Positions 1-37,977 of a stretch of 37,977 bases of DNA are shown here, piece by piece. How positions within the stretch are numbered: the stretch's first letter is position 1; every line of letters begins with the position of its first letter. A program made the translations under genes and the position numbers. This DNA comes from Microcaldota archaeon (lineage in GTDB: Archaea; Micrarchaeota; Micrarchaeia; Micrarchaeales; CABMGC01). Under the pieces are notes generated by a model. That model had not been told where the DNA came from. It worked only from the letters and a program-made list of their open reading frames with translations, and searched no databases. Location of the stretch: the NCBI GenBank assembly GCA_021789155.1, contig JAJYJW010000008.1, forward strand, positions 1 to 37,977, written 5' to 3'.

Positions 1-1117
1 AGCACAACCCTATCTAAGCTTGATGGGCGGAGCCGAACGGGTAGTGCTCAAGATCGCGCAGCATTACAATGCGAAGATATACACCTTGGAATACGTAAGG
101 GACAAGACTTTCAAGGAATTTCAGGACGTTGACATAGAGTTGATAAGCAAGAAGCTTCCGGCATCCTCAATAATCCCGTACAGGGCATCGCGGGCAATGG
201 CATTCGGATACGCGTTTTACAATCTCAAGTTGAAGAATGACTATGACGTGATAAACGCGCACGTATCACCGAGCGAATGGATAAGGCACAACAACAAGCG
301 GGTATTCTGGTATTGCCACACTCCGGTGAGAGAGGTTTATGATCTTTACTCTTTCAGGATGAAGAACAGGTCTTACAAGGACAAACTCATATACGCTACA
401 TTCGCCGGAGCGTACAAGTTCATAGCCAAAGACGTGATAAAGCAGATAGAAGCCATAGCAACGAACAGCGATAACGTTAATGGCAGGATAATGAAATACT
501 TCAACAGGAGCGCCACGGTAATTCACCCGGGTGTGGAATACGAGCAATTCGAGAACAAAGGCGATGACAAGTATTTCTTCTACCCATCAAGGTTCTATCC
601 GAACAAAAGGCAGGATCTTGTGATGGACGCTTTCGCAAGATTCGTGAAAAAAAGCGGAAAGGAGAATTACAAGTTGATACTCGCGGGAAGCATATCCGAC
701 GATAAGGAGCACATAGCGTATCTTGAAAGGCTGAAGCAGAGGAAAATGAAAAACGTCGAGTTCAAGCTTAACCTTCCAGATGAGAAGATACGCGAACTTT
801 ACTCGAATTGCACCGCGGTGATGTTCGCTCCGATAAACGAGGATTTCGGGATAGTGCCTTTGGAGGGAATGTCAAGCAGCAAACCGGTGATAAGCATAAA
901 CGACGGAGGGCCGCGCGAGGTAATAAAGGACGGGAAGACGGGCTTCCTGGTAAACAACACGGACGAGATGGCGGAAAAGATGCAGTACGTAGTGGATCAC
1001 GGCGATGTGGCGGATTCGATAGGCAAAGCTGCGAGGAACGCAGTGGAGAGGGAATTCTCATGGGACGCGTTCTTCAGGAAGTTCGATAAGATCGTTGCGC
1101 AGGTAGCCAAGGCATAA
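1..1117 (+). CDS. Glycosyltransferase family 4, 5'-truncated by window edge
   Basis: This is a GT-B fold glycosyltransferase that would transfer a sugar from an activated donor in lipid-linked glycan, exopolysaccharide or protein-glycan synthesis at the cytoplasmic membrane face. The reading frame is open to the left edge: codons before the TTG at 20 read AQPYLS and continue into the typical N-terminal GGAERVV motif, so the true start lies outside the window. The C-terminal half has the family signatures: the donor-site region YPSRFYPNKRQDL, the E-x7-E element EDFGIVPLE, and GGPREVI followed by GKTGFLV. It ends 5 nt from the convergent LamG gene. The sugar specificity cannot be read from sequence; a role in glycosylating the neighbouring surface proteins is possible but only inferred from position. 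Confidence 0.9.
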   Translation, partial: AQPYLSLMGGAERVVLKIAQHYNAKIYTLEYVRDKTFKEFQDVDIELISKKLPASSIIPYRASRAMAFGYAFYNLKLKNDYDVINAHVSPSEWIRHNNKRVFWYCHTPVREVYDLYSFRMKNRSYKDKLIYATFAGAYKFIAKDVIKQIEAIATNSDNVNGRIMKYFNRSATVIHPGVEYEQFENKGDDKYFFYPSRFYPNKRQDLVMDAFARFVKKSGKENYKLILAGSISDDKEHIAYLERLKQRKMKNVEFKLNLPDEKIRELYSNCTAVMFAPINEDFGIVPLEGMSSSKPVISINDGGPREVIKDGKTGFLVNNTDEMAEKMQYVVDHGDVADSIGKAARNAVEREFSWDAFFRKFDKIVAQVAKA

Positions 1118-1122
1118 TCCCA

Positions 1123-1974
1123 TCAAGGCGCGGAATAGCCAGATTCCCAGTTGCTCGTGAAGGTGACGCCTGATGGCACGCCGTTGTTATTGTTACCGGA
1201 ATAATCCTTCGCGTCCCCGTTGAGCGGATACCAACCTACCAAACTGTTCAGCTTTATCGGAGCTCCCCCTATCCCCTCGTTGTACAACGCAGAGACTTCG
1301 TTTGAGGACAATGACGTATTGTATATCTGCACGTTAGCCAGATTCCCCTTAATGTGCGCGTCCGAACCCGTGCCTATGGTCAAAGGGTTTGCATTTGTGA
1401 AAGTGGCGGATGCAGCGGTACCCGTGCCCTGAACAGCGTTTAGATACGCGCGAAAAGTTGAACCGTCGTACGTGCCTATGAAATTATACCATTGGCCGGT
1501 GCTTGGAGTTGTCGGGCTTGATGCTGCCCAACTGCACTGTTTTCCGAATGCTATGCTCTTCGTAGTAGGCACGTAGTACACAAAGTAGTTGTTGCACGTT
1601 GCACCCGCTTCCAAGAAGTCGGCGTAACCTGTTGGAAGAGAGGGCAGGTAAACCCATAACGATATGGTGATCGAACTCGCTATGTTCAACGCTTGGGTTA
1701 GCGTGACGCTAATCGAAGACGCACCGTTGAATTGCGATACGTATTGAGGAAGCTCGCCATTGCATATGCCTTGCAGGTTTATGAAAGAAGTTGTGGCAGG
1801 ACCGTTCGGGCGAAAGACGTGGCATGCGCCTGGCGGCGCCTTCGGAGTGAATGTGGAAGCGTTGAAAATGCCTAGTTGGAAGAGCGCACCTAACACTACT
1901 GCTATTATCAATATCGCCCAGCCGTAGGTCATGAGGTATTCCATCGCTGACTGCAGTGCGGATGCCTTTTCCAT
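1123..1974 (-). CDS. Pilin-like LamG-domain surface protein (paralog 1)
   Basis: This is a secreted or surface-anchored protein of 283 residues. The N-terminus has a class III (type IV pilin-like) signal: the motif QSAMEYL at residues 8-14 followed at once by a hydrophobic stretch (about 17-38). Prepilin peptidase cleavage would fall just before Gln8. The middle (about 70-235) looks like a LamG/concanavalin-A jelly-roll domain, with segments such as ITISLWVYLP, GQWYNFIGTYDG and LANVQIYNTSLS. The last 45 residues repeat the start of another LamG unit (GWYPLNGDAKDYSGN), so the protein ends in a partial second domain. It lies 27 nt downstream of a paralog in the same direction and probably shares its transcript. 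A role in adhesion or glycan binding is inferred from the fold. Confidence 0.8.
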   Translation of the reverse strand: MEKASALQSAMEYLMTYGWAILIIAVVLGALFQLGIFNASTFTPKAPPGACHVFRPNGPATTSFINLQGICNGELPQYVSQFNGASSISVTLTQALNIASSITISLWVYLPSLPTGYADFLEAGATCNNYFVYYVPTTKSIAFGKQCSWAASSPTTPSTGQWYNFIGTYDGSTFRAYLNAVQGTGTAASATFTNANPLTIGTGSDAHIKGNLANVQIYNTSLSSNEVSALYNEGIGGAPIKLNSLVGWYPLNGDAKDYSGNNNNGVPSGVTFTSNWESGYSAP

Positions 1975-2001
1975 ATACCCTCACATTAGCATTACAAAAT
2001 A

Positions 2002-2889
2002 TTAAGGTGCGTAGTAATTGGATGCCCAACTGCTTGTGAACGTGATCGAACTCGGGGTTCCGCTGTTCCCGTTTCCCGAATAGTCTTTAACGTCGCCGTT
2101 CAAAGGCCACCACGCAGTAATATTGTTTAGCTGCACCGGTGCGCCGCCTATGCCCTCGTTGTACAGAGTGGTTATTTCATTTGAAGATAACGAGGAATTG
2201 TATATTTGAACGTTTGATATCATGCCATTGAAATTTAAAACCGGAGAGGTTCTTCCCGGGGCTTTTCCTATACCTGTGTTCTGCGTACTTGAAGGGAATA
2301 TTATGGCTCCGCTATTTGACTGCTTACCGTTAACGTAAAATATCGCCGAGGTTATGCTCGAAGTGAGCGCAACAAATGCCCAGCTTCCTGCGCATACATT
2401 GTCCGAACTGTATATTGTTGTCAGGCCGTTTGTGACGTATGTTGTGCTGCAGCGCGTGCTGCCATACCAACCAAACTCGTAACCCCCATTTCCTCCAGAA
2501 TCGGTTCTCGCCACTATCTGACCATAACTGCCATATGGGTTAACTGGATAGCTTGGATTTATCCATGCAGTTATAGTAAACGTGCTGCCTGCAAGATTCA
2601 ATACTGTCGGATTTCCCATGTCGACATATGTGGTATGTCCGTCGAATTTCGCTACGTACTGTGGCAATTCGCCGCTGCAAGCGCCTTCCATGTTTATGAA
2701 TCTTGTTGTGCTCGGACCATCCGGACGAATTATTTGACATGAACCTGGAGTGGCTTTTGGGGCAAACGTAGAAAGATTGAAAATCCCGAGTTGGAATAGA
2801 GCGCCCAGAACTACTGCTATGATGAGGATTGCCCAACCGTAGGTCATCAGGTATTCCATTGCGCTCTGGATGTGTATTTTGCTGTGCAT
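2002..2889 (-). CDS. Pilin-like LamG-domain surface protein (paralog 2)
   Basis: This is a paralog of the next gene downstream, 295 residues long. The N-terminal segment after QSAMEYL is identical to that of the sister protein through ALFQLGIFN, and the PGxC, LPQYV and EGIGGAP blocks and the C-terminal partial LamG unit (WWPLNGDVKDYSGN) are also shared. The central LamG region differs strongly in sequence and in Cys placement, suggesting different ligands on a common scaffold. The residues before the QSAMEYL cleavage motif are only MHSKIHI, a short leader for a prepilin peptidase. The gene begins 42 nt after the stop of the TBP-like gene and may be co-transcribed with it, since I see no convincing TATA element in that gap. 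Confidence 0.8.
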   Translation of the reverse strand: MHSKIHIQSAMEYLMTYGWAILIIAVVLGALFQLGIFNLSTFAPKATPGSCQIIRPDGPSTTRFINMEGACSGELPQYVAKFDGHTTYVDMGNPTVLNLAGSTFTITAWINPSYPVNPYGSYGQIVARTDSGGNGGYEFGWYGSTRCSTTYVTNGLTTIYSSDNVCAGSWAFVALTSSITSAIFYVNGKQSNSGAIIFPSSTQNTGIGKAPGRTSPVLNFNGMISNVQIYNSSLSSNEITTLYNEGIGGAPVQLNNITAWWPLNGDVKDYSGNGNSGTPSSITFTSSWASNYYAP

Positions 2890-2931
2890 ACTAACCCAAT
2901 TGGCTAAGGCAGGGGAGGATTAACTATGCGA

Positions 2932-3264
2932 TTATTTTGCGCTTCTGGAAGGTTCTTCGATGACGTATTTTGATATTACCTTTGTTGCATATTCCAATGC
3001 TTTTGCAACATCCTTCTTTGTGCTTGCGCCAGTGCATATGAGTTTTCCTACCTTGAATAGAATTATGACAGTTTTTGGTTCCTTAATCCTGAATATCGCA
3101 CCTGGAAATTGCTCGGGCTCGTAATCTACTTCCTTGACCTCTTTTGAGAGGGTGTAAAGATCTATGGTTGCGTGGAAATCGGCACTAACCACTATATTCT
3201 GTATCTTAATCGGAGGTTTAGTGTTCAACGTATTCCTGCTACCCTTATCCTCTTGAGCTGCCAT
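2932..3264 (-). CDS. TATA-binding protein-like protein with a single TBP repeat
   Basis: The protein matches one half of archaeal TBP. Normal TBP (about 180-200 residues) has two repeats that form the DNA-bending saddle; this protein has 110 residues and one repeat at about residues 19-100. The hallmarks are clear: IQNIVVSAD (21-29), YEPEQFPG (48-55), IFRIKEPK (57-64), ILFKVGKL (68-75) and CTGAS (77-81), including the Phe of QFPG and the Phe of IFRI that wedge into DNA in TBP. No second repeat is encoded on either side: the next gene upstream ends 24 nt beyond the first possible ATG. I chose the ATG at 3264 rather than 3288 because the TATA-like box at 3291-3299 places transcription start near 3268. 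It would have to act as a homodimer, or do something other than basal initiation. Confidence 0.85.
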   Translation of the reverse strand: MAAQEDKGSRNTLNTKPPIKIQNIVVSADFHATIDLYTLSKEVKEVDYEPEQFPGAIFRIKEPKTVIILFKVGKLICTGASTKKDVAKALEYATKVISKYVIEEPSRSAK

Positions 3265-3290
3265 GTAATCACTATTCTTACTATGCATTG

Positions 3291-3299
3291 CTTTAAATA
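3291..3299 (-). promoter_or_regulatory. TATA box of the TBP-like gene
   Basis: On the minus strand this reads TATTTAAAG, about 31 nt upstream of the ATG at 3264. That is the spacing expected for an archaeal TATA element and a nearly leaderless transcript. It is the main reason for preferring the ATG at 3264. Confidence 0.55.
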
Positions 3300-3311
3300 C
3301 CTAGCAGACGT

Positions 3312-4565
3312 TCAAAAGTCTATGTTTAATCTGTCCCCAACCTCAGGCACATGCACGGTAAAGCCCTTTTCCCTCAATTCCTGCGCTAGGTTATCCGAAT
3401 TCTCGTGCTCCGCGTGCAGGCATATCACTGTTTCTGGAGAACTCTTGTCTACGTATTCAAGCAGGTCGCTCTTATCCGAATGCGCAGACATATTGTAAAA
3501 CGACATCTTATTCTTAACTTCGAAATCATGATCCTCTAACCTTATGGGTTTGCCGTTCATGAGCTTCCTGCCGTTTGTACCCTCTACCTGATAGCCAGTA
3601 AGGAATATCTTCGATGCGGGATTTATTTTTGTAATGTAATCTACAACCGGACCGCCGTTAAGCATCCCCGCAGTAGTGACTATTATGCCCGAGAGCGCTT
3701 CATCCCTATCCTGCTTTCCCTTAACCCAGTGGCAGCGTTTTGCTGCGCTGATAAGGTTTCCGGGGTTTTGCAGATATTCCCGATTGTTCATTATTATCTG
3801 CGTGGCTTCCCTTGACATTCCATCCAAGTACACTTTGTCTATGAGTCCTGCTTTGTAGAACATGACTAGGAGCTCCTGCGCTCTGCCAACGGCAAAACTA
3901 GGCACAAGGGCTGTGCCCCCATTGTCCAGAGTTTCCCTGACCTCCTGCACGAATTTCTTGATTAGCTCTTCCCTGTCTGGATGCTCTGAATTGCCATATG
4001 TCGCTTCCATGATCAACGTGTCGCTCTTCACAACTTTTGCCTTGTTTTGGAGCAGCTGATCGGAATATTTGAAATCTCCGGTGTACGCAAGCACTTTATC
4101 GCTTCTTGAATGCCTGAGCTCGGTTATTGCGCTGCCCGGAATGTGCCCCGCATCGTGCAATGTTATCGAATAATCTCCTATGGAAAATTCCCTTTCGTAA
4201 CTGCAGGGAACGAACCTATTCATCATGTCCTTGAAATCTCTTCTAGTAAATTTCGGCCTGTTGTGCGTTTTACGACCTATGCTTATCGAGTCGTCTATCA
4301 AAAGTTCCCCGAGCTCTCTAGTAGGTTCGGTGCCGAACGTAACTGGTATTCCTTGCGAATACAATAATGGAACTGCGCCTATGTGATCAAGGTGCGCGTG
4401 GCTTACAACGCATGCGGCAACCTCCGGAACCATTATCGGATATTCTATGCTGTCTTCTACCTTAACCCCGTAATCTAGCATTATTTTCTTCTGTCCATTC
4501 AACAGTATCGCAGACCTTCCTACTTCTCCAGCGCCACCTAGAAAATTTATCTCCAATTTAACCAC
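3312..4565 (-). CDS. Beta-CASP metallo-beta-lactamase RNase, aCPSF2 type
   Basis: This is a zinc-dependent ribonuclease of the CPSF73-like group, acting in the cytoplasm in RNA processing or decay. From the chosen GTG start it has 417 residues, the usual size for aCPSF2, and it lacks the N-terminal KH domains of aCPSF1. Visible motifs are FLGGAGEVGRS (8-18), the metal-binding SHAHLDH (55-61), DAGHIPGSA, and the C-terminal MSAHSDKSDLL and LHAEHE elements that complete the beta-CASP active site. The ATG at 4622 would add 19 unconserved residues; the GTG at 4565 sits 30 nt from a TATA-like box and begins exactly at the family's N-terminus (VKLEINFLGG). It is divergent from the winged-helix gene at 4641. 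An aRNase J assignment is less likely because of the EVGRSAILL start. Confidence 0.85.
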   Translation of the reverse strand: MVKLEINFLGGAGEVGRSAILLNGQKKIMLDYGVKVEDSIEYPIMVPEVAACVVSHAHLDHIGAVPLLYSQGIPVTFGTEPTRELGELLIDDSISIGRKTHNRPKFTRRDFKDMMNRFVPCSYEREFSIGDYSITLHDAGHIPGSAITELRHSRSDKVLAYTGDFKYSDQLLQNKAKVVKSDTLIMEATYGNSEHPDREELIKKFVQEVRETLDNGGTALVPSFAVGRAQELLVMFYKAGLIDKVYLDGMSREATQIIMNNREYLQNPGNLISAAKRCHWVKGKQDRDEALSGIIVTTAGMLNGGPVVDYITKINPASKIFLTGYQVEGTNGRKLMNGKPIRLEDHDFEVKNKMSFYNMSAHSDKSDLLEYVDKSSPETVICLHAEHENSDNLAQELREKGFTVHVPEVGDRLNIDF

Positions 4566-4590
4566 GATAGGTAAAATATGCAGATACGTT

Positions 4591-4600
4591 CTTATATTTC
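4591..4600 (-). promoter_or_regulatory. TATA box of the aCPSF2 gene
   Basis: The minus strand reads GAAATATAAG, centred 30 nt upstream of the GTG at 4565. The element is nearly symmetric in A/T content and lies about 45 nt upstream of the divergent ATG at 4641, so it could influence both directions. Confidence 0.5.
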
Positions 4601-4640
4601 TGCTTGTTAAGAGTAATCGCAAAACTTAAAAGTAGGTTGC

Positions 4641-5258
4641 ATGGCCGACGACGATTTTACCTTTCTTGATCTCGCTTGCATAATGAGGATAGGACCAAAC
4701 ACAGTGTTAGAAAGGTTCGGAAGCTTGATAAACGCGGGCTTCTTTGATGCGTCAGCGGTTGCAGGATCGCTAAAGCAAAAAGGACTTGTCGAATTCGGAA
4801 ACACTTATCCGGGATTGAATAAATTATTGCTTACTCCAAAAGCGAAAACTCTAATCGCAAATGCCAACGCCAAATCAAACGACAAGATAGATGCCCTTGA
4901 CATTGAAATAATAAAGCAGCTCGGCCTTGGGAGGAAGATGCATTTCGAAATAACCGACTTGCTGAACGTGAGGGAGAGCGATCTTGCCCTGAGGCTTTAC
5001 AAACTTTACAAACAGGGATATGTTTTCTATACTTTCAAGAATGGCAATCCCGAAGCGTCTCTTACTGAAAATGGATTCATACTTACAAAGAAGAACGAGG
5101 AATTGACGCAAATGAGAATGCAGACGCAGAATAAGGAGAGCAGCAATTCCGCGGCAAAACAGGCAAACACCCCTAACAGAGGTCCTAGGCCGGTAGATCT
5201 GCTGGTGATAGGACTCGCGTTGCTGATAATAATTCTTTTCTTGCTGAACAAGTTGTAG
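4641..5258 (+). CDS. Winged-helix-like protein with a C-terminal membrane anchor
   Basis: I do not recognise the family. The 205-residue protein has an N-terminal alpha/beta region (1-140) with winged-helix character: FLDLACIMRIGPNTV is followed by LINAGFF and LKQKGLVEFG, and a second similar block reads LLNVRESDLALRLYKLYKQGYVFYTF. Residues 150-182 are polar and low in complexity (Asn, Ser, Gln). The last 22 residues form one hydrophobic helix (VDLLVIGLALLIIILFLL) ending in NKL, which is tail-anchored topology with the winged helices in the cytoplasm. Its stop overlaps the first possible start of the acetyl-CoA synthetase beta gene, so it probably belongs to that operon. A membrane-tethered regulator is a guess. 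Confidence 0.75.
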   Translation: MADDDFTFLDLACIMRIGPNTVLERFGSLINAGFFDASAVAGSLKQKGLVEFGNTYPGLNKLLLTPKAKTLIANANAKSNDKIDALDIEIIKQLGLGRKMHFEITDLLNVRESDLALRLYKLYKQGYVFYTFKNGNPEASLTENGFILTKKNEELTQMRMQTQNKESSNSAAKQANTPNRGPRPVDLLVIGLALLIIILFLLNKL

Positions 5259-5266
5259 TGGTGAAA

Positions 5267-5881
5267 ATGAAATTAATGGATTATATGGAAGGAAGTTCAA
5301 TGCTCAAGAAGTACGGAATAGAAAGCATACGGAGTAAATACGTAAACAGCAAGGAGGAAGCGATTAGGTTCGCGGATGGGAAAAGCATAGTGCTGAAATT
5401 GATATCGGAGAAACAATTACACAAAGCGAATGCGGGATTGGTCAAGGTTAATCTGGACACGAATGCGAACATAGAGAAGGCGTTCGATGAGCTCAAGGGG
5501 AAGGGAAAGAGCTTATCACCATACAAGATCATAGCGCAGGATAGTGCGAAGCAGGGTGTTGAGGCGATAATCGGAAGCAGGGTAGATTCGCAGTTCGGCA
5601 AACTGATACTTTTCGGGCTTGGGGGCAGTTACGTTGAGGCGTTGAAAGACGTATCGATAAGATTGTGTCCGATAGACAAGTATCAAGCTGGGCAGATGAT
5701 AGAGCAGCTCCGCAGTTCGGCGCTCATAACGCACAACGGCAAAGCAACAGAGCGCATAGAATCGCTGCTCATGCAAGCTTCAAAGATGATAGAAAAGGAG
5801 AACATTGAGGAACTCGACCTCAACCCAGTCATAATACGCGAAGACGGATACGACATAGTCGACATACGCGTGCTTGGGTGA
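5267..5881 (+). CDS. acdB: Acetyl-CoA synthetase (ADP-forming) beta subunit, ATP-grasp
   Basis: With the alpha subunit this converts acyl-CoA, ADP and phosphate to acid, CoA and ATP, a main ATP-yielding step in fermenting archaea. The protein of about 204 residues is an ATP-grasp domain. The segment LISEKQLHKANAGLVKV holds the His near residue 52 that corresponds to the second phosphorylated His of the family. Nucleotide-binding elements are VEAIIGSRVD, GKLILFGLGGSYVE and the C-terminal EELDLNPVIIREDG. I chose the ATG at 5267 because GGTGA ends 2 nt before it; the GTG at 5258 has no such signal. Its TGA overlaps the ribosome-binding region of the alpha gene. The beta-alpha order as separate genes is one of several arrangements known for this enzyme. 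Confidence 0.88.
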   Translation: MKLMDYMEGSSMLKKYGIESIRSKYVNSKEEAIRFADGKSIVLKLISEKQLHKANAGLVKVNLDTNANIEKAFDELKGKGKSLSPYKIIAQDSAKQGVEAIIGSRVDSQFGKLILFGLGGSYVEALKDVSIRLCPIDKYQAGQMIEQLRSSALITHNGKATERIESLLMQASKMIEKENIEELDLNPVIIREDGYDIVDIRVLG

Positions 5882-5885
5882 AAAA

Positions 5886-7277
5886 ATGGATTATAAAGCG
5901 AACTTGCACAAAATGCTGAAGCCGCGAAGCGTGGCAATAATAGGCGCTTCTAGAAATCCTGGAAAAGTCGGCAACGTGATACTGAACAACTATCTCGATG
6001 GCGGATATGATGGGAAATTGTATCCGGTAAACAGGAACGCGGACATGGTGTCTGGATTGAAGGCTTACAAAAGCGTGCTTGACATTCATTCGAGCATAGA
6101 TCTTGCGGTTATCGCAATACCTGCGGAATTCGTACCTGCCGCGATGGAAGAATGCGGAAAGGCAAAAGTAAAGAACATAGTGGTGGTAAGCGGAGGGTTC
6201 GCGGAAGTCGGGGCAACGGAACTTCAGGATAAAATGGTCAACATAGCTAACAAGTACAAGATACCTACTCTCGGGCCCAACTGCCTTGGAGTTATGGATC
6301 CGCGCGCAAGGAGCGACACGATGTTCCTGCCAACGTACAAGTTGAGCAAACCTAAGATAGGGGGCGTAAGTTTCGTATCGCAGAGCGGAGCCGTTGGAAG
6401 CACAGTGCTTGACATGATCGCAAAGGAAGGGTTCGGCCTTTCGAAATTCATCTCTTACGGGAACGCAGCGCACATAGACGAAGTGGACATAATAGACTAC
6501 CTGATGCATGACGAAGAAACAAAGGTAATAGTCATGTACATAGAAGGGGTCAAACATGGAAGGGAATTCTTCGAAATAGCGAGAAAGGCGACTTTGAAAA
6601 AGCCAATAGTTGTGATTAAGGGAGGACAGACCGCCGCGGGCGCGCAAGCGGCAAGCTCGCATACCGCATCGCTAGCAGGAAGCTACGAATCATACGATGC
6701 GATGTTCAGGCAAGCTGGATTCTCCATAGCAAAGGACCTAAGCGAACTTGTATACTTGGCAAAGATATTCGCATCGGAGCCGCTGCCAAACGGAAAGAGG
6801 GTTGCGGTGATTACCAACGGTGGGGGTACGGGAGTACTTACAACGGATGCGATAAGCGCTAACGGACTCGACGTTGCGGAATACTCGGAACAGACGAAAA
6901 AGGAATTGAGGAAGTGCATGCCTTCTATAGTGAACATTAGGAACCCTCTAGATATGGCGGGCGATGCGGATTCGAAAAGGTACTCGGATGCAATGAGCGC
7001 GATATCGAAAGATCCGAACATAGACATGCTGATTGTGATAACGCTATTCCAAACGCCGGGAGCGGATTCGAGCGTTGCAGCCAAGCTCATCAGTTACAAA
7101 TCGGCGATGGACAAGCCGATGATAGTGATAAGCACAGGTTCGGACTACACCGAAATGCACAAGATAATGATGGAAAGCACGGGATTGCCAGTATACGATT
7201 CGCCCAACGCTGCTGCAAGGTCGCTCGCGGAATTGCTGAAATATGCACAGTACAGGAACGCGTATTCGAAGAAGTAA
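5886..7277 (+). CDS. acdA: Acetyl-CoA synthetase (ADP-forming) alpha subunit
   Basis: This is the CoA-binding, CoA-ligase subunit, 463 residues from the chosen ATG. It shows the Rossmann CoA-binding start (SVAIIGASRNPGKVG), the NIVVVSGGFAEVG strand, LGPNCLGV, the succinyl-CoA-synthetase-like SFVSQSGAVG, and the catalytic phospho-histidine in SSHTASLAGS (His259 from this start). GGQTAAGAQ and NGGGTGVL complete the C-terminal domain. GGTGA at 5877-5881 sits 4 nt before the ATG at 5886 and overlaps the beta stop codon, so the two subunits are translationally linked. An in-frame TTG at 5874 is the longer alternative. The gene ends convergently with the prenyl synthase, and the two ends form a perfect inverted repeat. 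The substrate (acetate or a branched or aromatic acid) cannot be told from sequence. Confidence 0.93.
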   Translation: MDYKANLHKMLKPRSVAIIGASRNPGKVGNVILNNYLDGGYDGKLYPVNRNADMVSGLKAYKSVLDIHSSIDLAVIAIPAEFVPAAMEECGKAKVKNIVVVSGGFAEVGATELQDKMVNIANKYKIPTLGPNCLGVMDPRARSDTMFLPTYKLSKPKIGGVSFVSQSGAVGSTVLDMIAKEGFGLSKFISYGNAAHIDEVDIIDYLMHDEETKVIVMYIEGVKHGREFFEIARKATLKKPIVVIKGGQTAAGAQAASSHTASLAGSYESYDAMFRQAGFSIAKDLSELVYLAKIFASEPLPNGKRVAVITNGGGTGVLTTDAISANGLDVAEYSEQTKKELRKCMPSIVNIRNPLDMAGDADSKRYSDAMSAISKDPNIDMLIVITLFQTPGADSSVAAKLISYKSAMDKPMIVISTGSDYTEMHKIMMESTGLPVYDSPNAAARSLAELLKYAQYRNAYSKK

Positions 7278-7290
7278 ACTCTACTTCTTC
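7268..7290. terminator. Inverted repeat at convergent gene ends
   Basis: GAAGAAGTA at 7268-7276 and TACTTCTTC at 7282-7290 form a perfect 9-bp inverted repeat with a 5-nt loop. Each arm is the Lys-Lys-stop end of one of the two convergent genes. It could act as a hairpin 3' end for both transcripts. There is no long T tract on either strand, so termination by this hairpin alone is uncertain. Confidence 0.4.
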
Positions 7291-8303
7291 CTTACGTATA
7301 GCTCCTGCATAGCCGACAATATTATGTCCTTGTATTCATTATCCGGAAGCAAATCCGAATACTTCTCAACGTTCGCCTTTGCCTGCTCTCCGTACTTATC
7401 CGCTATTCCCTTCGCATAGCCTATGCCGTCGTATTTCTTTATCATCTCGTATACGAAATCTATCTCTTCCCTGCTCTTCTCCTGGCGACGTTTCTTGTAT
7501 ATGGAATCGAGCATTGCCCTTTCGGTGGAATTGGCGTTTTTGTATGCATGGAGAACCATCAGGGTTATCTTTCCCTCGTAAAGATCGCCGAAGTTTCTCT
7601 TTCCGAATACCTTCTCGTCCGCTATCAGGTCTAATATGTCATCGGTTATCTGGAACGCGACTCCCGCAGGCTGGCCTATTTCCTTGAGCGCAGACTGCAC
7701 TTTCGGATCCGCACCTGCAGCCAACGCACCTATCTGCATTGGCCCATAAACCGTATAATAGCAGGTTTTGCTGTCAGCTATCCTGAAGTAGAAGTTCTCG
7801 TCTGCCTTGCTTATGTCCTTAACGTCATGAATGAACGTGTTCTCTATGTACTGCCCTTCTACTGTGTAAACTAGCATGTCATAGAACTTGTCGAATACCC
7901 TTGAGCCCTTGTTGATGTCGACTTTTTGCATGTAATCCTTCAGCATCTTCCACATCGCCATATGGCCTGTGTCGCTAGCGTCTATCGTGTGCGCAACACC
8001 GTATAGTCTGTGAAGGGTCGGCTTTCCCCTTCTCAATTCGGAATCGTCTTCTAGGTCATCTTGCATCAGTATCCAGTCTTCGGAAAGCTGCTGCGCTGCT
8101 GCCGGAAGCATGAGTTCCTCTGGTTTGGCCCCGAACAGTTGGCCGGTGAGCATGACCAATCCCGGCCTTCTGTAACTTCCCTGCCTGTCTATGTAATCTC
8201 TTGTTATCTTGTAATGACCCATTGGTTCTTTCATTTGAACGTAATTGCATATCATCGAATAAATGCCGGATCTGTATTGCTCGATATACTCTTTGAAGTT
8301 CAT
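7281..8303 (-). CDS. Polyprenyl diphosphate synthase, probably geranylgeranyl diphosphate synthase
   Basis: This all-helical prenyltransferase adds isopentenyl diphosphate units to an allylic diphosphate and supplies the C20 chains of archaeal ether lipids. The 340-residue protein has both Asp-rich motifs: DDLED at 82-86 followed by RRGKPTLHR, and DDILD at 221-225. The fifth residue before the first motif is Trp77. In archaeal short-chain enzymes a bulky aromatic at that position limits the product to about C20, which favours GGPP, though this is inference. The start at 8303 lies 32 nt from a TTTAAATA box. The gene is convergent with the acetyl-CoA synthetase alpha gene and follows the Mre11 operon on the same strand, with its own promoter. 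Confidence 0.9.
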   Translation of the reverse strand: MNFKEYIEQYRSGIYSMICNYVQMKEPMGHYKITRDYIDRQGSYRRPGLVMLTGQLFGAKPEELMLPAAAQQLSEDWILMQDDLEDDSELRRGKPTLHRLYGVAHTIDASDTGHMAMWKMLKDYMQKVDINKGSRVFDKFYDMLVYTVEGQYIENTFIHDVKDISKADENFYFRIADSKTCYYTVYGPMQIGALAAGADPKVQSALKEIGQPAGVAFQITDDILDLIADEKVFGKRNFGDLYEGKITLMVLHAYKNANSTERAMLDSIYKKRRQEKSREEIDFVYEMIKKYDGIGYAKGIADKYGEQAKANVEKYSDLLPDNEYKDIILSAMQELYVRKK

Positions 8304-8330
8304 TCAATCACTATACTTCCGAGAAATAGC

Positions 8331-8339
8331 TATTTAAAC
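8331..8339 (-). promoter_or_regulatory. TATA box of the prenyl synthase gene
   Basis: The minus strand reads GTTTAAATA, centred 32 nt upstream of the ATG at 8303, giving a leaderless or nearly leaderless mRNA. Confidence 0.55.
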
Positions 8340-8384
8340 GCTGGATGCGTTTCGTCTATGTGTGGAATGGCATAAAAAGCTGAT

Positions 8385-9593
8385 TTACTTCTGCGGGGAT
8401 AGAAGCCGCTCTATTGCTGAATTTATCACGTTTTCCTTCTTGTCGTCGCTGCTCAGCATCTCAAACAGTTCAGTTGGAGTGGTGTTGAGGGAATAACCTA
8501 GCTTATTGAGCTTATCCAGAAATATCGCCATGCCATAATCCTTGACAGACATTGCATTCATCGTGCTGCTTCGCAAGTCGCTCGCTGCGTCCTCTTCTGC
8601 TTTGCTTACCAATTCGCTTTTGCTTATATCGAGAAACGCGGCTTCGCGGTATTTCCTCTCTATCGGCATTATGTCAAGATCCGATAGTTTATAGCCGTCC
8701 GCTAGCTCTCCTTCGACTATTACTCTTACTACTGTTTTTTTAGGTGAAGACTTCACAACTTTCTCTATTTCTTTCTCTATTTTCTCGCTTATTACCGAAG
8801 GCTCCGAATTCTCAGCATCGATTCTTATCGCAACGAAGTTTCTGGAGCTTATCTTAACGTGCTCGTACGTACGCGCTTCGGTATCGAATACGAAGAATCC
8901 CTTTTGCTCCTGCTCCCCGTCTTTAAGCTGCGTGAGTACTGTGCTTCCAGGTATGAGAAACGGCTTCCCATGCACCTTAGCCTCGACCTTGTTGTGTATG
9001 TGTCCGTCGATATAAAGATCGAAGCCCTTCGGCAATTCCTCATACTCTAGGAAAGTATCGCTGAACGGGAGTAACTCGTAAATCGACTGGTGCATCATGA
9101 AGATGTTGAACATGTTCTCTACTGGCTTTGGATCAAGGCGCGCTAGGGTATCAGCCACCTTCTCTTCCGCAATGCCCCCTAATGAGAATATGTGCACCTT
9201 CTCAATTCCTTTTTCGAGTATGATATTCGAATCGGTTGCGTTGACTATCAGACCGGCAAGGCCCAGAAGATCTACCGGATTATGAACGCCTTCCGCTTTT
9301 CTTTCGTGAGTTCCGGGAATCGCGATTATTGGAACGCTGGTAAACCTCTCCTTTGGCCCTTCGAATTCGGCCACTCGCGCTTTCCATTCCCTTCTTGACA
9401 AGTCCCTGAAAAGATTTATGCCAAGTGCCAGAACCTCCGGCTTGGGATTTCTCATATCAAAAATATCTCCTGGTATGAGTATCGCATCCGAGACTTTGGC
9501 CGCTTGATCGAGTGCGGCGCATGCTTGCGCATACGCATCGTCGTAGAAACGTTCGTACCCTAGGTGCATGTCAGAAACTATCGCAAGTTTCAT
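8385..9593 (-). CDS. Mre11/SbcD-like DNA repair exonuclease
   Basis: This is a metallophosphoesterase of the Mre11 type, a two-metal nuclease that resects or cleans DNA double-strand break ends, normally with Rad50. The 402-residue protein has the phosphodiesterase motifs in order: SDMHLG (7-12), GDIFD (42-46), GTHE (94-97, where most Mre11 proteins have GNHD), MMHQS and GHIHNK. The C-terminal part from about 250 would be the capping and Rad50-binding region and is poorly conserved. GGAGG inside the end of the DHH gene precedes the ATG at 9593, and only 1 nt separates the two genes. No Rad50, HerA or NurA is encoded nearby. The GTHE variant may mark a distinct archaeal subfamily, so Mre11 identity is family-level. 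Confidence 0.85.
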   Translation of the reverse strand: MKLAIVSDMHLGYERFYDDAYAQACAALDQAAKVSDAILIPGDIFDMRNPKPEVLALGINLFRDLSRREWKARVAEFEGPKERFTSVPIIAIPGTHERKAEGVHNPVDLLGLAGLIVNATDSNIILEKGIEKVHIFSLGGIAEEKVADTLARLDPKPVENMFNIFMMHQSIYELLPFSDTFLEYEELPKGFDLYIDGHIHNKVEAKVHGKPFLIPGSTVLTQLKDGEQEQKGFFVFDTEARTYEHVKISSRNFVAIRIDAENSEPSVISEKIEKEIEKVVKSSPKKTVVRVIVEGELADGYKLSDLDIMPIERKYREAAFLDISKSELVSKAEEDAASDLRSSTMNAMSVKDYGMAIFLDKLNKLGYSLNTTPTELFEMLSSDDKKENVINSAIERLLSPQK

Positions 9594-9594
9594 C

Positions 9595-10587
9595 CTATCC
9601 CTCCTTTAATCTGTCCCTTATCTGCTCCACTATTTCCTGCGCCATGCCTTCGTTGTTATCTGATTTCCCGTATGCTCCCGCTGCACATGGATGGCCTCCC
9701 CCATGAAGCCCGTATTTGTGCGCGCTTTTCTGCATTATTTTTCCCAGATGCATGTTGAGAGTAACATCAAGCGGAACCTTTAACCTCGCGGACATTGACA
9801 CGTCTTCGGATTTCTCGACCCAGAACACCGAAGCATCTGCACCCATCCTTATCGCCATGTCTGCTATAACGTTCGCGTGCATGTCTGCCCTCCCGTACAT
9901 GAAAATATAATCGCCGACCACGTCTACCTTTGCCTTTTTTATGTCGTTGAGCAATGAAAGCCTGCTTTCTAAGGGAACGTGTTCCTCTATGAGCAAAAGC
10001 ACCTGGGAATAGTTCATGTTGCTCTCTTCCAAAATATCCGCGATCTGCCTGAAACTGTTGGAACTCATGTTCCTGAATTCTGCCGAATCCGCAATTATCC
10101 CATTGAGAAGTGCCAAAGATGAGTCGCGATCAAGTTGCAGATTCATTTGCTTAATTATGTCGTATACTATGCTCGACGCAGAGTTGTAGTTCTCGTTGTT
10201 GTATATGTATGCATTGCTCTGCTCCGCCGGCTTAACGTGATGGTCTATGAATATTGCCTTTGAGTCTTTCGCGTATTCCGCGACCTTTTCCCCGAATGAG
10301 CCTATGGCTTCAGTTGTGTTCGCATCCAACACGATAACCAGCTCTGTATCGTTTGGTATTGAATTTGATATTTGCACCTGCTCTGATAGCTCCTTGACTT
10401 CCCTTCTTGCACTTGCGGTTATGAAGTCTGGCGTTGCAACTACGGAATTTGGAAAAAGCTTTGAAAGCACCAATGCGGAACTTACGCTATCCCTATCCCC
10501 AATGGAATGAAATGTGAGCAGCACTTTCTTGTCGATGCTGTTTCTCAGAAGATCCAGGAGTTCTTCGAATTTGAGATATTTTGGCAA
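9595..10587 (-). CDS. DHH/DHHA1 family phosphoesterase
   Basis: This is a manganese-dependent phosphoesterase of the DHH superfamily, which includes nanoRNases, RecJ-like nucleases and cyclic-dinucleotide phosphodiesterases. The 330-residue protein shows motif I FHSIGDRDS (26-34), a VLDANT strand, the name motif FIDHH, NGIIADSAEF and the C-terminal DHHA1 glycine motif GLHGGGHPCAAGA. The start is a TTG at 10587 preceded by GGTGTGA, 12 nt after the prefoldin stop. It is translationally adjacent to Mre11, suggesting joint action in DNA end processing or removal of short oligonucleotides, but the substrate cannot be read from sequence. It is not an obvious GINS-associated nuclease, since no GINS gene is adjacent. 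Confidence 0.85.
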   Translation of the reverse strand: MPKYLKFEELLDLLRNSIDKKVLLTFHSIGDRDSVSSALVLSKLFPNSVVATPDFITASARREVKELSEQVQISNSIPNDTELVIVLDANTTEAIGSFGEKVAEYAKDSKAIFIDHHVKPAEQSNAYIYNNENYNSASSIVYDIIKQMNLQLDRDSSLALLNGIIADSAEFRNMSSNSFRQIADILEESNMNYSQVLLLIEEHVPLESRLSLLNDIKKAKVDVVGDYIFMYGRADMHANVIADMAIRMGADASVFWVEKSEDVSMSARLKVPLDVTLNMHLGKIMQKSAHKYGLHGGGHPCAAGAYGKSDNNEGMAQEIVEQIRDRLKEG

Positions 10588-10599
10588 TAGTCACACCGA

Positions 10600-10956
10600 T
10601 TAAGCCTGAGGGGCTATGCCCGAAATCTTCTCTCTCAATTCCTTTTCCCTGTTTTTCAGGTCGGTGTATTGCTTGTTTGCGGTCTTGAGCCTTAGCTCGT
10701 TCAGTTCCATTTTGTCCTTTATGTCTGCAAGAGCGTCTTCTTTTTGCGTTTCTACTATTACTCCACCTATGCCCCTGTATATCTTTCCGGCTGCGTTACC
10801 CACTTCTTTCTCCGCTGAAGAGAGTTCGTCTTTCTGCAAGTTCAATTGATCTATTTGCATTGATATCGAACGCAATTGTTCCGCTACTGTCTGATACTCC
10901 ATTACTATTTTCTCTACCTGCTGTGCATTTGGATTTGATTGTGGTTTTTCGTCCAT
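10600..10956 (-). CDS. pfdB: Prefoldin beta subunit
   Basis: Prefoldin is the hexameric (alpha2-beta4) holdase that passes unfolded proteins to the thermosome. The 118-residue protein has the expected pattern: an N-terminal coiled-coil helix (about 12-48), a beta-hairpin core containing GKIYRGIGGVIVE, and a C-terminal coiled coil (about 68-110). I chose the ATG at 10956 because GTGAT lies 3 nt before it and overlaps the stop of the upstream small gene. The ATG at 10977 would give a longer overlap and 7 extra residues. The archaeal prefoldin beta gene often sits among translation and KEOPS genes; here it is instead in line with DHH and Mre11 genes. Confidence 0.9.
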   Translation of the reverse strand: MDEKPQSNPNAQQVEKIVMEYQTVAEQLRSISMQIDQLNLQKDELSSAEKEVGNAAGKIYRGIGGVIVETQKEDALADIKDKMELNELRLKTANKQYTDLKNREKELREKISGIAPQA

Positions 10957-10960
10957 ATTA

Positions 10961-11203
10961 TCACTTTTCATTAACATGAGGCATTTGCTCCCTTTTTATC
11001 TCTTCCACTTTCACGTTAGAAGAATCTACGTCCTTGAAACTGTCGCTTATGACGTTTTCTATTCCGAACTTCATCAGTTTGGCTTGGTATTTCGAAAGAA
11101 ACACCTTCCTTCCTACTTCATCGACTATTATTACTGAACCCCCATCATCTACTATTACATAGATTACCTCTTTTTTATCGTGTATCTTGTAATATTTTGC
11201 CAT
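10961..11203 (-). CDS. Small hypothetical protein (80 aa)
   Basis: I do not recognise the family. The protein begins MAKYYKIHDKKEVIYVIVDD and has an N-terminal beta-rich half (short strands around IYVIVDD and SVIIVDE) followed by a charged helical tail (VKVEEIKRE). No Cys, membrane segment or catalytic motif is visible. The ATG at 11203 has GTGAT 4 nt upstream. The gene overlaps the end of its upstream neighbour by 29 nt, and its stop codon forms part of the ribosome-binding site of prefoldin beta, so translation of the three appears coupled. In many archaea the gene next to pfdB encodes KEOPS Pcc1 or a DUF3194 protein; I cannot match this one to either. Confidence 0.7.
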   Translation of the reverse strand: MAKYYKIHDKKEVIYVIVDDGGSVIIVDEVGRKVFLSKYQAKLMKFGIENVISDSFKDVDSSNVKVEEIKREQMPHVNEK

Positions 11204-11564
11204 TCTCATCACTGCATTCCAATTCTTTCGTGTATTCCTGCCTCGTCGCTATGGCGCCATCCTTATCGTATGCGAATAGTATCAATTTGAACCTGTAATT
11301 ATCCGGAAATATGTCGTTATTCGCGAATATCTTCACTTTCTTCTCCCTAGTTTCGCCGTTGTAGGCTATACCCAATAACGAACGCCCGCTTAGAAGGCTT
11401 TTGTCAGGAGCCAAAGAGAGAGGATACTGCACCTCTAGTATAGATTCAAGCCAGTACGGATCGTTCTCATCAGAACCTGCTTTTATCAGTACCTCGAATT
11501 CCGAAGGCACAAAGGCCTTAAGCTTATCAACAGTTATAGACAATTCAGCATTTATGCCCTGCAT
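11175..11564 (-). CDS. Hypothetical protein (129 aa), predicted beta-rich
   Basis: I do not recognise the family. From ATG 11564 the protein reads MQGINAELSITVDKLKAFVP and alternates short hydrophobic strands with acidic loops (FEVLIKAG, LESILEVQYPLSLAP, KVKIFAND, RFKLILFAYD), which suggests a compact beta-sandwich. There is no signal peptide. A TATA-like element GAATATATT on the minus strand near 11602-11611 would place transcription start about 15 nt before this ATG, so this is likely the first gene of the five-gene unit ending with Mre11. The longer reading from 11639 runs through that promoter and is disfavoured. The divergent neighbour is the large surface-protein gene. Confidence 0.65.
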   Translation of the reverse strand: MQGINAELSITVDKLKAFVPSEFEVLIKAGSDENDPYWLESILEVQYPLSLAPDKSLLSGRSLLGIAYNGETREKKVKIFANNDIFPDNYRFKLILFAYDKDGAIATRQEYTKELECSDENGKILQDTR

Positions 11565-11687
11565 TTGAACCACACAACATGAATATTTGTGCCGCAAAAC
11601 TAATATATTCCTGATACCCTTAGGATTTTGAATAAACACATACTTTTAATATCAAATGCGTTTTAATAAATAAATATTGAGGGTAAT

Positions 11688-14600
11688 ATGGCGAGGAAAA
11701 CAAGCAAACCTAGAGTTTCGAATAATTCGAAAAAAGCGCAATCAGCGATTGAATACATGCTTTCGTACAGCTGGGCGATAATCGTAGTAGCTGTCGTCTT
11801 CGTGCTTTTGTACCTTTTTGTGTTCGTTCCCGGAACCATCGCACCTAACACGTGCACGTTCAGCAACGGTGCCAATTGCCAGGCGATAGTTTTCGGGTCT
11901 AACTCGCAGAGTTCGTCTTTTGCGGTTCTTCTGTCCAATAACCAGCAATTCGCGATAATAAATCCCGTGCTGTACATCAATACCACGCAGTATGGGGTTC
12001 TAACCGCAACATGCGCACCAAACCTTGTCCTCCCAGGAGGTGCGATGATTTGCAGCAACACTATTTCCACAACGAGTTCACAGGGGTCTTTGGTTTATGG
12101 AAAGACTATTTTACAGGCGATTCCTTGCCCAAGCAAGATATACAATCAATGCACTAGCGGTAACGTGCAAAATTATGCAGGTACGTTCTCAACACATTCG
12201 CAACCAATCCTTTCCTCTACGCCGATAAGCATAACCCTTGCTGCCACCAACACCACACAACTTATCGGAGGTGGTTTGGATCCATTGACCGCAACAGTCA
12301 AGATGCTTGGATATCCGATAACCGGAGCCACAGTAGTATTCTCTGCAGTCACTAATCCACAGTATGCAACGTTCTCGCCAAACGTCACTACGAGTACATC
12401 AAACGGCACCGCAATTTCAGAATTCTCTGGCTTGGGAAATGCAGCCACTGGGACAAGCGTAGAAGTTAAGGCAACATATGCTGGAGTCGACTCCAATATA
12501 GTGACGATTACTTTGCAAGCGCCAGTAGGAGTTACATTTGCGCTTAACCCTGCGCAGATGTCTGGAGTAGGCGCAACTACCACAGTACTCACTATAGACA
12601 GCACGCCTTATGTCTACAGCCAGTTCACGAATGGAGAAATAACAGTCAATCTTGCACCCAATTCCCAGCACACCTATTCGTTTTCAAGCGCCATTGGTGC
12701 TGGAACTGGAATACAATACGGAAGTCCTTCATTTGACAACAACTGTGGCGTATCCTCCGCAGCTGGACAATTATCAATTGGTACTGCAGGCTGTGCTTCA
12801 ACCATAACATACAAACTACAGTATTATCTTACGGTAGCGCATAGCGGAGATGGAGTTTCGTACACTTTATCGCCTTTATCAGGATGGCAGAATGCAGGTA
12901 ATCTGATTACCATAAATGAACAGCTATCCGATTCGGTGAACAATGCTGCGTTGGGATGGAGTGGAACTTCTGGAAGTTACGACTGCGCCCAAGGCGTTTA
13001 TTGCTATTCGGGAAGCCAGACAAGCAACACATTTACACTCAATGCACCCACCACAGAATACGCCAATGTAAATGCAATATACACGTTGACATTGAAACTG
13101 TCTAGCGCTACCGATCCTACAACCATGGAAAGCGGAGTTAGCAGCAATACCATAATCAGCCTCGTAGGAAGCGGAGTATCTCCTTCGTTGACATATTCAA
13201 ACTTTCCATACACCGTAAGGGTGATTTCTGGGAACAGTATAGGCTACACTTACAAAAACGGAGTACAGGCTTCAACAAATGATGGAATACGATACTTGTT
13301 CACGAGCACTAAGAGCGATAACCAATGCGCTACGGGAAATAGCGCTACGGGAAGCATAACTATAAGCGGAACATGCACCGAGCTTACTGGAAACTATCAA
13401 CCCCAGGATCAGATAACCTTCGCGGTTTACAACTCTTTGGACTACAATACCCAACATACTTATGATTGGTTTAGCGGAGGCACTGCCAATAGTGGGTTAA
13501 CGCCTTATTCGATAAACGTAAACAGTGTTAATTATCAATGCTCCTCTACAGGAACTGGATGCACCGATACAACAATATGGCAGAACTACAATACGGCATT
13601 GGCTTATTCGTACAACTCTGTGGTCACGGCATTGAACGGACAAGAACGTTGGAACTTCGCAAGCGCAGCTACATCCAACAGCGTTACTTGCATACTTGGA
13701 AGCTCTACGAATCCAACTTCTACTGTGACTGCTACGAACCCTTGCACCGTGACTGCAAGTGAAACAAAACAAGGTGCAGTTATATTTGCAGTGTACAATT
13801 CGATGGATGTAAACATAGACAACACAAACTTCCATGTAGTGACTTTAGGCGCCAGCAATTATGGATGCAGTTCTACGGGCACAAGTTGTACCGCAACTAC
13901 AGCATGGCAAAACCTTAACGCCCAGTTAGGGTACACTTACTTTAGTGGAGAACTTGGACATATAGGTGGAACGCGTTGGGTATTTGACCATGCAACGGGA
14001 AACAGCGGTTGCGCTCTATCAAGTGGCACCACCGCTACAGCAGGCGTAACTCCTTCGAACCCATGTATAGTTACAGCATATGAAAACAAACAATTCCTGA
14101 TAACCTTTTCAATTCAAACGGTGAACAATGCAGCGTATGCTAGTAGCCTTGCTGCAGAAAACGTAGTGACTTTGGCAGGGACTGGATTCGCTGGTGGACA
14201 AGCGTCAGTTTGGGTTTATCCAGGAACTTACTCTTATTCTCTTGCTCCAGACCAATTCTCATCAAGTAAGTCGTCAGTTGCAGATAGTGGTGCAGGGTGG
14301 ACCACCGGTTATTTGGGTTCTGGCTCTTCCCAGACAATACCTGCAAAGATGTATTATTATCAGGGAAGCGATGGAGGATGTGGAATATCCACATTATCTA
14401 CAGTAATTTCTGGCAGCGTTACTATAAGTACTGCTGCATGTTCGGCGGTGCTCACTTATACACCAGCATGGGCATTTACTATATACTCTGATATATACGG
14501 AAGCGCAAGCTGTGTAACCACAGATACTTCGCCATCTGCACAGTATTATTATTACAAAGGTTGGGGTCAAGCTACAAGCATTTCTACTCCCACAAGTTGT

Positions 14601-15425
14601 GGATCATATTATTTCAACGGATGGACAGGAACAGGATATGCTGCAGCTTATGGTGGCGGATCAACTGAACTATGCCCTGCACAGAGCGGATACAACTTCG
14701 AAACGACATCCGGGAGCACGTGTATATACTGCCCACAGACATATAGTGGATATACAGTTTATTGGGATGGAAGCAATTGTTACTACAACGCACCTTATTA
14801 TGGTGGCAGCTACATAAAAACGATTATTAGCAAGTATACTGCAAGCGGGTCAATTACTACAACAGGCCAATCATCAACAACATATTCCTATGGCGACATA
14901 GTGCAACATGCGACATACACTACATCACCACCAGCATCATTAGCCTATCCAGCATACGTTAATTGCAATTTGAACGACTACGTAAACCAATTCTGCACTC
15001 CATCAGGGTATAGTGCACCAGGAACATACGGTTGCTGGGGAGGATGGTCTGATCCGTATGTATCTGGAGTCGGTTCCATAAGCCAGGCAACCAATGGATG
15101 TACCGCGCCCACCTTCTATGGCTCGAGTTCATCGAGCGGATACAGTGCAACTTCGTGCTTTTCCTGGTGTGGCTACCAACTAGCAAGATTAAGAGACGAA
15201 GCAGGATATGGTGGACAAACTGTTAGCGCATCATGGACTTGCTACCTAACTACTGGGCCAGGAACAACAACGCCATGTGGTTCAAGCCCAGGAGTGTGTG
15301 CATCAGGATACTCTAGGTACACCCAGGGATATTATTCTGACACATTAAGCTACAGTTATGGCACATGCACTTACGACACAATGGTTACAAGAGACTGCCC
15401 TGCAACGTTGCTTAGCTGCCCGTAG
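11688..15425 (+). CDS. Giant pilin-signal surface protein with Ig-like and Cys-rich repeats
   Basis: This is a 1245-residue surface protein. The N-terminus has a basic leader (1-17), the class III cleavage motif QSAIEYM (18-24) and a hydrophobic helix to about residue 48, so it should be processed like an archaeal pilin. Residues about 177-280 resemble a bacterial-type Ig (invasin-like) domain, with LTATVKMLGYPITGATVVFSA. Residues about 520-830 hold at least three related units of about 110 residues, each with W- or Y-x-F, paired Cys and a VTA-x-E or Q-x-x-I-F segment. The C-terminal third is rich in Tyr, Gly, Ser and Cys. There is no C-terminal membrane helix or recognisable sorting motif, so anchoring probably relies on the pilin-like N-terminus. 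A function in adhesion or as an S-layer-like structure is inferred. Codon use looks more A/C-rich than in neighbouring genes. Confidence 0.8.
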   Translation: MARKTSKPRVSNNSKKAQSAIEYMLSYSWAIIVVAVVFVLLYLFVFVPGTIAPNTCTFSNGANCQAIVFGSNSQSSSFAVLLSNNQQFAIINPVLYINTTQYGVLTATCAPNLVLPGGAMICSNTISTTSSQGSLVYGKTILQAIPCPSKIYNQCTSGNVQNYAGTFSTHSQPILSSTPISITLAATNTTQLIGGGLDPLTATVKMLGYPITGATVVFSAVTNPQYATFSPNVTTSTSNGTAISEFSGLGNAATGTSVEVKATYAGVDSNIVTITLQAPVGVTFALNPAQMSGVGATTTVLTIDSTPYVYSQFTNGEITVNLAPNSQHTYSFSSAIGAGTGIQYGSPSFDNNCGVSSAAGQLSIGTAGCASTITYKLQYYLTVAHSGDGVSYTLSPLSGWQNAGNLITINEQLSDSVNNAALGWSGTSGSYDCAQGVYCYSGSQTSNTFTLNAPTTEYANVNAIYTLTLKLSSATDPTTMESGVSSNTIISLVGSGVSPSLTYSNFPYTVRVISGNSIGYTYKNGVQASTNDGIRYLFTSTKSDNQCATGNSATGSITISGTCTELTGNYQPQDQITFAVYNSLDYNTQHTYDWFSGGTANSGLTPYSINVNSVNYQCSSTGTGCTDTTIWQNYNTALAYSYNSVVTALNGQERWNFASAATSNSVTCILGSSTNPTSTVTATNPCTVTASETKQGAVIFAVYNSMDVNIDNTNFHVVTLGASNYGCSSTGTSCTATTAWQNLNAQLGYTYFSGELGHIGGTRWVFDHATGNSGCALSSGTTATAGVTPSNPCIVTAYENKQFLITFSIQTVNNAAYASSLAAENVVTLAGTGFAGGQASVWVYPGTYSYSLAPDQFSSSKSSVADSGAGWTTGYLGSGSSQTIPAKMYYYQGSDGGCGISTLSTVISGSVTISTAACSAVLTYTPAWAFTIYSDIYGSASCVTTDTSPSAQYYYYKGWGQATSISTPTSCGSYYFNGWTGTGYAAAYGGGSTELCPAQSGYNFETTSGSTCIYCPQTYSGYTVYWDGSNCYYNAPYYGGSYIKTIISKYTASGSITTTGQSSTTYSYGDIVQHATYTTSPPASLAYPAYVNCNLNDYVNQFCTPSGYSAPGTYGCWGGWSDPYVSGVGSISQATNGCTAPTFYGSSSSSGYSATSCFSWCGYQLARLRDEAGYGGQTVSASWTCYLTTGPGTTTPCGSSPGVCASGYSRYTQGYYSDTLSYSYGTCTYDTMVTRDCPATLLSCP
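13200..14130 (+). repeat. Diverged tandem protein repeats (about 109 aa) in the giant surface protein
   Basis: Units starting at NYQCSSTGTGC (codon at 13530) and NYGCSSTGTSC (codon at 13857) are aligned 109 codons apart and share the order C-SSTGT-C, WQN, Y-Y, RW-F, C, NPC-VTA, K. An earlier unit before 13500 shares the second half (RYLF, C, TGN, IFAVYNSLD-like). The DNA has diverged, so these are old protein repeats rather than recent tandem copies. Confidence 0.6.
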
Positions 15426-15436
15426 AAGAACGATGG

Positions 15437-15462
15437 AAAAAAGCACCGCTTCATGCGGTGCT
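15437..15462 (-). terminator. Intrinsic-type terminator at the RFC stop codon
   Basis: On the minus strand AGCACCGC, a 5-nt loop ATGAA, GCGGTGCT and then TTTTTT form a GC-rich 8-bp hairpin followed by a T tract. The loop contains the TGA stop of the RFC gene. It has the classic form of an intrinsic terminator and sits only 12 nt from the end of the convergent giant gene. Confidence 0.65.
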
Positions 15463-16422
15463 GTCCATCCCGAACAATGCCATCCTTGCCAGCATCGCTT
15501 CTAGCTGTATTCTATCGTTTGCGCCTTCGGTTATTCTGAAGTTGTAATCTCCTATTGCGCTTATTATCCTGAGTTTGGTCTTGTCAGGAACATCCAGATT
15601 TAGCGCTTCCCTGTAGCATTGCAGTAGGATGTCTTCGCCGCTCATCCCGTATGTTATAGCGAGCTTGTTCAATTCGGTCCTTGCCTTGATAAAATCTCCG
15701 GAAAGCGCGTATCTCATCATCGCTATTACCTCCTTCGGGCGCACCCTTTCCGCTATTTCATAAACGTCCTTGTCGGTTATGCTCTTGTTCTTGAAGCCCG
15801 CGCTCTGCATTATGTTGGTGAGCTTCCTGAGGTCGCCCTCGCTTACGTAGAGCAACGCCTCCTTTCCGGAATCGCTGACCTGCAACCCCTCTCCTTTTTC
15901 CACTCTTGCTATGTATTCTAGCATTTCTTCCTCGCTATGCTGCTTAAACCTGAATACCACGCACCTGCTCTGTATCGGATCTATTATCTTGCTAGCATAG
16001 TTGGCGCTAAGTATGAATCTTGTCGTAGCGCTGTACTTCTCCATGGTTCTTCTCAGAGCATGCTGCGCTTCAGGAGTAAGGGAATCGGCTTCATCAAGAA
16101 ATATTATCTTCACCATGTCGCCTGACAACGCTACGGTTCTTGCGAATTCTTTCACCTTGCCCCTTATTACTTCTATTCCCCTAGTGTCGCTCGCGTTGAG
16201 CTCTAGAAAAGCCTCGTTTATGTTATCCTTGTAAAGGTCCTTTGCCATCGCTATTGCGCACGTGGTCTTTCCCACTCCAGCATTTCCAGAGAATATCATG
16301 TTGGGAAAGCTTTTCGATGCAACGAACGCTTTCAACCTTTCTACTATCGGCTTCTGGCCGAGCACGCTGTCTAAACTCGAAGGTCTGTATTTTTCTGTCC
16401 AGGACAAGTCTACTAATGACAT
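15451..16422 (-). CDS. rfcS: Replication factor C small subunit
   Basis: This is the clamp-loader AAA+ ATPase that, with the large subunit, loads PCNA on primed DNA. The 323-residue protein begins MSLVDLSWTEKYRPSSL, the standard archaeal RFC start. It has Walker A GNAGVGKT (46-53), Walker B FLDEAD (108-113), sensor 1 LSANYAS and the SRC arginine-finger motif (152-154), followed by the helical lid and the C-terminal oligomerisation domain. I chose the ATG at 16422 because a TATA box lies 32 nt upstream; the ATG at 16431 would add only three residues. No RFC large subunit is in the window. A hairpin terminator overlaps the stop codon. Confidence 0.95.
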   Translation of the reverse strand: MSLVDLSWTEKYRPSSLDSVLGQKPIVERLKAFVASKSFPNMIFSGNAGVGKTTCAIAMAKDLYKDNINEAFLELNASDTRGIEVIRGKVKEFARTVALSGDMVKIIFLDEADSLTPEAQHALRRTMEKYSATTRFILSANYASKIIDPIQSRCVVFRFKQHSEEEMLEYIARVEKGEGLQVSDSGKEALLYVSEGDLRKLTNIMQSAGFKNKSITDKDVYEIAERVRPKEVIAMMRYALSGDFIKARTELNKLAITYGMSGEDILLQCYREALNLDVPDKTKLRIISAIGDYNFRITEGANDRIQLEAMLARMALFGMDSTA

Positions 16423-16447
16423 AAACAGCACACAAATATTCTGCCGT

Positions 16448-16460
16448 GAAAATATATAGA
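16448..16460 (-). promoter_or_regulatory. TATA box of the RFC gene
   Basis: The minus strand reads TCTATATATTTTC, centred about 32 nt upstream of the RFC ATG at 16422. It shares the 113-bp divergent intergenic region with the next promoter. Confidence 0.55.
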
Positions 16461-16500
16461 ATTAGCGCCGCGCTTTTATATTGCATTACTTCAGGTATAG

Positions 16501-16509
16501 GTATATAAA
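16501..16509 (+). promoter_or_regulatory. TATA box of the winged-helix gene
   Basis: GTATATAAA, centred 31 nt upstream of the ATG at 16536. It supports that start over the upstream TTG at 16512, which lies too close to the box. Confidence 0.5.
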
Positions 16510-16535
16510 CATTGTATCGCAATAAACTTGCGTGG

Positions 16536-16898
16536 ATGTATATGTCTTCCGCAGGGAACGAGGGGATGGACGGGCAACGCACGGACAAGCGAGAGAAGGA
16601 CGAGATATGGATGGTGAGGAAGCTCCTTACAAGGCCTAATTATGCAGTGCTGAAACTACTCATGCAGAAGAGTCCTAGGACAACAAGAGAATTGTATTCC
16701 GTGCTTGGAAAGAAGTTCACGAGGAAGACCCTGATAATAACGCTTAGGGACTTGTCTATGGAACTGAACGTTCTTCAGCCAACCCATATAAGAACCGAAC
16801 GCGGATACGGATTGGGTTACAGCATAAATCCAAAACTCAAGGAACTGATAAAAGACGTGGAAAAATTCGAGAAGATAGTCGAATCGTTTACTAAATAA
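16536..16898 (+). CDS. Winged-helix DNA-binding protein, family unknown
   Basis: A 120-residue protein with a polar N-terminal tail (1-26) and a winged-helix-like core: a helix with WMVRKLLTRPNYAVLKLLMQ, a turn and recognition helix around TTRELYSVLGKKFTRKTLIITLRDL, then a wing (RGYGLGYSINPK) and a C-terminal amphipathic helix. This fits a small cytoplasmic transcription regulator. It is divergent from the RFC gene and 37 nt upstream of the FAD/NAD reductase on the same strand, though the reductase seems to have its own A/T box. No ligand-binding domain is present. The ATG at 16542 is an equally good start. Confidence 0.7.
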   Translation: MYMSSAGNEGMDGQRTDKREKDEIWMVRKLLTRPNYAVLKLLMQKSPRTTRELYSVLGKKFTRKTLIITLRDLSMELNVLQPTHIRTERGYGLGYSINPKLKELIKDVEKFEKIVESFTK

Positions 16899-16935
16899 CT
16901 TTTATTAACTTTTTACGGCAATAGTGCTTGATTTA

Positions 16936-17646
16936 ATGATAAACAAGAAACCCTATGTAATCGCAGAAATAGACAAAGACACACCTGATGTTACACTTTT
17001 CAAATTCAAAGCGCAAGATGGGAGCAAGCTAGATTTCAAACCCGGAATGTTCGTGATGCTCCACCATAAAGACGCACAGACCGGTGCGGATATAGGAAGG
17101 GCGTTTTCTCTCGCATCGCTTCCGAACGACGACACTATCGAATTCGCGATAAGCATGATCCATGGAAGGTTTACCTCCTACCTCGATACTGCAAAGGTCG
17201 GAGACATCTACTACGTAACTGGCCCTTACGGCCAATTCCAATTCAATGCGGGAATTGACAGCAAAGTGATGTTCATAGCAGGAGGTACTGGAATAGCACC
17301 ATTTCTATCTATGCTTAGGCAAATAAAGCACGAAAATCTGAGCACAGACGTAAAGCTCATATACAGCGTGCGATTCCATAAGGACATAATAAGAAAGGAG
17401 GAACTGGAGCAGTATCGGAATGAGCTTACGTTTGATTATTGTGTGACCGCGACCAGGGAAGGTACTGATGAATGGAGCGGAGAGCATGGGCACGTTAACG
17501 AGGATATGGTGAAAAAGCATGCTCCAGACATCACTGAAAGAACCTGCTACGTTTGCGGGCCTTTGGAGTTCACTAAGGCTGTGCAGAATGTACTTGTTTC
17601 TCTTGGCGTTGATAAGCAGAAGATAAAGGCCGATGTCTGGGGCTGA
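16936..17646 (+). CDS. FAD/NAD(P)-binding oxidoreductase (ferredoxin reductase-like)
   Basis: This is a ferredoxin-NAD(P)+ reductase-type flavoprotein moving electrons between NAD(P)H and a small carrier in the cytoplasm. The protein of about 236 residues has an N-terminal FAD barrel with the flavin motif RAFSLAS, a phosphate-binding GRFTSYL and GPYGQF, and a C-terminal nucleotide domain with FIAGGTGIAPFLSML, YVCGP and the terminal DVWG. There is no Cys cluster for a 2Fe-2S centre, which separates it from PyrK-type and hydrogenase gamma subunits. The ATG at 16936 is preferred over the GTG at 16924 from the A/T-rich box near 16903. The last 74 nt overlap the end of the convergent Nudix-UDG gene. 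The electron partner is unknown. Confidence 0.85.
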   Translation: MINKKPYVIAEIDKDTPDVTLFKFKAQDGSKLDFKPGMFVMLHHKDAQTGADIGRAFSLASLPNDDTIEFAISMIHGRFTSYLDTAKVGDIYYVTGPYGQFQFNAGIDSKVMFIAGGTGIAPFLSMLRQIKHENLSTDVKLIYSVRFHKDIIRKEELEQYRNELTFDYCVTATREGTDEWSGEHGHVNEDMVKKHAPDITERTCYVCGPLEFTKAVQNVLVSLGVDKQKIKADVWG

Positions 17647-18652
17647 AATTCTGCCTCTGGCTGTTCGCGCCCTGCGATTTCGCGCGAGTGCTTACTTCTT
17701 TGCCGAATCTTTTGAATTGCGACATCATGCCGTTGTATGCTGCTTTCAGTCTCAGCGCGCGTGCGGGATGGACTGCAACATAATACCGGATCCCGTTTTT
17801 CTCAATCATCCTGCCAGGGGTGGTGTCGGAACCTTTGCCGAACAGCGATTCCGTTGCGAACTTGCCGAGCAGTATGATGTACTTGGGCTTGACCAACGCT
17901 ATCTGGCGCTCCAGAAGGGGCAGGCATAAAGCTTGCTCCTCATCGGTTGGAAGCCTGTTCTCTGGCGGAAAGAACTGCACGACGCTCGTTATGTATGTAT
18001 TCCTTCTGTCCAGATGTGCCGCGGCCAGCATCTTGTTCAGTATCACTCCCGAACGGCCAACGAATGGCGCGAGGAGCTTGTCCTCGTTCCTCCCGGGAGC
18101 TTGTCCTATGAGCATGACTTTTGCGTCAAGCGCCCCTGCCCCAGGAACCAGTCTTGAGCTCAGCTGCCATTGCGCGTTTTTCGAAGGCAATTCCGCGTAT
18201 TCCTTATTCAATGCGAGCATTGCCTCATACCTTGGGATGTACGCGAATGCCCTTTTCAAGATTGAAGAGAGTTCCCTGTACTTGATTCTAGCTAGGGCAT
18301 CCTTCTCGTTCAGCCAGCAAAAACCTTTGTGTTCTTCTGATGCCTTTACGTCCTTTCCGTCGGTTTTCGCAAGATATATGTTTACTTGCTTCGAGACTTT
18401 TTTGCTTGGTCCATCGTAGCGTTCTATGAACCTGTATCTTGTCGAAGCAGAAAACGAAGGGACGAATTCTACGTCTAGGTTTGTTTCCTCCTTTATCTCG
18501 CGCTTTGCGGCTATCACGGAGTTTTCTCCCTGCTCTATATGGCCTTTTGCTATGTCCAATTTGTCGTTGAACCTTATGAGAAACAACATCTTAATCGTGT
18601 TGTTTTCCATCTTGTATATCAATGCGCCCGCAGAATTCTCGAACTGCATCAT
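17573..18652 (-). CDS. Nudix hydrolase fused to a family 4-like uracil-DNA glycosylase
   Basis: A 359-residue two-domain protein. Residues 1-140 are a Nudix hydrolase resembling diadenosine tetraphosphatases: SAGALIY at the start, then a complete Nudix box (Gly37, Glu43, Arg51-Glu52, Glu55-Glu56). Residues about 158-318 match family 4 uracil-DNA glycosylase: GQAPGRNED (183-191), PFVGRSG, FFPPENRLPTDEE, LLGKFA and HPAR (295-298). Typical family 4 enzymes hold a 4Fe-4S cluster with four Cys; here only Cys243 aligns, and the KCRPP position is QFFPP. The usual motif-1 Glu is Gln184. The C-terminal tail (about 320-359) is basic and probably disordered, and lies in the antisense overlap. The ATG at 18652 overlaps the archaeosortase stop as ATGA. 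A joint role in nucleotide clean-up and uracil repair is plausible; activity is unproven. Confidence 0.85.
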   Translation of the reverse strand: MMQFENSAGALIYKMENNTIKMLFLIRFNDKLDIAKGHIEQGENSVIAAKREIKEETNLDVEFVPSFSASTRYRFIERYDGPSKKVSKQVNIYLAKTDGKDVKASEEHKGFCWLNEKDALARIKYRELSSILKRAFAYIPRYEAMLALNKEYAELPSKNAQWQLSSRLVPGAGALDAKVMLIGQAPGRNEDKLLAPFVGRSGVILNKMLAAAHLDRRNTYITSVVQFFPPENRLPTDEEQALCLPLLERQIALVKPKYIILLGKFATESLFGKGSDTTPGRMIEKNGIRYYVAVHPARALRLKAAYNGMMSQFKRFGKEVSTRAKSQGANSQRQNFSPRHRPLSSAYQRQEKQVHSAQP

Positions 18653-20184
18653 ACCACAATGTGCTTGAATATGCAATATGCATTATCCATTTCATACATT
18701 TTAGAAGTATTCATCGTTCCCTGCGTGATGAATGAAAGCAAGTTTGAATATATATCTGAATCATAAGCGCATCCCTTAGAATAGTATCCAGTACTCAATG
18801 GCATTATGAAATACGTATCCACCGGGGAAAAGGTGTTTGCAGTAAAGTAAGGCAGTACTGAGGAGAACACGAAGAATTCGGTGCTGTTTGAAACTATGTC
18901 GTAACCGTTGACTATTGTCCCGTTGTTTATGAACACTCTGCTTCCAGATATTGAGGAATTGTGGAGAATGTCCGATATCGATGACGAATTAGTAGCGCTG
19001 AACACGCCGACTATCGGGTTAGATTGGTTGAAGATCTCGTTACTGAATAGGATCGCTATGCTCCTGCCATCGCTATAGTATATTGCCGATGCGTTCCATC
19101 CGGTTGCATTTACTATTTTATGCAGATACTGCAGCGAGGTTATCGAATTTGCCACGAACTGCGTGGTGTTCATTGCTGCAAGCACGGGAACGCGCGTAGT
19201 ATTCACGAATATCTGCGATGCGAATAGATACGCCAGCACCCCGATTACTGCAAACACGTATGCGAAGACATGGCTAGGCTCGCCTGTGACTTTTTCTGAT
19301 AGTTCAATTTTCATGCTCTTTATCTTAAGGCCGAATATCCCTGCTGCTGGGAGCATTATGAGTATCGCAGCGTAGAATATCAAAACGCCAATGAATAGAT
19401 GAATCGTGGAAACAACTGCAGACGGGCCTTTAACGAGCCATACTGCCGCAATTCCGGCCATTCTTGAAAGGTTCAATATGAACAGCAGGAATATGCCAGA
19501 TGCCAACCAGTACGCTTTAGCCGATAATTTCCCGTCGAAGAGGTATGCGACTGGCAGCATGAACAAGAGCAATGCGATGAATACGGCAACCCCTGCGCAT
19601 GCAGTGCCTATGCCTATGCTTATCGTATTGTAACTTATGGAAAACGGAGCAGTGAATGAAACCCCGTTGATGAATGTATGCAGCACAGAAAAGATTATTT
19701 GCGAGTTTACAGATGCGAATGCGCTGTTCGCGGATATGACCGGATAGAATATGAGCGGAGAAGCAAGCACAGAATAGATCAACGCGTACCTGAACTTGCG
19801 TATGTTTGAAAATCCGTAGATTATAGAGATCAGCGCTATCGCGGCGATTGGGAACAGAAGCATGTCAATCCTATAGCTTATGAATAGGTATTGAGAGGAA
19901 TAGTAAAGATACGACATTAGCACAGCCAACGCTATGAGCAACGCGAATCCCAGCATTATGCTCTTTATGGAAGTTGAAGGAATGGGATTTTCCTTGAAAA
20001 GTATGAATGCAAAGAAAAGCGGAAGCATTATTATTGGGGCTATTACATACGTAGATGCATCGATGTTGTCTATGCTTGGATTCGTTATCAATAGGGAACT
20101 GGCTAACAGAGCCACCAGACACAAAAGAAATGCGATCTTCGGATATTGTAATTCCTTTTTCTTCGTTTTCGTTCCCATCACCAT
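18649..20184 (-). CDS. Archaeosortase/exosortase-like membrane transpeptidase
   Basis: This 511-residue membrane protein has about nine transmembrane helices in its first 325 residues, then an exported domain of about 185 residues rich in N-glycosylation sequons (NTT, NAS, NSS, NGT). The exosortase/archaeosortase catalytic triad is visible in the right order: Cys196 in GTACAGVAV, Arg241 in NLSRMAG and His262 in STIHLFIG. The family cleaves C-terminal sorting signals of surface proteins and can attach them to lipid. No protein in this window has an evident C-terminal sorting tripartite signal, so its substrates must be elsewhere. The downstream Nudix-UDG gene starts inside its stop codon. An ATG at 20178 is an alternative start. 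The catalytic Cys context ACAG differs slightly from the common ACSG. Confidence 0.8.
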   Translation of the reverse strand: MVMGTKTKKKELQYPKIAFLLCLVALLASSLLITNPSIDNIDASTYVIAPIIMLPLFFAFILFKENPIPSTSIKSIMLGFALLIALAVLMSYLYYSSQYLFISYRIDMLLFPIAAIALISIIYGFSNIRKFRYALIYSVLASPLIFYPVISANSAFASVNSQIIFSVLHTFINGVSFTAPFSISYNTISIGIGTACAGVAVFIALLLFMLPVAYLFDGKLSAKAYWLASGIFLLFILNLSRMAGIAAVWLVKGPSAVVSTIHLFIGVLIFYAAILIMLPAAGIFGLKIKSMKIELSEKVTGEPSHVFAYVFAVIGVLAYLFASQIFVNTTRVPVLAAMNTTQFVANSITSLQYLHKIVNATGWNASAIYYSDGRSIAILFSNEIFNQSNPIVGVFSATNSSSISDILHNSSISGSRVFINNGTIVNGYDIVSNSTEFFVFSSVLPYFTANTFSPVDTYFIMPLSTGYYSKGCAYDSDIYSNLLSFITQGTMNTSKMYEMDNAYCIFKHIVV

Positions 20185-20266
20185 GTTTTGCCCTCAGCCG
20201 AAATGGGTTACATCATTATTCAGCAGTTACTCTCTTCTTCACAGGACGTAATACATAAGATTTTAA

Positions 20267-20276
20267 GGTATAAAAA
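20267..20276 (+). promoter_or_regulatory. TATA box upstream of the 20307 gene
   Basis: GGTATAAAAA, centred about 35 nt upstream of the ATG at 20307. The predicted transcript start near 20299 lies just after the upstream ATG at 20296, which opens only a six-codon frame. Confidence 0.5.
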
Positions 20277-20306
20277 GATAGCTACGTAAATATATATGGC
20301 GATCAT

Positions 20307-20822
20307 ATGGGGATAAAGTACTGGGAATACGAAGACGCACCTCTCAAAGAGAAGCTGAAAAGCCCTAGCGTGAGGGAAGTTGCGAAGATTTATTTCGAGA
20401 ACGAAACAAAAGCATACAGGTTCGCGAAAGCGCTTCTCGCAGTAAAGAGGAAGGGCGAGCTAAGGCTTAAGGACTGCAGCAAGGAATTGCCTGTTGCTAC
20501 CTGGAAAAGATATCTAGACTTTGGAGTTAGCGTTGGCATATTGAAGCATGAAGGCATGCGCTACTCGTTCACAGATAGGTACTCAAAGCCTTTGAGGAAC
20601 ATTGCGACTTACATTAAGAGCTGGATAGACGAGGAGAAGATAGAAGAGAATCCTGATCTGCTATTCACTGGAGTGAGAAGGAAGAAAACCGAGATAACCA
20701 GCAAACCTGGCAGCAGCGATATATCGATAAACAGGCAATACATAAACGTAGCGGAGAGCAGCGCGCAGGGCGAAGATGATGGCGAGGACGGTGCTGCTCC
20801 AGCGACCAACGTTGCCGCGTGA
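20307..20822 (+). CDS. Hypothetical protein with winged-helix-like core and acidic tail
   Basis: I do not recognise the family. The 171-residue protein is soluble. Residues 10-110 have the helix-helix-helix-wing order of a winged helix: SPSVREVAKIYFE, KAYRFAKALLAVKRKGELRL, WKRYLDFGVSVGILKHEGMRYSFTDR. Residues 111-150 are charged, and the C-terminal 25 residues are acidic and low in complexity (SAQGEDDGEDGAAPAT). The acidic end recalls tails of chromatin or transcription-associated proteins, but that is only resemblance. The gene is divergent from the archaeosortase and upstream of valyl-tRNA synthetase, which has its own TATA box. Confidence 0.7.
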   Translation: MGIKYWEYEDAPLKEKLKSPSVREVAKIYFENETKAYRFAKALLAVKRKGELRLKDCSKELPVATWKRYLDFGVSVGILKHEGMRYSFTDRYSKPLRNIATYIKSWIDEEKIEENPDLLFTGVRRKKTEITSKPGSSDISINRQYINVAESSAQGEDDGEDGAAPATNVAA

Positions 20823-20869
20823 ATTCTTTTACCAGAAAACCACTGGCAACGCGTGCTAGTAGATAACCC

Positions 20870-20878
20870 TTAAATAGC
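20870..20878 (+). promoter_or_regulatory. TATA box of the valyl-tRNA synthetase gene
   Basis: CTTAAATAG, which predicts transcription start near 20901. That lies downstream of the ATG at 20890 and leaves a leader of about 16 nt with GTGAT (20909-20913) before the GTG at 20917. Confidence 0.55.
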
Positions 20879-20916
20879 TAGATTTCCTAATGCATGTTGT
20901 CTATTTACGTGATAGT

Positions 20917-23292
20917 GTGGATAATAAGTACAATCCAACTGAAGTCGAAGCGAAGATACGCAAGTTCTGGTCTGAAAACAAAGTATTCGCGTTTGATGAA
21001 AACAGCGACAAGCAGGTCTATTCCATAGACACTCCCCCACCAACGGTATCCGGGGAAATCCACCTTGGTCACGTATTCTCGTATTCGCAGGCGGAGTTCA
21101 TCGCAAGGTACAAAAGAATGCGGGGTTTCAACGTTTTCTACCCGTTCGGTCTTGACAACAACGGCCTTCCTACGGAGTTGAGGATAGAAAAAGACTATGG
21201 CGTTAATGCAGAAACGCTGGGGCGCGACAAATTCATAGATTTCGTCAGGGAAAAGATACAGCCATACAATGAAAAATACGTCGAACTTTGGCAGAGACTA
21301 GGCCTTTCAGTCGACTGGCAATTCTACTATCAAACCATATCCAAAGACGTGCAGAAAATATCGCAAACGTCATTCCTCGAATTGCTTAAAATGGACAGGA
21401 TATACCAAATGGAAGCACCTCTACTTTTCTGCCCTAAGTGCAGGACCGCAGTTTCCCAGATGGAATTGGAAGACAAAGAGGAAGACAGCAAGATATACAC
21501 CATAGAATTCTCCGATAATGTTCAAATAGCCACGTCGAGGCCGGAGTTGCTGCCAGCATGCGTAGCCATATTGGTCAATCCGGAAGATAAAAAACATGCT
21601 GGGATAATCGGGAAAACGGTGAAAACGCCGATATTCGGCGACGAGGTAAAAGTAATCGCAGACCGAAAGGTCGACCCAGAATTCGGAACCGGAGTGGTCA
21701 TGTGCTGCACGTTCGGTGACCAGACCGATATCGAATGGTACAAGCAATACAAGCTTGGATTGAAGATCATAATAAATGAACAAGGAAAGATGACACATCC
21801 CTATTACAATAATGCGAAGATACGCGATGCGAGGGAGAAGATTGTAAACGACCTAAAGGGAAAAGGTCTCGTAAAAGACGAGAAACCCATTAAGCACAGC
21901 GTAAACGTACACGAAAGGTGCGGGACCGAAATAGAATTCCTCGTAAAGAAGCAGTGGTATGTGAAATATCTGGATTTGAAGGATAAATTCCTAGAATACG
22001 GAAACGAGGTCAAGTGGCACCCAGAATACATGAAAGTAAGGTATGACAACTGGGTCAATGGATTGCACTGGGATTGGTGCATTTCCAGGCAGAGATTCTT
22101 CGGGGTTTATTTCCCAATATGGTACTGCAAGAAGTGCGGCGAGCCGATGTTTGCCGAAAAGGAGCAGCTTCCAGTAAATCCATTTGCGGACAAGCCAAAA
22201 AGCGCATGCAAATGCGGCGGCACTGAATTCGATCCAGAAACAGACGTTATGGATACGTGGGCAACCTCGTCCCTCACGCCTTTGATAAACGCAAGATGGG
22301 GAATTGACAACAAATACCTGAAAAAGATATTCCCTATGAATCTGCGCCCGCAAGCACACGACATAATCTCATTCTGGGCATTTACAACCATAGTTAAATC
22401 ATACCTGCACATGCAGAGCATACCTTGGAAAGACATAATGATATCTGGGCACGGGCTCGATTCTCATGGGCAGGCAATGCACAAATCTAAGGGAAATGTG
22501 GTGCTGCCTATGCCTTACATCGAAAAATACGGCGCAGACCCATTGAGATACTGGGCAAGTTCATCGGTACTTGGCGAAAACAACTCATTCCAGGAGAAAG
22601 AGGTAATTGCCGGATCTAGGCTCATCAACAAGATGTGGAACGTCGGCAAGTTCATAGAGCTGAAATGCAAGGAATTCGGCGAGGAGAAAGAACTCGCAGT
22701 TATCGATAAATGGATATTGGCAGAATTGAATAAAACGGTCAAACTGGCTACCGCAAAGTTCGAATCGTTTGATTACTTTGGCGCAAGAAACGCGATAGAA
22801 GAATTCTTCTGGATATTCGCAAATGATTATCTGGAATTCGCAAAGAACAGGATTTATTCTGAAGACAAAGCCGCAAAATACGTTATGAACAAAGTATTCT
22901 TCGATACCATAAAAATGATGAGCCCGTTCATAGCGTATTCCACGGAAGAGGTATATCAGAACCTCATAAAGGACAACGCATCATACGGGCCAGATTCATC
23001 GAAGAAATCAATACACATCACTTCATGGCCTGTTGAAAGCACAATATCTGAATACGATGAAAAGAGCGGAGAAGCACTCGCTAATACAATACGCGGAATA
23101 AGGAAGTGGAAGCATGACAATAAGAAGGCGCTGAACAGCGAGATACTCAAGCTCACTCTCGATTCGAGCATGCAGCCAATACTAGGAAACAGCGTAGACG
23201 AGATAAAAACGAGCATAAACGTAAAGGCGATAGAGTTCGGAAGTGCTACTGAAGAGATCGCGCCAGGAATAAAGGCCAGCATAGTTGCGTAA
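20917..23292 (+). CDS. valS: Valyl-tRNA synthetase
   Basis: This class I aminoacyl-tRNA synthetase charges tRNA-Val. The 791-residue protein has TVSGEIHLGH, with HLGH (49-52) as the HIGH motif, followed by the Val-type FNVFYPFGLDNNGLPTE. It also has the editing (CP1) domain region with ATSRPELLPACVA, two CxxC zinc-ribbon-like pairs (CPKC and CKKC), WCISRQRFFGV, DVMDTWATSSLTP, and AMHKSKGNVV as the KMSKS element. A helical anticodon-binding domain closes the protein. It lacks the long C-terminal coiled coil of bacterial ValRS. I chose the GTG at 20917 from the TATA position and the GTGAT signal 3 nt upstream; the ATG at 20890 adds 9 residues without a supporting promoter. Confidence 0.93.
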   Translation: MDNKYNPTEVEAKIRKFWSENKVFAFDENSDKQVYSIDTPPPTVSGEIHLGHVFSYSQAEFIARYKRMRGFNVFYPFGLDNNGLPTELRIEKDYGVNAETLGRDKFIDFVREKIQPYNEKYVELWQRLGLSVDWQFYYQTISKDVQKISQTSFLELLKMDRIYQMEAPLLFCPKCRTAVSQMELEDKEEDSKIYTIEFSDNVQIATSRPELLPACVAILVNPEDKKHAGIIGKTVKTPIFGDEVKVIADRKVDPEFGTGVVMCCTFGDQTDIEWYKQYKLGLKIIINEQGKMTHPYYNNAKIRDAREKIVNDLKGKGLVKDEKPIKHSVNVHERCGTEIEFLVKKQWYVKYLDLKDKFLEYGNEVKWHPEYMKVRYDNWVNGLHWDWCISRQRFFGVYFPIWYCKKCGEPMFAEKEQLPVNPFADKPKSACKCGGTEFDPETDVMDTWATSSLTPLINARWGIDNKYLKKIFPMNLRPQAHDIISFWAFTTIVKSYLHMQSIPWKDIMISGHGLDSHGQAMHKSKGNVVLPMPYIEKYGADPLRYWASSSVLGENNSFQEKEVIAGSRLINKMWNVGKFIELKCKEFGEEKELAVIDKWILAELNKTVKLATAKFESFDYFGARNAIEEFFWIFANDYLEFAKNRIYSEDKAAKYVMNKVFFDTIKMMSPFIAYSTEEVYQNLIKDNASYGPDSSKKSIHITSWPVESTISEYDEKSGEALANTIRGIRKWKHDNKKALNSEILKLTLDSSMQPILGNSVDEIKTSINVKAIEFGSATEEIAPGIKASIVA

Positions 23293-23327
23293 GCGTGCAT
23301 TTATAAGTAGCATGAGCAAATGAGGTT

Positions 23328-24476
23328 ATGGAACTTAAACTGCAATTGCGCATGAATGCCGCATTTTCTTACGATGCGCAAAGCAGAGACATTCTCAAAA
23401 ATGGATTCTATGGTAGCGGCAGTAGCGCAGTCAAACTTTCAGATGAAGAATTGATGTATCTTATTGAAGTTAGGTCTGCCGAATGCTACAGGGAAGGCAA
23501 GATATTGCATGCAGAGGACGTTGTAAAGGGCATGAGTGCCAAAAAAAGGCTGCTGACGAGATATTTTGCATACAAGGATTGGAGAGATCGCGGGTTAGTC
23601 GCATTGAATGGAACTGTCAAAAAACCAAGTAGAACGAAAACAATGCTGAAGGATTACAGAAGCAAGAAAATCGACATGAAAAGATACAAGGCTTCTGCGA
23701 CGTTCTTCAGGGAAGATCTGGTTAGTATGATCTTCGACAACGAATCAGGAAAGAAACTCTACGACGAACAGTGGTTCGGGCAGTATGGAACATACAAGGC
23801 TGCAGACCACGGGCAATTCAACAAACTCGACATATTCGAAGCGATGTACTTGCTAGAGAACAAATCACTCCGAATTACGAATTCCGGAAAAAGGGAAATG
23901 CTTAAACTTGCAATTGCAAGGAGACCTGACTTCAAGAGGCTGTACGAAGTTTACAGGGATTGGAGAAGCCATGGCTACGTTGTTAAAACAGGGTTCAAAT
24001 TCGGTACGCATTTCAGGATATACATGCCTGGAGCATCGCCCGTGAGAAACGATAAATGGATCCATTCAAAGCACGTAATACAGGTGTTCCCTCGCGAAAC
24101 CAGATTATTGATATCTGAATGGGCACGGGCGATAAGGGTTGCGCATTCGGTAAGGAAAACATTCATACTCGCGATTCCGGGCAAAGGCACAGTTAGCAAG
24201 ATAGAACCAGATTTCACTTTATACCATAGGAGCAAAGGCAACACGGAAAACCCAAGGAATTCATCACCGCGATATGCAATGCTTGCGCTCAATGAAGACC
24301 AGTATATCGGCGGCAAGGAACTCGCAGGTGCGATAAAAAGCTCAAAAAAACACGGATTGGAACTGATATTGGGGATAGTTGATAGGGAAACCTCCGTTAC
24401 ATACTATAAAGTGAGGAACATTACTTTGCGAGGAAGCACGCACGAATATTACGAAATAGAATGGATGCAACCCTGA
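23328..24476 (+). CDS. endA: tRNA splicing endonuclease, fused three-unit (ARMAN-type)
   Basis: This cuts bulge-helix-bulge introns from tRNA precursors. The 382-residue protein is much longer than single-unit EndA (about 180). Residues 11-93 resemble an EndA N-terminal domain (LSDEELMYLIEVR, YFAYKDWRDRGLV) with no nuclease domain behind it. Residues 122-285 form a complete catalytic unit: N-domain, then RLYEVYRDWRSHGYVVKTGFKFG and the catalytic Tyr232, His246 and Lys277, with the same 31-residue His-Lys spacing as other archaeal EndA. Residues 288-367 resemble a C-terminal nuclease-type fold lacking the catalytic set. This matches the three-unit epsilon2 form reported from ARMAN archaea, which dimerises. 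It starts 35 nt after valS. Confidence 0.88.
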   Translation: MELKLQLRMNAAFSYDAQSRDILKNGFYGSGSSAVKLSDEELMYLIEVRSAECYREGKILHAEDVVKGMSAKKRLLTRYFAYKDWRDRGLVALNGTVKKPSRTKTMLKDYRSKKIDMKRYKASATFFREDLVSMIFDNESGKKLYDEQWFGQYGTYKAADHGQFNKLDIFEAMYLLENKSLRITNSGKREMLKLAIARRPDFKRLYEVYRDWRSHGYVVKTGFKFGTHFRIYMPGASPVRNDKWIHSKHVIQVFPRETRLLISEWARAIRVAHSVRKTFILAIPGKGTVSKIEPDFTLYHRSKGNTENPRNSSPRYAMLALNEDQYIGGKELAGAIKSSKKHGLELILGIVDRETSVTYYKVRNITLRGSTHEYYEIEWMQP

Positions 24477-24542
24477 CCTTTTCCCCTCTAAAACCCGAGA
24501 TATCTTTAAAAGATTATTCGTTTAGATATATACGGTGACCAA

Positions 24543-24821
24543 ATGTTGCTTTCGGAAATCTACCACATGGATATATACAGCGATAATGGCCAGTATCTTG
24601 GCGATGTTCAGGACATAGTGCTTGATTTAGAGAGGGCTGAAGCAAGCAGGCTTTTGACCGTTCCTTGGAAAAATGCAAAGGGCAATGCAAAATCAGTGTT
24701 GCAGCAAAAGAGCATACTCTACAAGAACGTGAAAAACGTTGGGGACGTAGTCTTAGTTTCTTCCGTTATGGGAGCTATATCTGAGAGCACGAAAGAAGAA
24801 GAAGCGGCACTTTCGAGATAA
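24543..24821 (+). CDS. PRC-barrel domain protein
   Basis: A 92-residue single-domain PRC-barrel protein, a small beta-barrel used for protein-protein contacts in ribosome maturation, photosynthesis and cell division factors. The strands MLLSEIYHMDIYS, GQYLGDVQDIVLD, ASRLLTVPWK, SILYKNVKNVGDVVLVS fit the family, and the gene ends with an acidic tail. GGTGA sits 4 nt before the ATG and CTTTAAAAG lies about 32 nt upstream, so both signal types are present. The thymidylate-kinase-like gene begins one base after its stop, which makes an operon and perhaps a physical partnership likely. Archaeal PRC-barrel proteins include CdpB-type division factors; this is shorter, and I cannot assign it further. 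Confidence 0.8.
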   Translation: MLLSEIYHMDIYSDNGQYLGDVQDIVLDLERAEASRLLTVPWKNAKGNAKSVLQQKSILYKNVKNVGDVVLVSSVMGAISESTKEEEAALSR

Positions 24822-24822
24822 A

Positions 24823-25668
24823 GTGGTTGCTTCCATGCTTGATGCTGTCAAGGAAAAGAAGATAGGCGAGCCTGTAGTAGTCAAAAACGACTTGCTTAAT
24901 GCATTCAAGCACGTAGAACCAAACAAGATAATCGAGAAGGGTTTGTTCTTAGTAATAGACGGCATAGACCTCGCTGGAAAAGACGTGCAGGGTGCTCTAC
25001 TTCTCGATTATTTCGCAAACAAACTACATAGAAATGCTATTCTTACCAGCGAACCTTCTACCAGCGACACCGGAAAGAAGATACGCCAGATAATAAGGCA
25101 GCGCAATTCTGCGACGAATGGGGAAAAACCATTCTCCCCTCTTGAAGTACAGTTGATGTTTACAATAGACCGCGGAATACATGTCATACATGAGATAGAA
25201 CCAGCAAGGAACGAAGGAAAAGACGTGATATGCATACGATACAGGATGTCGACAAAGGTATACGGAATGAGCTCTGGGATAGATGAGGCCATTCTAGATT
25301 TAGTCAACTCCGCTTACCCTGATCCTTCAGCGATGTTCCTGCTCGACGTAGATGTCGACACTGCATTGAAGCGTTTCAGCTCCAGAAACGTCGAGAGAGC
25401 GATATTCGAAAACAAAGAGTTCCTGGAAAACGCCAGAAAACTGTATCTCAGACTTGCGGGAAATACGAAGAATTGCTTTATCGTGGAGACGCCAAATAAG
25501 GAAGATTATTCAAAAGTTTCTTACGAAGAAGTAGCCCATGCAAAGTCGGTACTCGGCCAAGCGGCATCAAACCTTAGTGATGATGCGCTTAGGAGCATAT
25601 GCTCTGTGCATAAGAGGATAGTTGACTTGATAAATACCAAAGTCTTGGACCAGTCAATAAGGAGATAA
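24823..25668 (+). CDS. Thymidylate kinase-like protein with altered catalytic motifs
   Basis: The fold is that of dTMP kinase (P-loop nucleoside monophosphate kinase). The 281-residue protein is longer than the family norm (about 200), with about 40 extra residues in front and about 50 behind. The P-loop is GIDLAGKD (47-54): Asp replaces the Thr/Ser that normally binds Mg. The FTIDRGIH segment (113-120) matches the DRxxH site. The DRY element of dTMP kinases is instead CIRY (137-140), so its Asp is missing, while the following S-x-x-x-Y pattern is partly kept. This may be an inactive or re-purposed enzyme. The GTG at 24823 follows the PRC-barrel stop by one base; an ATG at 24835 is an alternative start. 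The canonical enzyme may be encoded elsewhere. Confidence 0.75.
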   Translation: MVASMLDAVKEKKIGEPVVVKNDLLNAFKHVEPNKIIEKGLFLVIDGIDLAGKDVQGALLLDYFANKLHRNAILTSEPSTSDTGKKIRQIIRQRNSATNGEKPFSPLEVQLMFTIDRGIHVIHEIEPARNEGKDVICIRYRMSTKVYGMSSGIDEAILDLVNSAYPDPSAMFLLDVDVDTALKRFSSRNVERAIFENKEFLENARKLYLRLAGNTKNCFIVETPNKEDYSKVSYEEVAHAKSVLGQAASNLSDDALRSICSVHKRIVDLINTKVLDQSIRR

Positions 25669-25712
25669 CATCTCGTATTAAGAAAGTTTTGCTCTAAACT
25701 ATATATGCTGTT

Positions 25713-25787
25713 GCTCCTATCGTCTAGTCCGGCCAAGGACTCAGGGCTTTCAACCCTGTAACTCGGGTTCAAATCCCGATGGGAGCA
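25713..25787 (+). tRNA. tRNA-Glu (anticodon TTC)
   Basis: A complete 75-nt cloverleaf without intron. The acceptor stem GCTCCTA pairs with TGGGAGC (one T-G pair), the D stem is GTC/GAC, the anticodon stem is CAGGG/CCCTG with loop CTTTCAA giving TTC, the T stem is TCGGG/CCCGA with loop TTCAAAT, and the discriminator is A. CCA is not encoded. A TTTT run follows at 25792, and a TATTAAG box lies about 32 nt upstream. Confidence 0.96.
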
Positions 25788-25809
25788 ATCTTTTCTAGAT
25801 TTCAAATGT

Positions 25810-26583
25810 TCATCTTAATTTCTTACTATGCCTGCCGTATTTCTTGCATGCATATATGCCGTATCCTGCGAAGCGGAAGAAGCGCATCCACTGCTTGAGA
25901 AGCGATGCGTTGAGATACGTAGATCTGAACCTTTTCTCGAAGATCATACCGAATCCAGATATCGTCTTCCAGAAACCGTCAATTGCCAGGTGGCTTCTGA
26001 AATCTTCCAGCGTATTCAGTTTAAAGCTCTCTGCGTGCACTCGCGTAAAGCCTGCTTTTCGAAATAGGTGCTTCCATTCTTTTGCTAGTAAAATCGTGAC
26101 GTTCGTACCCAGAGACGTTGCGAAATAGCGTTTCTCCTCTTCGCTTGGCTTATGTATATACGTAACCTCGTTGTCACAGAACGTGCCTTTGCCCTTCAGT
26201 ACGCGATATATCTCGGATGCTGCCTGCGATGCGTCTGTTAGGGAAAGCACCGATTCCGCGATGACAAAATCAAAACTGTTTGATTTGAATGGCAGTTTGC
26301 AGACATCTGCCCTGATGAATCTTATTCCGTAAATCCCCTGGGATTTCGCCCTTTTCCTAGCAGCTTGCAGCAGTTTGCCGCTTATGTCTACTGCGGTAAC
26401 CATGGCATTGAAACGTTTGGCCAACATGCAACTAGTGTATCCAGTGCCGCATCCGATTTCGAGCACCTTGTCGCCAGGTTTTAGCTTGCATGTACTCAGC
26501 ATCGCATTGGTCGCGCTAATGCCTCCGAAATGTTTGGTTATGCCTATAGTTTCCCATGCAACGTTTGGGGTCATTTTCTTCAA
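25810..26583 (-). CDS. Class I SAM-dependent methyltransferase (paralog A)
   Basis: A 257-residue UbiE-like methyltransferase. Motif I is LEIGCGTGY (41-49), followed by the acidic strand end VTAVDIS, the motif ADVCKLPFKSNSFDFVIAES (about 92-111) and RVLKGKG. The N-terminal ITKHFGG and the C-terminal FFRFAGYGIYACKK are shared with the divergent gene at 26687, so the two are paralogs. The start is the TTG at 26583, chosen because GGTGA lies 6 nt before it; the ATG at 26574 is the alternative. The substrate is unknown. Quinone, lipid or small-molecule methylation would fit the UbiE-like core and the neighbours, but this is inference. Confidence 0.85.
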   Translation of the reverse strand: MKKMTPNVAWETIGITKHFGGISATNAMLSTCKLKPGDKVLEIGCGTGYTSCMLAKRFNAMVTAVDISGKLLQAARKRAKSQGIYGIRFIRADVCKLPFKSNSFDFVIAESVLSLTDASQAASEIYRVLKGKGTFCDNEVTYIHKPSEEEKRYFATSLGTNVTILLAKEWKHLFRKAGFTRVHAESFKLNTLEDFRSHLAIDGFWKTISGFGMIFEKRFRSTYLNASLLKQWMRFFRFAGYGIYACKKYGRHSKKLR

Positions 26584-26686
26584 TGCAACTCACCCCTCTT
26601 TATCTCAAGATAGCAATAAAATCCTGTGTTTCGCATGCAGAATTTGATCAATCTCTTTTTATTGTTTCGCGTCCACAGAGTATTGT

Positions 26687-27442
26687 ATGGCCATGACGAA
26701 GAAACTCAGCATAATTCGTGTGTGGGAGAGCGTAGGTATAACGCAGCATTGGGGCGGACCATGGGCAACGAGACGCCTTGCGGAATTCTGCAAGATAGGA
26801 TATGGAACCAAGGTACTTGACGTTGGTTGCGGAACGGGATATGCAGCATGCGTTCTTGCAAAGAAATACGGTGCTGAGGTTACAGCGCTTGACGTGAGCA
26901 AGGACCTACTTTCAGAAGCAAGGAAACGCGCGAAACGTTTCAACGTACAGGACAGAGTTAGTTTCGTGCAAGCTAATGCACACCATCTGCCTTTCAGGAG
27001 TGGGAGTTTCGACGTTGTCATATCCGAATCTGTGCTCGCGTTCTGCGATGCGAAGAAGGTAGGTAAGGAAATCCGTAGAGTGCTGAAATCAGGCGGATTG
27101 TTCGGCAGCAATGAAGCTACTTTCTTGAAGAAAGTGTCGAAAGAGTATGAAGAGGTTTTTAGGCATGGATTAGGCGGAAAGTTTTTCGCACATACTGAAA
27201 GGGAATGGAAGAGCATTTACAAATCTGTAGGATTTGAGGTTTTACATTCAGAAGCGCACCGTGAAACGCCCATGGATGATTTCATGAGCCACATGGTGAT
27301 AGACGGCCCGTGGGCCTTCATGAAGAGAGTTGGAGTCGTTTTTGATCCGAAATTAAGATGGATACTGAATCCTACCATGATACGAAGGATATTTGACCTG
27401 ATGAACTACGCAGGATATGGTTTGTATATATGCAAGAAATGA
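26687..27442 (+). CDS. Class I SAM-dependent methyltransferase (paralog B)
   Basis: A 251-residue paralog of the gene at 25810, transcribed in the opposite direction. It shows GITQHWGG (18-25), LDVGCGTGY (44-52), VTALDVS, LPFRSGSFDVVISES and YAGYGLYICKK at the C-terminus. Similarity runs end to end, including the C-terminal region after the Rossmann fold, which suggests an inverted gene duplication. Start ATG 26687 lies about 27 nt after a TTTTTATTG box. It ends 2 nt from the convergent ICMT-like gene. Its product and the paralog probably act on related substrates. Confidence 0.85.
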   Translation: MAMTKKLSIIRVWESVGITQHWGGPWATRRLAEFCKIGYGTKVLDVGCGTGYAACVLAKKYGAEVTALDVSKDLLSEARKRAKRFNVQDRVSFVQANAHHLPFRSGSFDVVISESVLAFCDAKKVGKEIRRVLKSGGLFGSNEATFLKKVSKEYEEVFRHGLGGKFFAHTEREWKSIYKSVGFEVLHSEAHRETPMDDFMSHMVIDGPWAFMKRVGVVFDPKLRWILNPTMIRRIFDLMNYAGYGLYICKK

Positions 27443-27444
27443 GC

Positions 27445-28119
27445 CTACCAGAGATAGGGGATTAACCTGTATCTCACATCTTTGGCATACGCTTTGTAGC
27501 CCTTGAGCTCATGCATGAGCATATTGTCCTCTAGATAAGTCCTCAGCAGAATCAGCAAATCCACAACGAGGGCAATTATCATCGCGCTCGGCGAGCCCAG
27601 TATCATTGGCATTGCGGTTATGAACAGCAAGATGCCCACATATCCAGGGTGCCTTATTTTGGCATATGGGCCTTTTACCGCAACCTTTTGCCTGGGATCT
27701 ATCCTCGCAGTGGTGTAGAAATATTTATTGGAAAGCATGGCCCACAGCACCAGCCCATCGCCACAGACAAACATCAAAGACCCTAAGGCGATGACTGGAA
27801 GACCCCAAATAACTATTCCTGCGCGGGCATCGAGTCCCGCAGCAACGAAAATGCCAAACAATCCAATCGCATACAATGAAGCGATGGCTATATCCCAGCC
27901 CTTTGTGCCTTTTTTTGTCTCGCTGCGTTCTCTTGCTATGTCCGATGCATTCTTCGCAACCATCACGATAAAATTAACCAGAAGAACCATGAAATAAATG
28001 GCGAAAACGAGCCATGCTCTGGTGAACTGCAAGCTACCAGCCAATACAAAAAACAGAAGCATACTTACAACGAGCATGCCAAAGACCTGACCAATTCGTT
28101 TCAAAAGTTTCCAGTCCAT
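27445..28119 (-). CDS. Isoprenylcysteine carboxyl methyltransferase-like membrane protein
   Basis: A 224-residue integral membrane methyltransferase of the ICMT/PEMT group. There are about five or six hydrophobic helices, and the C-terminal SAM-binding signature is clear: GPYAKIRHPGYVGILL (about 149-164) followed by RTYLEDNMLMHELKGYKAYAKDVRYRLIP. The family methylates lipid-like or prenyl-cysteine substrates at the membrane. It begins 9 nt after the stop of the SAM synthetase gene on the same strand, so cofactor synthesis and use are probably co-expressed. Prokaryotic members mostly have unknown substrates; protein prenylation is not expected in this organism. Confidence 0.85.
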   Translation of the reverse strand: MDWKLLKRIGQVFGMLVVSMLLFFVLAGSLQFTRAWLVFAIYFMVLLVNFIVMVAKNASDIARERSETKKGTKGWDIAIASLYAIGLFGIFVAAGLDARAGIVIWGLPVIALGSLMFVCGDGLVLWAMLSNKYFYTTARIDPRQKVAVKGPYAKIRHPGYVGILLFITAMPMILGSPSAMIIALVVDLLILLRTYLEDNMLMHELKGYKAYAKDVRYRLIPYLW

Positions 28120-28128
28120 ACCTAATCC

Positions 28129-29322
28129 CTAAAACAACTCATATTTGCCGTTTGTTATCTCCATGGAAAGTTCGCAGATATGCTCAAGATGGTAATCTGC
28201 TATATACCTGAGCTTTCCCTTTATGTTTTCGAATTTTTTCCTATCTGCGCCTATTTCGATTTGGAATACTTTCGGCATGTCTATGCGGCTACCTATTTCA
28301 CCGACTATCGCCACCTTGCATTCTGCTATATCATTATACTGTTTAACACAGTCTTCAGCGACATTCCTTGCAAGCACGTTGTAGATTTTCCCTATGTGGT
28401 TAACCGGATTCTTGCCTGCTGCAGCCTCAAGGCTCATGTTCCTGAAAGGGGTTATTAACCCATTAATGCGATTGCCCCTGCCCACCTCCCCGTCGTCCCC
28501 GGACTCGCAGCTCAATCCGGTTGCAGTGAGGTAGATATTGCCTTTTTCTACTTCGTCGCCCACATTCACTTTGACGGTTACGCCTCTGCCCGCGACGTGC
28601 TTCGCACGAGACATTATGTCATGCTCTACTCGCTCCTTCGCTTTTTCATACGCTTCGATATTTTTGATGAACTTTGAAACGAATGCAATAGCAACTGTCA
28701 GCGAAATCTCTTTTCCATTGCGTACCCCAAGCACTTTAATGTCCTCTCCGACTTCCGGAGCTTGCCTTTTGTAGTGATTGCCGTTGAGATACTGCTCAGT
28801 GTCAAGCACCAATTTTTCAAGCAGAGTGAATGGCGCGAACCCGATTCCGAACGAGGTATCATTTGCATATGGAACTCTTACATGTGAGAAAAGCCCTTTA
28901 AGCTCTGAACTTCCCTCCCTCAATTTCGAAATGAAGTCGACATCATTTTCAACATCCAGAAATCTAGTTTTAGATTCCATGAATTCTCTGGCACTTTCCA
29001 TGACTATGTCGTTAACAGGAATATTCACAGGCCCTATTTTCGCTGTTGCCCTTCCGGCAACGATAACCTCGATCTTCTTCTTAATGCTTCCGTGACCAAA
29101 TCCCACTGATGAGCTTCCCCCGACAATCAACCCTTTATCTATGTTGTAATGCTGTATGCTGCCCGTCTTGTTAATGTATTCGCGGGCAAGGCTTCTGCCC
29201 GCATTTTCTACGATGCCGTCGATTAGAGTATCTGGATGCCCAATTCCTTTTCTTTCCGCGAATTCAATTTTTAGGCTCTCGGCTAGAGGCCCACCTATGC
29301 GCGAAACCGTAACATCTGACAT
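28129..29322 (-). CDS. mat: S-adenosylmethionine synthetase, archaeal type
   Basis: This makes SAM from methionine and ATP. The 397-residue protein is the archaeal MAT form, unrelated in sequence to bacterial MetK at first sight. It has [17 protein letters not shown] (18-34), [14 protein letters not shown] (58-71), [42 protein letters not shown] and [17 protein letters not shown]. Length and motif order are normal. The ATG at 29322 is about 25 nt from a TAAAAAC box, giving a leaderless transcript. It is followed by the ICMT-like gene and lies near two other methyltransferases. Confidence 0.95.
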
Positions 29323-29341
29323 GATTCTAATTGAACGCGTA

Positions 29342-29354
29342 TGTTTTTATCTCA
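29342..29354 (-). promoter_or_regulatory. TATA box of the SAM synthetase gene
   Basis: The minus strand reads GAGATAAAAACAT, centred about 25 nt before the ATG at 29322. Confidence 0.45.
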
Positions 29355-29364
29355 TTCAGTTTCT

Positions 29365-30231
29365 TCAGTGCGCTGAGAAAGTGTCCATTTTCTGCCTGCC
29401 GGTGAAGAACCTGTAAAGAAGCACACCGTCTACCACAAAAACCAATGCAAGGAATGCGTACGCCATGTTAGCGGCTACATGAAGCTGCGAAATCAATAGG
29501 CTTGATAACGCGTACGCTACGACCCATCCATCAAAACTCATGCACACCCTTCTGAATGTTTCTGGTTTTATGTTCTTCGCTAGGAGCATGCCTAGAGGAA
29601 GGCCTATCAATACGGGAGGAGCTATGGCCGTGAATATGTCGAGACTCTGCACGCTTATTATGCCTAAGAGGAAATAGCTTGCGAGAGTCATGTACGATTC
29701 TACTACCCTTATTTGTGCTAGCGCTGCCTTGAATTCCTCCTTTATCATGCCTTGGTTATTCCAAAACAATGCTATTGGAGGCCCAGATATAGTAGTAAGA
29801 GAATACAGGGTGCCTATGCCAAACCCTAAAGCCAGTCCTGCACGCTTTTCCTTCTTTATCGGTTTCCTTATTCCTGACGCTTGCAGCAATATCAGCGGGA
29901 GAAGTATTGCGTAAACCACAAGCTTCAATGTACTTGAAGGGATTAGGCTTAATCCCAAACTCCCCACGGCAACACCTGGTATCACCATCACTGCTATAGG
30001 CAATACGCGTTTGAATGTTGCAAGTATGTGCTTTTTTCCCGCTAACCCAAGCATTATGGTGTTGATTAATGCTTCGAGCAAGGCATACGCAGGATTCAAT
30101 ATCTTGTTTGTTTCTACGAGAAGGGCTATCGGCACGGATATTGAGGAATATCCATAACCCAAACCTCCATTTACCATTGACGCAACAAATGAAAGAATCA
30201 CGAAGAATATAAAAGTGTCTAAAGAGAGCAT
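29365..30231 (-). CDS. TauE/SafE family membrane permease
   Basis: A 288-residue transporter of the TauE/SafE family, usually linked to export of sulfite, sulfoacetate or other organosulfur or organic anions. About eight hydrophobic helices are visible, arranged as two similar halves. The N-terminal ASMVNGGLGYGYSSISVP and the second-half GFGIGTLYSLTTISGPPIALFWNNQG carry the family's glycine-rich signatures. It lies upstream of SAM synthetase on the same strand, 42 nt away, but that gene has its own TATA box. A link between sulfur transport and methionine or SAM metabolism is possible but rests only on position. Confidence 0.85.
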   Translation of the reverse strand: MLSLDTFIFFVILSFVASMVNGGLGYGYSSISVPIALLVETNKILNPAYALLEALINTIMLGLAGKKHILATFKRVLPIAVMVIPGVAVGSLGLSLIPSSTLKLVVYAILLPLILLQASGIRKPIKKEKRAGLALGFGIGTLYSLTTISGPPIALFWNNQGMIKEEFKAALAQIRVVESYMTLASYFLLGIISVQSLDIFTAIAPPVLIGLPLGMLLAKNIKPETFRRVCMSFDGWVVAYALSSLLISQLHVAANMAYAFLALVFVVDGVLLYRFFTGRQKMDTFSAH

Positions 30232-30339
30232 TCATACACCGATACATTTACAGATTAATTGCTTATAATGTATTATAATTAATATATAAATGTTACGTGC
30301 TGCTAGTTATGTGAATATTCTATTTTTGAATGACTCACG

Positions 30340-30849
30340 TTACCCTTCTTTAATCGCAAAACTTCTGTATATGCTTCGATAAAACCAGAAAACGCTGACT
30401 AGAAGGAGGATTACCAAAGTTATTATGGAAGGTATAAGGAATGAAGTGTCTTGGGTTACGAAAGTAATTGTTATTATTGCGTTAAGTATTGATATGTACA
30501 GCAAAGATATCGTATACACGGTAAATACTTTGTTTATTACTTTCCCTTCAAGCTTAGGGTTATTTTCCATGCCCAGTCTGTAGACAAATGATGGCAGATT
30601 CAACAGATATGGATATTTTTCAAGAATGGTGTACCTATAACGCAGTATCAACAGAAGAAGAATGAAAACCCCTGAGAACAGCGTAGGGACTAACCATATT
30701 GCAGTACTGCTTAAATGCGCGAATTTAGGATAAAAGTAGATTATTGCCGAAACTGCAAGCAAATTCAGCACGAATCCTATCGCTATCAAGTATCTTGCTG
30801 CTTTTGATAACGGATAATGCTTTACCTTCAGTTTCTGCGCAAATAACAT
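30340..30849 (-). CDS. Hypothetical membrane protein with four helices
   Basis: I do not recognise the family. The 169-residue protein has four predicted transmembrane helices (about 20-42, 50-70, 108-128 and 136-156) with a loop of about 35 residues between the second and third, containing RYRYTILEKYPYLLNLPSFVYRLG. Both ends are basic, which suggests cytoplasmic termini. No catalytic motif is seen. A TTTTTATAAAG box on the minus strand about 24 nt upstream supports the start at 30849 and independent transcription. The 108-base gap to the TauE gene is A/T-rich and holds that gene's promoter but no other gene I can see. Confidence 0.7.
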   Translation of the reverse strand: MLFAQKLKVKHYPLSKAARYLIAIGFVLNLLAVSAIIYFYPKFAHLSSTAIWLVPTLFSGVFILLLLILRYRYTILEKYPYLLNLPSFVYRLGMENNPKLEGKVINKVFTVYTISLLYISILNAIITITFVTQDTSFLIPSIITLVILLLVSVFWFYRSIYRSFAIKEG

Positions 30850-30919
30850 GATTTACTTTCGGACATTCTTTATAAAAACATTAGCTTGGTTATTTCAATT
30901 GCATCATTTTCTTACAACA

Positions 30920-30930
30920 CAATAAATATG
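30920..30930 (+). promoter_or_regulatory. TATA box of the radical SAM gene
   Basis: CAATAAATATG, centred 32 nt upstream of the ATG at 30957; a leaderless transcript is expected. Confidence 0.45.
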
Positions 30931-30956
30931 TTGAAACACAATGATTTACGAAGCAT

Positions 30957-31838
30957 ATGGAAGTTAAGGAGATAATTGCAAAGAACATGCTTGTCAAGTC
31001 CAAATTACCCGATGCGGATTACGTGGTTAATCCCTATACTGGATGCGAATTCGGATGCTCTTACTGCTACGCAAGCTTTATGAGCAAATTTGTAAACCAG
31101 CCAATTTCAAACTGGGGCAATTACGTTTATGCGAAAGTCAACGCAATAGAAGTTTTCAAGAAGGATCTGGAGAAGATGAAAAGCTCAGAACGAAATTCAT
31201 CAATATTATTCAGCTCCGTCACTGACTGCTATCAGGGCATAGAAGCAAAATACAAGCTAACCAGAGGTATGCTGCAGCTTCTCGCGGATTTTGAATATCC
31301 TGGGGAAGTGGGGATACTTACCAAATCATCGATGATAACAAGGGATATAGACATAATCAGGAGGCTGAAGAATCCAGACATAGGGATGACCATCACGACC
31401 TCTGATGACAAGCTCAGTCGGTTCCTGGAAGCGCATGCTACAGCTTCAAGCGCAAGGATAGCGACATTGAAGAAGCTGCATGACGAAGGAATAACGCCTT
31501 ACGCGTTCATCGGGCCTTTATTGCCGCATTTTAGATACAAGCCTGAGTTGCTCGATGATTTATTCGCGAAACTCAAGAATGCAGGGGTCAATTCAATCTA
31601 CGTCGAACACATAAATTTAAGCAATTACATAAAAGTAAGGCTTTTCGACGCGATAAACGACGAGCCTGAAGAAGTGAAGAAAGTATACATGAATGCTGAA
31701 AGCGATGAGCATAGGAAAGCGCTTGATGAAATAGTAAGTAGATTGGTAGATAAGCACGGGCTAACGCTAAGAGAGGGGGAAGTTCTCTACCACAACAGGG
31801 AAAAAGGCGGTTGGAAGGACAGTTGGCCTACAAAATAG
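30957..31838 (+). CDS. Radical SAM protein, SplB-like
   Basis: A 293-residue radical SAM enzyme. The cluster motif is C-x3-C-x2-C with Cys30, Cys34 and Cys37 inside NPYTGCEFGCSYCYA, typical of the SPL/Rv2578c-like branch. Later segments that fit are FSSVTDCYQGIE, GEVGILTKSS, MTITTSDD and TPYAFIGPLLP. Family members include spore photoproduct lyase, but this branch in archaea has no established substrate, and the photoproduct role cannot be assumed. The start is supported by a TATA box at 32 nt. Its stop codon abuts that of the convergent mini-protein with no spacer. Confidence 0.88.
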   Translation: MEVKEIIAKNMLVKSKLPDADYVVNPYTGCEFGCSYCYASFMSKFVNQPISNWGNYVYAKVNAIEVFKKDLEKMKSSERNSSILFSSVTDCYQGIEAKYKLTRGMLQLLADFEYPGEVGILTKSSMITRDIDIIRRLKNPDIGMTITTSDDKLSRFLEAHATASSARIATLKKLHDEGITPYAFIGPLLPHFRYKPELLDDLFAKLKNAGVNSIYVEHINLSNYIKVRLFDAINDEPEEVKKVYMNAESDEHRKALDEIVSRLVDKHGLTLREGEVLYHNREKGGWKDSWPTK

Positions 31839-31976
31839 TCATTTTCCTTTCTTTGCTTCTATCGACTTCTTCGCTACTTGGAGATTGCAGGAGTTGTGAG
31901 TTTTGCACCAGCTTTCGCATGCCTCAGCATCTTCCTTGTCCGAATAATGCAACCCACAAATGCCACATGAAAACAT
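31839..31976 (-). CDS. 45-residue Cys-rich mini-protein, probable zinc finger
   Basis: A short gene between the radical SAM and pyruvate kinase genes. It encodes 45 residues starting MFSCGICGLHYSDKEDAEAC and continuing ESWCKTHNSCN, then a Lys-rich tail. Cys4, Cys7, Cys20, Cys24, His27 and Cys30 are well placed to bind one zinc ion. GAGG lies about 8 nt before the ATG, and the gene starts 3 nt after the pyruvate kinase stop, so it is probably translated from the same mRNA. The Cys/Trp/His pattern is recalled from short archaeal proteins of unknown function. Candidate roles such as RNA or protein binding are guesses. Confidence 0.75.
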   Translation of the reverse strand: MFSCGICGLHYSDKEDAEACESWCKTHNSCNLQVAKKSIEAKKGK

Positions 31977-31979
31977 TTT

Positions 31980-33341
31980 TCATTCCTCTATGAATCGTAA
32001 TGTATCGGTGCTTCCTGTCTTGTTAGGCCTTCCAAATACCACTAGGTACTTTCTCGCTTTCATTTTCTTTGCTTTCTCATGAACAAGACCGAGCATTCTG
32101 TCGACATTCTCGTACTTTGCTATTTCAGTTGGTTCTACCCCGAAATAAGGCAGCAATGACCTTCTCACCTTGCTATCAGAGGACATTGCTATTATTCTTG
32201 ACCTTGGGCGCAACGCAGATATTCTTCTTGCAGTTGCGCCGCTTTTCGTTGGCGTGAATATCGCATCTACAGAATACGTATTGGCTATATCCACAGCAGC
32301 GTGCGCTATCTTGTCGTTAGACGATACGATCTGGTACTCCCTTGCCCTTGGCTGCGCAAACTTCTCCGCGTTCGCTATCGTGTTGAACATCGTTGACAAC
32401 GCTTCTATCGGATATTTTCCCGCAGCAGTCTCGTCGCTAAGCATCATGCAATCCGCGCCTTGCATCACCGAACTTGCGATGTCGTTAACCTCTGCTCTTG
32501 TCGGCATAGGATTTTCTACCATGCTTGCAAGCATCTGCGTTGCGACAATTACGGGCTTGCAGTATTTCATTGCGCTTGCGACAACCAATCTCTGCATTAC
32601 TGGAACTTCCTCTATGTCTACGTCTAATGCGAGGTCTCCTCTTGCGACCATTATCGCGTCGGACACTTTGCTTATCTCGTCTATTCTTTCTACAGCTTCC
32701 TTTCTCTCTATTTTTGATACGAGAGGTATGCTCCCAAATTGTCTCCTTGCGTATGTTATAGATTCTGGATTTTTCACGAACGATAGCGCGAGCATATCGA
32801 ATCCGTTCTTAATGGCCAACCTTCCTTTCTCAAGATCCTCTTTCGTGGGAACTTGCGTGTTTATTGATGCTCCCTTTAGGCTTATTCCCTTGTTACTGAG
32901 GAGCATCCCAGAATTCTCTGCAATGCACTCTATCTTTCCCGCTTTTATGTCCGTGATCTTGAATCTTAATATCCCATCTCCGATTATTATCTGTGCGCCT
33001 TTTCTGGAATCCCTAGCGAGATTTGGATAATTTACAGGTATTGTTTCGTTGGTTTTCTTAGGCATGTACCCGAATTTAACGGTGTCCCCCTTTCTTACGT
33101 AGACCTCGGGATCCAATTTGCCCAATCTTATTTTAGGGCCGGGAAGGTCAGCAAGGAATGCGAGTTCTTTTCCCAGGATATTTGCGGCGCGTTCTGCTTT
33201 TTCCTTGAATTCAACCCACTGTTCAGGGTTCCCGTGTGAGAAGTTGATTCTGACTATATCGATGTATTTCACTGCCTTTTTCAGCACTGACGGCTTGTCT
33301 AGCGCAGGACCAAAAGTAGCGACTATCTTAGCCTTATTCAC
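31980..33341 (-). CDS. pyk: Pyruvate kinase
   Basis: Last step of glycolysis: phosphoenolpyruvate and ADP give pyruvate and ATP. The protein of about 453 residues has KIVATFGPA at the start, RINFSHG, LADLPGPKIR, the B-domain, ALSFVKNPES, SKIERKEA, MVARGDLALDV, the signature VATQMLASMVENPMPTRAEVND and MLSDETAAGKYP. The C-terminal allosteric domain is present with TKSGATARRISALRPRS. I chose the GTG at 33341 because it begins directly at the conserved N-terminus and lies 34 nt from a CTTTTATT box; the ATG at 33389 would run through a hairpin. The mini-protein gene follows 3 nt after its stop. Confidence 0.94.
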   Translation of the reverse strand: MNKAKIVATFGPALDKPSVLKKAVKYIDIVRINFSHGNPEQWVEFKEKAERAANILGKELAFLADLPGPKIRLGKLDPEVYVRKGDTVKFGYMPKKTNETIPVNYPNLARDSRKGAQIIIGDGILRFKITDIKAGKIECIAENSGMLLSNKGISLKGASINTQVPTKEDLEKGRLAIKNGFDMLALSFVKNPESITYARRQFGSIPLVSKIERKEAVERIDEISKVSDAIMVARGDLALDVDIEEVPVMQRLVVASAMKYCKPVIVATQMLASMVENPMPTRAEVNDIASSVMQGADCMMLSDETAAGKYPIEALSTMFNTIANAEKFAQPRAREYQIVSSNDKIAHAAVDIANTYSVDAIFTPTKSGATARRISALRPRSRIIAMSSDSKVRRSLLPYFGVEPTEIAKYENVDRMLGLVHEKAKKMKARKYLVVFGRPNKTGSTDTLRFIEE

Positions 33342-33378
33342 TTTATCATCTTTATTCCTATGAATTGCAAGGAATAAA

Positions 33379-33400
33379 AGCATGCGCAAAAACGCATGCT
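33379..33400 (-). terminator. Hairpin with T-rich tail after the 33410 gene
   Basis: The two arms, 33379-33386 and 33393-33400, are perfectly complementary over 8 bp around a 6-nt loop. On the minus strand the hairpin is followed by TTTTATT. It lies just after the stop of the all-helical gene, and its T-rich tail coincides with the likely TATA box of pyruvate kinase, so terminator and promoter overlap. Confidence 0.55.
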
Positions 33401-33409
33401 AGGAAAAGA

Positions 33410-34306
33410 TTAACGCTTCGTGCTTTCTAGCATGAGCTCCTTCGGATCTATGCCATTCATGAGCTCGTCTACCTGCTTCGTCAGCGAGTAGAGTTCCCTT
33501 TTCAACTCCGCAGCCTTGACTATATTCCTCAGTTTAGACAAATGGCCAGAGTTTATTACCGCAAGCTCCATGTTCAATTGGTCTATTCTCTTGCTATCCT
33601 CTTTTATCATGTCTCTTATGTACTTCTTCATTACCTTAGGCGAATCGCCCATTTCCAGGATCTTCACTGCAGTCATTACCGCAAGGTAATTGTCCTTCAA
33701 ACGTTTGCCCATCCCCGCTATGAAATTGGTAGTTGAGGTTGCATAATCTGCAAGCGCCTCTGCGTCAAATGCCTTCTCCAGGAGTATAGGCACCACATGC
33801 ACTTCGTAATCCCAAGAATTGCCTATTTTATCCCTTGTATTTATTATGTTCTCCAGAAGTATTGCCAGCTCGTTGACGTTTTCCACCTTGCTTATCCAGC
33901 TCTGCAAGACCAGAACGTTGTATGATTCGGCTTTCTCGTTTCCGAATCTCTTTGAGTAGTCATTGAGAAGAGTTGACGATATTTTAGACCTTGCCTGCTC
34001 ATGGTCCGACTGACCTTCCTTCTCGCTTTTCATCAACGCATCGTAGTGAGCTTTCACGTCAGCTACGCCGTTCGCGTTTTCAAATATGGAATATACAACG
34101 TTTGTCGCGTGTTCTATGCTTCCCAGGTGTTTGTAATACGCAAGTGTAAGCATGCCAAGCATGTCTACGTATTTCTTGTACTCCCTTTGGTTTTTCGCCT
34201 TCTTTATCACAAGGCTTATCAGATTGACATATTCAGAAGTAGTTTGTTTTTCGCCCTCGAGACCCACATTCTCTACGGGATACATATCCTCTGCGAGTTT
34301 ATCCAT
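33410..34306 (-). CDS. Hypothetical all-helical soluble protein
   Basis: I do not recognise the family. From ATG 34306 the protein has 298 residues and is almost entirely helical, with repeated heptad-like stretches (VNLISLVIKKAKNQREYKKYV, ELAILLENIINTRDKIG, LSKLRNIVKAAELKRELYSLTKQVDELM). There is no signal peptide, membrane segment, Cys pair or catalytic motif. The C-terminal 40 residues could form a coiled coil. A CTTTAAGA box near 34342-34347 predicts a transcript start near 34317, which favours 34306 over the ATG at 34321. A hairpin terminator follows the stop. A structural or scaffolding role is a guess. Confidence 0.7.
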   Translation of the reverse strand: MDKLAEDMYPVENVGLEGEKQTTSEYVNLISLVIKKAKNQREYKKYVDMLGMLTLAYYKHLGSIEHATNVVYSIFENANGVADVKAHYDALMKSEKEGQSDHEQARSKISSTLLNDYSKRFGNEKAESYNVLVLQSWISKVENVNELAILLENIINTRDKIGNSWDYEVHVVPILLEKAFDAEALADYATSTTNFIAGMGKRLKDNYLAVMTAVKILEMGDSPKVMKKYIRDMIKEDSKRIDQLNMELAVINSGHLSKLRNIVKAAELKRELYSLTKQVDELMNGIDPKELMLESTKR

Positions 34307-34419
34307 AATGTGTACCGACATTTATTTAGTGGAAAAGGCTCTTAAAGACCATCTACGTAATGCTTTAATATAAAAACGAATAGCGAATAATCAATGCTTT
34401 TTTTGAGGTTAGTTGGAAC

Positions 34420-34845
34420 ATGATAACAAGATTCGTGGCGAATGCGCTCAGACATGAAACTTCGGTTATTAAAATTGGAAAACGTAAGTTGCGCGTGCTA
34501 CTGGCAGACAGTGCGTTGAAGAGAGCAATAGGGTTGATGCACAGGAAAACCCTCCCTAAAGATGGAATGCTTCTGTCGTTCAAAAACGACGCGTGCACTA
34601 ACATATGGATGCAAAACATGCTTTTTCCCATAGACATAGTATGGATAGATTCCCGCAACAGGGTCGTTGATCTTGTTAAGGGGGCGGAACCATGCAAGTC
34701 CATATTCACTTGCAAGGAATACGCGCCAGCAAAACCCGCAAGGTACGTGCTGGAAATAGCTGCGGGAAGCGCTGACGGAATTGGCATACGAAAAGGCATG
34801 TGCATTGAGATCAACAGGTTTAGGACAGAACGCAAAAGGGCATGA
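34420..34845 (+). CDS. DUF192 family protein
   Basis: A 141-residue member of the DUF192 (PF02643) family, small beta-barrel proteins of unknown function often exported or found near surface genes. The pattern is clear: RAIGLMHRKTLPKDGMLLSF, NIWMQNMLFPIDIVWID, VVDLVKGAEPC and ARYVLEIAAGSADGIGIRKG. No signal peptide is evident at the N-terminus (MITRFVANALRHETS), so this copy appears cytoplasmic. GAGGT lies about 9 nt before the ATG. The promoter of the UMP kinase gene overlaps its stop codon. Confidence 0.85.
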   Translation: MITRFVANALRHETSVIKIGKRKLRVLLADSALKRAIGLMHRKTLPKDGMLLSFKNDACTNIWMQNMLFPIDIVWIDSRNRVVDLVKGAEPCKSIFTCKEYAPAKPARYVLEIAAGSADGIGIRKGMCIEINRFRTERKRA

Positions 34846-34847
34846 AT

Positions 34848-34857
34848 TCTTATAGTC
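34848..34857 (+). promoter_or_regulatory. TATA box of the UMP kinase gene
   Basis: TTCTTATAGT, centred 30 nt upstream of the ATG at 34882, beginning 3 nt after the DUF192 stop codon. Confidence 0.45.
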
Positions 34858-34881
34858 TTGGCGCGCAGATAATTCGGTAGC

Positions 34882-35568
34882 ATGGAAAAGACGATATGCA
34901 TATCCCTGGGAGGAAGCACAATAATACGCGATGCAAGCCTCAATTACGGATTCATGAGGGAATTCGTAAATCTTCTTGCAAAGAACACCTCTACGAGGTT
35001 CGTGGTCGTAGTTGGCGGAGGCAAGACTGCGAAAGGCTATATTGGATGGGCAAGGGAATTAGTATCAAACAAATTTTACCTAGACGAGCTTGGAATACTG
35101 ATTTCCAAGGCAAACGCGCTGATAATGGCCGCACTCGCTATGCAGAAATGCGATGCTTATCCAAAAGTGGTAGAAAGTTATGATGAATTGAAGACTGCTT
35201 TGCAGCTCAACAGGATAGTATTCATGGCTGGAATGACGCCTGGAATAACGACTGATGCCGTTGCAACGTTGGCGTGCGAAGCCGTGGACTGCAAACTTCT
35301 CGTAAACATAAGCAAAACAGCTTACGTTTATGATGGCAATCCAAATGCGAAGGATTCTAAGAAAATGCGAAATCTGTCGCATGAGGAACTGATAGAACTC
35401 GCGGTGAAATTCGATGGACGCGAACCAAAGAGCGATTTCGTATTCGACATCATCGCGTCGAAGATAGCCAAACGCTCAGGAATAAGAATAAACTTCTGCG
35501 ATGATAGAATAAGCAACATAAAGAACGCGATGTACGGCAAGGCACACGAAGGAAGCAGAGTATTCTGA
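34882..35568 (+). CDS. pyrH: UMP kinase, archaeal type
   Basis: This phosphorylates UMP to UDP for pyrimidine nucleotide and nucleotide-sugar supply. The 228-residue protein belongs to the amino-acid-kinase fold and shows ISLGGSTI (7-14), FVVVVGGGKTAKGYI, FMAGMTPGITTDAVATLAC, ISKTAYVYDGNPNAKDSKK and the end INFCDDRISNIKNAMYG. The length and glycine motifs match archaeal UMPK rather than eukaryote-like CMP/UMP kinase. Its stop abuts the stop of the convergent antiporter gene with no spacer. Confidence 0.92.
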   Translation: MEKTICISLGGSTIIRDASLNYGFMREFVNLLAKNTSTRFVVVVGGGKTAKGYIGWARELVSNKFYLDELGILISKANALIMAALAMQKCDAYPKVVESYDELKTALQLNRIVFMAGMTPGITTDAVATLACEAVDCKLLVNISKTAYVYDGNPNAKDSKKMRNLSHEELIELAVKFDGREPKSDFVFDIIASKIAKRSGIRINFCDDRISNIKNAMYGKAHEGSRVF

Positions 35569-36882
35569 TTATTTCTTTGCCGCTGCAGAATCAGTTTTCT
35601 TCGCTGGTGCAACAGTGTCTGGTTTCTTTGCAGGTTGAGGTTGTGGCGGTTTGTAGTTGTACATTACCCCGAACGTAAAGAGTATGTTTGTCAGCAGTAT
35701 TACGAGGAATGCAGTATTTATGAAACTGTCTGCAGACAGCCCATACGATAACGGCAGCGTAGCCACTATTGCGGTTGCCAATCCTCTGGGAACGTTGAAG
35801 TATATCAGCGCCTTTTCAGAATCCTGAACTTTCGGATCCTTAGACAGTATGGAACCCAGCAAGGGGGTTGTGAGCAAGTACCTTATGGGTATTATCACAA
35901 GCGCCACAAGAAGCGCGACAATAACTTCTGTTATGTTGAACCCCACGGAATTGAACAGAAGGCCTATGTAGACGAAGAAGAACGTGCTCACGAACAAAAC
36001 CACCTCCTTCTGGTAAAGCATTATGTGCTGTGCGTCTTCGCCGACATTGAAGTATTTCTCTATTATGCTCGGCTTCTTGTCTGCTGGGGATTTCGTGTGG
36101 CTTATGTTGCCGAATATCAGACCAAAGAGAAATACGGTAAGGGTCGCATTGAGGTTCAATTGCGTGGCTATGCCATAAGTTGCTATGATCATCGATACAG
36201 TCAATACCCAGCTGTATTCGGTTGCGTATTCGTTGAACCTGTTTAGTATGTACAGCCAGAAGAAAGCGGAGACTACTCCGAGCATTATGGCGCCGACTAT
36301 CTCGGTGAATATGACCGTACCCAGTAGATACGTGCTTCCCGTAGTATTGACCAATATCCCTAGAAGGGTAAGAGGCACTATAAGCTGCAATACGTCGCTT
36401 ACAACTCCCTCGTAGTTCAATGTTGTCTTTATGTTTTCGGAAACGTCAACTTGCTTCACCAAAGTCGGCGTTATTATGCTGCTTGGACCTGAAACCGCGA
36501 ACCCGAATATCAACGAAAGAACTACGTTCCAGCCGAATCCGAAGTATACTATGGCAGATGCCGCCACGCCTATCAGAATCTGCACTATCAACGTAAATTT
36601 AGTGGCTTTCAGGAGTACGCTGCCTAGACTCTTGAATTTTATGTTCAAACCGACATCGAACAGCACGAACGATATAGCGACCGCGGTTATGTACGGAGAA
36701 ATGTTAGATATCAGGCTCTGCGAACCAGTGCTCAGGATGTGCAGCACCGGACCTATAAGGACGCCTATGAGTATAAGTGGCAGAACGTTGGTTATCTTCA
36801 GCTTGTTGAACATAGCGTTTATCGCGAATCCGAGAAAAGATATTGCCGCTATGAATATGAACGCCAAGCCAATTGGAAGCAT
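35569..36882 (-). CDS. Cation/proton antiporter (CPA family)
   Basis: A 437-residue membrane transporter with about 12 hydrophobic helices, exchanging Na+ or K+ for protons. Features of the CPA fold are visible: LFDVGLNIKFK (about 93-103), FAVSGPSSIITPTLVKQ with the unwound-helix Pro, and the acidic pair in NYEGVVSDVLQL, where the Asp would be the ion-carrying residue. No C-terminal TrkA-N/RCK domain is attached; the protein ends with a Pro/Lys-rich tail (QPQPAKKPDTVAPAKK). The start at 36882 is uncertain, because a TTTAAATA box lies only 13 nt upstream and would fit a start at the TTG 36867 better. pH or sodium homeostasis is the likely role. Confidence 0.85.
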   Translation of the reverse strand: MLPIGLAFIFIAAISFLGFAINAMFNKLKITNVLPLILIGVLIGPVLHILSTGSQSLISNISPYITAVAISFVLFDVGLNIKFKSLGSVLLKATKFTLIVQILIGVAASAIVYFGFGWNVVLSLIFGFAVSGPSSIITPTLVKQVDVSENIKTTLNYEGVVSDVLQLIVPLTLLGILVNTTGSTYLLGTVIFTEIVGAIMLGVVSAFFWLYILNRFNEYATEYSWVLTVSMIIATYGIATQLNLNATLTVFLFGLIFGNISHTKSPADKKPSIIEKYFNVGEDAQHIMLYQKEVVLFVSTFFFVYIGLLFNSVGFNITEVIVALLVALVIIPIRYLLTTPLLGSILSKDPKVQDSEKALIYFNVPRGLATAIVATLPLSYGLSADSFINTAFLVILLTNILFTFGVMYNYKPPQPQPAKKPDTVAPAKKTDSAAAKK

Positions 36883-36911
36883 TTACTAACCTATTTAAAC
36901 AAGTAGAATAC

Positions 36912-36923
36912 AACCTTAAGGTT
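36912..36923. promoter_or_regulatory. 12-bp perfect palindrome upstream of the antiporter
   Basis: AACCTTAAGGTT lies between the tRNA-Thr 3' end and the antiporter start, 30 nt upstream of the ATG at 36882. It could be the antiporter's TATA-type element or a site for a dimeric regulator. With one occurrence the evidence is weak. Confidence 0.25.
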
Positions 36924-36955
36924 AATAATAGTGTGGTGTTTGTATAACGCGCAAA

Positions 36956-37027
36956 AGCCTCCGGCGAGAATTGGACTCGCGACCTCCTGCTTACCATGCA
37001 GGCGCTCTACCACTGAGCTACAGAGGC
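36956..37027 (-). tRNA. tRNA-Thr (anticodon GGT)
   Basis: A 72-nt cloverleaf on the minus strand without intron. The acceptor stem GCCTCTG pairs with CGGAGGC (one T-G pair), the D arm is GCTC-AGTGGTA-GAGC, the anticodon stem is CCTGC/GCAGG with loop ATGGTAA giving GGT, the T stem is GCGAG/CTCGC and the discriminator is T, usual for archaeal tRNA-Thr. CCA is not encoded. The T loop reads TCCAATT, so position 55 is C instead of the almost universal T. A TTTATAAAC box lies about 30 nt upstream. Confidence 0.95.
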
Positions 37028-37053
37028 AACACTATACTTTTCTAGTGGATATG

Positions 37054-37061
37054 TTTATAAA
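37054..37061 (-). promoter_or_regulatory. TATA box of tRNA-Thr
   Basis: The minus strand reads TTTATAAA, centred about 30 nt before the tRNA 5' end at 37027. It shares the 112-bp divergent gap with the DP1 promoter (AATATATTTT at 37111-37120 on the plus strand). Confidence 0.55.
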
Positions 37062-37139
37062 ACGCTGACACAGAACTCGGCATTTTTACATATGGCTCTT
37101 GCTTGGAAGTAATATATTTTTTGTTGCGAAAATAGAATT

Positions 37140-37977
37140 GTGGATGCTAACAACAGAATAGCTGATTTGCTTGCGGCTAAGCTCAACGGCAAGGTAGTGG
37201 TTAGTACGGACATTGCATTCAGCGAGATAAAGGAAACCGAAATAGACGATCTTTCTGATAAGATCCTGGCTTTCTTTGAGGGGAAACCTGGAGTACTTAC
37301 AAACGATACGCTAACTCAGATCAAGAAGGAGCTAGAGGAAAAACAGCAGGCTGAACAAATCAACGCAATAGAGGTATCTAGAAGCAGCGAGTACAAACCT
37401 CTTGCTAAGGAATACGAAGGCAATTTCAGGATAAGAAACCTTGCTGCGGACAAGACTCTTGGAACAACTGGTGCATTCAGCGAATATTTTGATGACAGGT
37501 TCAAGAAATTGAGTGATTTTCTGCGTGGGAATGGTCGTCAGACGGCGGGGGCGATCGGCAACCTCGAAGCGATGAAACAATACGCAACGGGCAAGGAACT
37601 CAGCGTTGTTGGCATGGTTTACGACAAGGTTGTTACCAAGAACGGAAACGTAATGGTAACCATAGATGACCAAAGCGGATCAGCGAAAATACTTTTCATG
37701 AAGCCGCAATCGAAATACGACAAGAAGCAGAATGAACTGTTTGACATGGCAAAGCATATCGCATATGATGACGTTCTTGCAATACATGGAAAGATGTTCA
37801 ACCAGTTTCTGATAGCGACCTCGCTCGCTCTGCCTGACATCCCCATAAGGCCGAAGAAGCTTGCTGAAGTTGACCTTGCACTGGCAATGACTTCTGACAT
37901 ACATATAGGCAGCAAGAAATTCTTGGGAAAACAATTCGAGCACATGATAAAATGGCTTAAGGGAGAGGTAAATTACA
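37140..37977 (+). CDS. polB: DNA polymerase II (family D) small subunit DP1, 3'-truncated
   Basis: The reading frame opens at GTG 37140 (MDANNRIADLLAAKL) and runs off the right edge after 279 codons, so about the first half of DP1 is present. DP1 is the 3'-5' exonuclease and accessory subunit of archaeal PolD. The segment from about 165 to 240 is an OB fold (ELSVVGMVYDKVV, NVMVTIDD, VLAIHGKMF). At about 253-265 comes the start of the phosphoesterase domain, TSDIHIGSKKFL, the DP1 hallmark. The remaining metal motifs lie beyond the window. An AATATATTTT box 25 nt upstream suggests a leaderless GTG start. The nearby ATG at 37144 is in another frame and stops after five codons. Confidence 0.93.
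   Translation, partial: MDANNRIADLLAAKLNGKVVVSTDIAFSEIKETEIDDLSDKILAFFEGKPGVLTNDTLTQIKKELEEKQQAEQINAIEVSRSSEYKPLAKEYEGNFRIRNLAADKTLGTTGAFSEYFDDRFKKLSDFLRGNGRQTAGAIGNLEAMKQYATGKELSVVGMVYDKVVTKNGNVMVTIDDQSGSAKILFMKPQSKYDKKQNELFDMAKHIAYDDVLAIHGKMFNQFLIATSLALPDIPIRPKKLAEVDLALAMTSDIHIGSKKFLGKQFEHMIKWLKGEVNY

Follow-up and report, generated by a model that had tools for sequence, protein, structure and literature searches.

One-lobed TATA-binding proteins as the apparent sole TBPs of a large clade of Micrarchaeota

TATA-binding proteins (TBPs) are described as two-lobed in both archaea and eukaryotes (PMC7221094). The window analyzed here, 37,977 nucleotides of contig JAJYJW010000008.1 from a Microcaldota archaeon (assembly GCA_021789155.1), encodes a TBP with one repeat, termed TBP-B herein, and raises the question of whether such a half protein is an artifact or a working TBP and, if the latter, how one lobe could do the work of two.

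A complete TBP lobe encoded by a single-repeat gene

Pfam PF00352 (TBP) matched TBP-B once (residues 27-108, E=1.9e-25, profile positions 2-85 of 85), and its longest open frame, which extends to the ATG at 3288 (2932-3288, minus strand, 118 aa), held one complete TBP repeat and nothing further, rather than the two tandem repeats that form a pseudodimer in one chain. The top phmmer match in the PDB was the TBP of Sulfolobus acidocaldarius (E=9.9e-39), to either lobe of which the repeat could be aligned. The AlphaFold2 model formed one TBP lobe with a core pLDDT of 95-98, and Foldseek matched it to many PDB TBPs, most at ~1.1-1.4 Å over ~84 residues; TBP-B thus has both the TBP/helix-grip lobe fold and the PF00352 profile. 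The motifs QNIV, YEPEQFPG, EPK, LF..GK, and ICTGA were all present. Against the NCBIfam full-length TBP models TBP-B scored 88.3 bits, below the cut-off of 278 as expected at half length, and these cut-offs were also missed by a two-repeat relative (L103).

We consider the 110-aa start the better one, because a TATA core, TATTTAAA, lies 35 nt upstream of that ATG by computed offsets and the spacing is similar in relatives, where TATA-like cores were found at the expected distance; similar cores also precede the TBP genes of related loci. The preliminary description, made from sequence without database searches, had proposed a complete single repeat with TBP motifs, intact flanks, and no frameshift remnants. 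Profile, model, and motifs bear this out, and the genes on either side, encoding a beta-CASP RNase and a laminin-G-like protein, are intact (Table 1). Neither a frameshift remnant nor a second repeat was found adjoining TBP-B, and the predicted lobe speaks against the absence of a TBP fold, the other outcome named there as fatal to the idea. Sequencing error or truncation of a two-repeat gene was ruled out by the same architecture in 59 relatives. Contamination is an unlikely source of the contig, since TBP-B orthologs adjoin a conserved glycosyltransferase in many relatives.

That glycosyltransferase is the conserved neighbor of TBP-B in most sampled loci of two family-level groups (f1 and f2); within the window, two pilin-like laminin-G genes stand between them. 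These two adjacent genes (1123-1974 and 2002-2889, minus strand) have nearly identical pilin-like N-termini (SAMEYLMTYGWAILIIAVVLGALFQLGIFN), and laminin-G-like genes of similar type also lie beside TBP loci in several relatives. A tblastn search with the beta-CASP ribonuclease returned no match in the other sampled TBP-A or TBP-B loci (TBP-A being the second TBP of this genome, described below), so the association of ribonuclease and TBP-B is not conserved.

Table 1. Features of the window around TBP-B
Feature	Position	Strand	Remarks
TBP-B, single-repeat TATA-binding protein	2932..3264	-	110 aa from ATG 3264; PF00352, AlphaFold2, Foldseek
TATA-box core of TBP-B	3292..3299	-	TATTTAAA; read off the sequence, consensus match only
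Metallo-beta-lactamase/beta-CASP/RMMBL ribonuclease	3312..4622	-	PF07521, PF10996, and PF16661 above cut-off; just upstream of TBP-B
Laminin-G-like protein, archaellin/pilin-like hydrophobic N-terminus	2002..2889	-	PF13385, E=2.7e-21; downstream of TBP-B
Glycosyltransferase	20..1117		Similar gene directly follows TBP-B in many relatives

Two single-repeat TBPs and one ordinary TFB

The genome of this archaeon (796 kb, 90% complete) contained exactly two PF00352 genes at E<=10, both single-repeat, and no two-repeat TBP at that threshold, which answers the first check proposed in the preliminary description. The second gene, TBP-A, has ribosomal protein L21e on one side and pelota on the other, a single gene separating it from pelota, and its product is 45% identical to TBP-B over 91 residues. 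The genome encodes a single, ordinary TFB with a Zn ribbon and two cyclin repeats, and a TATA core precedes both TBP-B and TBP-A.

Orthologs in related Micrarchaeota had been proposed as a further check, and the single repeat proved to be conserved across the clade. We searched 60 relatives, 37 listed as the same family (that of the genome itself included) and 23 as the same order. TBP was present in 59 of the 60; all full matches reported were single repeats, each with an open frame to itself, and none of the 60 showed an intact two-repeat TBP. Most of these genomes are incomplete drafts, such that a gene may be missing from any one of them, though not across all 60. Two TBP genes were carried by most relatives and only one, single-repeat, by several; the genomes with TBP-A only include a 97%-complete assembly of three contigs and a single-contig genome. 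In one relative (G016, L113, C39, minus strand, at a contig end), a partial second repeat precedes the single-repeat TBP-A in frame; a short linker joins it to the last ~31 residues of what is otherwise an identical copy, and 99 of the first 100 bases match. We read this as either a recent tandem fusion, kept in frame in some strain, or a loop introduced by assembly where the contig ends.

One locus with one repeat or two

At the phylum level, 223 genomes were searched and sequences were read from representatives of the family-level groups other than f7, f8, f10, and f11. Single-repeat TBPs occurred in 15 such groups of the class (f1, f2, and f14-f26) and two-repeat TBPs in at least seven (f3, f4, f5, f6, f9, f12, and f13); the named relatives with such sequences are Candidatus Micrarchaeota. 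A second group, the 19 genomes of the phylum to which the genome holding L131 belongs, contained a mixture of single-, double-, and even four-match open frames. The last of these is found in G246 (C8:9538-10695, plus strand), where four TBP matches fall within a 726-residue open frame, its relatives in the group being single-repeat; another open frame of that genome, on C3, has 377 residues and two TBP matches.

Two other records deserve mention on their own. One f2 genome (G202) encodes a canonical-looking two-repeat TBP (L106, C43:2733-3251) with an N-C identity of 0.44 in addition to two further TBP matches; we attribute it to either contamination or horizontal transfer. In Vulcanisaeta sp. 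JCM 14467 (L158), a canonical TBP is split over overlapping frames (3989-4297 and 4249-4572), likely by sequencing error, since the RpoB match of that genome is likewise broken in two, with in-frame stops.

By tblastn of neighboring genes, most f1 and f2 loci have L21e next to TBP-A in divergent orientation; L21e also lies beside the single-repeat gene in most sampled f14-f20 loci and in f22, and beside the two-repeat TBP in sampled f3-f13 loci. Among the loci sampled from f21 and f23-f26, none showed L21e next to TBP. TBP-A, with its single repeat, and the two-repeat TBP of the class are positional counterparts, and the number of repeats at the L21e-adjacent locus switches between one and two within the class. 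On average, the N and C repeats of one protein were more alike in Micrarchaeota (identity 0.68) than in Diapherotrites (0.57) or canonical archaeal TBPs (0.49).

Contact residues and a proposed dimer

The residues by which a TBP engages its partners were retained almost without exception. The dyad Asn, both wedge Phe residues, and the first acidic stirrup residue were kept in 127 of 127 single repeats, and the second acidic stirrup residue was Glu in 126 and Asp in 1. Ravarani et al. 2020 (PMC7221094) described an acidic pair (C.L3.2 and C.L3.4) as the TFB/TFIIB-contact signature of the C lobe; we assigned it to the EPE of YEPEQFPG from the description in that paper. As nearly every single repeat has this pair, a dimer would offer two TFB-competent stirrups.

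We regard it as probable that the general TBP of these archaea is single-repeat TBP-A acting as a dimer, and that TBP-B is an alternative TBP that forms its own homodimer or pairs with TBP-A. The assignment of the general role to TBP-A follows from its position, as the same L21e-adjacent locus holds the two-repeat TBP elsewhere in the class. In several near-complete genomes one single-repeat gene is the only TBP gene, which points naturally to a dimer that restores the saddle: the protein would have to act either as a homodimer or as a monomer that leaves half of the TATA box unbound. The central beta strands of two half-saddles would pair to give the usual saddle, in which the Phe pair, present twice, would bend TATA DNA. 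Of the two identical YEPEQFPG stirrups on such a dimer, one would bind the single ordinary TFB, and TFB/BRE contacts would set the direction of transcription as in other archaea. Dimerization, TATA binding, recruitment of TFB, and the division of labor between TBP-A and TBP-B are our expectations from sequence and models. A fused two-repeat micrarchaeal relative was predicted to form a full saddle (TM ~0.84-0.88 to archaeal TBPs), a model which shows that closely similar micrarchaeal repeats may pack in this way when fused.

TBP-B itself is a paralog specific to the order that has all of the same contact residues, and would most likely serve as an alternative TBP. The TBP-A proteins of genomes with TBP-A only and those of genomes with both genes were indistinguishable (0.82 between the two sets versus 0.85 and 0.81 within them). 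TBP-A therefore does not seem to need TBP-B, which was probably added as an alternative TBP.

The same comparison bears on a second explanation, in which TBP-A and TBP-B form an obligate heterodimer that replaces the N and C lobes of a canonical TBP. Both genes occur in most f2 genomes and in about half of the sampled f1 genomes, the two proteins are only ~50% identical, and in matched f1 genomes they are equally conserved (0.81 and 0.82). In consensus, moreover, the residue before the dyad Asn is E in TBP-A and Q in TBP-B, like that of the canonical N and C lobes. However, TBP-B is missing from whole f1 genera (several, in which all sampled genomes have the single gene), so TBP-A suffices there, and it is unchanged in genomes that lack TBP-B. 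Families with one single-repeat gene must likewise manage without a second, and the tree of repeats gave no support for placing TBP-A with the canonical N or TBP-B with the canonical C repeats. We therefore consider an obligate pair unlikely.

The preliminary description had also suggested a paralogous regulator. The first half of that suggestion stands, as TBP-B is a paralog and a housekeeping-looking single-repeat copy lies at L21e; the regulatory half, in which TBP-B would titrate TBP-A by heterodimerizing or would block promoters, ranks low with us and seems distinctly improbable. A lineage-specific paralog that is missing from several genera and has its own promoter-like TATA core would be in keeping with regulation, yet TBP-B keeps every DNA- and TFB-contact residue, none of which a titrating protein needs. 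Least credible is a lone TBP domain in a role outside transcription, such as nucleic-acid binding of the kind known from RNase HIII or DNA glycosylases: single TBP-like domains do occur in RNase HIII (PMC7221094, PMC12917281) and TBP-B has a weak similarity to its N-domain (DUF3378, 17.6 bits versus a cut-off of 27, with no nuclease or other domain), but by sequence TBP-B is a TBP proper and not an RNase HIII domain, its TFB-contact residues are retained, and a single-repeat gene is the sole TBP of the genomes with TBP-A only.

Promoter flanks

A symmetric dimer of TBP-A might be mirrored in promoter sequences, and the genome-wide TATA motif was examined in relatives' genomes, using crude gene calls that gave ~80-115 sites per genome. 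In G002, which has TBP-A only (L248-L267), the core was TWTWWAWA and A at -3/-4 was mirrored by T at +3/+4. The symmetry was weaker and biased upstream in G028, another TBP-A-only genome of the same genus, and mild in G062, a two-repeat micrarchaeon; in G230, a canonical euryarchaeal genome, the flank signal lay upstream only. We take these observations as a lead toward a symmetric TBP rather than as evidence for one. The preliminary description had presented direction set by TFB and BRE as a consequence of symmetry; for archaeal TBPs with two repeats, TFB and BRE are already accepted as setting direction (PMC7289017), so this would not set a symmetric TBP apart.

Origin of the single repeat

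The preliminary description had called for placing the repeats in a tree, and in an unrooted phylogeny of 151 repeats (90 columns) the single repeats fell outside the canonical N and C groups. The tree resolved three groups, namely canonical N, canonical C, and the micrarchaeal plus Diapherotrites repeats, the branch around the last having 97% SH-aLRT support. Because the tree is unrooted, three histories fit it: retention of a single repeat that predates the duplication, loss of one repeat followed by re-duplication, and homogenization of two repeats. Likeness to the ancestral state, as proposed in that description, is thus not supported in that form: it corresponds to only one of three rootings, and within the class a single locus holds now one repeat, now two.

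In the RpoB tree, the single-repeat f21/f23/f25 formed the first branch within the class, two-repeat genomes lay outside it, and five changes of repeat number were required overall. Ordinary N-with-N orthology of the micrarchaeal repeats was not rejected (AU test, p=0.231), so we do not claim an independent origin of the micrarchaeal N repeats. One duplication for all micrarchaeal two-repeat TBPs was recovered in 0 of 200 bootstrap trees, though it withstood the AU test (p=0.104), and the N and C repeats of f12 grouped together (98/95); from these sequence comparisons, a single duplication appears disfavored. We favor reduction to one repeat in the lineage, followed by re-duplication or homogenization, as likelier than ancestral retention. 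That Micrarchaeota and the second phylum-level group retain a pre-duplication repeat, with their two-repeat TBPs arising from separate later duplications, is a history to which we give little credence.

Comparison with known systems

No description of a single-repeat TBP in DPANN or Micrarchaeota was found in the open literature searched. Proteins of one TBP domain were reportedly noted in some archaea by Brindefalk et al. 2013 (NAR 41:2832). A large archaeal clade whose apparently sole TBP is one lobe provides natural half-saddles for testing old questions: what purpose the fused asymmetry serves, whether repeat number can fall and rise again, and whether transcription can be initiated by a symmetric TBP when TFB and BRE are the only source of direction.

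TBP-like domains are known outside the classical factor, in poxviral proteins and RNase HIII, and a monopartite ancestor has been proposed (PMC12917281). The poxviral factors are bi- or tripartite and the domain of RNase HIII lies inside an enzyme (PMC12917281), whereas TBP-B is free-standing and corresponds to half of a TBP. With the archaeal two-repeat TBPs of S. acidocaldarius (1MP9), Pyrococcus woesei (1PCZ/1AIS), and Methanocaldococcus jannaschii (2Z8U), TBP-B shares the fold, the DNA-wedging Phe residues, the dyad Asn, and the TFB-binding stirrup; it differs in having one repeat, not two fused, and would need an intermolecular partner. The two-repeat TBPs of f3, f4, f5, f6, f9, f12, and f13 are usually L21e-adjacent like TBP-A and have the signature FPGAI...LLLFKNGK.IC.G in common with the single-repeat TBPs, but differ from them in their tandem fusion. 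A locus that holds a single repeat or a pair of near-identical repeats, depending on the family, constitutes a natural series for such questions.

What the first reader, a model, noticed from the sequence alone, without database searches (positions are those of the whole stretch)
17573..18652. Nudix-uracil-DNA glycosylase fusion lacking the Fe-S cluster ligands
Seen: a complete Nudix box in an Ap4A-hydrolase-like domain, joined to a family 4-like UDG domain in which three of the four expected cluster Cys are absent (only Cys243 aligns) and the motif-1 Glu is Gln. Known: family 4 UDGs carry a 4Fe-4S cluster. Inference: a cluster-free UDG branch coupled to nucleotide-pool clean-up, perhaps removing both the damaged nucleotide and its product in DNA with one polypeptide.
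Basis: partly seen in the sequence, partly recalled or inferred. Interest (0 to 1): 0.7.

Follow-up and report, generated by a model that had tools for sequence, protein, structure and literature searches.

The report
Iron-free uracil-repair enzyme fused to Nudix
A tiny archaeon, like most of its order, makes its only recognisable uracil-DNA-repair enzyme as one chain with a nucleotide-cleaving Nudix enzyme, and that repair part has lost the iron-sulfur cluster its relatives carry, giving a natural experiment on what the cluster is for.

Summary
ORF 17573-18652(-) encodes 359 aa: an Ap4A-hydrolase-like Nudix domain joined by a long helix to a family-4-derived UDG domain. The protein has only two cysteines (C112, C243), so the family-4 4Fe-4S site cannot form.

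It is not a local accident. I recovered 108 distinct fusions of this kind, in 113 of 164 genomes of this micrarchaeal order plus Ferroplasma-type Thermoplasmata. None keeps the N-terminal CxxC. Three substrate-pocket residues also differ (TthUDGa E41 to Q, N80 to S, K83 to Q), while the catalytic Asn and His stay fixed. Intermediates exist, and an upstream archaeosortase gene is linked.

A second fusion with the domains in reverse order (four-Cys UDG, then Nudix) occurs in other Thermoplasmata. The domains have therefore joined at least twice.

Best reading: a cluster-free UDG-superfamily glycosylase, probably active on uracil or another deaminated base, fused to an active dinucleoside-polyphosphate-type Nudix hydrolase. 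'Nucleotide-pool clean-up of the same lesion' is weakly supported: the Nudix domain is closest to Ap4A hydrolases, and a dUTPase/DCD-type gene is present. Activities are untested. New variant of a known kind.

The parts
17573..18652 (-). Nudix-UDG fusion gene, 359 aa
   Evidence: 108 distinct homologous fusions; AlphaFold2 model pLDDT 90.9, pTM 0.86
18290..18631 (-). Nudix domain, residues 8-121, Ap4A-hydrolase-like
   Evidence: Pfam PF00293; closest PDB chain 1kt9 Ap4A hydrolase; structural Z 21.0 to 1ktg, 131 residues at 1.4 A
18476..18544 (-). Nudix box GHIEQGENSVIAAKREIKEETNL, residues 37-59; E52, E55, E56 invariant in relatives
18194..18277 (-). long helix 126-153 that joins the two domains
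   Evidence: predicted structure
17741..18145 (-). UDG domain, residues 170-304 (fold spans about 144-324)
   Evidence: Pfam PF03167; Z 26.9 to T. thermophilus UDGa 1ui1 over 177 residues, 1.8 A
18092..18106 (-). motif 1 GQAPG, residues 183-187; Q184 replaces TthUDGa E41
   Evidence: Q in 106 of 108 fusions, E in all 52 four-Cys relatives
17957..17986 (-). motif 3 region SVVQFFPPEN, residues 223-232: S223 (N80), Q226 (K83), F227 (third cluster Cys), N232 (catalytic N89)
17924..17926 (-). C243, the only surviving cluster-ligand position
   Evidence: C in 104 of 108 fusions
17762..17770 (-). motif 2 HPA, residues 295-297; H295 = catalytic H155
   Evidence: H in 108 of 108
17576..17686 (-). C-terminal tail, residues 323-359; 331-359 predicted disordered; absent from most relatives; overlaps the convergent gene by 74 bases
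18649..20184 (-). archaeosortase/exosortase-family gene directly upstream, 4-base ATGA overlap; linkage conserved across the order
   Evidence: TIGR04178 and PF09721; linkage; junction

Best explanation
A two-domain enzyme. SHOWN by sequence or model: (1) an intact Ap4A-hydrolase-type Nudix domain; (2) a UDG domain with the family-4 fold that has lost the 4Fe-4S ligands, has Phe/Pro at two ligand positions, and keeps the catalytic Asn (N232) and His (H295), the uracil-stacking Phe (F197) and E190; (3) a predicted rigid two-domain architecture; (4) largely vertical inheritance across an order of Micrarchaeota, placement of the Thermoplasmata copies inside that group, and an independent reverse-order fusion elsewhere. 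INFERRED: the UDG half is still a DNA glycosylase. H295 stabilises the leaving base and N232 places the water, as in TthUDGa, and the fold no longer needs the cluster. Uracil is the likeliest substrate, but Q184, S223 and Q226 predict a slower or wider-specificity enzyme. INFERRED: the Nudix half hydrolyses Ap4A or a similar nucleotide with Mg2+ through E52, E55 and E56. The recurrent fusion suggests the two activities are used together, but how is unknown.
For: Domains and cut-offs. Fold matches: Z 26.9 to family-4 UDG and Z 21.0 to Ap4A hydrolase. Across 108 fusions: E47 equivalent 108/108, F54 equivalent 108/108, N89 equivalent 107/108, H155 equivalent 108/108, no CxxC in any. Nudix E52, E55, E56 are 97/97. 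The mechanism of N89 and H155 in TthUDGa is from PMC5387724. Cys-to-Ser changes in family-4 UDG cost only about 40% of activity, so cluster loss is tolerable (PMC5295032). It is the only PF03167 match in its own genome. The genome has an AP endonuclease IV-type hit to follow a glycosylase. The Fe-S assembly genes SufBD and two EndoIII-like proteins with intact C-x6-C-x2-C-x5-C remain, so the loss is specific to this UDG. The reverse-order four-Cys fusion is a separate clade in the Nudix tree and lies apart in the UDG tree.
Against: E41Q alone cuts TthUDGa kcat/Km by 888-fold and N80A by over 40-fold, so uracil excision could be weak or lost. An EndoQ-like gene below its family cut-off is also present and could carry uracil repair. 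At least seven cluster-free members lack the Nudix domain while keeping the same upstream gene in six cases, so the coupling is not obligatory. The window's protein is a divergent member that departs from near-invariant positions (P35, G58, H279, A298, D312). No activity data exist for any member.
Confidence: 0.6

Rival explanations
1. The UDG half no longer acts on uracil: the joint change of E41, N80 and K83 has moved it to another base lesion (for example hypoxanthine, xanthine or an oxidised pyrimidine), or it only binds DNA.
For: All three changed residues lie at or beside the uracil pocket. N80 makes both hydrogen bonds to uracil and K83 supports N80. Q-S-Q is almost fixed in 108 fusions. 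EndoQ-like and HhH glycosylases could handle uracil.
Against: Ser at the N80 position also occurs in four-Cys relatives that keep E41 and K83 or Arg (5 of 36 solo, 4 of 16 reverse fusions). GQAPG is common in phage UDG domains that keep the Asn. Catalytic Asn and His are fixed. There is no other PF03167 protein in the genome.
Confidence: 0.25
2. One reading: the Nudix half cleans damaged dNTPs (dUTP, 8-oxo-dGTP) whose products in DNA the UDG half removes.
For: It would explain a fusion that arose twice. Mycobacterial MutT1 (8-oxo-dGTP, Z 18.8) is among the structural matches. The reverse fusion's Nudix also matches an 8-oxo-(d)GTP phosphatase after the Ap4A/Ap6A hydrolases.
Against: Closest sequence and fold matches are Ap4A hydrolases. 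A dUTPase/DCD-type gene and six other Nudix genes are present. 8-oxoG is not a known UDG-superfamily substrate (own knowledge).
Confidence: 0.15
3. No functional coupling: two housekeeping enzymes happened to be joined in compact genomes and the fusion is neutral.
For: Nudix has been lost in place in several genomes. Very small genomes with overlapping genes. No known pathway links Ap4A and uracil excision.
Against: The fusion persists in 113 of 164 genomes, arose again in the reverse order, survived transfer to Thermoplasmata, and both active sites stay intact.
Confidence: 0.3
4. The Nudix half acts on adenylated or capped nucleic-acid ends, for example 5'-AppDNA left by abortive ligation at incised abasic sites, as aprataxin does with a HIT domain.
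For: App-ended DNA resembles the dinucleoside polyphosphates of Ap4A hydrolases, and some ApnA hydrolases are noted to recognise cap-like substrates (PMC5389931). It would join the first and last steps of base excision repair.
Against: No direct evidence. No DNA-end-binding feature was identified.
Confidence: 0.08

Closest known systems
Family 4 uracil-DNA glycosylase (UDGa; T. thermophilus 1ui0/1ui1, S. tokodaii 4zbx, T. maritima 1l9g)
   Same: Fold (Z 25-27), TIGR00758 above cut-off, PFVG, PPxNR, HPA, catalytic Asn and His.
   Different: Three of four cluster Cys gone; GQAPG instead of GE(A/G)PG; Ser for N80; Gln for K83; N-terminal Nudix domain.
UDGX (M. smegmatis)
   Same: Fold (Z about 24).
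   Different: Below the TIGR03914 cut-off (88.9 vs 189.95); no R-loop with the cross-linking His; UDGX keeps GEQP.
Asymmetric Ap4A hydrolase (C. elegans 1ktg, human NUDT2)
   Same: Fold (Z 20-21), Nudix box, conserved Lys (K88), EH and W near the C-terminal strand.
   Different: Joined to a UDG domain; substrate untested.
[quoted passage not shown]
   Same: A DNA glycosylase carrying a Nudix-fold domain (PMC9266487).
   Different: MutY is an HhH enzyme with a 4Fe-4S cluster and a non-catalytic Nudix-like domain; here the Nudix box is intact, the glycosylase fold is UDG, and the cluster is absent.
Reverse-order UDG-Nudix fusion of Thermoplasmata (found here: L150, L160, L217 and 13 others)
   Same: Family-4 UDG plus a Nudix domain in one chain.
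   Different: UDG first, four Cys and GE(A/G)PG kept; Nudix from another branch (closest to Aquifex Ap4A hydrolase and Thermus Ndx1).
Phage UDG domains fused to DNA polymerase
   Same: GQAPG motif 1; some also lack the Cys and read QFFP or QLFP (L249, L250).
   Different: Fused to a polymerase-size chain; no Nudix match; most keep four Cys and the Asn.

Membership tests
Family 4 UDG | Score above the TIGR00758 curated cut-off | tested here: met
   134.4 vs 125.3 bits
Family 4 UDG | Score above NF040953 (archaeal type-4 equivalog) | tested here: not met
   125 vs 250 bits
Family 4 UDG | Four Cys ligands of a 4Fe-4S cluster | tested here: not met
   Only C112 and C243 in the protein; no CxxC in 108 fusions, CxxC in 52 of 52 four-Cys relatives
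Family 4 UDG | Motif 1 GE(A/G)PG | tested here: not met
   GQAPG; Q in 106 of 108
Family 4 UDG | Catalytic Asn (N89) and His (H155) | tested here: met
   N232 in 107/108, H295 in 108/108
Family 4 UDG | Uracil-recognition Asn (N80) | tested here: not met
   S223; Ser in 103 of 108, Asn in 5
Family 4 UDG | Uracil excision from DNA | not testable with these tools
   needs an assay
UDGX | Score above the TIGR03914 cut-off | tested here: not met
   88.9 vs 189.95 bits
Nudix hydrolase | Nudix box with catalytic REUxEE and PF00293 above cut-off | tested here: met
   44.9 vs 21.1 bits; E52, E55, E56 invariant; last box Gly is N58 here
Asymmetric Ap4A hydrolase | Closest sequence and fold match | tested here: met
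   1kt9 E=3.2e-10; 1ktg Z 21.0
Asymmetric Ap4A hydrolase | Conserved X-loop tyrosine that contacts the substrate | tested here: inconclusive
   Y73 is conserved in 92 of 97 but pairwise alignment of this loop is ambiguous
Asymmetric Ap4A hydrolase | Hydrolysis of Ap4A to ATP and AMP | not testable with these tools
   needs an assay

The most novel reading that the evidence does not exclude
An order of minute archaea relies on a cluster-free DNA glycosylase of shifted base specificity, physically coupled to a dinucleoside-polyphosphate (or adenylated-DNA) hydrolase, so that base excision and a nucleotide signal or by-product are handled by one enzyme. The same coupling evolved a second time, in the reverse order, in Thermoplasmata.
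Probability: 0.2. Interest if true: 0.8.

Novelty: new variant of a known kind. Interest (0 to 1): 0.6.

Why it matters
Whether the 4Fe-4S cluster in DNA-repair enzymes is structural or has a redox role is a long-standing question. Here is a clade of over a hundred family-4-derived enzymes that lost the cluster while the same genome keeps it in EndoIII-like proteins, with partial intermediates (L124, L131, L031). It is a natural comparison set for that question, and for how motif-1 and pocket residues co-evolve. The twice-evolved Nudix-UDG fusion points to an unrecognised link between nucleotide hydrolysis and base excision that can be tested directly, including with the protein of Ferroplasma acidarmanus Fer1.

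Tried and rejected
Frameshift or pseudogene: rejected, homologs at 45-52% identity have the same losses. Loss because the organism lacks Fe-S assembly: rejected, SufBD and cluster-bearing EndoIII-like proteins are present. Nudix as stand-in for a missing dUTPase: weakened, a dUTPase/DCD-type gene is present in 7 of the 8 genomes tested, the own genome included. Nudix as a necessary prop for the cluster-free fold: weakened, solo cluster-free UDGs exist (L117-L123) and a standalone intermediate (L124). The GQ motif as proof of inactivity: rejected, phage UDG domains with GQAPG keep other pocket residues. The literature searches found no description of a Nudix-UDG fusion or of a cluster-free family-4 UDG, but only open-access papers are held. 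Viral contigs gave no Nudix-UDG fusion. What fills the former cluster site in the model could not be inspected, since no coordinates were available. Some ORFs of 305-371 aa in Thermoplasmata (L226-L234) looked like fusions, but no Nudix match was found and their extra length looks like unannotated reading frame upstream of the UDG.

Full report
WHAT WAS CHECKED. The gene at 17573-18652 on the minus strand encodes 359 aa. Pfam places NUDIX at 8-121 and the UDG superfamily at 170-304, both above cut-off. NCBIfam scores it above the subfamily cut-off for family 4 UDG (TIGR00758) but far below the archaeal type-4 equivalog and UdgX models. The protein has two cysteines in all, C112 and C243. The motif-1 Glu is Gln184, also as stated. 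The only correction is that the last Gly of the Nudix box is Asn58.

DISTRIBUTION. The window is a contig of a 0.8 Mb genome of Micrarchaeota (record titles of relatives), in which this is the only PF03167 match. Searching 301 genomes of the phylum gave matches spanning both domains in 113 genomes (my count from the table). All lie in the window's own order, of which 164 genomes are held. A second order-wide search shows that most of these genomes have a single UDG-superfamily gene. Outside Micrarchaeota the same fusion occurs in Ferroplasma acidarmanus Fer1 and relatives, 8 of 350 Thermoplasmata genomes. A full-length tree puts the Thermoplasmata copies in one clade (99/94) inside the second micrarchaeal family (96/97 for the joint group), which fits one transfer from Micrarchaeota to Thermoplasmata; the exact branching inside that family is less sure (87/83).

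RESIDUES. In a joint alignment of 108 distinct fusions, 8 solo relatives and 52 four-Cys UDGs (36 solo, 16 reverse-order fusions) from related genomes, the fusions have no N-terminal CxxC, Phe or Tyr at the third Cys in 107 of 108, and Cys at the fourth position in 104 of 108. E47, F54 and H155 equivalents are invariant, and N89 is kept in 107. Three positions at or next to the uracil pocket change with the cluster: E41 is Gln in 106 of 108 (Glu in 52 of 52 four-Cys enzymes), K83 is Gln in 106 (Lys in 49 of 52, Arg in 3), and N80 is Ser in 103 (Asn in 43 of 52, Ser in 9). In TthUDGa, N80 hydrogen-bonds uracil N3 and O4, E41Q alone costs 888-fold and N80A over 40-fold in kcat/Km, and N89 and H155 carry catalysis (PMC5387724). 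K83 supports N80 (PMC10776899). Intermediates exist: L124, a standalone enzyme that has only the fourth cluster Cys but has GEAAG and Lys; L031, a fusion with GEAPG and VVQFRPP; and L210, a fusion with GQSPG but Asn and Lys. L131 is another partial loser. The changes therefore came in steps. Some phage polymerase-fused UDG domains without the Cys also read QFFP or QLFP, which hints that Gln-Phe at this place is a recurrent answer to losing the cluster.

STRUCTURE. AlphaFold2 from 25 sequences gives pLDDT 90.9 and pTM 0.86, with a 28-residue helix (126-153) running from the Nudix domain into the UDG domain, and a disordered tail 331-359. The UDG half matches family-4 structures at Z 25-27 and the Nudix half Ap4A hydrolases at Z 20-21 (Foldseek). 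The fold is thus predicted to stand without the cluster; this is a prediction, not a measurement. Published Cys-to-Ser changes in family-4 UDGs cost only about 40% of activity (PMC5295032), so cluster loss is biochemically plausible.

WHY THE CLUSTER WENT. It is not for lack of Fe-S biogenesis: SufBD is present in all eight genomes tested, and two EndoIII-like proteins in the own genome keep C-x6-C-x2-C-x5-C (L212, L213). The loss is specific to this enzyme. Its cause is unknown.

THE NUDIX PARTNER. Best sequence matches are Ap4A hydrolases (1kt9, E=3.2e-10; human NUDT2; Chlamydia CT771). A dUTPase/DCD-type gene and six other Nudix genes exist in the genome, so neither dUTP cleaning nor Nudix activity in general depends on this domain. 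Searching Thermoplasmata turned up a second fusion with the reverse order, UDG first and Nudix last, with four Cys and GEAPG or GEGPG (16 sequences). It is a separate clade in the Nudix tree (100) and lies apart from the first fusion in the UDG tree. Its Nudix domain is closest to Aquifex Ap4A hydrolase and Thermus Ndx1. Two independent joinings of the same two kinds of domain argue for a shared use, but what that use is remains open. MutY, a glycosylase with a non-catalytic Nudix-like domain, is a precedent of form, not of mechanism (PMC9266487).

NEIGHBOURHOOD. An archaeosortase/exosortase-family gene lies directly upstream and overlaps the start by ATGA. Of micrarchaeal fusion loci with informative flanks (some genomes counted twice), 105 have it and two (L046, L051) do not; the Thermoplasmata copies lack it. 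Six of the solo cluster-free UDGs keep the same upstream gene, so the ancestral order was most likely archaeosortase-Nudix-UDG, with Nudix lost in place. No functional link between the two is known to me.

REPAIR CONTEXT. The own genome also has three HhH-GPD proteins, an EndoQ-like protein below its family cut-off, next to one EndoIII-like gene, and an AP endonuclease IV-type protein. Multiple overlapping uracil-repair routes are usual in archaea (PMC6202378), so this UDG may not be the sole route.

VERDICT. Real, widespread and conserved, not found described in the open-access literature searched, and with testable consequences. It works like a UDG-superfamily glycosylase by its conserved catalytic residues, but it fails three defining features of family 4 (cluster, motif 1, N80), so it is filed as a family-4-derived branch and not as a family-4 member.

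Noticed in passing
L150, L154, L155, L157, L159, L160, L162, L217-L225: Reverse-order UDG-Nudix fusion (four-Cys UDG first, Nudix last) in Thermoplasmata; an independent origin of the same domain pair.
   Followed up: partly
window 18649-20184 and loci: Archaeosortase-family gene locked upstream of the Nudix-UDG gene across the order, overlapping its start; kept even where Nudix was lost.
   Followed up: partly
L178, L179, L180: A different cluster-free UDG (GEAPG, VITNV, KSHP, Trp at the fourth Cys) in one genus of the same order that shows no full fusion.
   Followed up: no
L172-L177: One genus of the same family carries a four-Cys UDG of family-5 type (GLAPSAHG...HVSP) where no full fusion was found.
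   Followed up: no
L248-L251: Phage UDG domains on polymerase-size chains that have lost the cluster Cys; some read QFFP or QLFP like the archaeal clade.
   Followed up: partly
L191: A fusion with GESPG and a degraded motif 3 (no N89 equivalent): perhaps losing or changing glycosylase activity.
   Followed up: no
L212 (G000:C3:2500-8000): An EndoQ-like gene next to an EndoIII-like gene in the own genome.
   Followed up: no
window 11688-15425 (+): 1245-aa protein with no family match, a pilin-like hydrophobic N-terminus (AQSAIEYMLSYSWAIIVVAVVFVLL) and 40 cysteines.
   Followed up: no
window 17573-17646: 74-base tail-to-tail overlap of the fusion's disordered tail with the convergent FAD/NAD oxidoreductase gene.
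   Followed up: no
window 17573-18652: The window's copy departs from near-invariant positions (P35 to A, G58 to N, H279 to P, A298 to R, D312 to Q) and sits on a long branch.
   Followed up: no
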